From Deltaproteobacteria bacterium (GTDB lineage Bacteria; Myxococcota_A; JAADFL01), in the NCBI GenBank assembly GCA_013152945.1, contig JAADFL010000087.1, forward strand, positions 45,731-109,730: a DNA stretch of 64,000 nucleotides, written 5' to 3'. Under the pieces are notes generated by a model, which ran no database searches, was not told where the DNA came from, and worked only from the letters and a program-made list of their open reading frames with translations. The position numbers and the translations under genes are program-made. Shown in pieces: positions 1-64,000 of this stretch (its first letter is position 1; the number at the start of each line of letters is the position of its first letter).

Positions 1-19
1 GTAGTATTCTTTAATCTTG

Positions 20-1069
20 ATGAAGAGGAGAAAAACCGACAGGTCCGAACATGGGTCACAATTTCCGCCAAAAAGGCGAAGCCTGTCCAAGACCACTCAC
101 CTTCTGGTTGCTATGGGCGACAAGTTGATGGATGAAAAGAGGCTGGAACAGGCCTTGCATCATGTAGTCAAGACAGGCGTGCAACTGACCCGGTCCATCC
201 AGGGCACATTGAGGCTCCTTGATGATACCGGGACAAGGCTGCTTACAAGCGCAAGGTTCGGCCCGTCAGTGCATTCCAGGGGTGCTCCGGCATTCAAGGT
301 CGGTGAGGGGTTTATTGGCTGGGTCGTGGTTCACAACTCTCCGGCCTACATCAATAATGCAAGGAGCGACCCCCGATTCGTTCACAGGAAGGGGCAACGC
401 TGGACCCCTACCGGGCTCATGGCCGCCCCACTCGTATCTGCGGACAAATGCATAGGCGTGTTGAGTGTAGCCAGGAACGACGATAAGCGATACAGCCGGC
501 TCGATTTGGACATTCTCCTGTTAATCGGACAACTCTCGGTTCCACACCTTGAGATAGCCAGGTTGAGGCGGCTCAACGAGAGCGATCCGTTGACGTTGCT
601 GCACAACCGGAGGCACATCGATACCAGGCTGCCGGCCGAGATTCACAGAGCCAGGCGTTCGGGTAGACCCCTGTCCGCAGCCATGCTCGACATCGATCAC
701 TTCAAGAGGGTAAACGACACCTTTGGTCATGAAGCAGGTGATCAGGTGCTTTGCGCAGTGTCCGACCGCATGCGCATGGCGAGCCGGAGCTCTGATATCC
801 TGGCAAGGGTGGGCGGTGAGGAATTCCTGGCGGTGTTTCCTGATACCAATTCCAGGCAGGGAGTAAGAGTGGCGGAGAGAATCAGGGCCGGCCTATGCTC
901 GTCACCAGTACATACTACAGCCGGGCCGGTTGAGGTTACCATCAGTGCCGGGGTCGCCACCCTGAGAAAGAGTGACGATGAAAAAAGCCTGATAAGGCGT
1001 GCAGACCAGGCCCTCTATGAAGCCAAGAGAAAGGGCAGGAACAAGGTCGTAGTTAGAGCGAGAAACTGA
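20..1069 (+). CDS. GAF-GGDEF diguanylate cyclase
   Basis: Predicted cytosolic enzyme that makes cyclic-di-GMP from two GTP. An N-terminal GAF-like sensor domain (about residues 30-185) is followed by a GGDEF domain (about 190-345). The active-site motif GGEEF is intact (about residue 266) and is preceded, five residues upstream, by an RSSD sequence that fits the RxxD inhibitory site, so product feedback is likely. No signal peptide or membrane segment is visible, so the GAF part probably senses a soluble ligand. The ATG at 20 follows an in-frame TTG at 17; neither has a clear ribosome-binding site and the upstream region lies outside the window, so the start is uncertain. A short gap separates it from the ArsR gene. 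The family call is very secure; the signal is unknown. Confidence 0.9.
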   Translation: MKRRKTDRSEHGSQFPPKRRSLSKTTHLLVAMGDKLMDEKRLEQALHHVVKTGVQLTRSIQGTLRLLDDTGTRLLTSARFGPSVHSRGAPAFKVGEGFIGWVVVHNSPAYINNARSDPRFVHRKGQRWTPTGLMAAPLVSADKCIGVLSVARNDDKRYSRLDLDILLLIGQLSVPHLEIARLRRLNESDPLTLLHNRRHIDTRLPAEIHRARRSGRPLSAAMLDIDHFKRVNDTFGHEAGDQVLCAVSDRMRMASRSSDILARVGGEEFLAVFPDTNSRQGVRVAERIRAGLCSSPVHTTAGPVEVTISAGVATLRKSDDEKSLIRRADQALYEAKRKGRNKVVVRARN

Positions 1070-1101
1070 AGCACGATGCAAAAAGATTTTGTTAAGGAAC
1101 A

Positions 1102-1130
1102 TTGACAGTATGACCATTAACGAATATTCT
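1102..1130 (+). promoter_or_regulatory. Sigma-70-like promoter with palindrome over the -10 element
   Basis: TTGACA at 1102-1107 is followed after 17 bases by TATTCT at 1125-1130, a good match to the housekeeping consensus. The perfect 8-base palindrome GAATATTC (1122-1129) overlaps the -10 element. It lies 41 bases upstream of the ArsR-type gene, so autorepression by that protein is a natural inference. Confidence 0.5.
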
Positions 1131-1170
1131 TGCATAACCTTTTGGGACCATACATGACAAAGGGGGTCAA

Positions 1171-1473
1171 ATGGCGGTCAAGAAACGGGAAGTTTTCAAG
1201 AGAAAGGCTGCCGTGCTCAAGGCAATCGCCAACGAGTCCAGGCTCGTAATCATCGACCGCCTCGGCAAAGGAGAATGCTCTGTGGGTGAACTGACAAGAT
1301 TGGTGGGCTCGGACCAGTCCACTGTATCCAAGCACCTTGCAATACTTCGCGCCAATGGAATCGTCAACGACAGACGGGACAAGAACATGGTGTACTATAG
1401 TCTTCAAACACCTTGTGTATTGGATTTCTTTAAATGCACACTCAAGGTCATTCAGGAAAGGCAAAAAATCTAG
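1171..1473 (+). CDS. ArsR/SmtB-family winged-helix regulator
   Basis: A 100-residue, single-domain winged-helix repressor. The helix-turn-helix region (about residues 35-60, including SDQSTVSKHLAIL) and the beta-wing (RRDKNMVYYSL) are clear. A cysteine in KGECSVGEL occupies the position near helix alpha-3 where metal-sensing ArsR proteins have ELCVCEL, but the second cysteine is absent. Two further cysteines occur near the C-terminus (TPCVLDFFKC), so metal or redox sensing is possible but not shown. The ATG is preceded by AGGGGGT. Its stop lies 4 bases before the next gene, so it probably heads the operon that follows and may repress it together with itself. Confidence 0.88.
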   Translation: MAVKKREVFKRKAAVLKAIANESRLVIIDRLGKGECSVGELTRLVGSDQSTVSKHLAILRANGIVNDRRDKNMVYYSLQTPCVLDFFKCTLKVIQERQKI

Positions 1474-1477
1474 CGGT

Positions 1478-2575
1478 ATGCGGCGAAATTGCCTTGCTTT
1501 TTTCCTGGGAGTTTTCGCCGCATTGGTTCTTGGCGAGCTTGTATGCAGACTGGCAGAGGATCGGCGAATATCGCAAGTTCTGATTTTTCCAAGAGGCAAT
1601 GCAAACTATGAACTAACGCGTCCTGTGCCGGGCGACCTGGTGTACGAATTCGTTCCGGGGCGTTGTTTGAACGGCCTTTGCACAAATTCCCTCGGCCTGC
1701 GGGACCTTGAAAGAAGGATCGTCAAACCAGGCGGGCTCAAGCGCATACTTTGTGTCGGTGACAGTATTACCATGGGTGGTTCCATGGCCGGAAATGTTCC
1801 ATTGCTCCAGACATGGCCGTTGGTATTGGAGCGGCTGTTGGACAACCCCGACGGGCAGAGAATCGAATCGTGGAATGCGGGTTTTTCCGGGTACAACCTG
1901 GTCCAATATGCGGCTTTCCTTAAACGCCGGGCAAAAAAAATCAAGCCCGATGCCATTATACTCGGCCTGTGCTTGAACGATCTCTCGGTACATCAGGTCA
2001 TACATAAATACCGGGATAGGTTCGAAATAGAGTTTCAACATCGCGAACAGGCGGTTGTCTTCGACCTGGGGCACGGCGCGAATCAGTGGCTGCTCGGGCA
2101 CAGCGCCATGTGGCGCGTCGTGAACAGGGGGGGCGCATCAATGATGGAGCCAAAATACGGCTTGCTCGATCCGGACGGATCGAGAGCGGAAGCAGCTATG
2201 AAAAAAATCAAGCATCTTGCCGAAGACATGAATATTCCCTTGTTGGCGCTTATCTTCCCCAGGCTGGACGATGAAGGTTACAGTACGCCTGAAACAAACC
2301 GCGACCACAGGAGATTGTCTTTGTTGGTGAAGCGCGAGCATGTTCAAGCCGTGGAGCTGTATCACCTGTTTACACGATATCCTGTTGGAAGTTTGAGAAT
2401 GGATCCAAGAGACAAGGGCCACCCGAATGCACTCGGTCATTGTCTTGCGGCAATAGGTGCATACCGCAGGTTGCTTGATATGAAAATACCCTGGATTTCT
2501 TCCAAGGAACACAGAGCAGGGGAGTGCGTTGACATACTTGCGCCGGATAATCGATTCTCTTCCTCTTTTTTTTGA
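1478..2575 (+). CDS. SGNH/GDSL-family hydrolase with N-terminal membrane anchor
   Basis: A 365-residue protein with a hydrophobic N-terminus (about residues 5-20) that would act as signal peptide or membrane anchor, followed by an SGNH esterase/acyltransferase domain. Block I is VGDSITMGG (nucleophile serine), block III is GLCLNDL (catalytic-fold asparagine), and block V is DKGHPN with the catalytic Asp/His. The family includes lipid and polysaccharide O-acylesterases and O-acyltransferases; the substrate cannot be told here. The frame is open upstream into the ArsR gene, but the ATG at 1478, just after the ArsR stop, gives the sensible N-terminus. The ribosome-binding site is weak (AGGAAAG rather far upstream), so translational coupling is likely. 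Confidence 0.82.
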   Translation: MRRNCLAFFLGVFAALVLGELVCRLAEDRRISQVLIFPRGNANYELTRPVPGDLVYEFVPGRCLNGLCTNSLGLRDLERRIVKPGGLKRILCVGDSITMGGSMAGNVPLLQTWPLVLERLLDNPDGQRIESWNAGFSGYNLVQYAAFLKRRAKKIKPDAIILGLCLNDLSVHQVIHKYRDRFEIEFQHREQAVVFDLGHGANQWLLGHSAMWRVVNRGGASMMEPKYGLLDPDGSRAEAAMKKIKHLAEDMNIPLLALIFPRLDDEGYSTPETNRDHRRLSLLVKREHVQAVELYHLFTRYPVGSLRMDPRDKGHPNALGHCLAAIGAYRRLLDMKIPWISSKEHRAGECVDILAPDNRFSSSFF

Positions 2576-2682
2576 ATCATAGTTTTCTTTCACTTTTGAT
2601 TGCCCGCGCAGGCAAGATATGCCATGCTAGCGAATTGCATTGTACAGATACCACGGGACAGTGGAGTAAAGAGACAATCGAG

Positions 2683-3687
2683 TTGAGCGTAAAACACAAT
2701 GATCAGATTGCGAACCTGGCAAAACGAGCCAGGATAGTCGCTGCATTGAGGAGATTTCTCGACGACCGGGGGTACCTTGAGGTTGAGACGCCTTGTATTG
2801 TACAGGCACCGGGGCAAGACCCTCACTTGCGTTGTTTCCAGGTATTGGATGCCCGCGGAAATCCGGTGGGATATCTTAGGACATCTCCGGAACATGCAGC
2901 AAAAAGACTGCTCTCAAGGGGATTCCCCAGGCTTTATGAACTGTCCAAAGTTTTCAGGGATGAGCCCCGCTCCATGTTCCACCAGCCGGAATTCACCTTG
3001 CTGGAATTTTATGGTACAGGCCTTGGAACCAATGAACTTAAGGAAGAAATGACTGCACTTATTAGGGCCGCAGCCGGTATTACGGCAAGGGATATGAAAA
3101 TACAAGTGGACGATATCTCCCTGGATTTTTCCGCAAGGCCCCTTACCATCAGCATTGGAGAAATACTGGAAGAAGAGCTGGGCATAGACTGGAGGTCACA
3201 CTCGACCGCAGAAGACCTCATGGAGGCCGCCAAACCCCGGGGTATTGACTTCGACGGAATACAGTGGACTTTCGACCAGGTGTTTTCAAAACTCATGCTG
3301 GAGGTAGTGGAGCCATCTCTGCCTTTGGACAGAATGGTCTTTCTCGACGGCTTTCCTGCAAGCCAGGCCTCTTACGCCAAGCTCCTGGCCACAGACCCGG
3401 GAATAGCCGACAGGTTCGAACTCTACATAGGCGGTATAGAATTGGCCAACGCATTTTCCGAATTGAACGATCCCGTGGAACAACGCAGGCGTTTCGAAAA
3501 ATGGATCGAGGAAAGAAGAAACGAGGGGGGGCCGGATTACCCGATCGATGAGGATTTTCTGGATGAACTCTCGAACATGCCCAATGCTGCCGGAGCAGCC
3601 CTGGGTATAGACAGGTTGGTCATGTTGCTTACAGGTAAAAGAGATCTGGTAGAGGTTATTTCCTTTCCCGCCGGATCAAATGGCTGA
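2683..3687 (+). CDS. epmA: EpmA-like elongation factor P lysine ligase (class II LysRS paralogue)
   Basis: A truncated class II lysyl-tRNA synthetase homologue without the anticodon-binding domain. The E. coli family member attaches (R)-beta-lysine to EF-P. Class II motif 1 (RRFLDDRGYLEVETP), motif 2 (FRDEPRSMFHQPEFTLLEF) and motif 3 (AAGAALGIDRLVML) are visible, as is the family stretch FPASQASYAKL and the IGGIELANAFSEL segment. From a TTG at 2683 the protein has 334 residues, close to the usual length. A longer frame opens with TTG at 2572, overlapping the previous stop, but those 37 residues are unlike the family and have no ribosome-binding site. Neither EF-P nor the EpmB aminomutase is in this window. 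The preferred start is an inference. Confidence 0.85.
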   Translation: MSVKHNDQIANLAKRARIVAALRRFLDDRGYLEVETPCIVQAPGQDPHLRCFQVLDARGNPVGYLRTSPEHAAKRLLSRGFPRLYELSKVFRDEPRSMFHQPEFTLLEFYGTGLGTNELKEEMTALIRAAAGITARDMKIQVDDISLDFSARPLTISIGEILEEELGIDWRSHSTAEDLMEAAKPRGIDFDGIQWTFDQVFSKLMLEVVEPSLPLDRMVFLDGFPASQASYAKLLATDPGIADRFELYIGGIELANAFSELNDPVEQRRRFEKWIEERRNEGGPDYPIDEDFLDELSNMPNAAGAALGIDRLVMLLTGKRDLVEVISFPAGSNG

Positions 3688-3701
3688 AATAGGAGGACCT
3701 A

Positions 3702-4676
3702 ATGAAGGATTCGAGTCGCAAGTGGTTGGAAGGGTTGATTTCGGTATTAGGTGATGCCTTGTTCGATGCCATAGCGCCTCGCTTGACTGAACACGAGCGC
3801 AGGATCTCCCGCGAAATCGAAAGGTTAAGGAGAGATATTTCCGCCTTGACGTCTAGGTATGATGGGAACAGGGCACCACATTCCAAGCCCAAACGATTAG
3901 AGGAAAAGAGAGGCGAAACTGCAATAGTTACGCATCATGCGCCTAAAGAATCTCATAAGAAGGCTGACGAAGTTGTTTTGGGCCACACCCATCCTGTTTC
4001 CGTATTACACAAGCCGGCGTACACAGGCGACCGGCCTTTGGCTCCACCTTTGAAATGTAAACAACCCGGGTGCTGGCGCAATGCGTTCAAGGATGGATAC
4101 TGCAAGCAGCATTACCAGCAGATCGTACTGAAACCCCTGCAGGATGAACAGGAGAAAAAGAGAAGAGAAAGCACTATGACAGTGGCCGAATACAAGGAGG
4201 TTGAGCGAAGGCTCCTCGAAAAGGCCAAGGAATTGAAAGAAAAGGAAGCAAAGCTCAAAGAGGAGGCAATCGGCGGAGCAAAGGCAAAGGAAGGTATCGA
4301 CGACGTGAAGACTTCTGAAGGAAGTAGTGCGCTATCGCCGGGTGCCGGCCCTCAGCAAACTGAAAAAGAGATTAAAATATCCAAAAGGCCGCGTTCCAGT
4401 ACTACTGCCAAAAAAACGGCAAAACCCAGGGGCAAGGTGAAAACGCCTTCAAAGAAAACACCAAAAGGCAAAGCCAAAAAAAAGGCCAAGCCTGAAAGTA
4501 AGATGAAAACACCTTCGAAGTCTGAGAATAAGATGAAAACGTCTTCGAAGAAGATCCAAAAGGCCAATACCAACAAAAAGGCCCCTAAAAAAAACAAGAA
4601 AAAAACACCCCGGAAAACTGCGAGGAAACAAAAGCCGGAAGAATCAAAAAAAAGTAATACCCGGGAGAAGATTTGA
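3702..4676 (+). CDS. Cys/His-motif protein with long lysine-rich, histone-H1-like tail
   Basis: Not assigned to a named family. Three parts are visible in 324 residues. An N-terminal helical region (about 1-55) resembles a coiled coil. A compact zinc-type motif, CKQPGC followed by GYCKQHY (about residues 120-145), resembles the C-x3-GC...GxC-x2-HY module found in various bacterial and phage proteins. A long tail (about 220-324) is dominated by Lys, Pro, Ser and Thr with runs such as KGKAKKKAKP, like eukaryotic H1 tails and bacterial HC1/AlgP proteins. Nucleic-acid binding is therefore likely. It has a strong ribosome-binding site (AGGAGG) 14 bases after EpmA, and its stop overlaps the TTG start of the methyltransferase. 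Confidence 0.7.
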   Translation: MKDSSRKWLEGLISVLGDALFDAIAPRLTEHERRISREIERLRRDISALTSRYDGNRAPHSKPKRLEEKRGETAIVTHHAPKESHKKADEVVLGHTHPVSVLHKPAYTGDRPLAPPLKCKQPGCWRNAFKDGYCKQHYQQIVLKPLQDEQEKKRRESTMTVAEYKEVERRLLEKAKELKEKEAKLKEEAIGGAKAKEGIDDVKTSEGSSALSPGAGPQQTEKEIKISKRPRSSTTAKKTAKPRGKVKTPSKKTPKGKAKKKAKPESKMKTPSKSENKMKTSSKKIQKANTNKKAPKKNKKKTPRKTARKQKPEESKKSNTREKI

Positions 4677-5494
4677 AAGACCTTGAGGCAAGGATACGGG
4701 AATTCGAAGAGAGGGTCCTGCCTCGCTGGACTGTAAATTTCGATTCTCTTCTGTTTGATGAACTTTCTCTTGCCGACAATCTGTCGGTATTGAACGTCTT
4801 GTCCGGCATGGGTCAAGAGGTAACCGAACTGCTTCAACGATTCGAAGAAAAAACATCCAAAATTCTTGCTGTCGATCCAAGCCGTGATGCAGTGGAAATG
4901 GCGGCCGCTCGCATTGGAGATACGGTTGGAAGCAAGGTCTTCTTCAAAAAAGAAAATATTGAAAAACTTGGATTTCCAGATGCAAGTTTCGATCTCGTGG
5001 TGGCCAATATGGGAATCTTCGACATGAAGAAACATCGTTCTCTTATCAGGGAGATATTGAGAGTGACAAAGCCCGGAGGACAATTCAGAATCTCTTTTGC
5101 CGCAAGGCATTCCCTGCTTGAGTTGATACAGGCATTGACCCTTTCGGCCAGGCGTATGGAGGACGAAGTATTTAAGAGCCGTCTGTCCAGTGTCCCCGAC
5201 CGTTTGCCATATTCCGGGGAAATGGATTATTACCTGGTCATGGCTGGAGCAAAGCATGTCGAAATCAAACAGATGAAATTTTCATTGGATTATGACAAAG
5301 GAGATGAATTTCTGACATGCCCTATATATCTGTGGTACTTTAAACCTTTTATACTCGAAACAGTAAGGGACAAGAAGGTCCTGGCTGAAATGGAAAAGCA
5401 GGTAGCGAAACGAATCGACAGACTGTCGGGGGAAGGACATTTCAAGATAGGAATTACCGCTGCAATTGCTTCAGGTAATCGGGAGGAATTATGA
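4673..5494 (+). CDS. Class I SAM-dependent methyltransferase-like protein
   Basis: A 273-residue protein with the Rossmann methyltransferase fold. An acidic strand end (ILAVDPS) fits the SAM ribose-binding position, FPDASFDLVVANMGIF matches motif IV, and LRVTKPGGQFRISFA matches the late motif of the UbiE/Methyltransf_11 group. The glycine-rich motif I is poorly conserved (LNVLSGMGQEV), so SAM binding may be altered. The TTG start overlaps the previous stop (TTGA) and has GGGAGAAG just upstream. The stop overlaps the ATG of the lipoprotein gene. The substrate is unknown; small-molecule or protein methylation are both possible. Confidence 0.75.
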   Translation: MKDLEARIREFEERVLPRWTVNFDSLLFDELSLADNLSVLNVLSGMGQEVTELLQRFEEKTSKILAVDPSRDAVEMAAARIGDTVGSKVFFKKENIEKLGFPDASFDLVVANMGIFDMKKHRSLIREILRVTKPGGQFRISFAARHSLLELIQALTLSARRMEDEVFKSRLSSVPDRLPYSGEMDYYLVMAGAKHVEIKQMKFSLDYDKGDEFLTCPIYLWYFKPFILETVRDKKVLAEMEKQVAKRIDRLSGEGHFKIGITAAIASGNREEL

Positions 5495-6519
5495 GCATAC
5501 CGAGGTCACTATATTCGATGCTGATTTTCGGAACCCTCTTGCTTGTTCCCTTGGCTTGTTCCAGGTCGAAACCTGACGATTCAAAAAAAACAGCAAAGGA
5601 AGAACAAAGAGAAACGGCTCTCAAAAAAATAGATCTCGATAGTATTACTTCGCATCCGGTATTGTTAGACTCCATTGTTTCACTGAGCCCTTCCGAGGTA
5701 AGCAAGAGGCTCGGCACGTACAGGTTTGTCGCAACAACCAGATACGAAGCATCCTTGGGCAAACGAACGCTGACCCTGAGAGAAAAGGGTGAAATCCTGG
5801 TCAGCCGGAAAGGGTCATTTTCCGTGCATGCTGAAAATAACCACCATAGGTCCAGGGATCTCATATTCGTGAACGGCCTGACTGCGCAGCGTACCTTTTC
5901 AGGGCCATGGACCCTCGAACGGGCGAACGGATTCGAAAAAAGGTTCAGGAAAGACGTCTATAGTGCATGGACTGTTGCATTTAAAATGTTCAAGGGACAT
6001 CTCAAGATAATAGACAGTGAAGACACAACCTATGCAAACCGGGATGCCGTTCGACTAAAGCTGGTCCTGGACGACAAGGCGAATAACCAGGAAACGGTTT
6101 CCACGCTGGGCCAGATTCCACCCCTGACGTCTTCTGACGATGAAAAGGAAGCCTGGAGGCTAAAAAAACTCACCAAGAAGATGAGAAAAAATATCAAGCG
6201 TTACCTATCAGCCAAGGGCTCCATGGTGATAGACAGGAAAACCAAGGTATGCCTCGAGGCTGATTTCGACGGACAATATGAAATAGTTCCCGCAATGGAC
6301 AAAGATGAAAATAAAGACAAAGCCGGGGGAACCAGGGTTGTTCTTATCCATACAAAAGCCCGTATCGATGAAATCGGAAAGCCGCACCCCATGAACTTGC
6401 CTGATGAAACCAAGCCTCCAGCCAGGCGAAAGAAAATAGTCCATGACAGGCTGAACGGCCTTGTTGACAAATCCGCCCGCCACCTCGATAAGCAACATGG
6501 CAGGGGAGGAGAAAATTGA
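5491..6519 (+). CDS. Predicted lipoprotein of unknown function
   Basis: A 342-residue protein with a basic N-terminus, a hydrophobic stretch and a possible lipobox ending in LVPLAC (Cys23). The -3 proline is unusual, so lipidation is probable rather than certain. The mature part is mostly hydrophilic, alternates short beta-like segments and charged linkers, and ends in a strongly basic region. No domain is recognised; the repeated internal pattern (a ligand-like stretch, then MVIDRKTKVCLEADFDG) suggests a lipid- or envelope-binding beta-rich fold, which is inference. It has a good ribosome-binding site (GGGAGGAATT) and overlaps both neighbours by 4 bases, so it is translated within the operon. 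Confidence 0.7.
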   Translation: MSIPRSLYSMLIFGTLLLVPLACSRSKPDDSKKTAKEEQRETALKKIDLDSITSHPVLLDSIVSLSPSEVSKRLGTYRFVATTRYEASLGKRTLTLREKGEILVSRKGSFSVHAENNHHRSRDLIFVNGLTAQRTFSGPWTLERANGFEKRFRKDVYSAWTVAFKMFKGHLKIIDSEDTTYANRDAVRLKLVLDDKANNQETVSTLGQIPPLTSSDDEKEAWRLKKLTKKMRKNIKRYLSAKGSMVIDRKTKVCLEADFDGQYEIVPAMDKDENKDKAGGTRVVLIHTKARIDEIGKPHPMNLPDETKPPARRKKIVHDRLNGLVDKSARHLDKQHGRGGEN

Positions 6520-6893
6520 ATAAATCCGGAATGGTCCTGGACAAACAAGTCATGACCTTCGGCCGGCTCGCTTTGAAGGCAGGCCTTGAAAAGGGCGCTG
6601 ATGATCCGGTAACCATTCAGGTGACTGGCCTGAGTGACTATACCGACCTTGTAATAATCTTGAGCGCGCGTTCTGACAGGCAGGTCAAGGCGATTGCAGA
6701 AGCAATAAGGTCCGAATTTTCGAAAATCAAAATCAAGCCGATTGGCGTTGAAGGCATGGCTGCAGGTCTTTGGGTTCTCCTGGATTTCGGTCCGTTGGTT
6801 GTGCATGTATTCCATGAGCCGGAAAGGAGATTCTATAACCTGGAAGATCTTTGGCTGGATGCTCCGCGGCTTGATCTTTCCCAGGCGGAGTGA
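6516..6893 (+). CDS. rsfS: Ribosomal silencing factor RsfS
   Basis: A 125-residue member of the RsfS/Iojap family, which binds ribosomal protein uL14 and blocks subunit joining under poor nutrition. The family signatures DYTDLVIILSARSDRQVKAI, GMAAGLWVLLDFGPLVVHVF and FYNLEDLWLDAPRLDL are all present, and the length is typical. The TTG start overlaps the previous stop (TTGA) and is preceded by AGGGGAGGAG. The rsfS-rlmH order is common across bacteria, which supports the call. Confidence 0.96.
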   Translation: MNKSGMVLDKQVMTFGRLALKAGLEKGADDPVTIQVTGLSDYTDLVIILSARSDRQVKAIAEAIRSEFSKIKIKPIGVEGMAAGLWVLLDFGPLVVHVFHEPERRFYNLEDLWLDAPRLDLSQAE

Positions 6894-6896
6894 ATC

Positions 6897-7358
6897 GTGC
6901 ACGTGAGTCTGCTCACTGTCGGAAGGGCTCGACCTGACTGGATACGCGATGCTTCAAGGGTATACCTTTCAAGGTTGAACCGTCTACTACCGACAACTGT
7001 CAGGGAGGTAAAAAAATCTTCTCTGCCGAATCCATCTAAAGCAGTCGAACAAGAAGGAAAACGGCTTCTATCAGGCCTTGCCCGGGAAACGACCCTGCTG
7101 GCCATGGACGAAAAGGGCGCCTATTTGAACAGCATGGAATTCTCAAAATTGCTGAATGAACTTCTCCAAAATGGAAAACCGATTGTATTCGTGATTGGCG
7201 GCGCCTTCGGACTTTCAAGAGAGGTGCTGGATCGAGCAACAAAAATCATCTCACTTTCCAAGTTGACCTTTCCACATCAGCTTGCAAGGATTGTCTTGCT
7301 CGAACAAATATACAGGGGCATGACCATCGTCAGGGGTTTGCCTTACCACCATGTTTGA
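6897..7358 (+). CDS. rlmH: 23S rRNA pseudouridine-1915 N3-methyltransferase RlmH
   Basis: A 153-residue SPOUT-class methyltransferase acting on pseudouridine 1915 in helix 69 of 23S rRNA. The knot signature VIGGAFGLSREVLDRA and the C-terminal SKLTFPHQLARIVLLEQIYRG...YHHV are intact, including the His/Tyr-rich end needed in this family. A GTG start lies 3 bases after the rsfS stop. Together with rsfS this forms a classic ribosome-maturation pair. Confidence 0.96.
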   Translation: MHVSLLTVGRARPDWIRDASRVYLSRLNRLLPTTVREVKKSSLPNPSKAVEQEGKRLLSGLARETTLLAMDEKGAYLNSMEFSKLLNELLQNGKPIVFVIGGAFGLSREVLDRATKIISLSKLTFPHQLARIVLLEQIYRGMTIVRGLPYHHV

Positions 7359-7366
7359 GTATTAAA

Positions 7367-8050
7367 ATGAAAAATACATCCATTGTTTTCCTGAGAGACG
7401 GTCTTTCTTTTTTTTTCGATCTCCTATATCCGCCCGTCTGCCTTTCATGTGGTGTCCAGCTTCACTCTACTTCTGATATTTTCTGTCCGATATGCAATGA
7501 ATCACTATCAAGGTGCAATCCCTATTCCATTGTTCCCGTCGCTTCACATCTAACCCGGATAATTTCGATATTCGAGCATGGCGGGGCCATGGCCCATGCA
7601 ATAAATCGGATGAAATACGGTAACGAGCTGTTTGCCGGAGTAAGATTGGCCGACCTTTTCTCAAAAGAAATGTCCGAGGAACTCATAAGTAGCAATCTTG
7701 TTTCAAGATCCACAACGGTCATTCCCGTGCCTTTACATATCAATAGGTTAAGAAAGCGTGGATTCAATCAATCCGCCGTGCTCGCCAAGCCTTTGGCTGT
7801 AAGCCTGTCACTCGATTATCGTCCGGGCCTGCTCGATAGGATCATTGATACGAAACACCAGACCGGCCTTACCGGGACCGAACGCTCCCGCAACGTCAAG
7901 AATGCATTTGCTGCTTCTGCCGTTGTGCCGGAAGATATATTGCTGGTGGATGATGTTTTCACAACCGGTGCTACAAGTTCGGAATGTGCCCGGGTGCTTT
8001 TAAAAAACGGAGCAAAAAATGTATCAGTGGCTACGCTTGACAGGGCATGA
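7367..8050 (+). CDS. comF: ComF-family phosphoribosyltransferase-like protein
   Basis: About 227 residues. An N-terminal zinc-finger-like part (CLSCGVQL...CPICNES, two CxxC pairs) precedes a type I phosphoribosyltransferase fold with the PRPP loop ILLVDDVFTTGAT. The stretch RLRKRGFNQSAVLAKPLA and the sequence RKRGFNQ are family hallmarks. In naturally competent bacteria ComF takes part in DNA uptake; in many other bacteria its role is unclear. The ATG at 7367 is chosen, but an in-frame TTG at 7355 overlapping the rlmH stop is also possible; neither has a strong ribosome-binding site. It is the last gene of the operon. Confidence 0.88.
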   Translation: MKNTSIVFLRDGLSFFFDLLYPPVCLSCGVQLHSTSDIFCPICNESLSRCNPYSIVPVASHLTRIISIFEHGGAMAHAINRMKYGNELFAGVRLADLFSKEMSEELISSNLVSRSTTVIPVPLHINRLRKRGFNQSAVLAKPLAVSLSLDYRPGLLDRIIDTKHQTGLTGTERSRNVKNAFAASAVVPEDILLVDDVFTTGATSSECARVLLKNGAKNVSVATLDRA

Positions 8051-8529
8051 CCACAAAGTTAATTTTTTAATGATTGGATATTATCCTAATCCCTATTTTA
8101 TTTTACCATTTTAATATCAGATAGTATTCCTCGATGGCATTTCAACCTCTGGTTTGGCTTATTAAGAAAATACATTTTCTTTATTATTTTTATTTCTGCC
8201 GAGCCTGGCGTTCATGGCACTTCGGTCTTTCGATAACTTCTTATAACTGGGGTCGCCGTCGCTTCAAGTCCAGATCGCTTGCCTCAACCAGATTGAACAA
8301 CTTGTCCCGGCCTGTCTTTTATGGGCAAAAAAACTATCATTCAATAGTACTGGAGATTTAGTGTTCAATTTATATGTTTTTTAGGATTATTGGTATAAAA
8401 CATCCTCGATAAATAGGTATTTTATCATATAATTTTATTAAATTTTATTAAATTTAATCCCTTTGTTGTTGACATATATACTAAGCATACTTAACCTGTG
8501 ATTGTAGTTTTATTTGGGAGGTGTTAACC
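8051..8529. other. AT-rich intergenic region without a supported gene
   Basis: A 479-base stretch between comF and the lysine-rich gene. It is clearly richer in A and T than its surroundings, mainly at both ends, with an intermediate patch near 8190-8330. A 75-codon open frame at 8134-8361 has no ribosome-binding site and a composition unlike a protein. The 3' end holds the promoter described at 8469-8497. No tRNA-like or other RNA fold was recognised by eye. Confidence 0.6.
8469..8497 (+). promoter_or_regulatory. Sigma-70-like promoter for the lysine-rich gene
   Basis: A perfect TTGACA at 8469-8474 is followed after 17 bases by TAACCT at 8492-8497, which matches the -10 consensus at three of six positions including the first two and the last T. 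It lies 32 bases upstream of the ATG at 8530, next to the strong GGGAGGTG ribosome-binding site at 8516-8523. Confidence 0.45.
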
Positions 8530-8838
8530 ATGGCAACTGCAAAGAAAAAGAAGACCGTGAAGAAGGCGGCGAAGAAGAAGGTCGCAAAGAAGAAACCGGC
8601 AAAGAAGAAGGTCGCAAAGAAGGTCGCAAAGAAGAAACCGGCAAAGAAGAAAGTAGCAAAGAAGAAAGTCGCAAAGAAGAAGGTCGCAAAGAAGAAAGTA
8701 GCAAAGAAGAAGGTCGCGAAGAAGAAACCGGCAAAGAAGAAAGTAGCAAAGAAGAAAGTCGCAAAGAAGAAGGTCGCGAAGAAGAAACCGGCAAAGAAGA
8801 AAGTAGCAAAGAAGAAGGTCGCAAAGAAGAAAAAATAA
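8530..8838 (+). CDS. Low-complexity lysine-rich histone-H1-like protein ([10 protein letters not shown] repeats)
   Basis: A 102-residue protein built almost wholly from five-residue units KKKVA and KKKPA after [14 protein letters not shown]. It contains only M, A, T, K, V and P and no acidic residue. Such proteins resemble the tails of AlgP/AlgR3 and chlamydial histone-like proteins and are expected to bind DNA or RNA through charge. The ATG at 8530 is chosen because GGGAGGTG sits 6 bases upstream; an in-frame GTG at 8521 lies inside that site. It is an isolated gene with its own promoter and terminator, which suggests high expression. Confidence 0.85.
8533..8835. repeat. 15-base tandem repeat inside the lysine-rich gene
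   Basis: Units of the form AAGAAG-AAA/G-GTC/A-GCA recur in phase with the codons, with CCG replacing GTC/GTA at the proline units. Because the units are purine-rich and a multiple of three, several other frames on both strands stay open here; those frames are by-products. Such arrays can expand or contract by slippage in five-codon steps without frameshift. Confidence 0.85.
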
Positions 8839-8918
8839 CTGCTTAAGTGCCCCAGCCGGATAAAATAGCATGCCTCATTGATCGTAGCAGATTTAAAGCC
8901 TGTGGTTTGTTCACGAAT

Positions 8919-8938
8919 AAACCGGGCAGCCGGTTTTT
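8919..8938 (+). terminator. Rho-independent terminator
   Basis: A 7-base-pair stem (AAACCGG / CCGGTTT) with a GCAG loop is followed by a run of T. It lies about 80 bases after the lysine-rich gene and abuts the stop codon of the converging GH2 gene, so it may serve both directions. Confidence 0.6.
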
Positions 8939-11900
8939 ATTTCGATTTACTCGCCGGCATAATTATCTTTTTTGACCGGTCCACAGTAACTTCCCAGGAG
9001 ACATCGGGAGTCTTGACTGCATATACTCCAGGCTCCAAACCGGAAAAATGAACCAGGCTGTTTTCACCGGGCGAGGCTGCACGGGATATTGGAGCGCCAA
9101 ATCGCCTCTGAAGCTCTATTTCACCTCCAGGCGTAGATTCGATATCAAGATCGAATCTTGGTATCGGAGAAATGCCGGGCTCATTGTGAAGAAATTCATT
9201 TTCATCATTTATAATCAAAAAATCATGCCAATTATGAGAAAGCAGGTTTCCCGCTGCATCCAGTACATCCAAATCGATATGAACATACATAGGAGATTGC
9301 AGATCGCTTTTCCCGTTTCTCATGTTCAACCGGCACACCTGCCTTATTGAATCAGGCTCTATATCCAATTCCAATTTCCCCTTGAAGACTTGTCGCCTGT
9401 CTTCGAAGCCGCCTCCAAGGACGATTATCTCATTTTTCAGAGACTTTGGATTCCAGAATAAGTCCTTGAAGCCTTCTGCAAAGGAAGAGGGATCGGATCT
9501 TAATAAAAACCCTGAACTTTTTTCTTTGACTGTATAAATCAAGAGTGCATCCTTTATTTCGCGGTGTAAATCATTTATCAGGAGCACTGGAATATCATCG
9601 GCGACTTTGGGATTCATTACCGCATGCCTGTGGGGCACAAAGGCCAGGATAGGCTGGTTGGCCGTGGCGGCCCACCTGTAGCCGGGCATGGAGCGGCCGT
9701 CATCGTCCATTGTGGCCCATGTTACCGATGGCCAATAACTGTTCAAGAGGAAATAATGCGAACTCCCGGTGGGCGCATAGCGCCTGGCACGCAAGTACTC
9801 TATGTTGTATTTCAGGACTAACGCCTGATACATCTGTGATGCAAAAGCCCAGTCGCCAAAACATGAATAGTCGGATGTTCTTCCAATTCTTGCCGATAGG
9901 TAAGGCAGTTGAAGACACCTGTACATCCAAGCCCTTGCCGCATCATCGTTAGTAACGGGCCACATTTTTGCACCGTGTTCCAAAATGAATTCTTCTGCCT
10001 TGAATGGAACAGCCTGGGCCCCGTACTCTATCGGCAATGGAAATTTTGCGCCAAAGATATCCGTATACGATCCATTATACCAGCCATAGTAGACCGTCGA
10101 TTCAGTACCCTCGTTTCCAGTCTTCTGAATCGGCCTGCTACGCTCGATTGATACGGCAGTCTCGTACAGCTCCTGATCGAGCTCTTTGTTACCCGTCCCA
10201 TCCATGAGTATAGGCATTTGGTCTGTACTATCGAATATGATATCCGGAACTTTCCTGCCGGTATCCAAGGGCACATTGAAAGTGAAAAACGGCTCGTCAT
10301 GCAAAGACCACCACAGAATGCTCGGATGGCTTTCATAGAGCAATAATGCCTCGGCCAGCATGCGTTTCATCACGCTCATATTATTCGTCAAGCCGGGATC
10401 GCCGCATGCCCGCTTATGATTTGCTACCGAGTATTCCCATACCAGCGTGAATTCCTGAAACACGAGTATGCCCATTTCGTCGCAAAGCCTGTAGAAGGAC
10501 CTGGGCTGGAGATGATCCAGAACAATAATGCCGTCCAGGTTGGATTCAATTACCGACTGCAACAATCTTTGATGCAGTGAATGGCCTGATTCTGCGATGT
10601 ATATTGTGGGAATCAAATTCGCGCCTCTAATGAACATTCTCTTGCCGTTAACCTTCCACACCATGGCCCTGCCATGTTTCTTCAGCTCGATTTTGCGAAA
10701 GCCTATTTTCTCGCTTGCTTGATCCATGATTCGATCATGACCATGAACCTCGACTTGCAGTTTATATAGTGAAGGTTTCCCGAGCTCCGGATGGCTTGCC
10801 GGCCACCATAGCCTGGGGCTTGGCACCTCCAGTACCACATTCGCAGACCAAGGTCCGGGAGGTACGGAAAGTCTTAATGCCTTTTGGGAAAAATGCTCGA
10901 AGCCGACACCGGACAACCGGATGGCCAATGTCACATCCATTGTTTTCATCGTATGATTGAAAAGATAGGCGCCGATTACAAGTTTGCCCTTTGAAAAATC
11001 ATCAGCGACAAGGGGTCTGATTCGTAACCACTCGATCGAAACCTCCCCGGTAATTATCATCTCGACCGGCTGCACGATACCACCGGTCCCAAGCGACTGG
11101 GCTTCTTTTGCTCCAAGGTTTATAGAGCCGGGCCTTGTATCGTGATAATTCAGGATGCCCTTTATCCAAATCTTTTCACAAGCCGGAAGGTATCCGTGCT
11201 TTTGAGCGGATTCCATGGCATAGTCCCATGGGTTCTGTACCCTTACTGACAAAACGTTTTCTCCGGGTCTCAACTTGTTGGTGACATCAAAGCTGAACGG
11301 ATTGAAATATCCTTCGTGTTCACCGGCATTGTCCAGCGTGTTCGAATTCAAATAGACCTTTGCGAAATAATCGATTCCGTGAAACAAAAGGTAGGCCCTT
11401 TGATTCGGGTCGAGTTTATCCATTGTGAAGCGGCGCCTGTACCACACGGGATAGAACACATTTTTTAATGCAGGATCCTGACGGCCGTAGTTACCGGGCA
11501 CATTTAGCCTTTTCCAGGAAGAGTCATCAATATCCATGGAATGAAAACCAAGGCTTTCACCTTTGTCATCCGGGTCAGGGGATATTGCCCATTTCCCTGA
11601 CAGATCGATGCATTTCCTGGCCCTGGGGCCAAGGCGGTTTGGAAACGCACAAGGCATAGTCTCGAGATTTTGGGCAATGGCAAGCGACTCGAACAACGAA
11701 TTGGGCATGACCGAAAAGTCCGCAACCGCCCTGACGACCAACTCGGACGCCTCGAATCCCGCAGCCTTGGCGAAAATCCTAACCAATGGTGAATGTGGTG
11801 TAAGGATGAATTTCGCCCATGTGCCGTCGAATCCGGTGCGCTTGAGTATTCCTTTACCATCGGCTACCTGCACTTGTGCAGCGGCCCCGGGGCTCACCGC

Positions 11901-11960
11901 GAAACCAATGGATTGTCCAGGGACATAGGTTGAAGAATCCGACTTTAGCAAGGTTTTCAT
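8937..11960 (-). CDS. Glycoside hydrolase family 2 enzyme (beta-mannosidase/exo-glucosaminidase type)
   Basis: A 1007-residue glycosidase. After an extra N-terminal region of about 110 residues comes the GH2 jelly-roll (about 115-300, with GKWAISPDP and VPGNYG...NVFYPVWYRRRF), an immunoglobulin-like domain, and the TIM barrel (about 440-800). The acid/base Glu lies in WWSLHDEP (Glu556) and the nucleophile Glu in PIEYGAQAVP (Glu645), which resembles the SEFGxQ pattern of mannosidases more than that of LacZ. No clear signal peptide is seen. The ATG at 11960 has GGAGGG four bases upstream; a longer frame from 12068 lacks one. Exact substrate is unknown. It stands alone and divergent from trmH. 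Confidence 0.87.
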   Translation of the reverse strand: MKTLLKSDSSTYVPGQSIGFAVSPGAAAQVQVADGKGILKRTGFDGTWAKFILTPHSPLVRIFAKAAGFEASELVVRAVADFSVMPNSLFESLAIAQNLETMPCAFPNRLGPRARKCIDLSGKWAISPDPDDKGESLGFHSMDIDDSSWKRLNVPGNYGRQDPALKNVFYPVWYRRRFTMDKLDPNQRAYLLFHGIDYFAKVYLNSNTLDNAGEHEGYFNPFSFDVTNKLRPGENVLSVRVQNPWDYAMESAQKHGYLPACEKIWIKGILNYHDTRPGSINLGAKEAQSLGTGGIVQPVEMIITGEVSIEWLRIRPLVADDFSKGKLVIGAYLFNHTMKTMDVTLAIRLSGVGFEHFSQKALRLSVPPGPWSANVVLEVPSPRLWWPASHPELGKPSLYKLQVEVHGHDRIMDQASEKIGFRKIELKKHGRAMVWKVNGKRMFIRGANLIPTIYIAESGHSLHQRLLQSVIESNLDGIIVLDHLQPRSFYRLCDEMGILVFQEFTLVWEYSVANHKRACGDPGLTNNMSVMKRMLAEALLLYESHPSILWWSLHDEPFFTFNVPLDTGRKVPDIIFDSTDQMPILMDGTGNKELDQELYETAVSIERSRPIQKTGNEGTESTVYYGWYNGSYTDIFGAKFPLPIEYGAQAVPFKAEEFILEHGAKMWPVTNDDAARAWMYRCLQLPYLSARIGRTSDYSCFGDWAFASQMYQALVLKYNIEYLRARRYAPTGSSHYFLLNSYWPSVTWATMDDDGRSMPGYRWAATANQPILAFVPHRHAVMNPKVADDIPVLLINDLHREIKDALLIYTVKEKSSGFLLRSDPSSFAEGFKDLFWNPKSLKNEIIVLGGGFEDRRQVFKGKLELDIEPDSIRQVCRLNMRNGKSDLQSPMYVHIDLDVLDAAGNLLSHNWHDFLIINDENEFLHNEPGISPIPRFDLDIESTPGGEIELQRRFGAPISRAASPGENSLVHFSGLEPGVYAVKTPDVSWEVTVDRSKKIIMPASKSK

Positions 11961-12145
11961 GCAGCCCTCCAAACCCTCGATCAATGGATCAATAATAGTA
12001 GCCGGCCATGACAAATACCAACCTCTATTCCGGCTCGACCGGGCTAATTGAGATTCCGGGGTCCTCAATCATGCCTTTTACTTTGGATGTGCCTCATGTT
12101 TTCAGACTTGATAATACCCTGACTTTAGGCTAAACGCCCAATGCT

Positions 12146-12796
12146 ATGGATGATATAGGGCTACTATCCAGGTTCCTGTCAGAGCGCCGCAAGGCACGTA
12201 TCGAGGAGGTACTTTCCAAAAGGACATACAATTTAACCATGGTATTCGAGGAATTGCACGATCCACACAACATTGCGGCGGTGATCAGGACCGCCGAGGC
12301 TTTTGGAATCCAAAGAGTGTTCATCATCCCGGAAAAGGACGGCAAAACAGGTTTGTCCAGGAAGATTACCAGGGCCGCGGATAAATGGATCGATATCAGA
12401 ATACAGGACTCCATTGTTTCATGCTTATCCGAACTGAAAGAGCAGGATTTTTCCATCCTGGTCAGCTCGCTTGGACCAAAAGCAAAGAGCATCAGGGAAT
12501 TTTCTTTTAAACGCCGAACAGCCATGGTGCTGGGAAATGAGAAGAACGGCGTGTCGAAGAAGGCCTATGCAATGGCTGACGGAGTTTTCGTTGTTCCCAT
12601 GCTTGGTTTCGTAGAATCATTGAATGTTTCCGTCGCTGCAGGCCTGGCCCTGTACCATGCAACAATGGAGAGAGCCAGGTTGCTCGGGAAAAACGGTGAC
12701 CTTACCGAGCAGGAAAAGGCGGTTTTGAGACGCAAGTGGTATCGTCAATCAGTCAAGGGAGCGGACATGATCCTCGAAAGAATGGCCCGCAAGTGA
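12146..12796 (+). CDS. trmH: TrmH-family tRNA/rRNA 2'-O-methyltransferase
   Basis: A 216-residue SPOUT (SpoU) enzyme. All three motifs are present: HNIAAVIRTAEAFGI (motif 1), AMVLGNEKNGVS (motif 2) and VPMLGFVESLNVSVAAGLAL (motif 3). The N-terminus (SERRKARIEEVLSKRT) and length resemble E. coli TrmH, which methylates the ribose of G18 in tRNA, so that is the likeliest role; another SpoU target cannot be excluded. The ATG at 12146 follows another ATG out of frame by five bases, and the ribosome-binding site is weak. Confidence 0.88.
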   Translation: MDDIGLLSRFLSERRKARIEEVLSKRTYNLTMVFEELHDPHNIAAVIRTAEAFGIQRVFIIPEKDGKTGLSRKITRAADKWIDIRIQDSIVSCLSELKEQDFSILVSSLGPKAKSIREFSFKRRTAMVLGNEKNGVSKKAYAMADGVFVVPMLGFVESLNVSVAAGLALYHATMERARLLGKNGDLTEQEKAVLRRKWYRQSVKGADMILERMARK

Positions 12797-12806
12797 CTAT
12801 ACGAAT

Positions 12807-13268
12807 CTAACTTTCCAAAGTCCTGGACAACGAGTCCACCCTACTCTCGATTCGCTTCAGGCTTTTTTCGTTCATCAAGGTTGCCAGGGACAGGTCTTTC
12901 AAAGTTACTTCAATCAAAAGGCTCAATAACCTGTAAACCAGTCTGGCGGGGCAATCCTTGTTCTTGTCGCAAACATCCTCGTCCAGCACGCAGTCCACCA
13001 ATGCAATTGGACCAATCTCTGCCTTGAGTATGGAAGCCAGGCTTATTTCTCTTGGAGATTTTCCAAGTACATAACCGCCCCCGGGGCCCTTGATTCCCCT
13101 TATCAAACCTGCATTCTTGAGTGGAAGAACGATCTGGTCCAGGTACCGTCTCGAAATATCGGTACGTTCCGCCACGTTTTCCAGTTTTACAGGGGAACCT
13201 TTCTTCGAATGCAATCCAATGTCCAAAATCATGCGAAGTGCGTACCTTGCCCTGGTGGAAATCTTCAT
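12807..13268 (-). CDS. Rrf2-family regulator with IscR-like cysteines
   Basis: A 153-residue winged-helix regulator. The start MKISTRARYALRMI and the helix-turn-helix with recognition stretch ISRRYLDQIVLPLKNAGLI and wing GPGGGYVLGK are typical. Three cysteines at 93, 100 and 106 (C-x6-C-x5-C) nearly match the C-x5-C-x5-C of IscR, which ligate a [2Fe-2S] cluster, so iron-sulphur or redox sensing is a reasonable inference. No isc or suf gene is nearby. A good ribosome-binding site (GGAGGCG) precedes the ATG. It lies just downstream of the receiver-kinase gene and may be co-transcribed with it. Confidence 0.88.
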   Translation of the reverse strand: MKISTRARYALRMILDIGLHSKKGSPVKLENVAERTDISRRYLDQIVLPLKNAGLIRGIKGPGGGYVLGKSPREISLASILKAEIGPIALVDCVLDEDVCDKNKDCPARLVYRLLSLLIEVTLKDLSLATLMNEKSLKRIESRVDSLSRTLES

Positions 13269-13300
13269 CGTACGCCTCCTGCTTCCTCACCAGACGTTAA

Positions 13301-14431
13301 TCACGGCTTTTGCGGAAACTTCGCAATAAAGGTGGCCCCACCGCCCGGGGTGTCTTCGAAAGTCAAAGTTCCACCATGTGCATTCATTACCTGTTTGCAA
13401 ATACTCAAGCCCAAACCGGTTCCCTCTTGATCCTTTGTGGAATAGAAAGGTTCAAACAACTTTTCCGCCGCCTTGTCAGGGATACCTACTCCGTGATCGA
13501 TAATTCTGTACTCCAGGGTGTCTCCGGTTATCTCTATCCTTACTATTATCTTGGACCCGGCCTCGCTGGCCTGGGCTGCATTCTTGAGGAGGTTCAGCAG
13601 AAGATGATTTACCTGTTGAGAATCAAGTAACCAGCTCTTCAGTTCACCCTTCTCGAACTCAATTTCGATATCCCTGAAGGATGGATGGTATCTGCATACT
13701 CGAAGCACTTCTTCCACCGGCCCGGCAGGTGATATCCTCGACGGCATGAAAGGCAGTGAAGCACCCCTGGCAAAATCTCTGATATGTGTGGCCATTCCTC
13801 CCAGGGTTTGAACCTGTCTCTCCAGGGCCTTTAAGTCTTGAATCTCGTTTTCCCTGGTTCTTGTCAGCATATTGTTCATTCCCAGAAGGACAACCAGATG
13901 GTTGTTCATCTCGTGGGCCATCTCTGCAGCAAACCTGCCTACTGCTGCAAGCTTTTCTCGTTTAATAAGTTCTTCCTGGGCCTCTTCCAGTTGCCTCGTC
14001 TTCTTGAGTAAATCCTTGTTCGTATCAGCCAGGTCGGCGGCCAGCTTGCCTTTACTCGCGCGAAGATCTTTCCATTCCAAGGCCTGTTTTATGGTAAGCT
14101 TCATGTCGTCTATATCCCAGGGCTTGATAATGTAACGGTAGACTCTTCCCTCGTTGATGGCCTTCAACATTGCTTCAAAATCCGCATAGGCGGAAAGAAT
14201 AAGCCGGACTATCTCCGGATATAATTCTTTTACCCTGGTCAAAAGTTCGACGCCGGTCATTCCGGGCATACGCTGGTCCGCCACCACCAGTTCGATATTT
14301 TCTTTTTCGAGCAATGACAGTGCAGCTTCTCCGGTCTCGGCTAACAGCACATTGTATTCATTTTCCAACAGCATTGCGATGGGATCCAGGCTGTCTCTCT
14401 CGTCGTCTACTAACAAGATGCTGCGTTTCAT
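13301..14431 (-). CDS. Response receiver - histidine kinase hybrid
   Basis: A 376-residue soluble protein. An N-terminal receiver domain (about 1-120; phospho-acceptor Asp52 in VVADQRMPG, Lys103) is followed by a coiled linker and a histidine kinase core with His173 in AEMAHEMNNHL, and an ATP-binding domain (about 260-376) with GVGIPDKA and GTGLGLSICKQV. The receiver segment resembles those next to RpfG/HD-GYP proteins. Such receiver-kinase proteins accept a phosphate and relay it. The ATG has GGGAGACACGG upstream. It lies 131 bases after the double-kinase gene on the same strand. Confidence 0.92.
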   Translation of the reverse strand: MKRSILLVDDERDSLDPIAMLLENEYNVLLAETGEAALSLLEKENIELVVADQRMPGMTGVELLTRVKELYPEIVRLILSAYADFEAMLKAINEGRVYRYIIKPWDIDDMKLTIKQALEWKDLRASKGKLAADLADTNKDLLKKTRQLEEAQEELIKREKLAAVGRFAAEMAHEMNNHLVVLLGMNNMLTRTRENEIQDLKALERQVQTLGGMATHIRDFARGASLPFMPSRISPAGPVEEVLRVCRYHPSFRDIEIEFEKGELKSWLLDSQQVNHLLLNLLKNAAQASEAGSKIIVRIEITGDTLEYRIIDHGVGIPDKAAEKLFEPFYSTKDQEGTGLGLSICKQVMNAHGGTLTFEDTPGGGATFIAKFPQKP

Positions 14432-14495
14432 AATCCGTGTCTCCCTGGTCTATATATCACGGTTTACTTATATAGCTCTTACCCCAATAAGTCTT

Positions 14496-14523
14496 AACAT
14501 ACAAGCCCTTGGTTATCTGCCAA
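14496..14523 (-). promoter_or_regulatory. Candidate promoter for the receiver-kinase gene
   Basis: On the minus strand TTGGCA (14518-14523) is followed after 16 bases by TATGTT (14496-14501), in the 131-base gap upstream of the receiver-kinase start at 14431. It suggests that this gene and the Rrf2 gene can be expressed apart from the upstream locus. Confidence 0.35.
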
Positions 14524-14562
14524 GGAAACACCGGGTTTGCCTTGACTCTGGAACAACAAGGT

Positions 14563-17500
14563 CTAGGAGGCAATCGGCAAAACGACACGTATCTTGGTTC
14601 CTGCGCCTTGTGAACTCTCCAAATCAATGTCTCCACCCAAATCCTGTACTATCCTTTTACACAAAGACAATCCAATCCCCATGCCCTTGCCCGGTTCCTT
14701 GGTTGTAAAGAAGAGATCAAAAACTCTTTCCCGGTTCTCCTCGGGTATTCCAGGGCCGTTGTCTTGGACCAACAAGACAGCCCGGCCGGATTCCGCTCTT
14801 GTCGAAACTAAAATCTCGCCGCCTTCTTCAACCGCTTGCAAAGAATTCTCAACCAGGTTTATCACGGTCTGCCGCAATTCCTCACGCGGTCCCAATACCG
14901 TGGCATTGGATCCGATATCCACTACGAGGTTCACTTTTTTATCAGATGAACCGCAAATAAGGTCGGTACTCGATTTAACCAACTTGTCCCAGTCGATTTT
15001 CGACCATTTCCCCTGCATTTTGCCCTGGCTGTATTGCTGTAAGCTGGTCACTACTTGATTTATCCTGGTCAGTGCCCTCTGTGCCACATTTTCCATCCTT
15101 GTCATGTCACTGGATTCTTTATCATCAGCCATATGTCGCACGAGGCTTACAAGCGCCCTGTGAGCGTTTTGCAACTGGTGAGCTGCATTCCTTAATTCAT
15201 GAGCCATGCCCGAAAGCAGGGTCTCCAGTGACGCGGCTCGCCTCCTTGCAGCCACCTCGGTTCGGCGAAACCTGTTTTTCAGTAGATTTTCAACGCCGGC
15301 CAAGAGTTCCTTCTTCTTGAAGGGCTTGCCGATGTACAGATCCGCGCCTGCCTTGTGTCCTTGTATCTTGTGTTCCGTTTCCTGCCTGGCGGTCAACAAC
15401 ACTACCGGAATATCCTGCAATTTTGGTTCCCGCTTGATTCTTTGACAAAGTTCGATTCCGCTGATCTTCGGCATCATGATGTCCGCAATGACCAAATCGT
15501 GTCTATGCTTTACCAGTAACTCGAGGGCCTTTTCTCCATCCTGGGCCGACCAGACATCGTACTGATCCCGTAAAATATTGTTCAGGTATTTCAAAATTTG
15601 CGGATTGTCGTCTACCACCAGTAATCTTGCGGCCTTGGGCTGGATTCCATCCTGCCTGGGGACCAACCTGCGTTCTGTTGCTTCCTTCAAATCCAGAAAC
15701 CGGTATTCCGGCCTGGCCAGTATCTCATCACTCCACTCTTTTAGTTCACTATCTGCCTCCCGCCTGGCCATAACCACGGGCTCTTGCCTCACCCTTTTCT
15801 CGATACTCTCCTGGGGAACCTGATCGGCCCTCAAGGGCAGCTCTACATCGAATCTGCTTCCCTTGCCGAGTTCACTCTCTACCGTAATGTTTCCACAGTG
15901 TAGTTCAATCAACTCCTTTACCAATGCAAGGCCCAGACCGCTTCCATAGTGCCTCTTTGTACTTGAATCGTCTACCTGGTGGAACCTGTTGAATACCAGG
16001 TCAATCTCATTGTCCGGTATTCCTATTCCAGTATCTTCCACCCCAACAAGCACTGCCCCATGTTCGGCTTTTTCCTGCACTCTTACTTTAATCGAACCGC
16101 CCGGTTCTGTGAATTTAAGGGCATTGGATAAGAGGTTTACGAAAACTTTTTCCAACTTGGTCTCATCTGCTTCAATGACGATTTCGCCTGTTGCATCACA
16201 GGATAAGTCGATATTCTTACGTAACGCCAACGGCCTGGAAAAATCGGATACTTTTCGAACCAAACCGCAGACATCAAACAGATCGAGTTTAAGCTTCAGC
16301 CTTGCCTCTTCGAGTCTGCTCAAGTCCAATAAGTCGTCTATCAATTTGAGCAGCTTCAAGGCGCTCATACGCACACCTTCCAACTGTTCTTTCAATGTGT
16401 CGTCCAGGGTTGTGGATGCGTCCTCCAGCATGGATTCCACCGGGACCAGGATTAATGTCAACGGTGTTCGTAGCTCGTGACTGATGTTTGCAAAAAACCT
16501 GCTTTTCAGCTTGTCCAGATCTCTTAACCGTTCATTGGCCTGGGACAGATCCCTGGTTCTTTCATTTACACGGCTTTCAAGTTCCCTGGCCAACTTTTCA
16601 AGGTCTCTTCTCTGCCTGTCCACGGTTCCAAACAACACCGCATTGGATAATGCAATCGAGCCACGGCTCGACAAGAGTTCCAGGTAATCCAGATCTTCCT
16701 TGGAATAGGGCCGCAGGTTCTTCTTTTCACCCAAGGTGATATAGCCCAACACACGCCCTGCATGGAAAAGAACCGAAAAAACACTGCTCCCTGTTTCTTC
16801 AAGGAATCTTGCAGCCGCGTCACGTACAATCGCCAATCTTTGATCAGCCGCCATGTGACCTTTTTCAATCACTATGCCCATTTTTCCGGCCTTCTCAAGC
16901 AAATCAGAGCCGGGACCGTGCGAGTTCAAAGCCGGTTCGGGTATCGTTCCCTTGACCTCAACCGCAAGAGTTTCCCCGGAATCCGGCAGGTACTCGATTT
17001 TTGTCCACTCGGGCATTACACCTTGGTAGATTACGTGGACAAGCCTTTTTACCACCTGCTTTTTGTCCGACAGCACGGTCATATCTTTTTCGAATTCGTC
17101 CAGCAGGCTTTGCCTGTCGAACGCTCGCCTTAAAAATAACCGGTCCAACCTCGGTTTCACGGTTCGAATGTACGCATAAAAGACCACGAAAGTCGTCGAA
17201 AGGAGCAATACCACCGTAAACCTGCTCATCCCGGTTCCTATGTACGAATAGAGCCAAAGTATTCCATACAGCGGGGCCATGAAAATGGACAATGCCAGCA
17301 CCCAGCCCAGGGTTCTATGAACTACTGTACGTATTTCCCACAGACGGTGTTTCACGATTGCATAGGTAATAATTAACGGGAATACAGGCAGGAACAGGTG
17401 GGGCAGGGTTGCAACAAGGCTTCTGGTATTGAAAACAATTGGAAATACCGAGCCTGTGGTGGAAAAAAAAGCAATGCCGATGCCCAACAAGACGTACGCC

Positions 17501-18024
17501 GCCTGGCTTTTCTTTACGCCTTTTTCCTGCTTGTACGCCCTGATTGCCATGGTCAGCGAAACCGCCCATGTGTAGAGCAGGTAAAGCAGGTACAAAGGCA
17601 TAAGCCTGCCCGGAACCGGTGAATTCGCTGAAAATGCCGAAATTTCCACCCCTTTAAACAACTGGTTCGTGAAAATGAACATGGGAACCAGTATTGCAGC
17701 CCAAACAAGGCCAATGTAATTGAGAGCCCTTTGGCCTAGAACAGGATTGCCCAGTACAAAGGTGAATCGCATGAAAAAGAAGAGCGCCAGGACTGCACTT
17801 GTCATTCCAATCCTGTTGGCCCAAAGTCCTGTGGCCGGATCCCCGGTCAGGGTCGCGACTGCGACAAAGAGCCCGAACAGCCCTGCAAAAAGGCAGAAAA
17901 TACTCCACCTTTTTAAAAGAGATGATTCACTCCCCCTCTTTAGAACGACCCCGGACAGCAAGATGAATATGGCCCCGGCTATGATATTACTAAGACTGAA
18001 TACTGCTCTTCCGGCCGGTACCAT
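14563..18024 (-). CDS. Membrane-bound kinase-receiver-kinase hybrid sensor
   Basis: A 1153-residue protein with an unusual order. Residues 1-285 hold about eight hydrophobic segments (a 7TM-type sensor module). Then come a GAF-like domain (about 305-465), a coiled coil (465-505), a first kinase core (His516 in NISHELRTPL; ATPase motifs VEDTGIGIP and GSGLGLALVKEL), a receiver domain (about 800-915; Asp848 in VIADIMMP), and a second kinase core (His942 in GMAHELRN; ATPase motifs QDNGPGIPEE and GMGIGLSLCKRI). Both kinases look intact. The ATG is 2 bases after the stop of the radical SAM gene, so it is translationally coupled. Sensing of a membrane or lipid signal is an inference. Confidence 0.9.
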   Translation of the reverse strand: MVPAGRAVFSLSNIIAGAIFILLSGVVLKRGSESSLLKRWSIFCLFAGLFGLFVAVATLTGDPATGLWANRIGMTSAVLALFFFMRFTFVLGNPVLGQRALNYIGLVWAAILVPMFIFTNQLFKGVEISAFSANSPVPGRLMPLYLLYLLYTWAVSLTMAIRAYKQEKGVKKSQAAYVLLGIGIAFFSTTGSVFPIVFNTRSLVATLPHLFLPVFPLIITYAIVKHRLWEIRTVVHRTLGWVLALSIFMAPLYGILWLYSYIGTGMSRFTVVLLLSTTFVVFYAYIRTVKPRLDRLFLRRAFDRQSLLDEFEKDMTVLSDKKQVVKRLVHVIYQGVMPEWTKIEYLPDSGETLAVEVKGTIPEPALNSHGPGSDLLEKAGKMGIVIEKGHMAADQRLAIVRDAAARFLEETGSSVFSVLFHAGRVLGYITLGEKKNLRPYSKEDLDYLELLSSRGSIALSNAVLFGTVDRQRRDLEKLARELESRVNERTRDLSQANERLRDLDKLKSRFFANISHELRTPLTLILVPVESMLEDASTTLDDTLKEQLEGVRMSALKLLKLIDDLLDLSRLEEARLKLKLDLFDVCGLVRKVSDFSRPLALRKNIDLSCDATGEIVIEADETKLEKVFVNLLSNALKFTEPGGSIKVRVQEKAEHGAVLVGVEDTGIGIPDNEIDLVFNRFHQVDDSSTKRHYGSGLGLALVKELIELHCGNITVESELGKGSRFDVELPLRADQVPQESIEKRVRQEPVVMARREADSELKEWSDEILARPEYRFLDLKEATERRLVPRQDGIQPKAARLLVVDDNPQILKYLNNILRDQYDVWSAQDGEKALELLVKHRHDLVIADIMMPKISGIELCQRIKREPKLQDIPVVLLTARQETEHKIQGHKAGADLYIGKPFKKKELLAGVENLLKNRFRRTEVAARRRAASLETLLSGMAHELRNAAHQLQNAHRALVSLVRHMADDKESSDMTRMENVAQRALTRINQVVTSLQQYSQGKMQGKWSKIDWDKLVKSSTDLICGSSDKKVNLVVDIGSNATVLGPREELRQTVINLVENSLQAVEEGGEILVSTRAESGRAVLLVQDNGPGIPEENRERVFDLFFTTKEPGKGMGIGLSLCKRIVQDLGGDIDLESSQGAGTKIRVVLPIAS

Positions 18025-18026
18025 CT

Positions 18027-19660
18027 CTATTGAGTCAACCTTTTGTTCGTCTTTTCAACGAATTTTTCAAGCTCACCTGCATCCATGACGAAAAACAAGC
18101 GTTGCATAAGGTTCCTGAAGGAAGAAAGCTCCATATCCAGCACCTTGGCCAGGGCGACCATCTCGTCGGGTACATTTATGACCACGCCGGCATCGGAGAG
18201 TTCATTCTGGAATCCGGCATTCATACCAGCAAATTCCTTGAACCCGCGACCGTCCAGGAGATATGGAGCCGGTTGCCACAAAGGGGGCGGCACGATATGG
18301 CGAATCTTCAAAGTTGCCAGAAAATGGTTGTAACGCTCCTGATCCACGAGTAATTCGAAGCCGAATTGCTCTCTCTCCTCCCACCACAATGTTCTTGGTA
18401 TCAATCCCGGAAACTGGGTTACCACGCAGGCATGGCCGTCTTTGCAAAGATCCATGGCGGCTTGCTTGTTCACTTTCAGACCCTCGCTGCTTTGTCCGGG
18501 AACAGGCACGATAAGAGAGATTACAGGCACTATTTCGGCGGCCTTCAAGTCGGTTATTGCCTGGCGCGCCTGCTGTGGGTTCAATCTCTTACCCAGTTTG
18601 GCAGAGTCGGGTTCGAAAAAGGATTCCACTCCAAGGAAGAGGGAGTCGAAACCCAGGTCGCAAAGGCCCTTGACCGTGTTTTCGGAAATAGCCCCGGGGT
18701 GACCGAACATAGATGCAGGCCTTCTCTCATTCCTTCGGATTCGCTTAGCAGGTCCCTGTAGAACTTGGGAGGTGTAAAGGAACCTCCCAGGCGAAAACCG
18801 ACGGTATGGGTCTTTGCCTTTATTTCAGAAATTTCGGAGATTACTCTTTTCCCGGATTTGATTCGCCAACGGCTCCCGCTCGCATCCCTGTGAACGCAGA
18901 AAGCGCATCCCATCGGGCACCCGCGACTCTCGTCCAGGACAAAGAACTTGATTTGCTGGTCTCCCTCGAGGCTCGGATATACGTCCGGGTCGTAACAGGG
19001 TAATGGCAAGGTGTTTAAATCCAAGGTCATGGCCCGCCGTGTGCGTTTGATCGTACCGTCTTCCTTCAGTATGAGATTCGGAACGTCATTGAGATCGGCC
19101 TTTCCCTCGGCAAATGCCGCAAGCAATAGTATCGATTCTTCAGCCTCGCCGTCCACAAGGGCATCGAAGGCGCCGCCAAGTTCATAAACACCCTTCCTTG
19201 CGTAGAGTACAGCCGGGCCCCCGCCGTAAATCTTGAGGTTGGGAAACCTCCTTTTCAGCCCATCTGCTATACTCGAGCATCCGATCAGTCCGTCACCGCT
19301 CCAGAGTTTGAAGCCCACGAAATCGCTTCCCTGTGATTGTACTTCCCTGGAAATATCTTCGAGCAGTTCCTTTGCGAACAGATCAAGACTTTTATCCAGG
19401 TCAAGGCTCATTTCCACCACTTTGTCCGTCACCCGGCTCAAAGGGCCCTGCTTTAGTTGTTTCAAGATTCGTGACAGCTCTTCGCTTCTTCTTGGAGAGT
19501 ACAGGCGCCTTGCCGTGCCCACGGTGTTGTAGTCCAGTACCTTTACTTCATGTCCGGCGGAAATAAGAACACCGGCAAGGCTTGCAAGGCCGTTATCCGG
19601 AAACAGGGATGACACGGTAATAGGATAGCCCGCATAGGAAACAAGTAACCCTCTAGCCAT
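18027..19660 (-). pseudogene. B12-binding-type radical SAM protein, split by a frameshift
   Basis: Two overlapping frames together encode one radical SAM protein. The first part (19660 down to about 18700) has an N-terminal cobalamin-binding-like Rossmann domain (about 1-160, with GLASLAGVLISAGHEVKVLDY) and the cluster motif CPMGCAFC. The second part, beginning near 18710, carries the rest of the barrel (GFDSLFLGVESFFEPDSAKL) to the stop at 18027. One base appears to be missing near 18690-18760. It may be a real mutation, a sequencing error or a programmed shift. The gene overlaps the PilZ gene upstream and lies 2 bases from the double kinase downstream. The classical DxHxxG cobalamin motif is not seen. 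Substrate unknown. Confidence 0.8.
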
Positions 19661-21746
19661 GCATCATCCCCAAAAATTCCTGGATATACTCGAGGTAGGA
19701 AGGCAGAATATCTCTTCTCGCCAGCCAGCGGATGACATCCGTAACATATTTAAACCCCAAGCTCTTGAGCACATTGTCAGGTTCTCCTGCAAAGGATCCC
19801 AGGAGCATGAATTCGCTCTTTTCCTGCTTTGTATAGTAAGCGACGGCCCGTTCCAGCAGGGCGCCCTTTATCTCTTCATCATGCCTTGCCTCATCGTCCG
19901 GGTACACGAACCAACACCGGTTGAAAAGGCTGAAAACATTGAGTCCCTGGTCTCCACATTCCGCGATCAAGCCTGCCCTTAAATCACCGTTTTCCCGGGC
20001 GACAAAAATTTTTCTTGAACGCTCGTAACCGAGATCCAAGCACCATCTTGAAAAGTCTTTCAGGTCTATTTGTTCCCTGTGATAGCAAAATGCGTCGTAC
20101 TCCAACTCGGGAAGCTGCAATTTGAGGTGTTCACTAAGCAGGTCCAGCATCTCAAAGTTTGCTTCCCTTACGCTTATGCTCTTCCTCCACTTTCCCGATT
20201 TCTGGAGCGACTTTTCGGTAATGCACTTGTATACCTTGTACCCGTCGTACACGAAATCCAAGGGCTGCTTGTATTGCCGCAGGAACCTGCCGTACATCAT
20301 TTCATTCCAAGCTTTTGCGGCGTTTACATAGATGACGAAGAATTCGGAGTCGGCAAGGTGTTCCAGCAGGTACGCATTGCCTGAATATAATTTCCTCGCA
20401 ATCTCCAACATGTCCTTTCTGCTCTTCTTCCTGATAGCCTTGGCCACACCCAGGTGGTGGACTATCCATGTCCCTGGATAGAGAAGGTTGGCTGCAAGGG
20501 TGGCTCCCGGATCGTCCTGGTGAAAGTAGAGCATGTACCTCGCAACAGGCGTGTTGTTCGATTGCCTGGTCCAGGAAACCATGAATCTTTTCTTCAATAA
20601 TGGGACAAGATCTTGCGTAACTTCTTCCAGGTATCCAGATGCCTTGAGGGCCGTCCATGCCGAATCCACATCCTCGATACCTCCGAGTTTCAGGCCGGGA
20701 TGCAATTCCTGAAACACGAAACGTTTCCAGGTCTCTGCCTGGGCTTGGTTTTGGAAATTCAATATCTCAAGGCCGCACGAATATGTTTTTTCGTCACGAT
20801 CGATGCTGCGGACCATTGTTTCCCCGATCGACACGCCCATCGGGTGCTCGATTCGTACGTTTGATATTTTTTCACCCGGGAACAATATATCCTTGTCCAG
20901 GTCAATGGGAAATGCCAACCCATCCCCGCTGATTTCCCTTGCTTCGTGGACTACCAAGCGTCCTTGAAGCCTGGGGTGTGGAAAAGAAACCTTTACCCGG
21001 CCCTTTTCGCCTACAGGAAGACGCAATGATCTTCTAAGCCCTGTCCGTTGAAGCTTTTCAGGAAGGGTAAAGAGAAAAACCGGCCCTTCCCTTTTCCAAA
21101 ATCTCGTATTGAACAGCAACAGGCAGTTTGCAGCAGGCATGGCCATGAAGTAATCCCTGCCGTTCTCGAACACCTCTTGTTCGCCTGTTAATTCGATTGC
21201 CATCAATTCCCTTGCAGCCCTGACGACTATGCCTCTCAACATGGCCTGACACGGGAGTTCCAGGTCACCCATAAAAACCTTCATTTTCCTGCGGCAGGCA
21301 ATGCCGTAATAGAGAAGAACTTTGCGCAGGGAATGGCGCATGACCTCGGCCCGAATCGGAGAAGGATGATCCACCAGCCTTGCAAGTGCGTGTTCCTGTT
21401 CCAGGAAGAGCCCGGTCAGGTAGCGGGACATGGTCCGCAGTGGCGCCAATCCGTCGACTTCGAGCCTGACCCCGAGTTTTGTTACATTACCCTTATCGAA
21501 AATCCTGGTCGGACGGAGACGAACCTCGAATGGCGGTTCATCTATGAGTGTAACTCTGGCCCTTACCTCGTCTCCTGCAAAGGTGGCGCCGGATTGTACA
21601 AGAAGGCCCCCGCCGCTTGCACTCAAATCTTCCAACTTAAGTCCTGGGCCGCCGGATGGGCCCTCTATGAATGCCGTGTTGTCCTTTACAGTAAGGCGAT
21701 AAGAATCCCGCCGCTCGTCAATATCCTGTTTTTCGCGTTTTTTCAT
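19653..21746 (-). CDS. PilZ-domain protein with GNAT-like C-terminal half
   Basis: A protein of about 697 residues. The N-terminal PilZ domain has RDSYR (Arg13/Arg17) and DLSASGG (Asp40, Ser42, Gly45), the two motifs that bind cyclic-di-GMP. A second, weaker PilZ-like segment (about 215-330, RRSLRL and EISGDGLAF) follows. The C-terminal half (about 360-697) looks like two acyltransferase-like (GNAT) folds, including a segment ending LGFKYVTDVIRWL. This suggests an N-acyltransferase-type enzyme controlled by c-di-GMP, which is inference. The ATG at 21746 is chosen; an upstream in-frame TTG at 21782 lacks a ribosome-binding site. Its stop overlaps the radical SAM start. Confidence 0.75.
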   Translation of the reverse strand: MKKREKQDIDERRDSYRLTVKDNTAFIEGPSGGPGLKLEDLSASGGGLLVQSGATFAGDEVRARVTLIDEPPFEVRLRPTRIFDKGNVTKLGVRLEVDGLAPLRTMSRYLTGLFLEQEHALARLVDHPSPIRAEVMRHSLRKVLLYYGIACRRKMKVFMGDLELPCQAMLRGIVVRAARELMAIELTGEQEVFENGRDYFMAMPAANCLLLFNTRFWKREGPVFLFTLPEKLQRTGLRRSLRLPVGEKGRVKVSFPHPRLQGRLVVHEAREISGDGLAFPIDLDKDILFPGEKISNVRIEHPMGVSIGETMVRSIDRDEKTYSCGLEILNFQNQAQAETWKRFVFQELHPGLKLGGIEDVDSAWTALKASGYLEEVTQDLVPLLKKRFMVSWTRQSNNTPVARYMLYFHQDDPGATLAANLLYPGTWIVHHLGVAKAIRKKSRKDMLEIARKLYSGNAYLLEHLADSEFFVIYVNAAKAWNEMMYGRFLRQYKQPLDFVYDGYKVYKCITEKSLQKSGKWRKSISVREANFEMLDLLSEHLKLQLPELEYDAFCYHREQIDLKDFSRWCLDLGYERSRKIFVARENGDLRAGLIAECGDQGLNVFSLFNRCWFVYPDDEARHDEEIKGALLERAVAYYTKQEKSEFMLLGSFAGEPDNVLKSLGFKYVTDVIRWLARRDILPSYLEYIQEFLGMMHG

Positions 21747-21876
21747 GCCCACAACTCTAAACTGTGTTGAAGTTTTTGCCAAATATTTTCATGTATCAAC
21801 AACAAAAGGCGTTTCCGCCAAGCCCGGGTGACAAAGAACTTGAAAAACGGCAATATTGGGTTAGGCTCTTTATTCC

Positions 21877-23373
21877 ATGGCTTGCTTTTCCAGATATTTT
21901 TGCCTTGCATTGTTGTGTTCATGCTTTTATTCCCACAGGCTTTCGGCAACTGAAATTGGATTTGATTTCGACGCGTACCTTGGAGCCAGGGTAAGTCTGG
22001 ACAGGGGAGGGCAAGGACTGTATCAATACCCGGATTCCAGAGGCGCCACGACAGAGCTTAGCCCGTATTTTTCCGTATATCCATCCCTGAGCATGGACGC
22101 CGATATTTCGGACACATTGGAAATCCTGGCCAGGTGGGAACCGGGAGAACTTGCATACTCGGACTCGAAGTTGACGCTCGGGGGTAGAAAGCCCTTGAAC
22201 ATTCTGCGGGAGGAATGGGGCTTCAGGGAACTCAAGGCAAGATTGCACAGTGGAAGTGGAATCGAGCTTACTTTGGGTAAACAGGATTTGGAACTTGCAC
22301 ACGGCCTTATCTACGACAATGCCGGTCTGGGCATGACCATGGTCATCGGTCCGACAGATACGGGCGATATGCTCATCTCATTTGAATCCTGGGCTGTTTT
22401 TCCCGACGGCGCATTCATGCCATACAGAACCGAGCAGGGTTACGAGTGCAACTTCGAGACAGGAAACTGCACATCAGGTGACATGAGAATTCCTTCAAAG
22501 AAATCATGGCTTGTATCAAGCCTGTTGAGGCTGGAGCCGTCCCCGTTCGAATCCGTGGAGATTTTTGGAGCTGTTTTCAGCGACCGTGGAGGGGAGTTCA
22601 ACTCTTTGTTGAAGCCCATGCTGGAAGAACAGGCCATGGTAGGCCTTGCCCAACACCCTTACCTAAAAGATATAGCGGTCATGTACCTTGAAGGCAACCA
22701 GGAACCCTCAAGAGGAGACATGCTGTACCTCGGGGCCTCGGGCAAACAGGTACTGGGATTCGGAGTTCTTCGATACAGCCTTGTCATGGGCGCAGGCGCT
22801 ATCGAGATCCATCTTCCAAAGCTTGTCCGGGGACCAAAATTGGTTACAGTAAAGGCCCGGACCAAGGTGACGGGATATGCCCTTGATTTCTCCGCTGAAT
22901 TCCCGTTGTTCGAGTGGCTCGGGATTACGCCCTTCTTTACTTTCATGAGCGGCGATACCGGGGCTTTCTCTGCAAAAGGCACCGAGAACCTGGGCGTGTT
23001 CATCGCGCCTTCAGCCAGGGTTTACAGGACAAACCTTTTTTTCGAAGGTGGGCTGAACCAGTCCTACCTTACAAGGCAAGCGACTGCCGCGGGACTTGCA
23101 GGCAAAGGGGTTGTGGCAGGCGGCCTTTCTCTTGAAGCATCATTTTTCGAAGAACTGGATCTGGATGTTAAAGCTGCTGCGTTGGGAGCGCACAGGCCGT
23201 CGGCCATTACAGGGGGAAGGTATTATGGAACCGAGTTGGATGTGGAGCTTCACTATTCTCCAATTCCCGGACTGGAGCTGGGCCTGGAAACAGACCTGCT
23301 GGTGGAAGGTCGGTTCCTTGAGAAACCGGCCAATGTATTCAGGGTCATGCTCGGCATGGATTGGAATCTCTGA
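21877..23373 (+). CDS. Predicted outer-membrane beta-barrel protein
   Basis: A 498-residue protein with a hydrophobic N-terminal signal (cleavage probably near LSA-TE). The remainder alternates polar and hydrophobic residues in short strands separated by glycine- and aspartate-rich turns (for example GIELTLGKQDLELAHGLIY), as in porins and alginate-export-type barrels. It ends in MLGMDWNL, with the usual aromatic/hydrophobic C-terminal strand though Leu replaces the common final Phe. No named family is certain. It is divergent from the PilZ gene and sits upstream of the sigma-factor cluster. The ribosome-binding site is weak. Confidence 0.65.
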   Translation: MACFSRYFCLALLCSCFYSHRLSATEIGFDFDAYLGARVSLDRGGQGLYQYPDSRGATTELSPYFSVYPSLSMDADISDTLEILARWEPGELAYSDSKLTLGGRKPLNILREEWGFRELKARLHSGSGIELTLGKQDLELAHGLIYDNAGLGMTMVIGPTDTGDMLISFESWAVFPDGAFMPYRTEQGYECNFETGNCTSGDMRIPSKKSWLVSSLLRLEPSPFESVEIFGAVFSDRGGEFNSLLKPMLEEQAMVGLAQHPYLKDIAVMYLEGNQEPSRGDMLYLGASGKQVLGFGVLRYSLVMGAGAIEIHLPKLVRGPKLVTVKARTKVTGYALDFSAEFPLFEWLGITPFFTFMSGDTGAFSAKGTENLGVFIAPSARVYRTNLFFEGGLNQSYLTRQATAAGLAGKGVVAGGLSLEASFFEELDLDVKAAALGAHRPSAITGGRYYGTELDVELHYSPIPGLELGLETDLLVEGRFLEKPANVFRVMLGMDWNL

Positions 23374-23521
23374 CTCTTATGCGCCGTTATTGGTCAATTC
23401 GGTCAAGATGCTCTTCCTGAATAGTTTACACGCTACAGCCTTGTTTGCGGCAACCTGCAACTCGTACTTGCCTTTTTTGACACGAGCCGTGCAAGAATAG
23501 GAGAAAATCCGCTGCAAGAGC

Positions 23522-23548
23522 GGAACCTTATCGCTTATTGGGTGTTTA
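23522..23548 (+). promoter_or_regulatory. Candidate ECF-type promoter upstream of the sigma factor gene
   Basis: GGAACC at 23522-23527, the typical -35 of ECF sigma factors, is followed after about 17 bases by GTTTA near 23544. The gene starts 20 bases downstream. A 6-base-pair hairpin (TCCGCT / AGCGGA) lies directly upstream and overlaps the GGAACC. Autoregulation by the sigma factor is an inference. Confidence 0.3.
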
Positions 23549-23566
23549 AAAACCTAGGGAGGCGAG

Positions 23567-24145
23567 TTGGACAAAGATGCAAGGCTTCTGGAACGCTTTT
23601 CAGGAGGCGACCAGGAGGCCTTCAATGAATTGGTGAGCAGATGGAGAACGCCTATTGTATGCTACTTGCATAGATTCCTGGGAGACAGGGAGCGGGCCGA
23701 GGAACTGGCCCAGGAGGTTTTTTTGAAACTCTATTTCAAGAGCCGTAAGTTCAGGCCCAGACCAGGCGCCACCTTCAAGAGCTACATGTTCAAGGTGGCG
23801 ACCAATACCGCTCTCAACGAACGCAGGAGACTGGCCCGCAGGATAATGACCGTTCCAATGGACAGACCCGATTCAGATGATTGTCGCCCAATGGATCCGC
23901 CTGATCAAAAGTCCCTGTCCCCCGAAGACCGGCAGTCGGGCCTGGAAGCCCTCGAGGCATTGAAAAGGGGGCTGGCCCTGTTGCCGCAGAGGCAAGCCGC
24001 AGCCCTTTTGATGCACGCATTCCACGACATGTCCCACAAGGATATAGGCCAAAGCCTGGGAATTTCGGAAAAGGCTGTGAAATCATTGATAAAAAGGTCC
24101 AGAGACAGCTTGAAGCACACACTTGGTTCCATCCTGGATTCATGA
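23567..24145 (+). CDS. ECF-type RNA polymerase sigma factor
   Basis: A 192-residue sigma-70 family protein of the extracytoplasmic-function group. Region 2 (about 10-85) includes the stretch LGDRERAEELAQEVFLKLY, and region 4 (about 125-185) has the helix-turn-helix LLPQRQAAALLMHAFHDMS followed by IGQSLGISEKAVKSLIKRS. A TTG start is preceded by AGGGAGGCGAG. It lies 9 bases upstream of its anti-sigma factor, the usual arrangement. The ligand that frees the sigma factor is unknown. Confidence 0.94.
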   Translation: MDKDARLLERFSGGDQEAFNELVSRWRTPIVCYLHRFLGDRERAEELAQEVFLKLYFKSRKFRPRPGATFKSYMFKVATNTALNERRRLARRIMTVPMDRPDSDDCRPMDPPDQKSLSPEDRQSGLEALEALKRGLALLPQRQAAALLMHAFHDMSHKDIGQSLGISEKAVKSLIKRSRDSLKHTLGSILDS

Positions 24146-24154
24146 GGTGCAATC

Positions 24155-24646
24155 ATGGATTGTAAGTCGGTCGAACAATTACTCGCAGACTGGTCGCTTG
24201 GACGATTGGATGAAGAGACCTTTACGCAAATCGAGACTCACATCTCGAAATGCAAATCATGCCGGGCTTTGGCGGAAAAGGAAACGGCTTTCAACCGTTT
24301 ACTCTCGAGTTACAGATCGGATCCGCCTGGACCGCAATTCGACCGAATACTATTTAAAAAGATTAATAAGGCCGGAAAAACAAGAGACGTAAAAAAACGG
24401 AATCGCTTCGGAGCATTGCGCAAGCCACTAATCGCAGCAACCCTTGCTTCTGCTGCAGCGGCTGCAGCAATATTCTTCTTCATGCAAAACTCGGGCATTC
24501 AGGGCCATCCATCCATGGTGGAACTCGACATCTCGTTGTCAAGGGACCTTGACATGTACGAAAACCTGGATGTCATCGAGGTCCTGGACGCACTCCAGGA
24601 TATCCAGGCCGCAAGTGCTCAAGAACAAGGAGGTCAACCGACATGA
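24155..24646 (+). CDS. Zinc-finger anti-sigma factor with transmembrane segment
   Basis: A 163-residue protein. The N-terminal zinc-binding anti-sigma domain has Cys3 and H29-x3-C33-x2-C36 (HISKCKSC), the ZAS motif that binds the sigma factor. One hydrophobic, alanine-rich segment (about residues 92-112) anchors it in the inner membrane. The periplasmic tail is short and ends with an acidic, leucine-rich stretch (LDMYENLDVIEVLDALQ). Overlap of its TGA with the next ATG (ATGA) shows translational coupling. The sigma factor lies just upstream. Confidence 0.92.
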   Translation: MDCKSVEQLLADWSLGRLDEETFTQIETHISKCKSCRALAEKETAFNRLLSSYRSDPPGPQFDRILFKKINKAGKTRDVKKRNRFGALRKPLIAATLASAAAAAAIFFFMQNSGIQGHPSMVELDISLSRDLDMYENLDVIEVLDALQDIQAASAQEQGGQPT

Positions 24647-25137
24647 ATACGAAAAAACTGGTAACAGGAATATCATCGGCAGCCGTCTTACTCGGTTGTT
24701 TGCTTGTGCCGGTGAACGTCCTTGCAAAAGATGCCGCAGGTACCTGGAATTCCTTATCTCCAAAAGAAAAACAGGAAATCAAGGATCGTTGGCAAAGGTT
24801 CAAGACTCTGCCCGCAGCAAGACAAGAGCTGATGATTGAAAGGTACAAGAAGTTCAAGTCCCTGCCCCGGACCGAGCAGGACAGGATCAGGGCCATGTAC
24901 CGTAGATTCAAGTCGATGCCGATAGCGGAACAGGAAAGAATCCGAAAAAATTACAAAAAATTCAAACGCCTTTCGCCAATAGAAAGAAACCGGCTCATCC
25001 GGGTCTTGAGACGTATCAAGAGAATGCCGCCGGAAAGGAGAAAAAGGCTCCTGAAAAAGCTCAGGCGATGGAGATCGCTTTCTCCGGAAAAACGGCGGGA
25101 AATAATTCAAAGACTAAGGCGCAGGAGATCGCGATGA
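24643..25137 (+). CDS. DUF3106-like secreted repeat protein
   Basis: A 164-residue protein with a signal peptide (about 1-29, ending near VLA-KD), then five or more copies of an approximately 22-residue unit of the form SLSPxERxxIxxxYKKFKxL, rich in Arg and Lys toward the C-terminus. The repeats match DUF3106, which is often found next to anti-sigma factors in Proteobacteria. A periplasmic role, perhaps in sensing by the anti-sigma factor, is an inference. It overlaps the anti-sigma stop and its own TGA overlaps the next ATG. Confidence 0.82.
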   Translation: MNTKKLVTGISSAAVLLGCLLVPVNVLAKDAAGTWNSLSPKEKQEIKDRWQRFKTLPAARQELMIERYKKFKSLPRTEQDRIRAMYRRFKSMPIAEQERIRKNYKKFKRLSPIERNRLIRVLRRIKRMPPERRKRLLKKLRRWRSLSPEKRREIIQRLRRRRSR

Positions 25138-25391
25138 ATACCCTTGTGTTCGCGTGCCTGCTTTCACTTGCTTCACCGGCGGCGGGTTCGCAGGCAGGTC
25201 CTGTATCCTCGAAGGGTACGACCTGTTCCCATTCTGCGGACGTGGACCCGGCCATGTTGAAAAACCTCGAACTCCTGCGCAATCTCGGTTTGCTCGAGGA
25301 CATGGAGATTATCGAGCTCACGCCATTGCTTCAGGGTGAGACGCAGAGAGAAAGGCAAAACGACCCGGACCCTAAAACCATGAAGCAATGA
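25134..25391 (+). CDS. Small secreted protein of the sigma-factor cluster
   Basis: An 85-residue protein starting at the ATG that overlaps the previous stop (ATGA), with AGGAGATC upstream. A signal peptide (about 1-20) is followed by a short mature part with one internal Cys and an acidic, leucine-rich motif (LKNLELLRNLGLLEDMEII) that resembles the tail of the anti-sigma factor in the same cluster. No family name is known. The likeness suggests that the two proteins contact the same partner. Confidence 0.65.
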   Translation: MNTLVFACLLSLASPAAGSQAGPVSSKGTTCSHSADVDPAMLKNLELLRNLGLLEDMEIIELTPLLQGETQRERQNDPDPKTMKQ

Positions 25392-25441
25392 TTTCTGAAG
25401 GTTGTGGGTGTGACCGCCGGACGGCCATATGGATTCGATAT

Positions 25442-26086
25442 TCAATCACCCCATGCCTGTTCCAGTTCGTCCTTTTCTATCATTCCGGGTCTTGTAATCT
25501 CGAAGGAGTCTTTTTTCAAACGCACAACGGTTGATGAGCCGGTCTTCTTAAGGTCGCCGGCATTAACAAAAATATCTATCTTACCCATGAAATTTTTTAT
25601 TACCTGGGCTGCAGACTCGCTTCCCTTTTTACTTGCAACATTTGCACTGGATACGAGCAATGGTCTGCCCAGTTTCTCTACTATACTACGGGCTATCTTG
25701 TCACAAGGCACCCTTACCCCCAGCCTTCCGTTCGCCATGGTGAGTTGTTTCACGACTTTGGCCGGCAAGTTTGGACTTGGTTCGACCAGCAGGGTAAGTT
25801 CGCCCGGCCAAAAGTTTTTGACCAACCTGGCGCCTTTTTCCGGAATTCCTGCGGCAACCTGTTTCAACATGTCATAACTGGATATGAACGCCAGGGAAGG
25901 AGCCTTTCCGATACGGCGCTTGGATTGCAGCAACCTGGAAACCGCCTTTGAAGATGTCAGGTCAGCGCCGAGGCGGTAGGATCCGCCGGAGGGGAAGCAA
26001 ACAAGCCCCCCTTTTTTCAAAAGCCGGGCAATCTCATGGATATTGCCGGAGTCATTGGTCAGGTCTTGCGCAGGAATCGATTTCAT
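25442..26086 (-). CDS. Divergent TsaC/Sua5/YrdC-family protein
   Basis: A 214-residue YrdC-fold protein. The canonical family makes threonylcarbamoyl-AMP for the t6A modification of tRNA. Conserved parts include FWPGELTLLV, RVPCDKIARSI and SSANVASKKG. However, the usual PTETVYGLG nucleotide-binding segment reads PSGGSYRLGA and the KxR region reads KRRIGKAPS, so activity may be altered. It may be a paralogue with another role. It starts 5 bases after the carB stop, with its ribosome-binding site (AGGAGAT) inside the end of carB, so it is expected to be co-translated. Confidence 0.8.
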   Translation of the reverse strand: MKSIPAQDLTNDSGNIHEIARLLKKGGLVCFPSGGSYRLGADLTSSKAVSRLLQSKRRIGKAPSLAFISSYDMLKQVAAGIPEKGARLVKNFWPGELTLLVEPSPNLPAKVVKQLTMANGRLGVRVPCDKIARSIVEKLGRPLLVSSANVASKKGSESAAQVIKNFMGKIDIFVNAGDLKKTGSSTVVRLKKDSFEITRPGMIEKDELEQAWGD

Positions 26087-26091
26087 TTGAT

Positions 26092-29000
26092 TTATCTCCT
26101 CTTTATCTCCTTTTTTCCCCTCGTTTTTCCCCTGTTTACATCCTGTAATGCATAGATGCCGATACGCCCGTCCTTTTGAGCCATGATACCGTCCACTGCG
26201 GCCCTGGCTCCGGACAGTGTCGTGATCAGGGGAACCTTGTGCCTTACGGCCGCCCGTCGTATCGCCCTTTCGTCGAAGTAACTCTTCTTTCCGAGCGGAG
26301 TGTTTATTACGAGATTGACCATGGCCTTCGCGATCTCATCCACAATGTCCGGTTTGCCCTCGTTTACCTTGAATATTCTCTCTGACCTAATGCCGTGCGA
26401 TTCGAGATACAATGCTGTTCCCGCAGTGGCCAATATTCGAAAACCCAGATTTGCCAGGTCTCCTGCAATAGGCAGGACATTGGGTTTGTCCGAGTCATTG
26501 ACAGAGATGAATACGGTTCCTTCCATGGGCAATGCCTGGCCTTCAGCCTCCTTTGCCTTTGCGAATGCCTCGCCGAAACTTCGACCAATGCCCATGACTT
26601 CTCCGGTGCTCCTCATCTCCGGACCAAGCAGGGTATCATCGTCAGGGAACCTTGAGAACGGAAAGACCGGGACCTTTACAGAAGTAAGCACAGGACTCGG
26701 TTCCTCGACTATTCCCAGTTCCTTCAATGAGTAACCGGCAGCCACCTTGGCCGCGACCTTGGCAAGCGCCAAGCCCGTTGCCTTTGAAACAAACGGAATG
26801 GTTCTGGACGCCCTTGGGTTCACCTCTAGAATGTACACCTCGTCATCCTTAATGGCAAATTGTATGTTCATCAACCCCCTGGTTTTCAGGGCCAGGCCGA
26901 GAGCCCTTGTCTGCCTCTTCATTGTTTCCTGGGTTTCCATGGAAATAAGGTAAGGCGGAATCACACAGGCCGAATCTCCCGAATGTATACCCGCCTCTTC
27001 GATGTGTTGCATGATGCCTCCGATTATCACCCTTTCACCGTCTGAAACAGCATCCACGTCTACCTCGAAGGCATCTTCCAGGAATCGATCGATGAGTATC
27101 GGATGTTCTCCGCTGGCTTCGGCAGCCTCGTTCATGAACCTTGCAAGTTGCTCCTCTTCATGTACTACGGCCATTGCCCTGCCGCCCAGGACATAACTCG
27201 GCCTTACCAAGACCGGGAAGCCGATTTCCCTTGCAGCCTCCTCGGCTTGCCGTGCGCCATAAGCGATCTTGAAACGCGGCTGCTTCAAGCCCAGTTCACG
27301 TACCAGCTTTCCAAAACGTTCCCTGTCCTCGGCAAGATCTATGGCCTCCGGATCAGTGCCCAGGATAGGAACGCCAAGCCGCTTCAGCGGCATTGCAAGC
27401 TTGAGCGGAGTCTGCCCGCCGAATTGAACAATCACACCGGCAGGCTTCTCACGCTCCACGATATTGAGTATGTCCTCCAGGGTCAACGGCTCGAAGTACA
27501 GCCTGTCGGCAGTATCGAAATCAGTGGAGACCGTTTCAGGATTACAATTGACCATGATGGTCTCGATACCGATCTCGGATAACCCCTGCACTGCATGAAC
27601 ACAACAGGCATCGAATTCTATTCCCTGGCCGATACGATTCGGGCCGCTGCCCAGGATTATCGCTTTTTTTCGGCCAGTAGGTTCGCCTTCATCTTCTGTC
27701 TCGTACGAAGAATAGATGTAGGGCGTGTACGATTCGAATTCTGCAGCGCACGTGTCCACCAGGTGGTACGTCGGCTCTATGTGCAGCTTTTTTCTTTTTG
27801 CGCGTACGTGGTCTTCGCCGGAGCCGGTAAGCTCGGCCACCTGCTGGTCCGAGTATCCCCACCTCTTGGCCCTTTTCAGCAGACCTTCGGGAAGTTCTTC
27901 CAGGGTAAATGCCCTTATGCGTCCCTCCAGGTTTACCAGTTGCTCGATTTGAGCCAGGAACCAGGGATCGATCTTTGTAATCATCGAGATTTCATCAACG
28001 CTCATACCTGCCTGCAAGGCGTACCTCACGTACAAGATTCTCTTCCAGTTCGGCACCTCGAGATGTTCCATGAGCCTGGCTGTCTCGATGTCTTTTGCCT
28101 GCGCATCCCCGCCGAGGCCGAATGCTCCTGTTTCAAGGGATCTCATGGCCTTCTGGAGTGCATTCTTGAAGGTCCTGCCTATGGCCATCACCTCGCCCAC
28201 GCTGCGCATTTGGGTGCCCAGTATTGGAGCGGTTGCGGGAAACTTTTCAAATGTCCATCTTGGGATCTTTACAACTACATAGTCCAGCATCGGCTCGAAA
28301 CATGCAGGGGTTTTTCTCGTGATCTCGTTAGGTATCTCGTCCAGGGTATAACCTGCCGCCAACTTCGCTGCTATCTTTGCGATTGGAAATCCGGTCGCCT
28401 TACTTGCAAGCGCACTGGATCTCGACACCCTGGGATTCATCTCGATTACCACCATTCGTCCCGTGTCGGGATTTATGGCGAACTGAACATTGCTTCCGCC
28501 TGTACTCACACCCACCGCCTTGAGTACAGAGATGGCTGCATCACGCATGCGCTGGTATTCCTTGTCTGTAAGCGTTTGGGCAGGCGCAACGGTTATCGAG
28601 TCACCGGTATGTACTCCCATGGCGTCTATATTTTCTATGGAGCAGACAATGACCGCATTACCCTTGTGATCCGCCATCACCTCCAGCTCGTATTCTTTCC
28701 AGCCTACTATGGACTCTTCCACCAATACCTGGCTTATCGGCGATGCATCCAGCCCTTTCTCGATTTTGCTTATGTATTCCTTTTTTGTACGGGCGATGCC
28801 TCCTCCCTCGCCTCCCAGGGTAAAGGCCGGCCTCAATATTGCCGGAAGACCTATGTCCTCTATGGCCGACATGGCCTCCTCAACGGAATGGACGAATCGC
28901 CCCCGCGGCGTTTCAAGTCCGATCTCCTTCATGGTCTTGGAAAAAAGCTTCCTGTCTTCGGCCAGTTTCAAAGCAGACAGGGGAGCGCCGATAAGCTTTA

Positions 29001-29337
29001 CCGAAAACTTGTCCAGAACTCCTGATTCCGCCAGTGCTACGGCAACATTGATGCCTGTCTGGCCGCCCACGGTAGGCAACAAGGCGTCTGCTCCTTCTTT
29101 TTCCAGGATCCTTGCCACGAAATCTGGAGTTAAAGGCTCGATGTATGTATGATCTGCAAGCTTTGGGTCTGTCATTATAGTGGCCGGATTGGAGTTGACC
29201 AGGATTACCTCGAAGCCCTCTTGCTTGAGGGCCTTGATTGCCTGGGTGCCCGAGTAATCGAATTCGCAAGCCTGGCCTATGATTATAGGCCCTGAACCCA
29301 GCACCACGATTTTTCTGATGTCCTTACGTCTCGGCAT
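26092..29337 (-). CDS. carB: Carbamoyl phosphate synthase large subunit
   Basis: A full-length 1081-residue large subunit that makes carbamoyl phosphate for pyrimidines and arginine, using ammonia passed from the small subunit. The N-terminal half (ATP-grasp 1; start [20 protein letters not shown]) and the C-terminal half (ATP-grasp 2, [17 protein letters not shown]) are both intact, followed by the MGS-like regulatory domain near the end ([20 protein letters not shown]). It lies on the minus strand about 3.4 kb downstream of carA, separated by two membrane or glycan genes and a transposase remnant. Confidence 0.98.
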
Positions 29338-29721
29338 CTATCCTACCTCCACAACAAACTCCCCTTGGTGACAAAACGATTTTGTGCCGCCATATTAAAC
29401 ATTAAATCCGGGAAGGCAAATGGTACGAGTGCGTTCCGATGATTTTGACCATCTCGGCGGGATTGGCGGGGACACGATGACCATACCGTGCAGGTGATTG
29501 GGCATGGCCGCGAACACATCCAGTTTGATAGACGTGAACCGATCTGGTAATTCCTGCTATCCGGCCGACGCCATCTGCCTTGCGGCCGGGGTCAACCCCG
29601 TACCCTGCTTTGAGTTTTTCACTTTCACCATGCGGCCAATAGTGTCGATCCTTGAGCCGGCCGTGTTTGACCGGATGTTGCACTCCTGATAGTTTTCATA
29701 CAGGAAACGAGGAACACGGGC
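29338..29721. other. Intergenic region carrying a transposase remnant
   Basis: A 384-base stretch between carB (minus) and the GT2 gene (plus). Its central part is the decayed REP-associated transposase described separately. Outside this, about 60 bases on the carB side hold the carB leader (GTAGGTAG-like purine-rich ribosome-binding site next to 29340). No other gene is supported. Confidence 0.6.
29402..29690 (-). pseudogene. Remnant of a REP-associated (Y1/HUH) tyrosine transposase
   Basis: On the minus strand the segment at about 29470-29556 reads LPDRFTSIKLDVFAAMPNHL followed by HGMVIV. The MPNHLHG part, with the HUH-type His-x-His, is the signature of REP-associated/IS200-like transposases. 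A TAG stop lies directly upstream in the same frame, and the frame degrades soon after the motif, while another frame (a 93-codon open frame) stays open by chance. No terminal inverted repeats are evident. It is most likely a dead fragment. Confidence 0.65.
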
Positions 29722-30597
29722 ATGATGGAAAACGATATCGACTATTCGATTGTAATGCCGGTATTCAACGAAGAAGACGGCATAGAGCAGGTCCTGAAGG
29801 AGTTACGCTCCGTCACGCCCGAATCGCCGATCATTGTTGTCGATGACGGTTCAACCGACAGGACCGCCACAATCCTGGCCGGACTAAAGTCCGAGCTTGG
29901 ACTAAAAATCATTAGACATTCAACCAACAGGGGATACGGTGCTGCAATAAAGACAGGCATATTGGAGGCCCAGACCGATTATATCCTTACTTTTGATGGT
30001 GACGGGCAGCACGATCCGGCCGAAATATCGAAATTGATCGCTGCCGCAGGTAAAAGCGACATAGTTATCGGTGCCAGGGCCGGCAACTCGGGCCAGCCTT
30101 TCTCAAGAAGGCCCGGAAAATGGTTTCTCCACGGTTTGGCGAACTATCTCGCCCGTACCAAGCTGCCGGACCTCAACTCGGGCTTGAGGCTCATGAAGAA
30201 GGACGTGATTGGCGGGTACCTGCACCTGCTTTCAGACGGCTTCTCTTTTTCCACCACCAGTACTCTTGCCATGATAAAGGACAATCGCAAGGTGAATTGG
30301 GTGGATATTCATACCAGACCTCGTAATGGAAAAAGCACGGTCAACCAGATCACCCACGGGTCACAGACGCTCCTATTGATATTGCGTGTGATAGTGCTCT
30401 TTGATCCATTGAGGGTGTTCCTACCCATATCAGGAGCCTTGTTCGTCATGGGGTTTGCCTCTGCATCGTGGCACCTTGCAACCAACCCGGCAGGACTTGC
30501 AGATGCTGATCTGTTGTTGCTGATTTCAGGTTTGCTCGTTTTCCTGTTCGGACTCATATCCGACCAGATAGCGGAGATGCGACGCAAGGGGAAATAG
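29722..30597 (+). CDS. Family 2 glycosyltransferase with C-terminal membrane segments
   Basis: A 291-residue enzyme of the dolichyl/polyprenyl-phosphate sugar synthase type (GT2). The GT-A motifs are clear: SIVMPVFNEEDGIEQVL, VVDDGSTDRT, the DGDGQHDP metal-binding DxD region, and a RHSTNRGYGAAIKTGI segment. Two hydrophobic stretches (about 225-280) anchor the end in the inner membrane. It is likely to transfer a sugar to polyprenyl phosphate, which could feed the neighbouring DUF2723 enzyme; this is an inference. The ATG follows AGGAA. Confidence 0.85.
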   Translation: MMENDIDYSIVMPVFNEEDGIEQVLKELRSVTPESPIIVVDDGSTDRTATILAGLKSELGLKIIRHSTNRGYGAAIKTGILEAQTDYILTFDGDGQHDPAEISKLIAAAGKSDIVIGARAGNSGQPFSRRPGKWFLHGLANYLARTKLPDLNSGLRLMKKDVIGGYLHLLSDGFSFSTTSTLAMIKDNRKVNWVDIHTRPRNGKSTVNQITHGSQTLLLILRVIVLFDPLRVFLPISGALFVMGFASASWHLATNPAGLADADLLLLISGLLVFLFGLISDQIAEMRRKGK

Positions 30598-30659
30598 CCT
30601 TGTTTTGTTCTTGCGCCGCCGGCGTATTAATAAACCGTGCATATAATAGACATATAATA

Positions 30660-30679
30660 GAGTCGTTGCCGAACGGCTC
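30660..30679. terminator. Hairpin between converging genes
   Basis: An 8-base-pair stem (GAGTCGTT / AACGGCTC, one G-U pair) with a GCCG loop is followed by TAATTAA. It lies between the GT2 gene (plus) and the DUF2723 gene (minus). Directly upstream is an 11-base tandem repeat containing ATATAATAG. Terminator function is likely but the T-run is weak. Confidence 0.4.
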
Positions 30680-30701
30680 TAATTAATGGCATACGTATTT
30701 T

Positions 30702-32687
30702 CTACAACCCCTGTTCATCAATGATTTTTTTGATCTCTTCCTCTGTGCAGGCCTTGATGTCCATACACAGGTTCAATATGTTTGAAGCATTGTTTTTCCT
30801 GCCTGTCCTGGAAAAGAGCAAGGCCAGATTCAAGTATGGATTTTTAAACCCGGGATCGTACTTCAATGACTCCTTCAGGTCCTCCTCGGCCCTTGCGAAA
30901 TCACCCGCCTTTGCCCGAAGAACACCCCGAAAGTTGAATGCAGCGGCAAAACGCCTTGCAACCAACCTGGCGTGTTCGTCCACGAGTTCCGGGGCAAAGC
31001 ACTTGTCCGGTCCGGGTAGTTGAGCCAGTGATGTAGATGCTTGCGGCTTACGGGCAGAGAGATTCACCCTGTAAGTGAGGCCTTGCCATACGAGAGGAAA
31101 ACCATAGTGTTCTTTGGGCACCTCCCGGTCGTTGTAAGGCAGGAATAAGACCGCCCTGTCATCAAGGTTGTCTCTTATCAGAACTTTTTCTATTCCCTCG
31201 ATCAGGTCCAGGTAAATGCCCCCGCGGCCAAGGGGATCCATCCTTGCCAATTCCCTTGCACCGCCCAGTGCCGTCTTGAGTGCATCATCGAGCCCGGCGA
31301 GTTCGGGATGATCCTGCTTGATCTGCCTCATGTACCAAGGGTATGGTATCAGGTATTCGGCAATGGGAATCACGTCTTTTCTCACATCCAGGAATCTTTG
31401 GACATATCGAATTCCGTGATAGACATTGAGATCCCTCACCATTATCATGGAATTTACCGGCGCTTCCCTCAGAACCGCCTCGGTGTAGTCCCGTAATGAA
31501 CAGCGGCCCGGCGTCCCTGCCTCGCCTGCGGCCATACGCCACCCCAGGGTCGTCAATGGAAACAAGAATACCAAGCCCATGGCAACAATAGAAAAAACAG
31601 GCGAGTGCGAATATTTCCAGGAAAACTTTTGTACCATTTCTTGAAGAAAAAAGGCTGCGGCCAAGGCAAGAGCAATATCTACAGGAATCAGGCACCATGC
31701 CCTGTCGGATGTCTCGTACATGGACGCAAATGACAGAACACTTGTAATCAGCACAAGGAGACCGAGCGTAAGTCTCTTCCGGCCTTTCTTCCACATTACA
31801 ATGAAACCGAATATCCCGGCCAACAGGCCCAGTGGTGTTCCGCGGATCCAAAGGTCAACGGCGTCGGTGGAAATGTGCCGAAAGATGGTCGCATGGTCGA
31901 ATAGGAAAGACCTGCCCCAGGCTTGCGTGCCCAGCATGTGGGCCACGAGCCTGGACAGGTTGCTCGGATCTCCCTGGTTGAACGGATTGGGACCCAAAGC
32001 CGTTATCAACAAGTAGGCGTACGGTAAAAATCCTGCAGAGAAAGCCAGCAAGGCAAGACCGATACCGGGAATGGATCTGGCAAGAAACAGCTCTTTAATC
32101 TTCGGCCAAATCAATACAGCCAAGCCCGGGGCCCAGAGAAAAGTGGTCAGATGGTTTGAAAAAGAAAGACCGCACACAAGGGCCAGCAGCCAAATATACT
32201 TATTTTCGCCTATAGGGGATTGTACTGCCAGTATCGCCACGTACAAAGCTGAAACAGTGAAAAGAGCATGTAGAGAATAGACCTCGGCTGTAGTCGAATA
32301 CGCCCAAAACTCCCTGGTGAAGCCAAGGTGTAAAGCCACGGCAAATGCGACAAACATGTTGACCTTAAGTTTCTTTAACAAGAAAAAGAAAACCAACAGA
32401 GCCAGCGTACCGGACAAGCTGCTCGCAAGGTTTACCCGCCAGGCAACCTCATGCAAAGGCAGCTTGGCCAATAGGCGAATCAGAATAGAGTATATGGGAT
32501 AACCAGAAGAATGAAGTATTCCGCCGCTTGGACCTACCCAGGCATACTCGGCCGAATCCCTCCAGTACACGGTGGGACACAAGGTGTAGACGTAAATTGC
32601 AAGCGAAGAACCTGCCAAAAGCAAGGCATAGAGCCAAGCCTTGTCCCACTTGCCGCCGGCTGGTGTCGAGCCGTCCAATCGAGTCAC
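30702..32687 (-). CDS. DUF2723-family membrane glycosyltransferase-like protein with TPR tail
   Basis: A 661-residue protein. About ten membrane segments (residues 15-375) carry the DUF2723 signature near the N-terminus (YWRDSAEYAWVGPSGGILHS, then GYP), which places the conserved Asp/Glu of GT-C fold enzymes such as protein O-mannosyltransferases. A soluble part and TPR-like repeats close to the C-terminus (NPYLNLALLFSRTGRKNNA) follow. It probably transfers a sugar from a lipid carrier to a protein or glycan, outside the inner membrane. A GTG start one base after the carA stop suggests translational coupling. Confidence 0.78.
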   Translation of the reverse strand: MTRLDGSTPAGGKWDKAWLYALLLAGSSLAIYVYTLCPTVYWRDSAEYAWVGPSGGILHSSGYPIYSILIRLLAKLPLHEVAWRVNLASSLSGTLALLVFFFLLKKLKVNMFVAFAVALHLGFTREFWAYSTTAEVYSLHALFTVSALYVAILAVQSPIGENKYIWLLALVCGLSFSNHLTTFLWAPGLAVLIWPKIKELFLARSIPGIGLALLAFSAGFLPYAYLLITALGPNPFNQGDPSNLSRLVAHMLGTQAWGRSFLFDHATIFRHISTDAVDLWIRGTPLGLLAGIFGFIVMWKKGRKRLTLGLLVLITSVLSFASMYETSDRAWCLIPVDIALALAAAFFLQEMVQKFSWKYSHSPVFSIVAMGLVFLFPLTTLGWRMAAGEAGTPGRCSLRDYTEAVLREAPVNSMIMVRDLNVYHGIRYVQRFLDVRKDVIPIAEYLIPYPWYMRQIKQDHPELAGLDDALKTALGGARELARMDPLGRGGIYLDLIEGIEKVLIRDNLDDRAVLFLPYNDREVPKEHYGFPLVWQGLTYRVNLSARKPQASTSLAQLPGPDKCFAPELVDEHARLVARRFAAAFNFRGVLRAKAGDFARAEEDLKESLKYDPGFKNPYLNLALLFSRTGRKNNASNILNLCMDIKACTEEEIKKIIDEQGL

Positions 32688-32688
32688 C

Positions 32689-33831
32689 TCAGTGTGAATG
32701 ATCCCTCATCAGTTGCATGAATTTATCAAAAAGATATGCAGCATCATGCGGACCGGGGCTTGCCTCGGGATGGTACTGCACTGCGAACAAGGGGAGACTA
32801 CTATGCTCAAATCCTTCACACGTGGCATCATTGAGGTTAACATGTGTAATCGAGCACGATCCGGGAAGGCTGTCTGTATCAACGGCGAAGCCATGGTTTT
32901 GCGCTGTAATTTCTATTGTGCCGGTCTTTAGGCGTTTGACCGGCTGGTTTCCTCCCCTGTGCCCGAATTTCAACTTGAAGGTCCTGGCGCCCAAGGCGAG
33001 GCTTAGTATCTGGTGACCGAGGCATATTCCAAAAAGGGGTACTTTGGCGATTAGTTTTTCCGCATTCATTATTCCATAAGTGACAGCCGCCGGATCACCC
33101 GGACCGTTCGAGAAAAAGACCCCGTCAGGCTCCATGGATAGAACCTGCTTCCACGACGTACCGGCGGGTACAACTATCAACTCGCAGCCAAAATGAGCCA
33201 GGGAACGAAGTATGTTTATCTTCACGCCAAAGTCATATGCAACCACCTTGAAGGCCTTTTCATTCTTATTCCTTGTCTTGCCGTACTTTCCGGCCTTCCA
33301 CGGCGACCAGCCGGTCTCAAAGCCTTTTCTCCACCGGTAAGCGGATTTACATGTCACCTGTGAAACCAGGTCCGCACCTTTCATGGCCCGGGACGAGGCA
33401 GCCAGTTCGATTGCTCTGGAGTCGGAATTCTCGAAAGGGACTATTGCGCCACGCATCGCACCCTTGTCCCGGATGTGGCGTGTCAGTGCCCTGGTGTCTA
33501 TACCTGTTATTCCGATAATCCTCCTTTGTTTCAAGTACCTGTCCAGGTCTATCCTGGAACGCCAATTCGTTGTGAATTCGGCCGCCTCCCTGACAATGAG
33601 TGCCCTTACCCATGGTCTGGCCGACTCCTGATCCTGGCGGTTAACTCCGTAATTTCCAATGTGTGGCGATGTCATTGCCACCATTTGGCCGTAATATGAC
33701 GGATCGGTCAGAACCTCTTGATAACCGGTCATAGAGGTGTTGAAAACCACTTCACCTGTGGCAATGCCCTTTGCTCCGAAAAAACGGCCTTCGAATATCC
33801 GCCCGTCTTCAAGGGCCAACTTGGCTTTCAT
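32689..33831 (-). CDS. carA: Carbamoyl phosphate synthase small subunit
   Basis: A 380-residue glutamine amidotransferase subunit that feeds ammonia to CarB. The N-terminal domain has NTSMTGYQEVLTDPSYYGQM and the class I amidotransferase domain has the catalytic Cys in LFGICLGHQILSLALG and the His/Glu in VQYHPEASPGPHD. The ATG at 33831 fits the family; a longer open frame to 33948 is not conserved and would run into the neighbouring gene. Its stop is one base from the GTG of the DUF2723 gene. CarB lies about 3.4 kb further downstream. Confidence 0.97.
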   Translation of the reverse strand: MKAKLALEDGRIFEGRFFGAKGIATGEVVFNTSMTGYQEVLTDPSYYGQMVAMTSPHIGNYGVNRQDQESARPWVRALIVREAAEFTTNWRSRIDLDRYLKQRRIIGITGIDTRALTRHIRDKGAMRGAIVPFENSDSRAIELAASSRAMKGADLVSQVTCKSAYRWRKGFETGWSPWKAGKYGKTRNKNEKAFKVVAYDFGVKINILRSLAHFGCELIVVPAGTSWKQVLSMEPDGVFFSNGPGDPAAVTYGIMNAEKLIAKVPLFGICLGHQILSLALGARTFKLKFGHRGGNQPVKRLKTGTIEITAQNHGFAVDTDSLPGSCSITHVNLNDATCEGFEHSSLPLFAVQYHPEASPGPHDAAYLFDKFMQLMRDHSH

Positions 33832-33874
33832 AAAAAAGTTCCGTAAAAAAGAAACATGGTTTCTTGTTGCAGCT

Positions 33875-36800
33875 TCATCCCTGTTTCTGCCGCCAGGCAT
33901 GCCATTTCTTGATGGCCTTGTTGCGGGATCGCTTGTCATCTGTGGCAAAATAATCGAAATCCCGGCCTGTTTGGTCCCGCAACCTCTCTATGGCTGCAAA
34001 ACGGACCTCTTCATCGTCGGATTCCAGGCCCTCGATCAACCAGTCCATGTCAGGTTTGTCCTTGTGCTTCTTCCACCACTTCTTCCATTTTTTATAGTTA
34101 GTACCGATGTCCGCCATGGCGATCAGTTTCAACACATCGGCAACCGACTCGGATACCTTTTTCTTCTTTAGAAGTTCGATCATTGTCGGGACTGCGTCAC
34201 GGTCCCAGTTATCGGCAAGAATTCTTGCCGCCTTGAGAACCGTGAACTCATCACTTGAACCCAGGTTCTCTCTCATCTTTTCCAAGAATTGCTTGAAATT
34301 CGGGAAGGATTTGTACGACCGCAGGCATATCTGGGCTTCGTGGGAAACCCTTGGATCCGAGTCGTCCAATCTCGCACTCAGGGCTTTTATTGCTTCAGGC
34401 ACCAGGACTCTGGAAAAAAATTTTACTGCATAGAAACGTTTCAACCAATCGTCGTGTTCCAATAGATCGAGAATTTTGCTAACAGCCGGCTGCCCAATGT
34501 CAACAAGACAACGAAGTACCATGCTGTGAAAACGCAGATCATCGGGTTCGTCTTCGACCAGTTCGTTGAAAAGAAGCTTGCCGGGAAAAATATCAATCAG
34601 CTCCGGGAGATATGCTTCGGGGTTTTCCAATATTTTTTTAAAAGCTTTTTGTTGCTCTCCCGGATCGCTGCTTTCAAGTTTATTGACAATGTCTTTTATC
34701 AGCTCGGGCTTTAGATTGTCAGATCCGGCCCTGGCTAGAGCTTCGGCCGCACCCCGGGCTTCCCGGTCCGAGAGATCGGATTGATCCGGCACATCTGAAC
34801 CATAAGTTGCACCATCCTCTGCCGAGAGATCCGCCCTCCAAAGCCTGGATGAATCCAAGGGGGGCAGCAATCCATCCCTGTTCAAATCAGGGCCGGTGAT
34901 TTCAGTGATATTCTCTGCCCTTGATCCAGCCAGGCTCTCGCGCCATTCTTGTGCCCGTTTCTCTATCCTTTCATGTCTCTCTTCTATGTCATTCGTCAAA
35001 GAGGATGAGCCGATACCTGGAAAGTTATTTCCCGAGCCGGTTTCAATCTTGCTGTTTTCCCTGGTTCGTGCGCCTGCCTTGGAACTACGTGTATCAAAAG
35101 CAGATCCCGCGTTTCGAAAGCCGGGTACAGCATTGCTAAGCGGCAGCTCAATTACTTCTTCCTGCTCTTCCTTGAGACGTAACCGGCCCTTATCCTTTTT
35201 GTCAGGAGACTTGATCGCGGTTTTGATCTGGTCCGCTCCCCTGGCCTTGGGTTTCTTGTGCTCTGCTATTATTCTCCTGAAATTGTCTGCAAGCGCTTCT
35301 GTAAGAGTCAATGTCTCTGGTAGCTTTGCCAGGTCCATCTGACCTGAGCCCGAGTCCATGTAAAGGGCACCGACCACCCGGCTCTTTAAGATGACGGGAA
35401 CCACGAGCACTGCCGCAGGTCTCCCTCTATAAAGCTTTCTGCAAAGATTTTCCGAAGTTTCTTGCGGGGGGACAGGCCCATGGTAATGGGCCTTGATATC
35501 CATCACTGTCCTGAAAAAAGACGGTTTATCCAGTTGCATGACCACTTTTTTCAGGTCATCGCCTCCAAGCCCCTGTCCACGGGCCTCCAAGCCGCGGGCC
35601 GAGGTCGAATCAAACACGAAAAAGGCGGAATACCCGAAAGTTTGTCCCAGATAATCCAACACGATTTCAATCAGCTTATCCCTTGTTTCCGCCATTGTCA
35701 TGGCAGCTATAGCCTCTTGGATAGAGGCATAATGTCTGCCTATCGGCCGGGCCCTTGATCCTGATGCCAATAGCCTTTCGAATTCTTCGTCACCTAATTC
35801 TTCTCTTTTCTTATTACCAGTTTTTGCTTGTACAAGTTCGGCTTCAGGCTCCGGCTTAGTTTCCGGCTCTGGCTCGGCTTCCGGCTCCGGCTCGGCTTCA
35901 GGCTCCGGCTCGGCTTCCGGCTCCGGTTCGGCTTCAGGCTCCGGCTCGGCTTCAGGCTCTATTTCCTCGCTCATGGTGAAGAATCGGGTTTGTTCTTCTT
36001 CTGCAGCCATTTCCTCTTGCCTTGCATATTCTTCCTTTGCTGCCCTTGCTTTAGTATCTTCTTCTGAAATGACCTTTGCCTCTTCTTCTGCAAAATATTG
36101 AATGGCAGGGACTTCTGGTTGATTGAAAGCAGCCTGCGGCAAATTCTTGTCATGTACATTTTCTGCTTTTTCAATCTCTTTCGAATCTTTGGTAATGGGT
36201 TCCCGCTTCTTACTGTTGGCGGCCGCTTTTTCAGCCCTGTTCTTCTGACCCTCGACAAGGTACTGCAATTCCTTTTCCTTGAGTTCCTTGTCGAGCTGCA
36301 CGTACTGGTGCCAGGAATCGTCCAGAGCCTTTCTTTCCGCCTCTTTCCTGCTTTCCTTGAATCGCCTCTTTTCAAAGGCTTCCAATTGTTTTCGTTCTTT
36401 TTCCTCCTTGGCAAACAGCGCCTTTAATTTTTCCGCTTCCAGCTCAGCCTGTTCGGCCTTTTCCCTCGCCCTTTTTTCTATCTCTTTTGCATCGGGTAAG
36501 GAGGGCATGGGTTTGGTTGATGAATATTCCGTAACATTCGGCTTCGTAACTGTTGCGGTCTTTATGTCAAGATTTTCCAGGAGTGCGGAAATTTCCTGTT
36601 TGATCTCGGTTCCATACAACTTTTTGAGGGCCCAGGCGAGCCTGGATTCGGAAACAGCAAGAGGACGAACAGTAAGGTTGGTAAGAAACCTGATCTCATC
36701 CAATGCCGTCAAATCAGATGGATCAAGCATGGCAATGGTAATACTTCGTTCGTCCGAATCTATTGGAACCGCATTATATCTTTCTGCATATCTTCTGCCG

Positions 36801-37033
36801 AACAGGGAGATAATCCTGCTTTCAACAGATTCAATTTGTTCTTTTGTTGCAGTTGGAAGGCCATATACCTCGGACAAAGCCCGGTTCAAGCCGGCCTCGT
36901 CCAGCAGATCCAGAGCAAGAAGACTCGTGTCCAGCCTCCATCCTTGCTGTTTCGCCCTTGTTTCGGCTCTAACAATGTCCTCCTTGGAGACCAAGCCGGA
37001 CTTTAGGAGATAATCGTTTAAACCAAAACTCAT
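33875..37033 (-). CDS. MshEN - GAF - HEAT-repeat protein with Glu-Pro linker
   Basis: A 1052-residue multidomain protein, not recognised as a named family. Residues 1-150 match the GspE/MshE N-terminal (MshEN) domain, which in MshE binds cyclic-di-GMP; the second motif (RLDTSLLALDLLDEAGLNRAL) is better conserved than the first. Then come a charged coiled-coil region (about 170-300), a PEPEAE repeat linker (about 355-400), a GAF-like domain (about 420-585), a variable region, and several HEAT-like repeats (about 740-1050). No ATPase motif is present, so it is a scaffold or regulator, perhaps for type IV pili or secretion. The ATG at 37033 has AAGGGTT upstream. Confidence 0.68.
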   Translation of the reverse strand: MSFGLNDYLLKSGLVSKEDIVRAETRAKQQGWRLDTSLLALDLLDEAGLNRALSEVYGLPTATKEQIESVESRIISLFGRRYAERYNAVPIDSDERSITIAMLDPSDLTALDEIRFLTNLTVRPLAVSESRLAWALKKLYGTEIKQEISALLENLDIKTATVTKPNVTEYSSTKPMPSLPDAKEIEKRAREKAEQAELEAEKLKALFAKEEKERKQLEAFEKRRFKESRKEAERKALDDSWHQYVQLDKELKEKELQYLVEGQKNRAEKAAANSKKREPITKDSKEIEKAENVHDKNLPQAAFNQPEVPAIQYFAEEEAKVISEEDTKARAAKEEYARQEEMAAEEEQTRFFTMSEEIEPEAEPEPEAEPEPEAEPEPEAEPEPEAEPEPETKPEPEAELVQAKTGNKKREELGDEEFERLLASGSRARPIGRHYASIQEAIAAMTMAETRDKLIEIVLDYLGQTFGYSAFFVFDSTSARGLEARGQGLGGDDLKKVVMQLDKPSFFRTVMDIKAHYHGPVPPQETSENLCRKLYRGRPAAVLVVPVILKSRVVGALYMDSGSGQMDLAKLPETLTLTEALADNFRRIIAEHKKPKARGADQIKTAIKSPDKKDKGRLRLKEEQEEVIELPLSNAVPGFRNAGSAFDTRSSKAGARTRENSKIETGSGNNFPGIGSSSLTNDIEERHERIEKRAQEWRESLAGSRAENITEITGPDLNRDGLLPPLDSSRLWRADLSAEDGATYGSDVPDQSDLSDREARGAAEALARAGSDNLKPELIKDIVNKLESSDPGEQQKAFKKILENPEAYLPELIDIFPGKLLFNELVEDEPDDLRFHSMVLRCLVDIGQPAVSKILDLLEHDDWLKRFYAVKFFSRVLVPEAIKALSARLDDSDPRVSHEAQICLRSYKSFPNFKQFLEKMRENLGSSDEFTVLKAARILADNWDRDAVPTMIELLKKKKVSESVADVLKLIAMADIGTNYKKWKKWWKKHKDKPDMDWLIEGLESDDEEVRFAAIERLRDQTGRDFDYFATDDKRSRNKAIKKWHAWRQKQG
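35838..35961. repeat. 18-base tandem repeat encoding PEPEAE
   Basis: About six units of GGCTCCGGCTCGGCTTC(A/C) (plus-strand reading) encode the Glu-Pro-Glu-Ala linker of the MshEN-GAF-HEAT protein. The units differ at a few third positions. As the period is a multiple of three, copy-number change keeps the frame. Confidence 0.8.
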
Positions 37034-37224
37034 TTGAACCCTTGGAATCACTTAACCGGCAGACCCCAACTTACCGGAAAATCCCATGAATAGTGCACAA
37101 GTCCTTTTCACTGCCATAACACGATGGCTAGATTATCAGATGGAAGTCGCATGTCAAGAAGTGAGAATTGACGGACAAAACGGATGTTTTTCCATGATTC
37201 CCGTTGATTTCAGAAGAAAGGCAA

Positions 37225-38268
37225 TCAAGAAGACAATGCCTCTTTTATCGATTCATCAAAAGGTGGACGCAAAACACCTTTGTCTGTAATGAGCGCTGTC
37301 ACCAATTCAGCCGGGGTTACATCAAAGGCCGGGTTCCTGGCCTTGGCTCCTTTAGGTGCTATTCGTTTTTCAAAGACCGACAAGACCTCTTCCTGCCCCC
37401 TTTCCTCTATGGGAATATGTGAACCATCCGGCAACGAAGGATCCAGGGTTGACATGGGTAGGGCGGCATAAAAAGGAATTCCATGGTGCTTGCAAAGAAC
37501 CGCAACCGAGTATGTTCCTATTTTGTTTGCCACGTCACCGTTTGCAGCCGTTCTATCCGAACCGACGACAGCCAAATCGATCTCTCCGCTTTTCATCAAG
37601 GTAGCGGCAGCATTGTCGCAAATGTGGGTAACTTCGATGCCTTCTTTCATGAGTTCCCACACTGTGAGCCTGGCGCCCTGCAAAAGAGGCCGGGTCTCGT
37701 CGGCGAAAACCCGGATCTTTTTTCCCTGGTTATGAGCCTCCTTGATCACTGCAAGTGCGGTGCCTTCGCCACCGGTAGCTAGTGCGCCTGCATTGCAATG
37801 CGTCAAGATACTCGCTTCTCTTGGAATCAAATCGGCGCCGAACCGGCCTATTTTTTTACAGAGATTCCAATCTTCATCCAGGATTGCCATGGCTTCACGC
37901 TCGAGCACGGACACGATTTCACTGTTGTCCAGGTGTAAAGATTTTTTCAATTTCTCTTTGAGCCTGTTCAATGCCCAAAACAAGTTGACCGCCGTGGGTC
38001 TGGTTCGAGTCAAGCCTTCAATTGCCTCACTCAAAGCCGAATAAAAAGATTTTCGGTCCATTTCCATAAAACTCTTGGCGGCGAGCACGACTCCAAAGGC
38101 CGCCGCACAACCGATAGCAGGAGCCCCCCTTACAGCCAACCTCTTGATTGCATCAGCTACTTCCTGCCATTTAGTGCAGGTAATCCACACTTCTTCGATT
38201 GGCAACTTGGTCTGCTCGAGCAATTTCAATCCCTGATTGGTCCATTCCATGGCTCGCACATTGGTCAT
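37225..38268 (-). CDS. mtnA: Methylthioribose-1-phosphate isomerase
   Basis: A 347-residue enzyme of methionine salvage that converts 5-methylthioribose 1-phosphate to the ribulose form. The family landmarks RGAPAIGCAAAFGV, THCNAGALATGGEGTAL (with the catalytic Cys) and VGSDRTAANGDVANKIGTYS (with the catalytic Asp) are present. The ATG has AGGAGAGTAGAG upstream. No other mtn gene is seen in the window. A GCGAGG/CCTCGC hairpin (38303-38322) lies a little upstream on the minus strand. Confidence 0.96.
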   Translation of the reverse strand: MTNVRAMEWTNQGLKLLEQTKLPIEEVWITCTKWQEVADAIKRLAVRGAPAIGCAAAFGVVLAAKSFMEMDRKSFYSALSEAIEGLTRTRPTAVNLFWALNRLKEKLKKSLHLDNSEIVSVLEREAMAILDEDWNLCKKIGRFGADLIPREASILTHCNAGALATGGEGTALAVIKEAHNQGKKIRVFADETRPLLQGARLTVWELMKEGIEVTHICDNAAATLMKSGEIDLAVVGSDRTAANGDVANKIGTYSVAVLCKHHGIPFYAALPMSTLDPSLPDGSHIPIEERGQEEVLSVFEKRIAPKGAKARNPAFDVTPAELVTALITDKGVLRPPFDESIKEALSS

Positions 38269-38446
38269 TTTTCTCTACTCTCCTAATGTTCACGTGTTGA
38301 GAGCGAGGAATTTTGGCCTCGCCAATACAGCAACATCTGGCAGTACGCACACTTTGCAGGACATTTCATCTTCCAAGGCATGATTCCCTTTGGCTGCACA
38401 ATCACTTGTAAAAAAGCCGTCAAAGAGAATCAAAAAACATTAAAGT

Positions 38447-38476
38447 TTAAAATCATCCAACTTAAAATCATCCAAC
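38447..38476. repeat. Perfect 15-base tandem duplication
   Basis: TTAAAATCATCCAAC occurs twice in direct succession in the gap downstream of the zinc-ribbon/TPR gene. It is outside any coding region and has no recognised role. Confidence 0.7.
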
Positions 38477-38496
38477 CGGAGAGAAAACAAGCAATC

Positions 38497-40797
38497 CTAC
38501 TTATTGTCTTCGATGTATTTCCTGGCAATGGTCGCGCCTTCACCCTTTGATACATATTTCAAATATTTTTGGTAATAGGTTATAGCCATTTTCTTGTTTC
38601 CCTGGAACTTATAGGACTCGCCCATGCCCAGCAGTGCATCACTATAGCGGGGGCTTACCTTTAGTGCTTTTTGAAATTCGCTGATAGCGGCCCTGAAGGC
38701 CTCGAGGTCAATATAGGCCCACCCCATTCCTGCATGGGGCTGTGGAGCATCCGGCTTGAGATCCGCCGCCTTTTCAAATGCATCAAGGGCCTTTTCATAT
38801 TTTCCCCTGGCCCTGTACCTGTTTCCAAGTGCCAGCATCCTGGCAAAACCGGCCTCGATGTTTTTTGACCGTTTTTCTTTATTTCTTATCTCCTTGCTCG
38901 TTTGCATCCCGCGATTTTTCTTCAGGGGCTCTTTATTCGTGGACATGACATTGTGGGTTGTTTTAGAGGAGGTCCCCTCTTTTTGTGCTTTCTTGATTTC
39001 GTTTTCCTCTTTATTATTTGACGGCTGTGTTGACTTCTCTTTGCCGGTAAAATGTTTCTCTTGTCCGGCATGACTCTTCGACAGCAGTGCGTTGATTCTC
39101 TTTAGCGCTGCTTGTGCAGCTTCGTGATCAGGATTTTTCCCCAGTATCGATTTGAGGTTTTTCTTTGCCTTTACAAGATCTCCTGCAGCTATCATCGCCA
39201 TTGCCTTGCGATACGATGCCCTGATCATGTCCGGTTGCATGGACAAGGCCTTGTCAAGGTCCTTGAGACCTGCCTTGAACTGCCTGGGATCAGTAACTTT
39301 GAATGCACCGCGTTCGAATACTACAAGCGGGTTGTCAGGATGCTCCTTGATAATCGCACCCACCAAGTCGGCTACATCTTTCCTTTTCTGATCTCCACCA
39401 AAGACCCGATAAAAATCCGCAAGCGCAAGCCTGACCCACATGCTTTCCGGCTCGTCCTTTTGAGCCTTCTCGATATTTTTCCAGGCTCGACCGTGAATAG
39501 GTCCTATCCTGTCTTGGAGGCTCTTGTATCTCCGCACCAGGTCATTGAATTCAACCACGGCAGCCCGCTTGGCCTTTTCATCATCAGCAGGAATGGATGC
39601 CATTTTTTTCTTCAACTCATTAAGACTTTTTCTCAACGGAACCATCATGTCATTGATTTGCTCGGCCTCTGCAGAGTCAACAAGCCCCATTCCGGCCAGG
39701 GCTCCTGCCCAGACCGGATCTGCCTTATGAGCCTTTTCAAAGTCTTTCCTTGCTTCTTCGAACCCATGATAATTGTCTTTGTACAGTGCCTTGATGCCGG
39801 TTTCAAAGGCTGCCTCGGCCTCGCTGTTGGCCCCTCCCATTCCCAAAAGGGATTTCATCGTATCGGGTATAAAAACAAATAATAGGGCTATAATGCAGAT
39901 CAGGCCGATTACTACTCCCGCAATGATCTTACCCCTGCCGATAGGGACATGGCCTTCATCCAGGTCCGAGAAATCATCGTACTCGTCGGCCACCGGCTCC
40001 TTGGCCATCCATTCACCGGTATCCGTTCTCATTTGAGCAGCGGATTCTTCCATTTCATTTCCGGCAAATCCGCCGCCTGATTGAGATGCCTGCGGTTCCG
40101 GCCGTGACACTGCCGGCTGCTCGGGCGTCAAGGATGCCGGTTGAACAGCCTCCGGCTCTGCCGGTGCGCTTGAGTCCGGCTGCACAACAGGTTGCTGTTG
40201 CACGGGTTCCTGTGTGACTTGGGGTGGTTCAGGTTGTTGCACAACAGGTTGGGCCACAGGTTGGGGCACCGAGATAGGAGCCGGGACCTCGTATGAGCCG
40301 CCGGCCCGGGGTTGGGTTTGAAATGCTTGGGCAGGCTCTGCTTGCTGCGAACCGGCAGCCCATGCAGGATCGGCAGCAGGATATGAGGCTCCAGGACCAG
40401 GCGCGGTCGCGGCCGGTGTTTGTGAAACGGCATCGCCCGGTGAAGGAGATACCGGAGCAACCGTGCCCTCGACTGCTGCAAAAAAGGCCTGCAGCTCGAT
40501 TATGTCGCCTAATCTCCTCCACACCTCACCTGTCTTGGATATCTGGTCGTCCCTGCAGACTTTGCGTTCAACTATCCATCTTTGAAGCGTGGTGAGATCG
40601 CGAAAAGAAAACTCACTTCCGTTCACCGTGCGTACATGCCACTCGTTTTCCACAGGGGCCGCATCCAAAGGTGCCTCTTGTTTCTTTACAAGAAATTCAT
40701 GACCGCACTGTGTGCACTTGACAACCACGCCCGTAGCCGTAACGCGATTGTCGTCGAAATCATAGAGGGTTCCACACTTGGGGCATTTTACGTCCAT
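38497..40797 (-). CDS. MJ0042-type zinc-ribbon, GYF-like and TPR membrane protein
   Basis: A 766-residue protein typical of deltaproteobacteria. An MJ0042-type zinc ribbon opens the protein (CPKC...CTQC, residues 5-35), followed by a GYF-like domain (about 50-110, with WHVRTVNGSEFSFRDLTTLQ), a long Pro/Gln/Ala-rich linker (about 115-250), one membrane segment (about 285-310), and a C-terminal half with TPR repeats interrupted by a Lys-rich region. It should be membrane-anchored with its zinc-ribbon part in the cytosol and the TPR part in the periplasm, or the reverse. Homologous architectures act as regulators or scaffolds; the exact role is unknown. Confidence 0.78.
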   Translation of the reverse strand: MDVKCPKCGTLYDFDDNRVTATGVVVKCTQCGHEFLVKKQEAPLDAAPVENEWHVRTVNGSEFSFRDLTTLQRWIVERKVCRDDQISKTGEVWRRLGDIIELQAFFAAVEGTVAPVSPSPGDAVSQTPAATAPGPGASYPAADPAWAAGSQQAEPAQAFQTQPRAGGSYEVPAPISVPQPVAQPVVQQPEPPQVTQEPVQQQPVVQPDSSAPAEPEAVQPASLTPEQPAVSRPEPQASQSGGGFAGNEMEESAAQMRTDTGEWMAKEPVADEYDDFSDLDEGHVPIGRGKIIAGVVIGLICIIALLFVFIPDTMKSLLGMGGANSEAEAAFETGIKALYKDNYHGFEEARKDFEKAHKADPVWAGALAGMGLVDSAEAEQINDMMVPLRKSLNELKKKMASIPADDEKAKRAAVVEFNDLVRRYKSLQDRIGPIHGRAWKNIEKAQKDEPESMWVRLALADFYRVFGGDQKRKDVADLVGAIIKEHPDNPLVVFERGAFKVTDPRQFKAGLKDLDKALSMQPDMIRASYRKAMAMIAAGDLVKAKKNLKSILGKNPDHEAAQAALKRINALLSKSHAGQEKHFTGKEKSTQPSNNKEENEIKKAQKEGTSSKTTHNVMSTNKEPLKKNRGMQTSKEIRNKEKRSKNIEAGFARMLALGNRYRARGKYEKALDAFEKAADLKPDAPQPHAGMGWAYIDLEAFRAAISEFQKALKVSPRYSDALLGMGESYKFQGNKKMAITYYQKYLKYVSKGEGATIARKYIEDNK

Positions 40798-40948
40798 TGG
40801 ACGCTCCCTTTGTAGCGCGGCAATAATGCCGGCCTTAAGGCTTGCTTTTCATACATCCGTACATCTAAAAAGCCGGGTATCACAGTAAGAACCAAAGATC
40901 AAGGATCTATGATTTCCTCCAAACATTTAAAAAGCTGTAACGAACCAT

Positions 40949-43177
40949 TCACCCGCCTGGAAACAAGAACCTGGCTATTATTGTACGCCGGCCGTGTTGG
41001 ATGAAATTCACGTCCACTCTCGCATCAGGCCCATTACCGCGGACTTCAAGGATCCTGCCCGTGCCGAAAGTCGGGTGGTGTACCTCCATTCCCAGGGAAA
41101 TGCCATGTTCCCAAACCGGCTCGATGTGTTCGATCCCGGGAGGTACTCGTGCTCTATCCAATGATTGGTCAAACTCCGGATCAAATCGTTGCCCCTGGAA
41201 AAGGCCGGATTTATATGATCTGTCCGCGAGATGCACGTTCTTGAATTCGACCAGATCCGGTGGGATTTCATTGAGAAACCTGCTGTCCTTGCTGACCCTG
41301 GTCGTGCCGAATGTGGCTCTTCTTTGTGCATTGACCAGAAAAAGCTTTTTTTTCGCCCTGGTCATGGCCACGTAACACAACCTTCTCTCTTCTTCCACGT
41401 CATTGTCCTCGATACTCCTTGCGTGCGGAAAGAGGCCATCCTCCAGGCCTACGATAAAGACCGCATCAAATTCCAGGCCCTTGGCAAGATGAACGGTCAT
41501 CAACACCACCGAGTCCTTTGTCATGTCCGCCTGGTCCACGTCCGTAGCAAGGGCGGCCTTTTCCAGGAATCCATCAAGAGATCTGTCGCCGTACATTTCC
41601 TCATAATCGCTTGCAGCATTCAACAGCTCGCCTAGATTCTCCACCCTGCTGTCCGCTTCCGGTGTGTCTTGTTGTTGCAAGTGTCTTACCAACCCGAACT
41701 CATCGATAAGCAGGCTCATCGTTTCGTACACGGACAGCCTCCCGGCCTTTTCACTGATTTTCTGTAGGATGTCGAGAAAATTTCGTATCGACGACGCCGG
41801 CCCCTTGCTTAGGATGTTACGCTCGATTGCCAAGTTCAATGCATCGAACAGGCAGATGTCTTTTCTTGTCGCCAGGTTCAACACCTTATCCAAGGTAGTC
41901 TTGCCTATACCCCTTGGCGGATAGTTAATTATTCTGGTAAGGGCGATGGAATCAGCGTGATTCTTGATAACCCTTAAGTAGGCCAGTGCATCCTTGATTT
42001 CCGCCCTTTCGAAAAACCTGTGTCCTCCGACTACGACATGCGGAATTCCCCGGAGGCTGCATGCCTGCTCCAATAACCTGGATTGGGCATTCGTTCTAAA
42101 AAAAACCGCGCATTCGCTTGGAGAAAAACCTGTTTCGAACAACTCTTTCAATTTTCTCGACACGAAATCAGCTTCCTCGCGATCATCCGAGAGGCTCCAT
42201 GACTCGATAAGTGAGCCTTCGGGATTGGCCGTAAATAATTCTTTGGGTTTTCGCCTCTTGTTATGGGTTATCAACGACCCCGCGAGGTTAAGAATATTTG
42301 CTGTGGACCTGTAGTTCTCCTGCAATGTCACGATCTTTGTTCCCGGAAAACCATGCTCGAACCGCAAGATGTTTTCTATGTCGGCTCCGCGCCATCCGTA
42401 AATGGACTGGTCATCATCACCCACTACCACCAGGCTTTCACTCTTGGATGCAAGCTCCTTGATCAAGAGATATTGGACCGTGTTCGTATCCTGGTACTCG
42501 TCCACGAGGATATGCTTCCATCTCTTTTGGTATATTTCCAGGATTTCCCTGTTTTTCCTGAAAAGCCTGTGGGTAAACCAGAGCAGATCACTAAAATCAA
42601 ATGCATCCAGTTCCTTCATCTTTTTTTGATAGTGCTGTGCGACTTTTACGAGCAACTTGTCGATTGCCCGTTTTTTACTTCCTTTTACAGGATCCAGTCC
42701 CTTGTTCTTATGGCTTTCGATATAGTACAACGCGAGACCCATGGCCAGCGATTTATCATCGAGGTTCAGGTCTTTGTATACACGTTTCAGCACGGCTCTC
42801 TGGTCATTCCTGTCATAGATGGTAAAGCTTGTGGTACGCCCTGCCAGCTCGGCATGACGTCTCAGTATCTTTGCGCAAGTGGCATGAAATGTTCCGATCC
42901 AAGCCCTGTATGAAGAACCGCCCAAGAGAGATTCCACCCTTTCCTTCATTTCACCCGCTGCCTTGTTGGTAAATGTCAAGGCAAGGATTTCCTCGGGCAT
43001 GACATTGCATGACCTGACCAGGTAGGCAATCCTGAAGGTTATGGTCCTGGTCTTGCCACTGCCTGCGCCCGCCAGGATCAGGAGGGGTCCGCCTGCATGC
43101 TCCACTGCCTTCTTTTGTGCAGGATTGAGCTTCTCTGCCAGGTCATCAGGCAACGGAGGCATTGTAGGCATATGCAT
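40949..43177 (-). CDS. pcrA: UvrD/PcrA-type superfamily 1 DNA helicase
   Basis: A 742-residue SF1A 3'-5' helicase for DNA repair and replication restart. The Walker A motif GAGSGKTRT, motif II DEYQDTN, motif III GDDDQSIYGWRGAD, motif V VHLAKGLEFDAVFIVG and motif VI LCYVAMTRAKKKLFL are all present. The C-terminal segment ends with a Tudor-like part (GTGRILEVRG) typical of PcrA, giving the Gram-positive-type rather than E. coli UvrD tail. The ATG lies 2 bases after the stop of the GlmU-like gene, within its ribosome-binding site (AAGAGG). Confidence 0.95.
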   Translation of the reverse strand: MHMPTMPPLPDDLAEKLNPAQKKAVEHAGGPLLILAGAGSGKTRTITFRIAYLVRSCNVMPEEILALTFTNKAAGEMKERVESLLGGSSYRAWIGTFHATCAKILRRHAELAGRTTSFTIYDRNDQRAVLKRVYKDLNLDDKSLAMGLALYYIESHKNKGLDPVKGSKKRAIDKLLVKVAQHYQKKMKELDAFDFSDLLWFTHRLFRKNREILEIYQKRWKHILVDEYQDTNTVQYLLIKELASKSESLVVVGDDDQSIYGWRGADIENILRFEHGFPGTKIVTLQENYRSTANILNLAGSLITHNKRRKPKELFTANPEGSLIESWSLSDDREEADFVSRKLKELFETGFSPSECAVFFRTNAQSRLLEQACSLRGIPHVVVGGHRFFERAEIKDALAYLRVIKNHADSIALTRIINYPPRGIGKTTLDKVLNLATRKDICLFDALNLAIERNILSKGPASSIRNFLDILQKISEKAGRLSVYETMSLLIDEFGLVRHLQQQDTPEADSRVENLGELLNAASDYEEMYGDRSLDGFLEKAALATDVDQADMTKDSVVLMTVHLAKGLEFDAVFIVGLEDGLFPHARSIEDNDVEEERRLCYVAMTRAKKKLFLVNAQRRATFGTTRVSKDSRFLNEIPPDLVEFKNVHLADRSYKSGLFQGQRFDPEFDQSLDRARVPPGIEHIEPVWEHGISLGMEVHHPTFGTGRILEVRGNGPDARVDVNFIQHGRRTIIARFLFPGG

Positions 43178-43179
43178 GA

Positions 43180-44253
43180 TCAGGTCCTCTTGTCGTAATC
43201 CCGGTCTTCAATCACGCTGTTGGCTCGAATTACGGTTCCACTATTGATACGTGAGTTTGAAACAACTGCGCCGGGACCTATTACAACGTCGTTACCTAAA
43301 TAGGAGTTGTTGATCGTGCAATTATGGCCAAGGAAACAGCCTTTTCCGATCCTGGTTTGTCCGACGAGAGCGGCCCCTGCTTCGATAACCGTATCTCTTC
43401 CGACCTGAACAAGAAAATCGAGCCTTACTGTTCCCGGAGACCTGAGGGTTACGCCGCTTTTCAAAAGTGATTCTATTTTTTTATTTTGGATTCTTTCTAT
43501 GGCATCCGCCAACTGTGCGCGATCATTTACTCCCTTTATCTCTCCAGGGTCACCGGCCTGCAATGCCCCGACTTTCAGGCCTGACGAGACAGCCATGTAC
43601 ACCAGGTCGGTAAGATAGAATTCCCTTTTCACATTCTTGTTGCCTATCTTGGACAAGCCCTTTTTAAGTAGCGTAAAATCGACAAGATATATTCCGGCAT
43701 TCACCTCTTTTATCCGTTTTTCCGTCCGTGATGAATCCTTTTCCTCCACGATCCTAAGGACTTCTCCTTTCGAATCTCTGACTATCCTGCCGTACCCGAA
43801 TGGATCGTCCATCATGGCGGAGAGGATTACCATGGGTTCTCCTTTTCGTTCGGCCCTGGACAACATCCTCTTCAATGTCTGTAGTGAAAGTCCGGGCACA
43901 TCGCCGTACAAGATCAAGACCTTGCCTGAAAATCCCTTTAATAGCTTGACACCTTGAAGCACTGCATGGGCCGTGCCCAAGCGCTTCTCCTGAAAGGCGG
44001 TCAGCAATCTGCAACCCGGCCTCACGTGGTCTGCAGCAACGCGTGAGACCCGGGTCCTGCCCTTGCCGACCACAACCACTATCGGATCGGCCTTGAGTTT
44101 GCCAGACAGCCGCACCGGGAACGCAAGCATGGGAAGGCCTGCCACCTGATGCAACACCTTGGCCAGAGACGATTTCATCCTGGTGCCTTCTCCGGCAGCC
44201 AGAATAATCGATGCCAGGTGGCTTTCTCTGTTCTTTCTCACATCAACAACCAA
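43180..44253 (-). CDS. GlmU-like UDP-GlcNAc pyrophosphorylase lacking the acetyltransferase end
   Basis: A 357-residue protein. The nucleotidyltransferase domain (about 10-245) has LAAGEGTRMKSSLAKVLHQV, the YGDVPG loop and GVNDRAQLADAI, as in GlmU. The left-handed beta-helix that follows (about 255-350) is short: it stops before the region that in full GlmU (about 456 residues) holds the acetyl-CoA site and catalytic His. So uridylyltransfer is likely but acetylation is not. A separate acetyltransferase would be needed, or the substrate differs. A TTG start directly follows the malic enzyme stop. The call as a truncated GlmU is secure; the sugar is inferred. Confidence 0.8.
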   Translation of the reverse strand: MVVDVRKNRESHLASIILAAGEGTRMKSSLAKVLHQVAGLPMLAFPVRLSGKLKADPIVVVVGKGRTRVSRVAADHVRPGCRLLTAFQEKRLGTAHAVLQGVKLLKGFSGKVLILYGDVPGLSLQTLKRMLSRAERKGEPMVILSAMMDDPFGYGRIVRDSKGEVLRIVEEKDSSRTEKRIKEVNAGIYLVDFTLLKKGLSKIGNKNVKREFYLTDLVYMAVSSGLKVGALQAGDPGEIKGVNDRAQLADAIERIQNKKIESLLKSGVTLRSPGTVRLDFLVQVGRDTVIEAGAALVGQTRIGKGCFLGHNCTINNSYLGNDVVIGPGAVVSNSRINSGTVIRANSVIEDRDYDKRT

Positions 44254-45612
44254 TCATTCAGGAGGCATTGGAATGAGTCCTGCATCGACCAGCACTTCGA
44301 GATCTTTTCTGGCCTTTCTTATTTTTTCCTCTGCAATGTTGTATATTTCTTCTTTAGCCAAAGGAATACCTGCAACACCTTGCTCAACGGCCTTTGCGCC
44401 GACCGCAGCAGCCTCTCTCGGGTACACCTCCCACTCATCCATTGTCGGGATAAGGTGATCTTCCGTCATTCCCCTGTCTGCAGCGCATGCTGCAAGTTCT
44501 TCTGCAGCAGCTATGCACATCTCGTCTGTAATCGTCCTGGCCCTGACATCCAGGGTGCCCCTGAAGATACCAGGGAAACCGAGTGAGTTGTTTACCTGAT
44601 TTGGAAAGTCGGATCTTCCGGTGGCAACTATCCTGGCACCTGCCTCCTTTGCTTCCCACGGCCAGATTTCAGGAACGGGATTGGCGCAGGTGAATACAAT
44701 GGAGTCCCTTGCCATCGAAGCGATCCACTCTTGCTTGATGAAACCAGGCCCCGGCTTCGAAAGCGATATTGTCACATCGGCCCCGTTCATGGCTTCTGCA
44801 ATGCCTCCGGATTTGCAATCAGGATTGGTAAGCTCGCAAAATTTCCATTTTTCATGGAAATTTTCCATTATCGTCTGCCTGTCCCGCCTGTCCCTATGAA
44901 GGATGCCCTTGCTGTCAACGAGCAACATCAGCTTGGGATCTACGCCTGCCTTTATCAGCAACCTGGCTATTGCAATGTTTGCAGCGCCGGAACCTACCAT
45001 GGTCACCTTTATTTGGGAGATGTCTTTACCAACGAGTTTCAATGCATTGATAAGTCCTGCCAAGGTAACTGCGGCCGTGCCTTGCTGATCGTCGTGCCAT
45101 ATCGGTATTCGAGCTTCCTGTCGCAGGGTGTCCAATACCTTGAAGCATTTAGGTTGGGAAATATCTTCCAGGTTCACTCCGCCGAAAGAAGGCTGAAGCA
45201 ACAGCACGGTCTTAATCAACTCATCGGGATCCTTGGTGTCAAGGCATAGTGGAAATGCATCCACTCCTCCCAAGTACTTGAATAAGATTGCCTTTCCTTC
45301 CATGACCGGAAGACCGGCCTCCGGTCCTATGTCACCCAGGCCCAGCACTCTTGTTCCGTCACTTACGACTGCAACCGTGTTTCCCTTGTTCGTGTAATCG
45401 AATACCTTTTCCGGGTTGGCCTCGATATCCTTGCAAGGCGCTGCCACTCCAGGTGTATACCATATGGCCCAGTCATCCGAACTCCTGATAGGACACTTGG
45501 GCATGACCTGGAGCTTACCCTTGTAGAAGGGATGAAACTTCATGGCATCTTTTGATGGTTTTTCCGCCTTTTTCAGTAATGATTCCCTGGTAACATCATT
45601 CGTTCGGCTCAT
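44254..45612 (-). CDS. Malic enzyme (NAD(P)-dependent)
   Basis: A 452-residue short-type malic enzyme that decarboxylates malate to pyruvate. Sequence landmarks include [46 protein letters not shown], and [20 protein letters not shown], with the metal-binding Asp residues. The dinucleotide-binding loop is [14 protein letters not shown]. The ATG at 45612 has GGAGAT just upstream; a longer frame to 45681 is open but lacks support. The cofactor (NAD or NADP) cannot be told by eye. Its stop is immediately followed by the TTG of the GlmU-like gene. Confidence 0.93.
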
Positions 45613-45725
45613 ATCTCCGCGCTCCTCTTGCAAGTTCTCCTTGTATTTCATCCGTACTTTCCCTGTTAAGGCCAAGTACAAAAGGACACTACTCCCTAAT
45701 AATCCCGGAGGCGGTCCTTATCAAG

Positions 45726-46685
45726 TCAAGAATCTTTCAGGCGCCGTAAGGCTATAATCACAGCCTCCATGTCCTCGGGCGGACTTGAAGTAAAATTGAG
45801 ATGTTCCCCGGTAACCGGGTGGTCGAATCCCAACTCGGCGGCATGCAGCGCCTGTCGACCCAGTGCTTTTATTGCATCCAGCAATTCTTTGTCCCGTATG
45901 GTCGATTTCCTGGTACGGCCGTACAGGGGATCTCCGAGAATGGGCATTCCGTTTTCAGAAAAATGCACCCTTACCTGGTGTGTTCTCCCTGTTTCCAGTC
46001 TGGCCTGGACAAGGGCGAAGTTCTTGAACCGCTCGATAACCCTGAATCTTGTCACTGCCTGCCGGCCATGCTCTACCCTGGAAGTAAACTTTAATCGATT
46101 GCTGGTACTCCTGCCGTGTAAAGAGCGAAATGCCCCCTGGTCGAACCTTGGGTTGCCTCTCACGATTGCAATGTAAGCCCGGTCTATAGTGTGTTTCTTG
46201 AACTGTTCGGAAAGATTACGATGAGCCGCATCAGACTTGGAAACAACCATGAGGCCGCTCGTGTCCTTGTCCAGCCTGTGTACGATCCCGGGCCTTAAGT
46301 AACCTCCAACAGATACGAGGTCGCCGCAGTGGTGCAACAGGGCATTTACGAGCGTACCCCTGGAATGGCCGGGTGACGGATGGACGACCAAACCCGCCTG
46401 CTTGTTCAATACCAAAAGATCTTTGTCTTCGTACACCACGTCTATCGGAATGTCCTCGGGTTCCAGGCCGATTGGCTCCGGATCTATGACAGTCAAGTCG
46501 ACTACGTCCCCGGCCTTGAGTTTCCATCCGGCCTTTCTCGGTCTGCCGTTCACCAGGACCATGTCCAAGTCGGAGTGCCGCTTCAACTGGGATCTGGAAT
46601 AGTTGAGTCCTTGAACACCGAGAAAATGATCCAGTCTCAACCTTGAATACTTTTCACTTACAGTGAACCTGAATGTGCGTGCCAA
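45726..46685 (-). CDS. rluD: 23S rRNA pseudouridine synthase RluD
   Basis: A 319-residue RluA-family enzyme. An N-terminal S4 RNA-binding domain (about 15-75) precedes the catalytic domain with the motif HRLDKDTSGLMVV (catalytic Asp) and later RTHQVRVHF. The length and the S4 domain fit RluD, which modifies helix 69 of 23S rRNA, the same helix as RlmH, also encoded in this window. A TTG start is supported by GGTGA nine bases upstream, which spans the stop of the next gene upstream. Confidence 0.92.
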   Translation of the reverse strand: MARTFRFTVSEKYSRLRLDHFLGVQGLNYSRSQLKRHSDLDMVLVNGRPRKAGWKLKAGDVVDLTVIDPEPIGLEPEDIPIDVVYEDKDLLVLNKQAGLVVHPSPGHSRGTLVNALLHHCGDLVSVGGYLRPGIVHRLDKDTSGLMVVSKSDAAHRNLSEQFKKHTIDRAYIAIVRGNPRFDQGAFRSLHGRSTSNRLKFTSRVEHGRQAVTRFRVIERFKNFALVQARLETGRTHQVRVHFSENGMPILGDPLYGRTRKSTIRDKELLDAIKALGRQALHAAELGFDHPVTGEHLNFTSSPPEDMEAVIIALRRLKDS

Positions 46686-46694
46686 TAGTAATGG

Positions 46695-46961
46695 TCACCA
46701 AATCGGGCTGTTTACGTGCCCCTTGGACTTGACGAGTATGTCCACTATGGCCCTGTAATAGAAATTAGTGGTTTTATAGAGTTCTGAATCCAACCTGCTT
46801 TCGTACAGTGCCCTTCCTTCTTCTATCTCATCAGCCATAACCTCGAACAGGTCATCGTTCATTATACCTTGAACAATCTTGTCTTCATTGTACAGTGATA
46901 AGTCAGAAGCAATTGCACGGGCCAGCCTGTTTGCAGCCTCCGGAGTGGTTATCATAGCCAT
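46695..46961 (-). CDS. Small conserved-looking protein of unknown function
   Basis: An 88-residue protein without signal peptide or membrane segment. It is mostly alpha-helical by composition (TPEAANRLARAIASDLSLYN; FEVMADEIEEGRALYESRL) and ends with a short charged tail (VKSKGHVNSPIW). No family is recognised. The strong ribosome-binding site (AGGAGAGTAGG) and tight packing between two expressed genes show that it is a real gene, probably a soluble regulator or small subunit in the rluD operon. Confidence 0.72.
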   Translation of the reverse strand: MAMITTPEAANRLARAIASDLSLYNEDKIVQGIMNDDLFEVMADEIEEGRALYESRLDSELYKTTNFYYRAIVDILVKSKGHVNSPIW

Positions 46962-47004
46962 GTCCTACTCTCCTACGTAAGTCCTTGTTCACGATTTTTA
47001 TTTT

Positions 47005-47550
47005 TTATTTTCTTTTTCTTGTTCTCTTCTTCTTGACCGGCTTCATTTCCAGTAATGTAAACTTTTTCCTGGCATAAACCTTTTCTTCATCACCCACATC
47101 TCTCGTTGCACGCATTTCGTATGTTGGACCTACCTCGAATTCGTCTTCGGACAGCGTTATCTGGCCAAAGAACGTTTTCAGCCTGGGTGAAATCGGGTAT
47201 GTCTCCTCTGTAACAAAAGTCTCTTCCTCTCCATTGATCTTGTAGATTTGCATTGTGAACTCATCTCCGCCAATTGGCTCATTGAAAAAGGCGAACATGT
47301 ACAGGTTCCAGTCCCTGCTCGGGCTCCTGTGAAACTTATCTTTCAAATTCCTCGGCTTCATGTACCTGACACAGGCCTTGCCTGTCCTGAACTTCTCCGG
47401 GAACTCCTTTGTGTCAAGTATTATTTTCCCTTTGAATTCTTTATAACAATTAGGTCCTGGTTTGGCTCTCCTTGCCCTGGCGTTTGCGGGTACGGCATCG
47501 AGCAGAGCAAAGGCCAGTATTAGAGCGGTCAATAAACGTATGGTTCTCAT
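47005..47550 (-). CDS. Secreted protein of unknown function
   Basis: A 181-residue protein with a clear signal peptide (about 1-25, cleavage near ANA-RA). The mature part has two cysteines in the first third (about 35 and 60), which could form a disulphide, and a strongly basic C-terminal tail (MKPVKKKRTRKRK). The middle looks beta-rich. No named family. A strong ribosome-binding site (GGAGGTGGAG) precedes the ATG. It is 43 bases upstream of the 88-residue gene. Confidence 0.7.
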   Translation of the reverse strand: MRTIRLLTALILAFALLDAVPANARARRAKPGPNCYKEFKGKIILDTKEFPEKFRTGKACVRYMKPRNLKDKFHRSPSRDWNLYMFAFFNEPIGGDEFTMQIYKINGEEETFVTEETYPISPRLKTFFGQITLSEDEFEVGPTYEMRATRDVGDEEKVYARKKFTLLEMKPVKKKRTRKRK

Positions 47551-47703
47551 TGCTCCACCTCCAAAATCCTACTAGACCTATTTTTTACCAAATTCAAGCT
47601 TAGGTCAACAGTTTCGCCTTTTCCCCGGACAGTGCGTTGTCTGTCTTATGGATACTTGGCCGGGACTTGCTTAAAGGCCCTGAAAACAATTACCATTAAA
47701 AGC

Positions 47704-48435
47704 ATGTTCGAGCCGCCGGACAATGAATGGATCAAGGGTTCTCATTGGCTGACAAGCGCACTGCTTGGCTGTGTCCCGGGTATAGTGCATGGATTTTCAT
47801 GCAATCTTCATGCAATCCCGGGAAACCACGAACCCGGATTCGATATCCAAATCGTTTCAACAGCAGAGCAGGTGCATTCGAACCGTGTAGAAATCATCGG
47901 CCCGGATGTTCCTCCGGTGCCGATTCCGGGCGCGGATGGACTCGTAACATCCTCGAGGAATATCGCACTTGGCATAAGAACGGCGGACTGTGTGCCATTG
48001 CTCCTGGCGCACAAGAATGGAAAATGCATCGCAGCAGCACATGCCGGTTGGAGAGGGACTTTAAAAAACATTGCTTCCGAAGCAGTAAAAAAGATGTGTT
48101 CTCTCTTGTCATGCCCTGCGGGAGAGTTGATAGCATGTATCGGTCCCGCCATCGGGCCATGCTGCTTTGAGGTAGGCGAAAATGTGGCCCGTGATTTCGA
48201 AGGCAGAATCGGCCGGGCCGTTGTTTCAAGAGGGGCCGATCGTAAAATGCGGGTGGATCTCTTGAAGGCCAACAGGATAGAATTGGAGCGGGCGGGACTG
48301 GAAGGCAGGCACATTGAAACGATTTCGCTTTGTACAATGTGCAGGGCCGACTTGTTTCCTTCATACAGGCGCAATCCTTCTGAAGTTACGGAAAAAGGTT
48401 CCAGGATTTGGAGCCTCATAGTGCGAAAAGGGTAG
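47704..48435 (+). CDS. pgeF: Polyphenol oxidase family protein PgeF (YfiH)
   Basis: A 243-residue laccase-domain protein. Members hydrolyse purine nucleosides or correct wrongly built peptidoglycan stem peptides. The family motifs are present: STAEQVHSNRV (His), GIRTADCVPLLLA (Cys), AAAHAGWRGTLKNIA (His), IGPAIGPCCFEVGENV and TMCRADLFPSYRR at the end. The ATG at 47704 is chosen; a GTG at 47632 in frame would add an unrelated stretch. Its stop lies within a 14-base tandem duplication. Neighbouring genes point to no particular pathway. Confidence 0.93.
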   Translation: MFEPPDNEWIKGSHWLTSALLGCVPGIVHGFSCNLHAIPGNHEPGFDIQIVSTAEQVHSNRVEIIGPDVPPVPIPGADGLVTSSRNIALGIRTADCVPLLLAHKNGKCIAAAHAGWRGTLKNIASEAVKKMCSLLSCPAGELIACIGPAIGPCCFEVGENVARDFEGRIGRAVVSRGADRKMRVDLLKANRIELERAGLEGRHIETISLCTMCRADLFPSYRRNPSEVTEKGSRIWSLIVRKG

Positions 48436-48446
48436 TGCGAAAAGGG
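48419..48446. repeat. 14-base tandem duplication spanning the pgeF stop codon
   Basis: TAGTGCGAAAAGGG occurs twice in direct succession. The second copy supplies the TAG stop of pgeF. With a single copy the frame would continue for many more codons, so the duplication appears to have created or moved the stop. Confidence 0.8.
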
Positions 48447-48503
48447 AACAGAGGCCGGAACCGTATTTGCAGCCGCAAGTATGGGGCCGAGTTAAAAAAA
48501 GCC

Positions 48504-49640
48504 TTACTGCGGCACACCGTTTTCAGCAACATCAGACAATGCGTTCATGATATCAGCCGGCACATCGTCCAGTGAGGGCACTGTATCCAGGTTCTGCATG
48601 GCACAATTTTCTGGCAGCCCCTCGGTAGGCTGAATCTCTGTTCTTGAACCATCCTGGGATACCAGCTCGATGTTGAAAAACTCCCTCATAATGAGGGAAT
48701 TCCAGCACTCGGTGCTTTCTACGCGACTTTCATCCGGAATGTCGCCGCCGTACGCCAGCATCTCGGCCCTGCCCACGCCGCTGTTGTAAAAGGCCATGCG
48801 AATGTCCAAGTTCTCGATCTTGCTATCCTTGATTTGGTCCAGGTCCATTGCGAGCTTGAAGTCAATGAAATCGAAGTACTCTTTTGGTGTCTTCACGTGG
48901 CCCCAGAAGTAATCCGCATCCAGCGGGGTTGCCGTGTCGCCGTCGTCCTTTGACACGAAATTCCTGAATGCTCCCACGACCAGGGTGATTATATTGTCCT
49001 GGTTGTCCTTGTCCTGTCCCTTGAAGTATGCACAGGCGAACCTTCCCCTGTCCAAGTTTCCGTGTCCGGGGTCGTTTGCCTCCTCGAAGCCATAATTTGC
49101 TTCAAAGTCCCATAATATCACGCCGTTTCCAAAGTCGTCGTTGTTCGGATCCGGGTTGGCTGCGCCCCAGATGACGGGAGTATTCTTGGCAATGTCCCTG
49201 CCCATGCCTCTCACCAGGGCATACGAATATCTGAAATCCTCGCTCGTGTTTTCGCCATTGTCCTTTACCCAGAGGTACACATTATCGCCTTGCAGGGCAG
49301 AATCCGAGTCATCAAAGGGACCCCATACAAACTCCATTTTTTCGCTGTCATAAAAGGTTGGAGGAGTGTCTGTTATCAAGTCGAGCTGATCTAAAAGTGC
49401 CTTGATGACCGAGTTTATCTCCTGGGATGTCGGCATGACATCGCGCGGGTATGTCGCAGGATCTCCGACGGCCAGGGGGACGGGCTGGTCGGTCGCCTCC
49501 GGGACCTTTACTGAAATCAATGTTTGCTGCGGTAGCGCCTTTCTAAAGGCCGAGAGCTTGGCCTGGTCGTAACCGGTCCGGCCGGTTCCACAGGACAGGA
49601 AGAAGAATGCTAATACAGGGAAAACCATGGTCTTTTTCAT
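48504..49640 (-). CDS. Predicted lipoprotein of unknown function
   Basis: A 378-residue protein with a signal and a probable lipobox (FLSCG, Cys17). The ATG at 49640 follows AAAGGAGGCAAAT. The mature part is acidic and beta-rich with repeated Asp/Asn/Gly turns (NPDPNNDDFGNG), resembling calcium-binding or beta-sandwich surface proteins. No family is recognised. The final part is rich in Asp and Glu. It is likely attached to the outer membrane. No functional neighbour is evident. Confidence 0.68.
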   Translation of the reverse strand: MKKTMVFPVLAFFFLSCGTGRTGYDQAKLSAFRKALPQQTLISVKVPEATDQPVPLAVGDPATYPRDVMPTSQEINSVIKALLDQLDLITDTPPTFYDSEKMEFVWGPFDDSDSALQGDNVYLWVKDNGENTSEDFRYSYALVRGMGRDIAKNTPVIWGAANPDPNNDDFGNGVILWDFEANYGFEEANDPGHGNLDRGRFACAYFKGQDKDNQDNIITLVVGAFRNFVSKDDGDTATPLDADYFWGHVKTPKEYFDFIDFKLAMDLDQIKDSKIENLDIRMAFYNSGVGRAEMLAYGGDIPDESRVESTECWNSLIMREFFNIELVSQDGSRTEIQPTEGLPENCAMQNLDTVPSLDDVPADIMNALSDVAENGVPQ

Positions 49641-49814
49641 ATTTGCCTCCTTTACTTCGATTCCTTGCTCAGGAATATTAGACACCACTTGCCGAAAGTA
49701 TAGAAAAAAACGGTTGACTACTCATGTGCATGTGACGACGGAATCACTCATTCTTTAGGATCACTACTTAAACTGTACTATACTTGGGCGAACAGGTTGA
49801 CCGGACAGATAAAG

Positions 49815-51689
49815 TCAATGGACGAGTCTGGCGGCTATTCTTTTTGCCGCCTTTGCAGCCATGGCCATTATCGTGACCTGGGGGTTTGCACCCAGCGAGG
49901 TGGGAACCGCGGATCCGTCGGTGACGTACAAGTTGGCCACTTCCCATGTCTCCATCTCCGGGTTTATCGCAGATATCCTGGGGGATCCTCCGGCCCGGCA
50001 TGTGCCCAGAGGATGAAAAGCACCCAACTCGAGGTCACCCGGCTTCAGATTACACGATTCGAATTCCTTTACCTGGCTTTGGTTTCGGATCAGCCTGTGT
50101 CCCCGGACCGGCAGGTATACCTCCCCGGCTCCTGCAGCCAGGTAGATCCGGGCCAACCTGGCGATGGCTGACTTGACGTTCAACAGGTCCCGCCGGTTCA
50201 AGTTGTAAAATATAAAGGGCCAACCATCGGCTTCGGTCAGTACAATGCCCCTTGCCGTGTCGTCGATCATAAAACCAAATGTCGAGATGTTCCTGTAACC
50301 GTCCAGGAACCTCATGAGGTTTCTTCCATCCAGGTCTAGCATTCCCGCCAGCAACTCCAAAGGCGTGGACACGCCTTCGAACCTGACGGAATCGAGAGCG
50401 GGATCCGTTACCTGGTAACCCTGGGGTATACCTGCGAAACCATCCACCCGCCCGGGCATTAGGGCTGTAACCTGGCCAGAAGGGTGTATGGATAGGTTCC
50501 TTGCAATCCAACGGTTCTTGAGGCCGCTCCTCTTCAGGAGAACCGGCGTGAACAACGAGCCTGCAGCAGCCACCACGGCCTTGGCGAAAAATTTGATCTT
50601 CTTTTTTCCGGGGGTGGTCGCCACAACTCCTGTTGCCCTGCCTCCCTCGATGATGATCCTTTGGGCCTTCAAGCCTGTATACAGAAATGCATTGGATCGC
50701 AAGGCGGCAGGCACATAGGTTATGTCCATGGACTGTTTTGCCCCTGTGGGACAACCGAACGGGCACAGCCCGGCTCCTTCGCATTCCGGTGCATTTCTTC
50801 TAAGCGGTCCGTGTTGCAGGCCCAGGATGCCGGCACCACGGGCTATGACCCTGGCATTACCACCAAGTAAATCCCTGGAGGCTGGAGCCACACCGATGAA
50901 ACTCTCTACTTGCTCCAGGTAGTCGTCCAGCATGCCCGGACCGAGGTCTTCCAGGCCCAGATCGCGTTTCCATTCTTCCTGCTTTTTCCTGGGAGTCCTC
51001 ATGCAAGTGCCTGAGTTGACAGTGGTGGATCCTCCCACGGTCTTGCCCATGGGCAGGTACACTATGGCATTACCCGCAGTAACAGTCATGCCCAGACCGC
51101 GGTATAACTTACGCTGCATTCTGGCCGGCCTGCCGTCAAAATCCTTCCTGGTGAAATAATCCCCTTCTTCCACCATGGCTACGGCCAGCCCGGCCTCGGC
51201 CAATTCTTTTGCCGCTACCGCCCCGCCCGCACCAGTCCCAACTACGACTACGTCCGCTTCAATCTCTTTTGTATCGATTTGGCCGGGTGTTATTACTTTG
51301 TCCCGCCATCTCCGCCTTGTTTCGCTTTTTGGCACATCGAAACCATAGGAGCAACCAAGAGCGCGATAAGGCAAGGGATGTGAGAAGCTGCTTATCTTGA
51401 GAGGTATCAACACGGCGCGAAGCAGGTTACGCCTCAACATGCCGCCCTGCAGCCAGGATTGAAGGTATCTTTCCTTGCTTTTTTTTGTTGCACAAAGGAT
51501 AGAGCCTGCGCCGAATGCGTTCAGGGAAACCCGCAAGCCCATACGAAGACCCATTGGCGCTTGCTTCAACATCTCTTCAAAACGTTCCGTGCAACCTGCA
51601 TCCACAGCAGGAAGCTTACCTGTTCGGGGCATCACTTGCCTGGCCAAATCCATGAGGATTGTTCTTTCTCTATTTGTCAGCAGTGTCAT
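49815..51689 (-). CDS. GMC-family FAD-dependent oxidoreductase
   Basis: A 624-residue flavoprotein that oxidises an alcohol or sterol-type substrate. The FAD-binding motif VVVVGTGAGGAVAAKEL sits near residue 148, and the GMC signature KTVGGSTTVNSGTC follows. A cysteine-rich insertion (CEGAGLCPFGCPTGAKQS) resembles the cluster-like or ferredoxin-type motif seen in long-chain alcohol oxidases. The C-terminal active site has GAFHPLGTCRAG and TDGSAVPTSLGANPQ with the catalytic His and Asn. An N-terminal helical extension of about 140 residues is present. The ATG has AGGTGG upstream. No clear partner is adjacent. Confidence 0.9.
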   Translation of the reverse strand: MTLLTNRERTILMDLARQVMPRTGKLPAVDAGCTERFEEMLKQAPMGLRMGLRVSLNAFGAGSILCATKKSKERYLQSWLQGGMLRRNLLRAVLIPLKISSFSHPLPYRALGCSYGFDVPKSETRRRWRDKVITPGQIDTKEIEADVVVVGTGAGGAVAAKELAEAGLAVAMVEEGDYFTRKDFDGRPARMQRKLYRGLGMTVTAGNAIVYLPMGKTVGGSTTVNSGTCMRTPRKKQEEWKRDLGLEDLGPGMLDDYLEQVESFIGVAPASRDLLGGNARVIARGAGILGLQHGPLRRNAPECEGAGLCPFGCPTGAKQSMDITYVPAALRSNAFLYTGLKAQRIIIEGGRATGVVATTPGKKKIKFFAKAVVAAAGSLFTPVLLKRSGLKNRWIARNLSIHPSGQVTALMPGRVDGFAGIPQGYQVTDPALDSVRFEGVSTPLELLAGMLDLDGRNLMRFLDGYRNISTFGFMIDDTARGIVLTEADGWPFIFYNLNRRDLLNVKSAIARLARIYLAAGAGEVYLPVRGHRLIRNQSQVKEFESCNLKPGDLELGAFHPLGTCRAGGSPRISAINPEMETWEVANLYVTDGSAVPTSLGANPQVTIMAMAAKAAKRIAARLVH

Positions 51690-51750
51690 TTATCCACCTT
51701 TGCAACAAGAAACACCAATGTCATCATGGCGTCACCGTAATGCCATTGTA

Positions 51751-51779
51751 CTATCATTATTGTTCGTGTTTTATGATAG
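51751..51779. promoter_or_regulatory. Inverted repeat between the divergent GMC and kinase genes
   Basis: CTATCAT (51751-51757) and ATGATAG (51773-51779) form a 7-base inverted repeat 15 bases apart, followed by a run of seven T (51782-51788). It lies in the 185-base region between two divergent genes, so it may be an operator for the two-component system below. A terminator is less likely, as no gene reads into it. Confidence 0.3.
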
Positions 51780-51874
51780 AGTTTTTTTGTATTTATACTC
51801 GTCCGGTATGATAATCCTTGAGGGTGTTACGGCCCGTATGCCGGACTGCCGGCAGTAAATAGGCGGTGAATCGG

Positions 51875-52975
51875 ATGAAAAAGATAATAAATCGCGACAT
51901 CGGCATGCATCTTATATTTGTAGTATCCCTTGCCAGCTTTGCCTCTTTGGCCGGCTGGTGGTCCTTGTTCATCTCTAAATCAGTCGAGGAAAGTCACGAA
52001 TCTGCATTGAGAGAATTGAAGCTCCAAGCCGAAATGGCGGCAATTCGCGGTTATGTGCCAACAGGATCTTCGCTTGTTATTCGGCCTTGCAGATCAAGTA
52101 AGACGAACCTTATTCTTGTGCCATATAAAGACGGACTTTGTATTGCTCCTAGAAGGGCGGTACTGGAGCGTATCGAATCCGAGCACAAGAGCAAGCAACT
52201 CATGGTGACGGGTGAGAGCGCGGTATTCCTGCTGTTGCTGGCAATATTGTTATTTATGTTGTATTGGAGCGTGTTGTCGGAAAGACGATTTAGACGGGAT
52301 CTTGATTCTTTTTTCAACACCGTCACCCATGAGTTGAAGACGCCGTTGGCCGGCATAAAGACCTTTCTTCAGTCCGTGGAAATCGGCCGTCTGGATTCAA
52401 AGGATGCGAGTAACCTTGCATCCATGGCTGTAAAGGAAGTAGACAGGCTGGAACACTTGGTTGAAAACCTCCTCTTTTCCTCCAGGCTGAAGAGGAGGAG
52501 GCCCGGATTGAAACTAAGACCCGTGGAACTGGAGCTTTTCCTGGAGGAACTGATAGAGCACAGGCGGTTGTACTCAAACAAGAAAGGCGGCAGCATACTC
52601 CTAAAGGGCGATGAAACCCTGCAAACAAGCGTGCTTGCCGCACCGGACGCCTTGAGGGTTATCCTGGAGAACCTGTTGGACAATGCAGACAAGTACGGCA
52701 ATGGCTCCGATGTCATTATTGAAGTATCCAAGTCGGCCGGTAAGGTGGAAATTTGTGTCATGGACAAGGGGCCGGGCTTTCCGCCCGAACGCAGCCAGGA
52801 CCTGTTCAAGGCATTCAGACGTGGAGATTGGACCGATGACGGTATCAAGCATGGAAGCGGCTTGGGCCTTTACCTGGCCAGGTCGTTGGCCCGGTTCATG
52901 GGGGGAGACTTGAGAGCTGAAAGTACGGCCAATGGAAGTTGCTTTACCCTGTTACTGAAAGAGGCGGAAAAATGA
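51875..52975 (+). CDS. Membrane-bound sensor histidine kinase
   Basis: A 366-residue two-component kinase. Two membrane segments (about 12-34 and 115-137) enclose a short periplasmic sensor region with two cysteines (about 72 and 91). The kinase core follows: His152 in NTVTHELKTPLAGI, an N-box ENLLDNADKY, then VMDKGPGFPPE and GSGLGLYLARSL. The ATG at 51875 is chosen over a GTG at 51866. Its TGA overlaps the next ATG, so it works with the response regulator. Confidence 0.93.
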   Translation: MKKIINRDIGMHLIFVVSLASFASLAGWWSLFISKSVEESHESALRELKLQAEMAAIRGYVPTGSSLVIRPCRSSKTNLILVPYKDGLCIAPRRAVLERIESEHKSKQLMVTGESAVFLLLLAILLFMLYWSVLSERRFRRDLDSFFNTVTHELKTPLAGIKTFLQSVEIGRLDSKDASNLASMAVKEVDRLEHLVENLLFSSRLKRRRPGLKLRPVELELFLEELIEHRRLYSNKKGGSILLKGDETLQTSVLAAPDALRVILENLLDNADKYGNGSDVIIEVSKSAGKVEICVMDKGPGFPPERSQDLFKAFRRGDWTDDGIKHGSGLGLYLARSLARFMGGDLRAESTANGSCFTLLLKEAEK

Positions 52976-53667
52976 ACCGAATCCTGCTCATCGAGGATGA
53001 GGAACTCATCGGCTCTACAGTGAAGCTAAACCTCCAGGCCGAGAACTACGTGGTCAAATGGTGTACAACCGGGCGGGGGGGCCTGGCCGAACTGGATGGC
53101 GGGGTTTACGATTTGCTCATACTGGATCTCCTGCTGCCGGGTGACTCGGGAGAAGGGATATTGAAGGAGCTTAGAGCCAGGGGGCACAGTATCCCGGTGC
53201 TGGTGCTGACTGCGCTGGGAGATATAGAAACCAAGGTGAGATGCCTGGAGGCGGGAGCGGATGATTATCTTACCAAGCCTTTCGATATCCGGGAGCTTTC
53301 AGCCAGAACCAGGGCACTGATAAGGCGGAGCACATCCGAGACAGAGATCCCTTCAGACAGGATTTTTTCAATAGGCAGTTGCAAGGTAAACCTGGAGACC
53401 AGGGAAGCCACGACTGTAAACGGCGGGGAAGTATTACTGACGGAAAAGGAGTGTTCCCTGGTGGAGCTTTTCGCCAGGAACCAGGGCAGAGTTCTTTCAA
53501 GGGCGGATATAATAGAAGAAGTTTGGGGAATGGATGAATCTCCCACGAGCAGGACCGTGGACAACTTTGTGGTACGGTTAAGGAGGATGTTCGAAGAAGA
53601 TCCGAAGAGGCCTAGGCATTTCCTGACTGTAAGAGCTGTGGGTTACCGGTTCGACGGCGGAATGTGA
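52972..53667 (+). CDS. OmpR/PhoB-family response regulator
   Basis: A 231-residue DNA-binding response regulator. The receiver domain (1-120; Asp52 in LLILDLLLPG, Lys at 102 in LTKPFDIREL) and the winged-helix domain (about 130-231, with SPTSRTVDNFVVRLRRMFEE and VGYRFDGGM) are intact. It overlaps the kinase stop by ATGA, with GAGGCGG as ribosome-binding site. It is the cognate partner of the upstream kinase; the target genes, perhaps the OmpA-type lipoprotein just downstream, are inferred. Confidence 0.95.
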   Translation: MNRILLIEDEELIGSTVKLNLQAENYVVKWCTTGRGGLAELDGGVYDLLILDLLLPGDSGEGILKELRARGHSIPVLVLTALGDIETKVRCLEAGADDYLTKPFDIRELSARTRALIRRSTSETEIPSDRIFSIGSCKVNLETREATTVNGGEVLLTEKECSLVELFARNQGRVLSRADIIEEVWGMDESPTSRTVDNFVVRLRRMFEEDPKRPRHFLTVRAVGYRFDGGM

Positions 53668-53772
53668 CAAGCCTTGCCCATCTCCAAGGGGTGGGGTAGT
53701 ATTCCTGCTAAAAGGACATTCAGCCGAACTGGAGGCTCAAAGCAGCCGGTATAAAATGTTTGGAGGTAAAAT

Positions 53773-54705
53773 ATGCGATTGATTACTAACCTATGTTTGG
53801 CCTTGGGGCTATCAGCGGTAATGACGTGGTCCGGGGCCGGGTGTGTGCTCAGCAGCACGCACGAAAAGGTGCTGGCCGACTTAAGCCGCACCCAGAAAGC
53901 ACTGACAGATACCCGGCAATCACTAAAAAAATGCACAGAGGAGGGAGAGCAACTCGCTACCGACAAGATGTCTTTGCAGTCTGAGCTGGACAATGCACAC
54001 AAGCTCCAGCATGACCTTCAAACCCAGCTTACCAAGGTCAGTTCCGATCTTCAGCAATTGTTTACCGAGAAGGGACAGGTGGAGGATGAAAAGGAGCGGC
54101 TGGCCGGCCGAATCCAAGAGCTGTCCAAGCTGAGCAAGGCGCTCGAGCGCCGTGCCGCGGATTACCGCACCCTGATCGAGAAGCTACGCAAGATGATGGA
54201 TGCAGGCACCCTGAAGGTGCGTATACGCAACGGCCTCATGGTGGTGGAGATGTCATCGGACATAGTGTTCCCGCCGGGCGGAACAAGGATAAAGCCGGAG
54301 GCACGCGTGGCTTTGGAGGAACTTGCCGGAACGCTGGCCAGCTTCAAGGGCCGGCGTTTCCAGGTGGTGGGCCACTGTGACAACAAGCCGATCCACACCA
54401 GGCGTTTTCCCTCCAACTGGGAGCTTTCCACCCAGCGTTCGGTCGAGGTGGTTAAACTGCTCATCAATGCCGGGGTGGATCCATCCATGATAAGTGCTGC
54501 CGGTGCAGCCGAGTTCGATCCTGTGGCAGACAACGAAACCGAGGAGGGCCGGGCTCAGAACCGGCGGGTCGAGATCGTGTTCGTACCCAAGATCGAGGAA
54601 ATGCCCGGTTTCAAGGAGGTGTTGGGCAAGTCTGTACAAGATGACGAAGCGACGCCGAAGGCTAAGCCAGAAACCGTTCCCGGCCAAGAGCCTGATGGAC
54701 AGTAG
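53773..54705 (+). CDS. OmpA/MotB-type outer-membrane lipoprotein with coiled coil
   Basis: A 310-residue lipoprotein. Signal peptide and lipobox end at SGAGC (Cys24). A coiled coil of about 115 residues follows, then an OmpA-like peptidoglycan-binding domain (about 150-275) with GHCDNKPI, FPSNWELSTQRSVEVV (MotB-type) and DNETEEGRAQNRRVEI. It should link the outer membrane to the cell wall. The ribosome-binding site GGAGG precedes the ATG. The DNA of this gene is richer in G and C, with frequent CGC codons, than the genes around it, which hints at a different history. It lies 105 bases after the response regulator. Confidence 0.9.
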   Translation: MRLITNLCLALGLSAVMTWSGAGCVLSSTHEKVLADLSRTQKALTDTRQSLKKCTEEGEQLATDKMSLQSELDNAHKLQHDLQTQLTKVSSDLQQLFTEKGQVEDEKERLAGRIQELSKLSKALERRAADYRTLIEKLRKMMDAGTLKVRIRNGLMVVEMSSDIVFPPGGTRIKPEARVALEELAGTLASFKGRRFQVVGHCDNKPIHTRRFPSNWELSTQRSVEVVKLLINAGVDPSMISAAGAAEFDPVADNETEEGRAQNRRVEIVFVPKIEEMPGFKEVLGKSVQDDEATPKAKPETVPGQEPDGQ

Positions 54706-54877
54706 TTAAGGCACTGACTCCACATCTATAGTCGATGCCGCCAGCCCGAATAAGCAATTTAATACACTTGCATTACATAATGACTGCCGGATTTTTTTCA
54801 AATTCGATTAATTTTGTTAGTCGGGTGACGCAATATACCGTGGAGAAAAACGGGAAATAACGGCAGGTAAAAAGCGC

Positions 54878-56035
54878 TCAATTGTCCTGGTAATTGAAAC
54901 CGTCGTCCTGTTGTTTCAACCATTCCTCATTGAAGTGGATCCATCCTATGGTATCCCGGTTGTATGTATAGCTTACCCAAAGGCTCTTGTCCCTCGGATT
55001 TTGGGCTATTGAGGTGTAACCGTAACCGCACCTTTTGCCCTCCGGGCACTCATCGTTCAAAACAGCTACGTGGGACCATGTCCGGCCCTCGTCCTCTGAA
55101 AGGGCTGCCGCCACCGGAAACCTCCTGTTCGGGCTGTTGTCGAATGCCAGTACCACGTTGCCGTCCTCCAAGGTGATCATTTCAATCCCGACTCCGCTGT
55201 TCGGCACTTCGGACAACTCGGGATCAGACCAGGTGCGGCCGTTGTCCAGGGACGACATCATCGTGGCCCTCCTATTGTCGCCCCCCAAGCTGGTCTCATT
55301 CCTGTTCAAGGCTAATAAGGATCCATCTTTTTTCCTGATCACGGTCGGCTGGATCTGTTGGAGAAATGGAATGAGGTTGTTCATGTCCATGGTGATTTCC
55401 TTCCAGTCCTTTTCAAAGTCATTCGAACTTACAAGGAATGCCGGAATGTACTCCCTTTCGTTGTAGCAAGGGAGCAACAGTTCACCACTTGACATGCGCA
55501 AGGGATGGTTCCTGGTCATCCAGCGCCATTCTTCTCTCAAGTCGACCACCTTGCTCCAGGTCTCACCCCGATCCTTGCTTCGGATCATCCTTACCCTTGC
55601 ATCGTTCCAGCTCTCACCGAAGATGGTAACGAAGAAGAGAAACAAGTCCCCGTCCTCGCGTACCCAGATAACGGGATTTCCCTCGGCAAGGTGGGGTTCA
55701 TCGAACAATACCTCGGGTTTTTCGAATTCGGTTTCGCCCGGAGGCTTTCTGGCCCATACAATGCTCGAATCCCTGGATTTCTCGGACACGCCGGTGTACC
55801 AAGCTACCAGCACGGTCCCATCTTTCTCGATTGCCACGGATGATCCGTGGTGGTTACAACTGTCGGCCTGTTTTCCCGTGTCATCATAATAGCATGGTAT
55901 GCTCTGCTCCGGCGCCACAAGACCCTTTTCGAAAAAGGGCTTTGGCGGGGATGATGATCCGTCCTGGCGGCCGCATCCTGTTTGCAGGGGAATAATGGAT
56001 AGTGAGAGAACAGCAAGGCAGGATACTTTGCTCAT
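54878..56035 (-). CDS. Sialidase-like (BNR/Asp-box) lipoprotein
   Basis: A 385-residue protein with a signal and probable lipobox (LQTGC, Cys21). The mature part is a six-bladed beta-propeller of the sialidase type with at least three Asp-boxes: SKDRGETWS, SLDNGRTWS and SEDEGRTWS. The first strand contains HHGSSVAIEKDGTVLVAWYT. The catalytic residues of true sialidases (Arg triad, Tyr, Glu, Asp) cannot be confirmed by eye, so it may bind or cleave a sugar. It lies divergent from manA and near a GH2 enzyme. The ATG at 56035 has AGGAGGAGT upstream. Confidence 0.82.
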   Translation of the reverse strand: MSKVSCLAVLSLSIIPLQTGCGRQDGSSSPPKPFFEKGLVAPEQSIPCYYDDTGKQADSCNHHGSSVAIEKDGTVLVAWYTGVSEKSRDSSIVWARKPPGETEFEKPEVLFDEPHLAEGNPVIWVREDGDLFLFFVTIFGESWNDARVRMIRSKDRGETWSKVVDLREEWRWMTRNHPLRMSSGELLLPCYNEREYIPAFLVSSNDFEKDWKEITMDMNNLIPFLQQIQPTVIRKKDGSLLALNRNETSLGGDNRRATMMSSLDNGRTWSDPELSEVPNSGVGIEMITLEDGNVVLAFDNSPNRRFPVAAALSEDEGRTWSHVAVLNDECPEGKRCGYGYTSIAQNPRDKSLWVSYTYNRDTIGWIHFNEEWLKQQDDGFNYQDN

Positions 56036-56254
56036 ACTTGACTCCTCCTGGCTTTTGTCCGGGCAGAGCATCACATAGTGTGGAATGAGTATTATCAGTT
56101 CTGGTGCTGGTGCGTCAATCTTGGTTGTTCTTATCAGGATGCTGAAAATATTTTTGGCAACGGCTCCATACCCGAATCAAAATCTCCTTGAGGCCTTTCG
56201 CCTTTACCCCTTCTTGCAGTGAGTGCTAACATCCGTAAAAAAAGGAGGTCTCTC

Positions 56255-57355
56255 ATGCAAGAATTGTTGTATCCAATGAAACTCGTGGGAAGGCCCGTAA
56301 ACAGGGTTTGGGGAGTAACGGATACCACTTCCTTGTTGGGATACAATATCGAGTCCAGTGATCCCATTGGAGAAGTCTGGACCTTGGGAGATTGGGAAGA
56401 TGGAGATCGTGTACTGAACGGGCCGCACGAGGGGAAGACCATAACAAGCCTGGTCGAAGAAATAGGGGTGAAACAAATGTTCGGGACAGCCGGTCTGACC
56501 AAGAGCAAACGGACACCCTTGCTTGTGAAGTGGATAGCAGCATCAACCGATCTTTCAATACAGGTTCATCCGGACGAAGAAACCGCACTGAAGGTGGGAA
56601 GTGGAGCAGAGCCAAAGACCGAGTGCTGGTATATACTGGATACGGATCCGGGAGGAGCCGTAATATACGGGGTCCGTACCGGAGTACCGGCTGAAAAAGT
56701 GGGGGAATTGGCAAGGAATGGACAACTCGAGGCAGTAATCAACAAAATCGAGGTCCATCCGGGTGATGTCGTCTTTGTGCCTGCAGGCATGGTTCACGCC
56801 ATTTGTGCTGGGGTCAGGTTGCTCGAGGTTCAGCAAAACTCTGACACAACTTACAGGCTGTACGACTACAACAGGCCCGGGCTGGATGGGAAACCAAGGC
56901 CCCTACATGTCGATCAGGCGGTAAGATCCATAAAGCCTTGCGATGAAAAGCCTGCACTGAATCCCGTGATAGAACTTCCCTTTTCTGGAGGTGTCAGAAA
57001 GTTCAGGGCTGCATGCCGGCACTTCCTCTTGGAGGAAGTGCATGTGCGTGAAGCCACAACACTAAACTTGTCATATGGTAGTTTTATGTTTTCCTCCATT
57101 ATTCGCGGCACAGGTGTTTTCGAAGCAGGAGGCAGAAGAGTTGAGGTATCAGTGCCGGATAACATTTTCCTGCCCGCAGGGTTGAGTGAAGTCAAGATTG
57201 AACCCGGGGAAACGATATCCTTTGTCGCATCATCTGTTCCAAGGCTCAAGCAAGACGTAATAGAACCCTTGAGGGAAGGCGGTTTCAGTGACCGGGTTAT
57301 CATATCCCTTGGTGGAAACGTGTTCGGAAACGATCTCGTACCACTTGTTTACTAA
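56255..57355 (+). CDS. manA: Class I mannose-6-phosphate isomerase
   Basis: A 366-residue enzyme that converts mannose 6-phosphate to fructose 6-phosphate. Zinc-ligand region VHPDEETALKVGSG and the signature HAICAGVRLLEVQQNSDTTY, continued by YRLYDYNRP, are clear. The ATG at 56255 has AAGGAGG seven bases upstream and gives a start like other members. A phosphatidyl- or GDP-mannose pathway is not in the window. It may supply sugar for the envelope glycans suggested by the neighbouring glycosyltransferases. Confidence 0.95.
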   Translation: MQELLYPMKLVGRPVNRVWGVTDTTSLLGYNIESSDPIGEVWTLGDWEDGDRVLNGPHEGKTITSLVEEIGVKQMFGTAGLTKSKRTPLLVKWIAASTDLSIQVHPDEETALKVGSGAEPKTECWYILDTDPGGAVIYGVRTGVPAEKVGELARNGQLEAVINKIEVHPGDVVFVPAGMVHAICAGVRLLEVQQNSDTTYRLYDYNRPGLDGKPRPLHVDQAVRSIKPCDEKPALNPVIELPFSGGVRKFRAACRHFLLEEVHVREATTLNLSYGSFMFSSIIRGTGVFEAGGRRVEVSVPDNIFLPAGLSEVKIEPGETISFVASSVPRLKQDVIEPLREGGFSDRVIISLGGNVFGNDLVPLVY

Positions 57356-57405
57356 TTGTTATTGGGCACGGGCGATAAATGAAAAACTGCAAAAAAAAGG
57401 AGGGG

Positions 57406-57438
57406 GGCGGGGCCGGTCTTTCAATCGACCCCGCCTTT
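57406..57438 (+). terminator. Hairpin after manA
   Basis: GGCGGGG (57406-57412) pairs with CCCCGCC (57429-57435), with an extra GGTC/GACC pairing option inside, and is followed by a short TTT. It begins about 50 bases after the manA stop. As the T-run is only three bases, function as a factor-independent terminator is likely but not certain. Confidence 0.45.
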
Positions 57439-57670
57439 CCAGAAGGAGGTAGGTCAAGAAAAAACCTTGAACAGAGCAAGGCAATAAGCTGTGCCTATTG
57501 CCCCACGTTCAATAATGTCAACGCCTGACGCGAAAAAACTATTCCCGTTTTTTCATGGTTGTTTTTTTCTTATAATTTTTTGGACGACGAGCCTTGACGA
57601 AAGATATTACCCTGTCCTTATTAATTACAGCCGGTTCCTTTGGTATGGTGCCTTGGGATCGAATCGGCAG

Positions 57671-57705
57671 GGGCCACCCAAATCCCCCCGTGGGTGGCCC
57701 TTTAT
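57671..57705. terminator. Perfect 9-base-pair hairpin followed by T-rich tract
   Basis: GGGCCACCC (57671-57679) and GGGTGGCCC (57692-57700) form a perfect stem with a 12-base loop, followed by TTTATAAT. It is stronger than the first hairpin but lies about 315 bases after manA, so it may end an unrecognised small RNA or protect pssA from readthrough. Confidence 0.5.
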
Positions 57706-57977
57706 AATCTATTCTCAAGCCTGGTCCTTTCAAACCCGCACTATTTCCTTGGTTTGACGTTATAACATTGGTGCGAAGAGAAATACCCGGTTACGAGTTG
57801 GTGCGAAGTCTGTTACGCAGATTGTACACGATTTGCAGATCGCATTTAAGGTGTTTAACAATATATTTGCTGTAATACCAACTGATTATTTTATTCGGCA
57901 TTTTATGGCAATTCGGCATGCCCCTTGCTTTCAATTGTAAAGGTGGTAAAATTATTTAAAAGTTACTTGGAGGCTAT

Positions 57978-58829
57978 ATGAACAAGAATGATGAGAGGTA
58001 TGGAATAGCAAAACTACTTCCGGCCCTCCCAACATTGGTAACATTGTCCAGTTTGTTTTGTGGATTCTACTCTATGATTCAAAGTGCACTGGCGGCTTCA
58101 GGAGATGAGGTTCACCTTACAAAAGCAGCCATGGCCATTTTCTTTGCCATGATCTTTGACGGGCTGGACGGCCGGGTGGCAAGGTTGACCAGGACCCAGA
58201 GTGCATTCGGAGTTCAAATCGATTCATTGGCCGATTTAGTGTCCTTTGGAGCAGCGCCTGCACTCCTGGTCTATGAATGGGCTCTTGCTCCTATTGGTAT
58301 TTTTGGAATTATTGCGGCTTTCCTGTTTCTGGCATGCGGTGCATTGAGGCTGGCCAGATTTAATGTGCTGGCAGACAAGCAAAAGGAAAATGAGCAAGGC
58401 TCTCTTCATTACTTTATCGGCCTTCCCATTCCTGCTCCGGCAGGACTGCTGGCCCTGCTCGTCCTGGTGCACCAACAGGAACCCGGAGCAGTCGTACATG
58501 ATTCAACAGGGGTGGCGGCTTGCGTAGTCGTACTTGCCTACCTAATGGTAAGTAATGTCAGGTATAGGAATTTCAAGCATGTTCCCAAGGTCCCGTTGAC
58601 CTGGGCGCTATCGCTTACATTGGCACTCGCATTTTCTGTTCTCGCATTGGTGACGTCTTTTTGGTTCATGGTGTTGTCAGTGTTGGCGGCCTATACTGTC
58701 ATGGGTCCGACAGAAGAACTCCTTCTATTCAAACACAGAAGGGAATGCAACGACGATGATACGCTGTCCGATATTCAGTCAATGCAAATGACGGATTCGG
58801 GCAGGAACAAGGAAAAATTGGAACCCTGA
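57978..58829 (+). CDS. pssA: CDP-diacylglycerol-serine O-phosphatidyltransferase
   Basis: A 283-residue membrane enzyme that makes phosphatidylserine, the precursor of phosphatidylethanolamine. The CDP-alcohol phosphatidyltransferase motif D-x2-DG-x2-AR-x8-G-x3-D-x3-D is intact (DGLDGRVARL, then G...D...D ending DSLADLVSFG). About six to eight membrane segments fill the protein, which ends with a hydrophilic tail. GGAGGC lies upstream of the ATG. The last 55 bases overlap the end of the converging kinase gene. Confidence 0.95.
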   Translation: MNKNDERYGIAKLLPALPTLVTLSSLFCGFYSMIQSALAASGDEVHLTKAAMAIFFAMIFDGLDGRVARLTRTQSAFGVQIDSLADLVSFGAAPALLVYEWALAPIGIFGIIAAFLFLACGALRLARFNVLADKQKENEQGSLHYFIGLPIPAPAGLLALLVLVHQQEPGAVVHDSTGVAACVVVLAYLMVSNVRYRNFKHVPKVPLTWALSLTLALAFSVLALVTSFWFMVLSVLAAYTVMGPTEELLLFKHRRECNDDDTLSDIQSMQMTDSGRNKEKLEP

Positions 58830-61066
58830 TAGGGCTTTGTAACGACTTCTATTTTGGCTCCGAGTGCATCGGCGAGTTTTTTGCTGATGGCAAGGCCCAG
58901 GCCGGTCCCTCTAACTTTGGTGGACATTGATTCCGCATTTTTTCCGCGCCTGAACTCATCGAAAATGAAAGGAAGATCGTCATCGAAAATACCACGGCCC
59001 GTATCGATTACCGATAAACGCAACATATTGCCCTGTGCAGGTTCTTCTTTTAAATCAGTTCTCAAGTGCTTAGTCATTGCACAGGAAAGTTCGATGTATC
59101 CCTCATCGGTATAATTGATTGCGTTACTAACCAAGTTGAGCATTATTTGCCGTAACTTTGTTCTATCGGTTTTGATCCTGGGAAGAAATTCAGGCAGATG
59201 AATCCTGATATTCACCGGAGAATCATTGGCCAACCTTTCTGCTATTTCCTTTAATTCGTCCATCAATGGTATCAAATCAAAGGTCTCCCGCCTAATATCG
59301 ATCCTGCCGGATTCTATCTTGGAAAGATCCAATAAATCTTTTATCAGATCCAACAGGCTGCCCGCACTGTCTTTGACTATTGAAAGTTGCTTGGTCTGCT
59401 CCGAGTTGAGCGGGCCGGAAAGCCCTCGCAGCAATGCCGCGGTAAATCCGATGATCGAGTTCAATGGAGTCATGAGTTCGTGGCTCATGGATGCCAGGAA
59501 ATCGGTTTTCCTGCGATCTACTGCTCTTAGCTTCTCGTTTGCCGACTCCAGTTCTTCGGCCTTTCTGGTCAGGTCGGTAACAAGCCTGGTATTTGCCATT
59601 GCAATGGCGACCTGGTCGGCGAGAAGCCTTGCCAAGTCCTGGTCATCCTGATCCAGCTTGTGAATTTCATTGGTATAACCAACTGACAAGACGCCGAGAA
59701 ATGAGTCCTTGAATACCAAGGGCAATGCAATTCCCGATGTCCTGACATCAGCGACTTTATTCGGATAGTCAAGGTATGATTCTACATAGACCGGCCTCCG
59801 CTCGACCCATGCGGTCCCTGTAGCTCCTTCTCCGGGATGGAACAGCCGGCCTAGAAATTCCTGGGGCATATTATAGTGATGCTCGTATATAAGGCCTCCT
59901 TTCAACTCGTTGTACCTGGCTATGCCGGCCCATCCTGCCCCAAGCATGCTTCTGGCACCGTCGCAGACGCGGGAACATAAAGCTTCGACATCCAGTTCCT
60001 GGGTAATTCTCCTGCCCAACTCCTGTACAAACCTCAATCGTTCCACTTGCCTGTCCAGCCGCATGTTGGCCCTCTGTAAATCAGATGTTCGTTCGACTAC
60101 TTTTTGTTCAAGTCTTTCCGCTACCTGTAAGCTTTCCTGGTACATCGTTGCGTTTTCATGGGCTATTGCGACCTGGTTGCCCAATGTAGTGAGTACATCC
60201 GGGTCTTCTATCATCGGAAATGCAGGATCACTGGAACCGAGAAGAATCAAAGCTGTATTCCTTTGTTTCAAAGCGACAGGAATAATTGCCCATGACAGCA
60301 TGTCCGTCATTTTGGCAGCGGAAAACAATTCAAAAGGAAAGGTCTTTTCATCCTTTGCAAGGGACAATCTGACAATGCTTGCCCGGGATTCTTCGACCCC
60401 CTGAAAAAGCGGCGATTTCGTAGTCAGCCTACACCCTTCGAAGGCACCCTTTTTGCCGGGATCGAGGCAAAGTATATCTTTGACCGAGAAAACCGTCTTG
60501 GTTTCACGAAGGAAGAACAGGGCACAGTCGGATTCCATTTCACGCAGTAATGCGCGCAATGCGGCCTTTCTGACTTCAAAAGGATCGCGTGGTTTCCTGA
60601 TTGCCTCGTCCAGTGCATTCACTGTGGCAAGTTCCCGGTTACGCCGCAGGATCGATTCCCTGGATTGTTCGAGTTCATCGCGTAGTGCATGGCGACTCAA
60701 TGCCCTTTCCACGACAATGGGCAGCCGGTGCTGAAAATCCTTTCCTTTTACCAAATAATCATAGGCGCCCAGCTTCATGGCGCCTACTGCGATTTCCTCG
60801 TCGCCCTGGCCTGTTATCATGATCATGGGCATATTCACATTCATGTTGGCGATCTCCCGCATCAGCCATAGGCCATCCTTGTCCGGTAAGCTGTAATCAA
60901 TTATTGCCAGATCGAACGAGTTCGATTGTTCCAGAATTTCCATGGCCTCGGCACAACTCGTTCTACTCTCTACATTGTAGTCTTTGGCCAAGGCTTCGAG
61001 GGCTTGCATGGCAAGAAACAAGTGGTCAGGGTTATCTTCTACGATAAGAATTCTCGGTAATTTCAT
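58775..61066 (-). CDS. Receiver - GAF - GAF - histidine kinase hybrid
   Basis: A 763-residue soluble protein. The receiver domain (1-120; Asp57 in LAIIDYSLPDKDG) is followed by two GAF-like domains (about 150-310 and 340-495), a coiled coil, and a kinase core with His529 in SMSHELMTPLNSI and ATPase motifs SVIDTGRGIF and GTGLGLAISKKL. Receiver domains in this position usually accept a phosphate to gate the kinase. The ATG at 61066 has GGAGGGTG upstream. Its 3' end overlaps the tail-to-tail pssA gene by 55 bases. Confidence 0.92.
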   Translation of the reverse strand: MKLPRILIVEDNPDHLFLAMQALEALAKDYNVESRTSCAEAMEILEQSNSFDLAIIDYSLPDKDGLWLMREIANMNVNMPMIMITGQGDEEIAVGAMKLGAYDYLVKGKDFQHRLPIVVERALSRHALRDELEQSRESILRRNRELATVNALDEAIRKPRDPFEVRKAALRALLREMESDCALFFLRETKTVFSVKDILCLDPGKKGAFEGCRLTTKSPLFQGVEESRASIVRLSLAKDEKTFPFELFSAAKMTDMLSWAIIPVALKQRNTALILLGSSDPAFPMIEDPDVLTTLGNQVAIAHENATMYQESLQVAERLEQKVVERTSDLQRANMRLDRQVERLRFVQELGRRITQELDVEALCSRVCDGARSMLGAGWAGIARYNELKGGLIYEHHYNMPQEFLGRLFHPGEGATGTAWVERRPVYVESYLDYPNKVADVRTSGIALPLVFKDSFLGVLSVGYTNEIHKLDQDDQDLARLLADQVAIAMANTRLVTDLTRKAEELESANEKLRAVDRRKTDFLASMSHELMTPLNSIIGFTAALLRGLSGPLNSEQTKQLSIVKDSAGSLLDLIKDLLDLSKIESGRIDIRRETFDLIPLMDELKEIAERLANDSPVNIRIHLPEFLPRIKTDRTKLRQIMLNLVSNAINYTDEGYIELSCAMTKHLRTDLKEEPAQGNMLRLSVIDTGRGIFDDDLPFIFDEFRRGKNAESMSTKVRGTGLGLAISKKLADALGAKIEVVTKPYQGSNFSLFLPESVICID

Positions 61067-61269
61067 TACACCCTCCACGGAGTACCTGCCTTGAAGTCAC
61101 CTTTGTACAGGGCGCCTAAAAAATCATTGTCAATGGATACAGGATACTCCAAGACATGCAGGAGTCAACAGCCTTGATTTCCTTTTTCGACCCTTAAAAA
61201 CATTCTTATCATGATATGTTTGTATCAAGGCTTGTTGTCAACCCCGGCAAGGCTGTAGGATATAATATT

Positions 61270-61917
61270 ATGGAACAATTATTGGCGATCATTTCATCTC
61301 ATGAAAGCTTTCTGGGGCCGGCCTTCTTGTTTCTCTCATCCATTGTCGAATACCTGTTTCCGCCTTTTCCAGGAGATACTGTAACTGTTTTTGGTGCGTT
61401 CCTGGTAGTAAACCGAAACTGGAACCTGGCGCTTGTACTCTCGTGTGTCACGGCCGGAAGCCTGGCAGGGGCTGCGATGGATTTCTACTTGGGCCGTTGG
61501 TTGGCGGGAAAGGACCGGAAATTCAAGATACCCAGGTTATTGAAGCCGATTATTCCGGACAAGTCCGATATGGAAAGGTTCACTTCATGGTTCAAGAGAT
61601 ACGGAGTATGGATGATCCTGGCCAACCGTTTCCTACCGGGAATACGGGCTTTCTTCTTCATTGCAGCGGGTATGTCCGGGATGAAGGCATGGGTAGTGTT
61701 GGTCCTTGGAGGCATAAGCGCTTTGCTTTTCAACATCCTGTTGCTTGTAGCAGGCATGGAGATAGGGAAAAGCTTCAAGGAATTACTTTCTCTTGTTAGA
61801 GGGTACTCGTTTGTTGTATGGATGATCATCGGTGCTATCGCCATATCGGCTGTTTGCTGGAAATTAGTATTGTTGGTGATCGAAAAGAGAAGGAGACAGA
61901 AGACAAAAGGACTATAG
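61270..61917 (+). CDS. DedA-family inner-membrane protein
   Basis: A 215-residue DedA/SNARE-associated protein with about five membrane segments. Some members flip undecaprenyl phosphate or other lipids. Family features are the FPPFPGDTVTVFGAFLV segment with the conserved acidic residue, YLGRWLAGK, and the NRFLPGIRAFFFIAAGMSGM segment with the conserved Arg. The ATG at 61270 is chosen as it matches the family start; an upstream in-frame ATG at 61216 is possible. TATAAT (61261-61266) directly precedes it. Confidence 0.9.
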   Translation: MEQLLAIISSHESFLGPAFLFLSSIVEYLFPPFPGDTVTVFGAFLVVNRNWNLALVLSCVTAGSLAGAAMDFYLGRWLAGKDRKFKIPRLLKPIIPDKSDMERFTSWFKRYGVWMILANRFLPGIRAFFFIAAGMSGMKAWVVLVLGGISALLFNILLLVAGMEIGKSFKELLSLVRGYSFVVWMIIGAIAISAVCWKLVLLVIEKRRRQKTKGL

Positions 61918-61946
61918 TAAAAATTTTACTGTTTTTGGAGGAAGGC

Positions 61947-63494
61947 ATGGGATCGGATTCAAGGAAACGGAGACCGCACCGGCAGGGCATATTCAATGGC
62001 GGATTTGTTTTGACGTTGGCAATATCTATGTTTGTTTTAATGGCGCCTTGCTATGCGGCGTCTCGAAACATACCCTTCGTGGAAGGGTACTACAATATTT
62101 TCTTCATGGGGAAAAAGGCCGGTTACATACATGAAACCGTACAGCCCTTGGACCGGACCAGGTTCTTATACAAGAGCAAGGAGTCATGGGAGGCAAAAAG
62201 GGGCGGAGCTGAAATGAAGATTGAGAGATCCGAATCATATACAGTCGGAATGGATCTTAAGCCCATCGACTTTTCGATCTACCAGAATATGAACGGGCAG
62301 ATTACACGTACAACAGGGAAGTTGAATGCAGGGGTCATGATTGTGAAACAAAATGTCGGAGGCAGCGAAAAAACCTTGAAAATAAAACTTGCGGCCGGAA
62401 CCATTGTTCCAGGCTTAGCCAGATTCATGGTAATGAGATCCAACCCCAAGCCGGGATCTGTGTTTTCATCCAAGTTCTTCCTGGCCGACTTCAACCGCGT
62501 CGTGGACGCCAAGGTCAAAATCCTGGAAGAGAGGAAGGAAAAGCTGCCCAATGGATCATGCACTGCCATTGTCATGCAAACCACCTTCTTAAACATGGTG
62601 ACCAAGGATGTCTTCTGCAAAAATTCAGGGCTTGGTGTAAGGAGCGAAATTGCCAACCTCAACATAAAGATTGAAATAACCACTAAAAAAGAGGCCAAAG
62701 CCAAGTTTGACAAGTCTGATATTTTCTCTGAAATAGTAATTAAATCTCCCAGGAATCTCATGCCCACGAGGAAATTGAAAAAATTGAGAGTCGAGATAAA
62801 GGGAGATCCGTTGCCCGGTGTTGTCGAGGATTCGAGACAGACAATCATGAGAAAGCTCTCATCGAAAAATACCCTGGTAATAGACCTGGAAGCACAAGCC
62901 GTACCCGAAGGCAAGATCTTCTTTCCCATAAAAGACAAGATGCTCTCTCCATACCTGGCCCCGGAGGCGTATATTCAATCGGATGCAAAAGGAATCCGTG
63001 CCGCTGCCAGAAAGGCCGTGGATGGCGAGAAACGCCTCTGGCCTGCAGTCAAGAGGCTCGTCCGGTTTACGTATGAATATATTTCGAGCAAGAATTACGA
63101 TGAGGGTTATCTTTCCGCCTTGGAGGTTCTAAAAAAGAGATCGGGCGATTGCACGGAGCACTCCATATTTTTTGTGGCACTCGCACGGTCAATAGGTATT
63201 CCGGCAAGACTTTTGCTGGGAATCACTCATATCAACGGTTTTTTTGGTTATCACCAGTGGCCTGAAGTCTATGTGGGGAAACAGGGATGGGTCCAGGTTG
63301 ATCCAACGCTTGGCCAGTACACCGTGGATGCATCGCATCTGGCCCTTGCCCATATGTCGGGTTCCAAGAAAGACTGGATCGAAGCCATTGCCAATGTCAT
63401 GAAATTCATTGGTAGTGACAAGCTGGACATCCTGTCCGCCGAATGGAAAAACGGCACCAGATGGATCAAAGCGAAAGGTCGAAAAAATAACTAG
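61947..63494 (+). CDS. Secreted transglutaminase-like (cysteine-protease-fold) protein
   Basis: A 515-residue protein with a signal peptide (about 18-38, ending MAPCYAA). The N-terminal half (about 45-300) is beta-rich; its opening line FVEGYYNIFFMGKKAGYIHE is typical of an exported module found with transglutaminase domains. The C-terminal transglutaminase core has an intact triad: Cys402 in GDCTEHS, His436 in YHQWPEV and Asp452 in QVDPTLG. It may cross-link or cleave envelope proteins. The ATG at 61947 has GGAGGAAGG upstream and lies 29 bases after the DedA stop. Confidence 0.88.
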   Translation: MGSDSRKRRPHRQGIFNGGFVLTLAISMFVLMAPCYAASRNIPFVEGYYNIFFMGKKAGYIHETVQPLDRTRFLYKSKESWEAKRGGAEMKIERSESYTVGMDLKPIDFSIYQNMNGQITRTTGKLNAGVMIVKQNVGGSEKTLKIKLAAGTIVPGLARFMVMRSNPKPGSVFSSKFFLADFNRVVDAKVKILEERKEKLPNGSCTAIVMQTTFLNMVTKDVFCKNSGLGVRSEIANLNIKIEITTKKEAKAKFDKSDIFSEIVIKSPRNLMPTRKLKKLRVEIKGDPLPGVVEDSRQTIMRKLSSKNTLVIDLEAQAVPEGKIFFPIKDKMLSPYLAPEAYIQSDAKGIRAAARKAVDGEKRLWPAVKRLVRFTYEYISSKNYDEGYLSALEVLKKRSGDCTEHSIFFVALARSIGIPARLLLGITHINGFFGYHQWPEVYVGKQGWVQVDPTLGQYTVDASHLALAHMSGSKKDWIEAIANVMKFIGSDKLDILSAEWKNGTRWIKAKGRKNN

Positions 63495-63639
63495 ATGCAT
63501 ATAGTGTAAAAATAAGAATAAGAGGATGGTCATTTTTGGGTTCGTCAGGCAGGACCGGAGGGGATTTGGGCTCAGGCAAAATTCCGGTTTACTGAATTGA
63601 AGAGCATCTTGTGAGTCCTGAATCCGGTTGATCCATCCG

Positions 63640-64000
63640 TTATTTCTCCTGCTTCCCTGCCCATGTGTTCTGAATCCACTTTTCGATGCTCTGGAGACCT
63701 GGAGCATTTGCAGATGCATCACGATCCGGATCAACTTTTGGAAATTTTCTGCCTGCCAGCTTGGAAATGGCTGACAGGGCTTCGTTGCGTACAAAAGGCA
63801 CCTGGGCGGTCTTCAGTACATCCAGCAACCGTTTCGCTCCTGCTCCAGGATCATGACATGCAATATGCAGAGCAATGGTCAGCCTGGATTCCGAATCAGG
63901 CGTCTTCCCAAAAGCTTTTGAAAGTTCGCTCAAGTCGTCCGGAATCTTGGGATCCAAGTCTGCAAAACTGCTGCCGTCCAACAGCTTGCAACGGCGTTCT
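63640..64000 (-). CDS. C-terminal part of a HEAT-like gene, cut by the window edge
   Basis: The frame reads without a stop to the end of the window (...ERRCKLLDGSSFADLDPK...), so the start lies outside. The visible 120 residues include at least one HEAT-like helix pair (SRLTIALHIACHDPGAGAKR and VRNEALSAISKLAG), then a hydrophilic tail ending QNTWAGKQEK. It converges on the transglutaminase gene. Function is unknown. Confidence 0.6.
   Translation of the reverse strand, partial: ERRCKLLDGSSFADLDPKIPDDLSELSKAFGKTPDSESRLTIALHIACHDPGAGAKRLLDVLKTAQVPFVRNEALSAISKLAGRKFPKVDPDRDASANAPGLQSIEKWIQNTWAGKQEK

Follow-up and report, generated by a model that had tools for sequence, protein, structure and literature searches.

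What is encoded by a locus in which PilZ domains, an acetyltransferase-like half, a radical SAM enzyme and two histidine kinases lie side by side, and do these genes belong together? Such a locus is found in the window, the 64,000-nucleotide stretch of contig JAADFL010000087.1 that was analysed here as a whole. A first-pass annotation made from the letters alone had placed four same-strand genes at 13301-21746. Sequence reading and Pfam bear this out, with all four genes on the minus strand. The features are as follows:

19653-21746, minus strand: protein of 697 aa with the order PilZ, PilZN/PilZ and tandem GNAT, PixB-like by sequence; ATG at 21746.
21402-21716, minus strand: first PilZ domain of this protein (aa ~11-115) with R13xxxR17 and D40LSASGG; Pfam PilZ when scanned alone, motifs kept in genome G423 (locus L170).
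20688-21386, minus strand: YcgR_N-like (PilZN) and second PilZ domains (aa 121-353) with R238xxxR242 and E-I-S-x-x-G; Pfam PilZ and fold match.
19674-20699, minus strand: predicted tandem GNAT-fold half (aa 350-691) without the canonical acetyl-CoA P-loop; fold matches and motif scan.
18581-19660, minus strand: 5′ frame of the B12-binding radical SAM gene (B12 domain and CxxxCxxC), with true coding to about 18710-18730; Pfam and alignment.
18027-18710, minus strand: 3′ part of the B12-binding radical SAM gene in the -1 frame, with the remaining radical SAM barrel and the C-terminus.
18695-18730, minus strand: radical SAM frameshift point; sequence and alignment with intact relatives.
14563-18024, minus strand: membrane hybrid kinase HK-REC-HK, 1153 aa; Pfam, TM prediction and alignment with the L170 kinase.
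13301-14431, minus strand: receiver-histidine kinase, 376 aa; Pfam. A like gene adjoins other PilZ-GNAT genes.

The spacing had been read correctly. The PilZ gene overlaps the start of the radical SAM gene by 8 bp (19653-19660), the end of the radical SAM gene is followed after a gap of 2 bp by the double kinase, whose length is exactly the 1153 residues given before, and the receiver-kinase comes last. The overlap holds, but the radical SAM gene is interrupted by a -1 frameshift. The receiver-kinase gene is followed after 32 bp, in the same direction, by a gene for an Rrf2-family (Fe-S type) regulator (12807-13268, minus). It may be co-transcribed with the four genes, and might be connected to the radical SAM enzyme through Fe-S. 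Divergent from the PilZ gene is the gene of an exported, barrel-like 498-aa protein (21877-23373, plus), which has no Pfam or NCBIfam match. A highly repetitive, basic DUF3106 protein (24643-25137, plus) is encoded after genes for a sigma-factor-like protein and a small putative anti-sigma factor. On the other side, the gene of a 1043-aa glycoside hydrolase family 2 protein (8937-12068, minus) adjoins a SpoU-type RNA methylase gene.

Both motifs named for the PilZ protein are present, RDSYR at aa 13-17 and DLSASGG at aa 40-46, and each of the two PilZ domains has an RxxxR motif. The second domain (aa 238-346) matches Pfam PilZ with an E value of 5e-6. The first is matched only when scanned alone (E 0.028, 100 of 102 positions). 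AlphaFold2 models were obtained for the whole protein (mean pLDDT 69, with the C-terminal half better than the rest) and for the C-terminal half alone (pLDDT 81, pTM 0.84), and both were compared with the PDB. In VIA-align, modelled residues 121-353 aligned with MrkH bound to c-di-GMP (Z 14.5, 205 residues, rmsd 5.0) and YcgR bound to c-di-GMP (Z 13.3). The predicted PilZN-PilZ fold is thus shared with these two proteins (Z 13-14.5), which differ in having neither a GNAT half nor a kinase partner.

Neither Pfam nor NCBIfam gave any match that would assign the C-terminal half as an acetyltransferase, and the PilZ-GNAT family profile, searched against PDB sequences, returned only noise. A fold comparison was therefore needed. 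The modelled half (aa ~350-691) aligned with VipF at Z 15.1-15.4 (262-264 residues, rmsd 5.4), with histidine acetyltransferase at Z 14.2-14.3, with clavulanate ORF14 at Z 14.0, and with N-myristoyltransferase (NMT) and mycothiol synthase (MshD) at Z about 12-12.5. Judged by these models, the half is a tandem GNAT fold, in agreement with the GNAT-like label it had been given. The likeness to VipF, ORF14, MshD and histidine acetyltransferase extends over aa 350-680 (Z 12-15) at 9-14% identity, and the window protein differs from them at the cofactor loop. A motif scan found no canonical Q/R-x-x-G-x-G/A pyrophosphate (acetyl-CoA) loop at the expected site in either of its GNAT domains. The loop is also absent from almost all of the 26 family members (the window protein and 25 relatives), with two stray matches. 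Acetyltransferase activity is thus unproven. The earlier reasoning that GNAT enzymes acylate stands as far as the fold goes, but the case for acylation is weaker than was assumed.

The sole tested relative is PixB (MXAN_2604) of Myxococcus xanthus, a PilZ-acetyltransferase protein that binds c-di-GMP (DRaCALA) and controls motility reversals and development (PMC8316039). Its RxxxR motifs were published at R121 and R331 (PMC8316039). In a paralogue from Myxococcus sp. RHSTA-1-4 the RxxxR motifs fall at exactly these residues, R121 and R331, and by motif positions, architecture and genus this protein is taken to be PixB. The window protein aligns with it at 20% identity over 476 residues (aa 227-688, BLASTP E 3e-15), and PixB orthologues were recovered by the PilZ-GNAT family profile search. 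On sequence grounds, the window PilZ protein is a homologue and distant relative of PixB. In both, an acetyltransferase-like half comes after two PilZ domains that bear RxxxR, and the homology runs across the second PilZ domain and the GNAT half. Downstream of the gene, the Myxococcaceae relatives also encode a kinase of this HK-REC-HK type. Besides the low identity, the window protein differs from PixB in lacking the N-terminal receiver-like region and in having a first PilZ motif (DLSASGG) that is closer to the canonical one. The surroundings differ as well: a B12-radical SAM gene is found in the window where the Myxococcaceae have a class I methyltransferase, and in the window a receiver-kinase follows the double kinase.

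The Myxococcaceae genomes (those of L083, L086, L094 and L097) have four PilZ-GNAT paralogues each, of which, to our knowledge, only PixB has been studied. A Corallococcus protein encoded beside icd/mdh (L083, L086, L094) was rejected as a candidate for PixB because its RxxxR motifs lie at other positions and it belongs to the set of four paralogues. A literature search by locus tag returned nothing on the genes downstream of pixB, and nothing was found that joins PilZ, radical SAM, acetyltransferase and hybrid histidine kinase. HfsK of Caulobacter crescentus is likewise a c-di-GMP effector with two tandem GNAT domains; it differs in having no PilZ domain, in being FemX-like and in acting on the holdfast, and c-di-GMP binds it elsewhere and inactivates it (PMC5362036). 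The canonical PilZ motifs, the modelled fold like that of c-di-GMP-bound MrkH and YcgR and the c-di-GMP-binding homologue make gating of the PilZ-GNAT protein by c-di-GMP plausible. In M. xanthus, the AT domain of PixB alone suffices for reversal control, so such gating is condition-dependent (PMC8316039).

The radical SAM gene has no single open frame and breaks just past '..REGLHL' in the alignment to intact relatives. The gene has Pfam matches to B12-binding (E 1.8e-9, in the 5′ ORF) and Radical_SAM, and the 5′ ORF contains the CxxxCxxC motif as CPMGCAFC. The orthologue in G423/L170 spans both halves (36% identity to the 5′ part and 25% to the 3′ part), and the reading frame is intact in it and in stand-alone relatives. 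By inspection, no classical slippery heptamer was seen at the junction. With this and the intact relatives, programmed -1 frameshifting is disfavoured, and an indel or an assembly error is likelier. The frameshift is either an error of the assembly or a real lesion, in which case the strain may lack a working enzyme. A B12-binding domain and a CxxxCxxC core are also found in ApyD, TIGR03975, BchE, HpnR and other B12-dependent radical SAM enzymes; the window protein differs from these in scoring far below the NCBIfam cut-offs. The best weak NCBIfam matches of its relatives are C-methyltransferases and lipid-type B12-rSAMs, again all far below cut-offs. In a small tree, the window and G423 enzymes group with stand-alone f19-family proteins (99/99) in a clade without a name, and the f45 proteins found at PilZ-GNAT loci form a separate clade (100/100). 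Common descent of all these locus-associated radical SAM enzymes is unsupported.

The double kinase has the order HisKA-HATPase, receiver and second HisKA-HATPase in Pfam, with the motifs SHELRTPL, IADIMMPK and AHELRNA. Ahead of the first kinase core there are 8-9 predicted TM helices and a weak GAF. The 376-aa protein is a Response_reg-HisKA-HATPase. The genome from which the window comes (4.84 Mb) has 113 stretches that match HK or receiver domains; a second kinase of the HK-REC-HK build was not found in it, the next match (131 bits) covering the first kinase only.

The C-terminal PilZ-GNAT family was recovered from many lineages when 377 genomes of the phylum were searched with a profile. 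Genes on the same strand and ≤2.5 kb from the PilZ-GNAT gene were counted as neighbours. By this rule a kinase adjoins the PilZ-GNAT gene in 18 of the 34 loci of the phylum sample, or 19/34 if L060 is included, in which the kinase lies 2.9 kb downstream, past two further genes; 11 families are represented. The chance expectation for any kinase neighbour, taken from the 113 stretches in the 4.84-Mb genome, is roughly 4%. The HK-REC-HK type is invariably downstream of the PilZ-GNAT gene. Ten genomes with such a neighbour were checked for their best match to the window kinase, and in nine, all but G009, this match is the neighbour; for G124, a kinase ~5 kb from the PilZ-GNAT gene was counted as such. 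Pairwise distances of the PilZ-GNAT proteins and the kinases are correlated (r 0.90, 0/20000 permutations), and the result is kept when each close group is represented by a single member. The two are co-inherited, and vertical descent alone would also yield this distance correlation.

The annotation had asked for conservation of the neighbourhood in related genomes, and a conserved order was found. Neither of the two outcomes that it had named as contradicting its idea, an unconserved neighbourhood or a C-terminal half lacking a GNAT fold, was obtained. The exact order of the window, PilZ-GNAT, radical SAM and HK-REC-HK, recurs only in G423/L170, with an intact radical SAM gene and without a receiver-kinase after it; the identities to the window proteins are 30% (PilZ-GNAT), 36% (radical SAM) and 42% (HK-REC-HK, over its length). 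Four genomes of family f45 (L060, L166, L168, L169) have the order PilZ-GNAT, AMP ligase, B12-radical SAM and HK-REC-HK. After the double kinase comes a receiver-kinase in L168 and L169, and the L166 contig ends in the kinase. In L060, a REC-GGDEF-EAL gene (1469-3274, minus) replaces the receiver-kinase at the operon end, which provides a direct link to c-di-GMP turnover. The Myxococcaceae pixB loci (L122-L124) read pixB, class I methyltransferase and HK-REC-HK in 3/3. Several relatives, in Polyangium and among the Myxococcaceae paralogues, keep the PilZ-GNAT gene without an adjoining kinase; L048 and L052-L054 (Polyangium) have no kinase neighbour, and the L048 protein has a long N-terminal tail of repeats centred on EPPPSVRFPR. 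In L058 (G257), the gene of a close relative of the window PilZ-GNAT protein precedes, on its own strand, that of a 768-aa protein which on inspection resembles a fusion of ThiF/E1-type and nitroreductase-type parts. TIGR02269, a Myxococcaceae marker, gave no match above cut-off in the phylum sample.

The most variable position is the one between the PilZ-GNAT and double-kinase genes, or just ahead of the PilZ-GNAT gene, which we call the slot. It is empty in, for example, L013, L047, L050 and L051. A class I methyltransferase occupies it in L014, L071, L072 and L122-L124, a B12-radical SAM enzyme in the window and G423/L170, and a B12-radical SAM enzyme with an AMP ligase in L060, L166, L168 and L169. 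Most loci are without radical SAM. The enzyme to which a modification had been ascribed is thus one of several alternatives in the slot, and it is broken in this assembly. Since the f45 radical SAM clade is apart from the window/G423 type, the slot has seemingly been filled more than once. On this small tree, repeated filling would argue for a chemical role of the slot enzyme and against hitch-hiking.

We favour, at slightly better than even confidence, a PixB-type signalling module made of the PilZ-GNAT protein, the double kinase and the slot enzyme. The PilZ part, with two RxxxR domains of which the second has a YcgR_N-like partner, would receive c-di-GMP, and the tandem GNAT-fold half would be the output that acts on or binds a target. 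The membrane HK-REC-HK would sense a separate signal and pass phosphate by way of its own receiver to its second kinase core and on to the free receiver-kinase. As the PilZ-GNAT and kinase genes are co-inherited and probably co-transcribed, the two inputs may be integrated. The slot enzyme, here the B12-dependent radical SAM protein, would modify the same product or target by methylation or a similar alkyl change. The homology to PixB, the folds and motifs, the kinase pairing and the recurrence of the slot carry this reading. Counted against it are the frameshifted radical SAM gene, the missing canonical P-loop, the kinase-less relatives and the condition-dependent c-di-GMP gating.

That four unrelated signalling and enzyme genes became neighbours by chance is close to negligible as an explanation. 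Signalling genes are abundant in this genome, but G423 shares the order, the four f45 genomes have it with a gene added, and a kinase adjoins in 19/34 loci, so a chance neighbourhood was rejected. A possible alternative, to which we give a minority of our confidence, is that the GNAT half is a catalytically dead scaffold that binds a ligand or protein. The PilZ-GNAT protein would then be a c-di-GMP-dependent adaptor that acylates nothing and controls the double kinase or another partner by contact. The loop missing from both GNAT domains in nearly the whole family would fit this, as would the kinase being the most constant partner, but the fold spans whole tandem GNATs at Z 14-15 and biosynthetic-type genes fill the slot in several lineages. 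Some GNAT-fold enzymes, moreover, bind acyl-CoA through divergent loops, for example NMT, which aligns here at Z ~12.5. The adaptor reading also draws on the PixB study, in which the AT domain was removed by domain deletion and no catalytic point mutants were made (PMC8316039).

The scheme of the first-pass annotation, in which the PilZ-GNAT and radical SAM proteins modify an envelope lipid or a metabolite under c-di-GMP gating and the kinases set expression or activity, we consider doubtful. The PilZ motifs and fold point to it, as do the B12-rSAM and AMP-ligase neighbours in the f45 genomes and the weak, far below cut-off matches to C-methyltransferases and lipid-type B12-rSAMs. However, the conserved block contains no lipid, glycan or envelope gene and encodes no DNA-binding output, and radical SAM is missing from most loci. 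Our weights for the module, the scaffold and this modification scheme overlap in part. A synthase-receptor locus appears improbable. There, the AMP ligase and the GNAT, with a methyltransferase or B12-rSAM, would make a small diffusible or membrane signal, with synthesis gated by c-di-GMP and the double kinase as receptor. Just as improbable is a version in which the PilZ-tandem-GNAT protein and a B12-radical SAM enzyme (or an AMP ligase and radical SAM, or a methyltransferase) add acyl and methyl groups to build a small molecule or lipid that the membrane double kinase senses. The types of slot enzyme suit the building of small molecules and the kinase sensor regions differ between lineages; set against this, no product is known, most loci are without slot enzymes, and PixB, as far as published, controls reversals cell-autonomously. 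If it were true, the c-di-GMP level would be turned into a chemical signal and then into a phosphorelay output.

For the module that we favour, the meaning lies mostly with PixB, without which M. xanthus does not form fruiting bodies. The missing acetyl-CoA loop challenges the 'acetyltransferase' label that underlies the current PixB model. Related bacteria keep the PilZ-GNAT protein next to the same kinase, which makes its target easier to test, and the conserved pairing with the double kinase, together with slot enzymes that vary between lineages, offers concrete partners to test for PixB.
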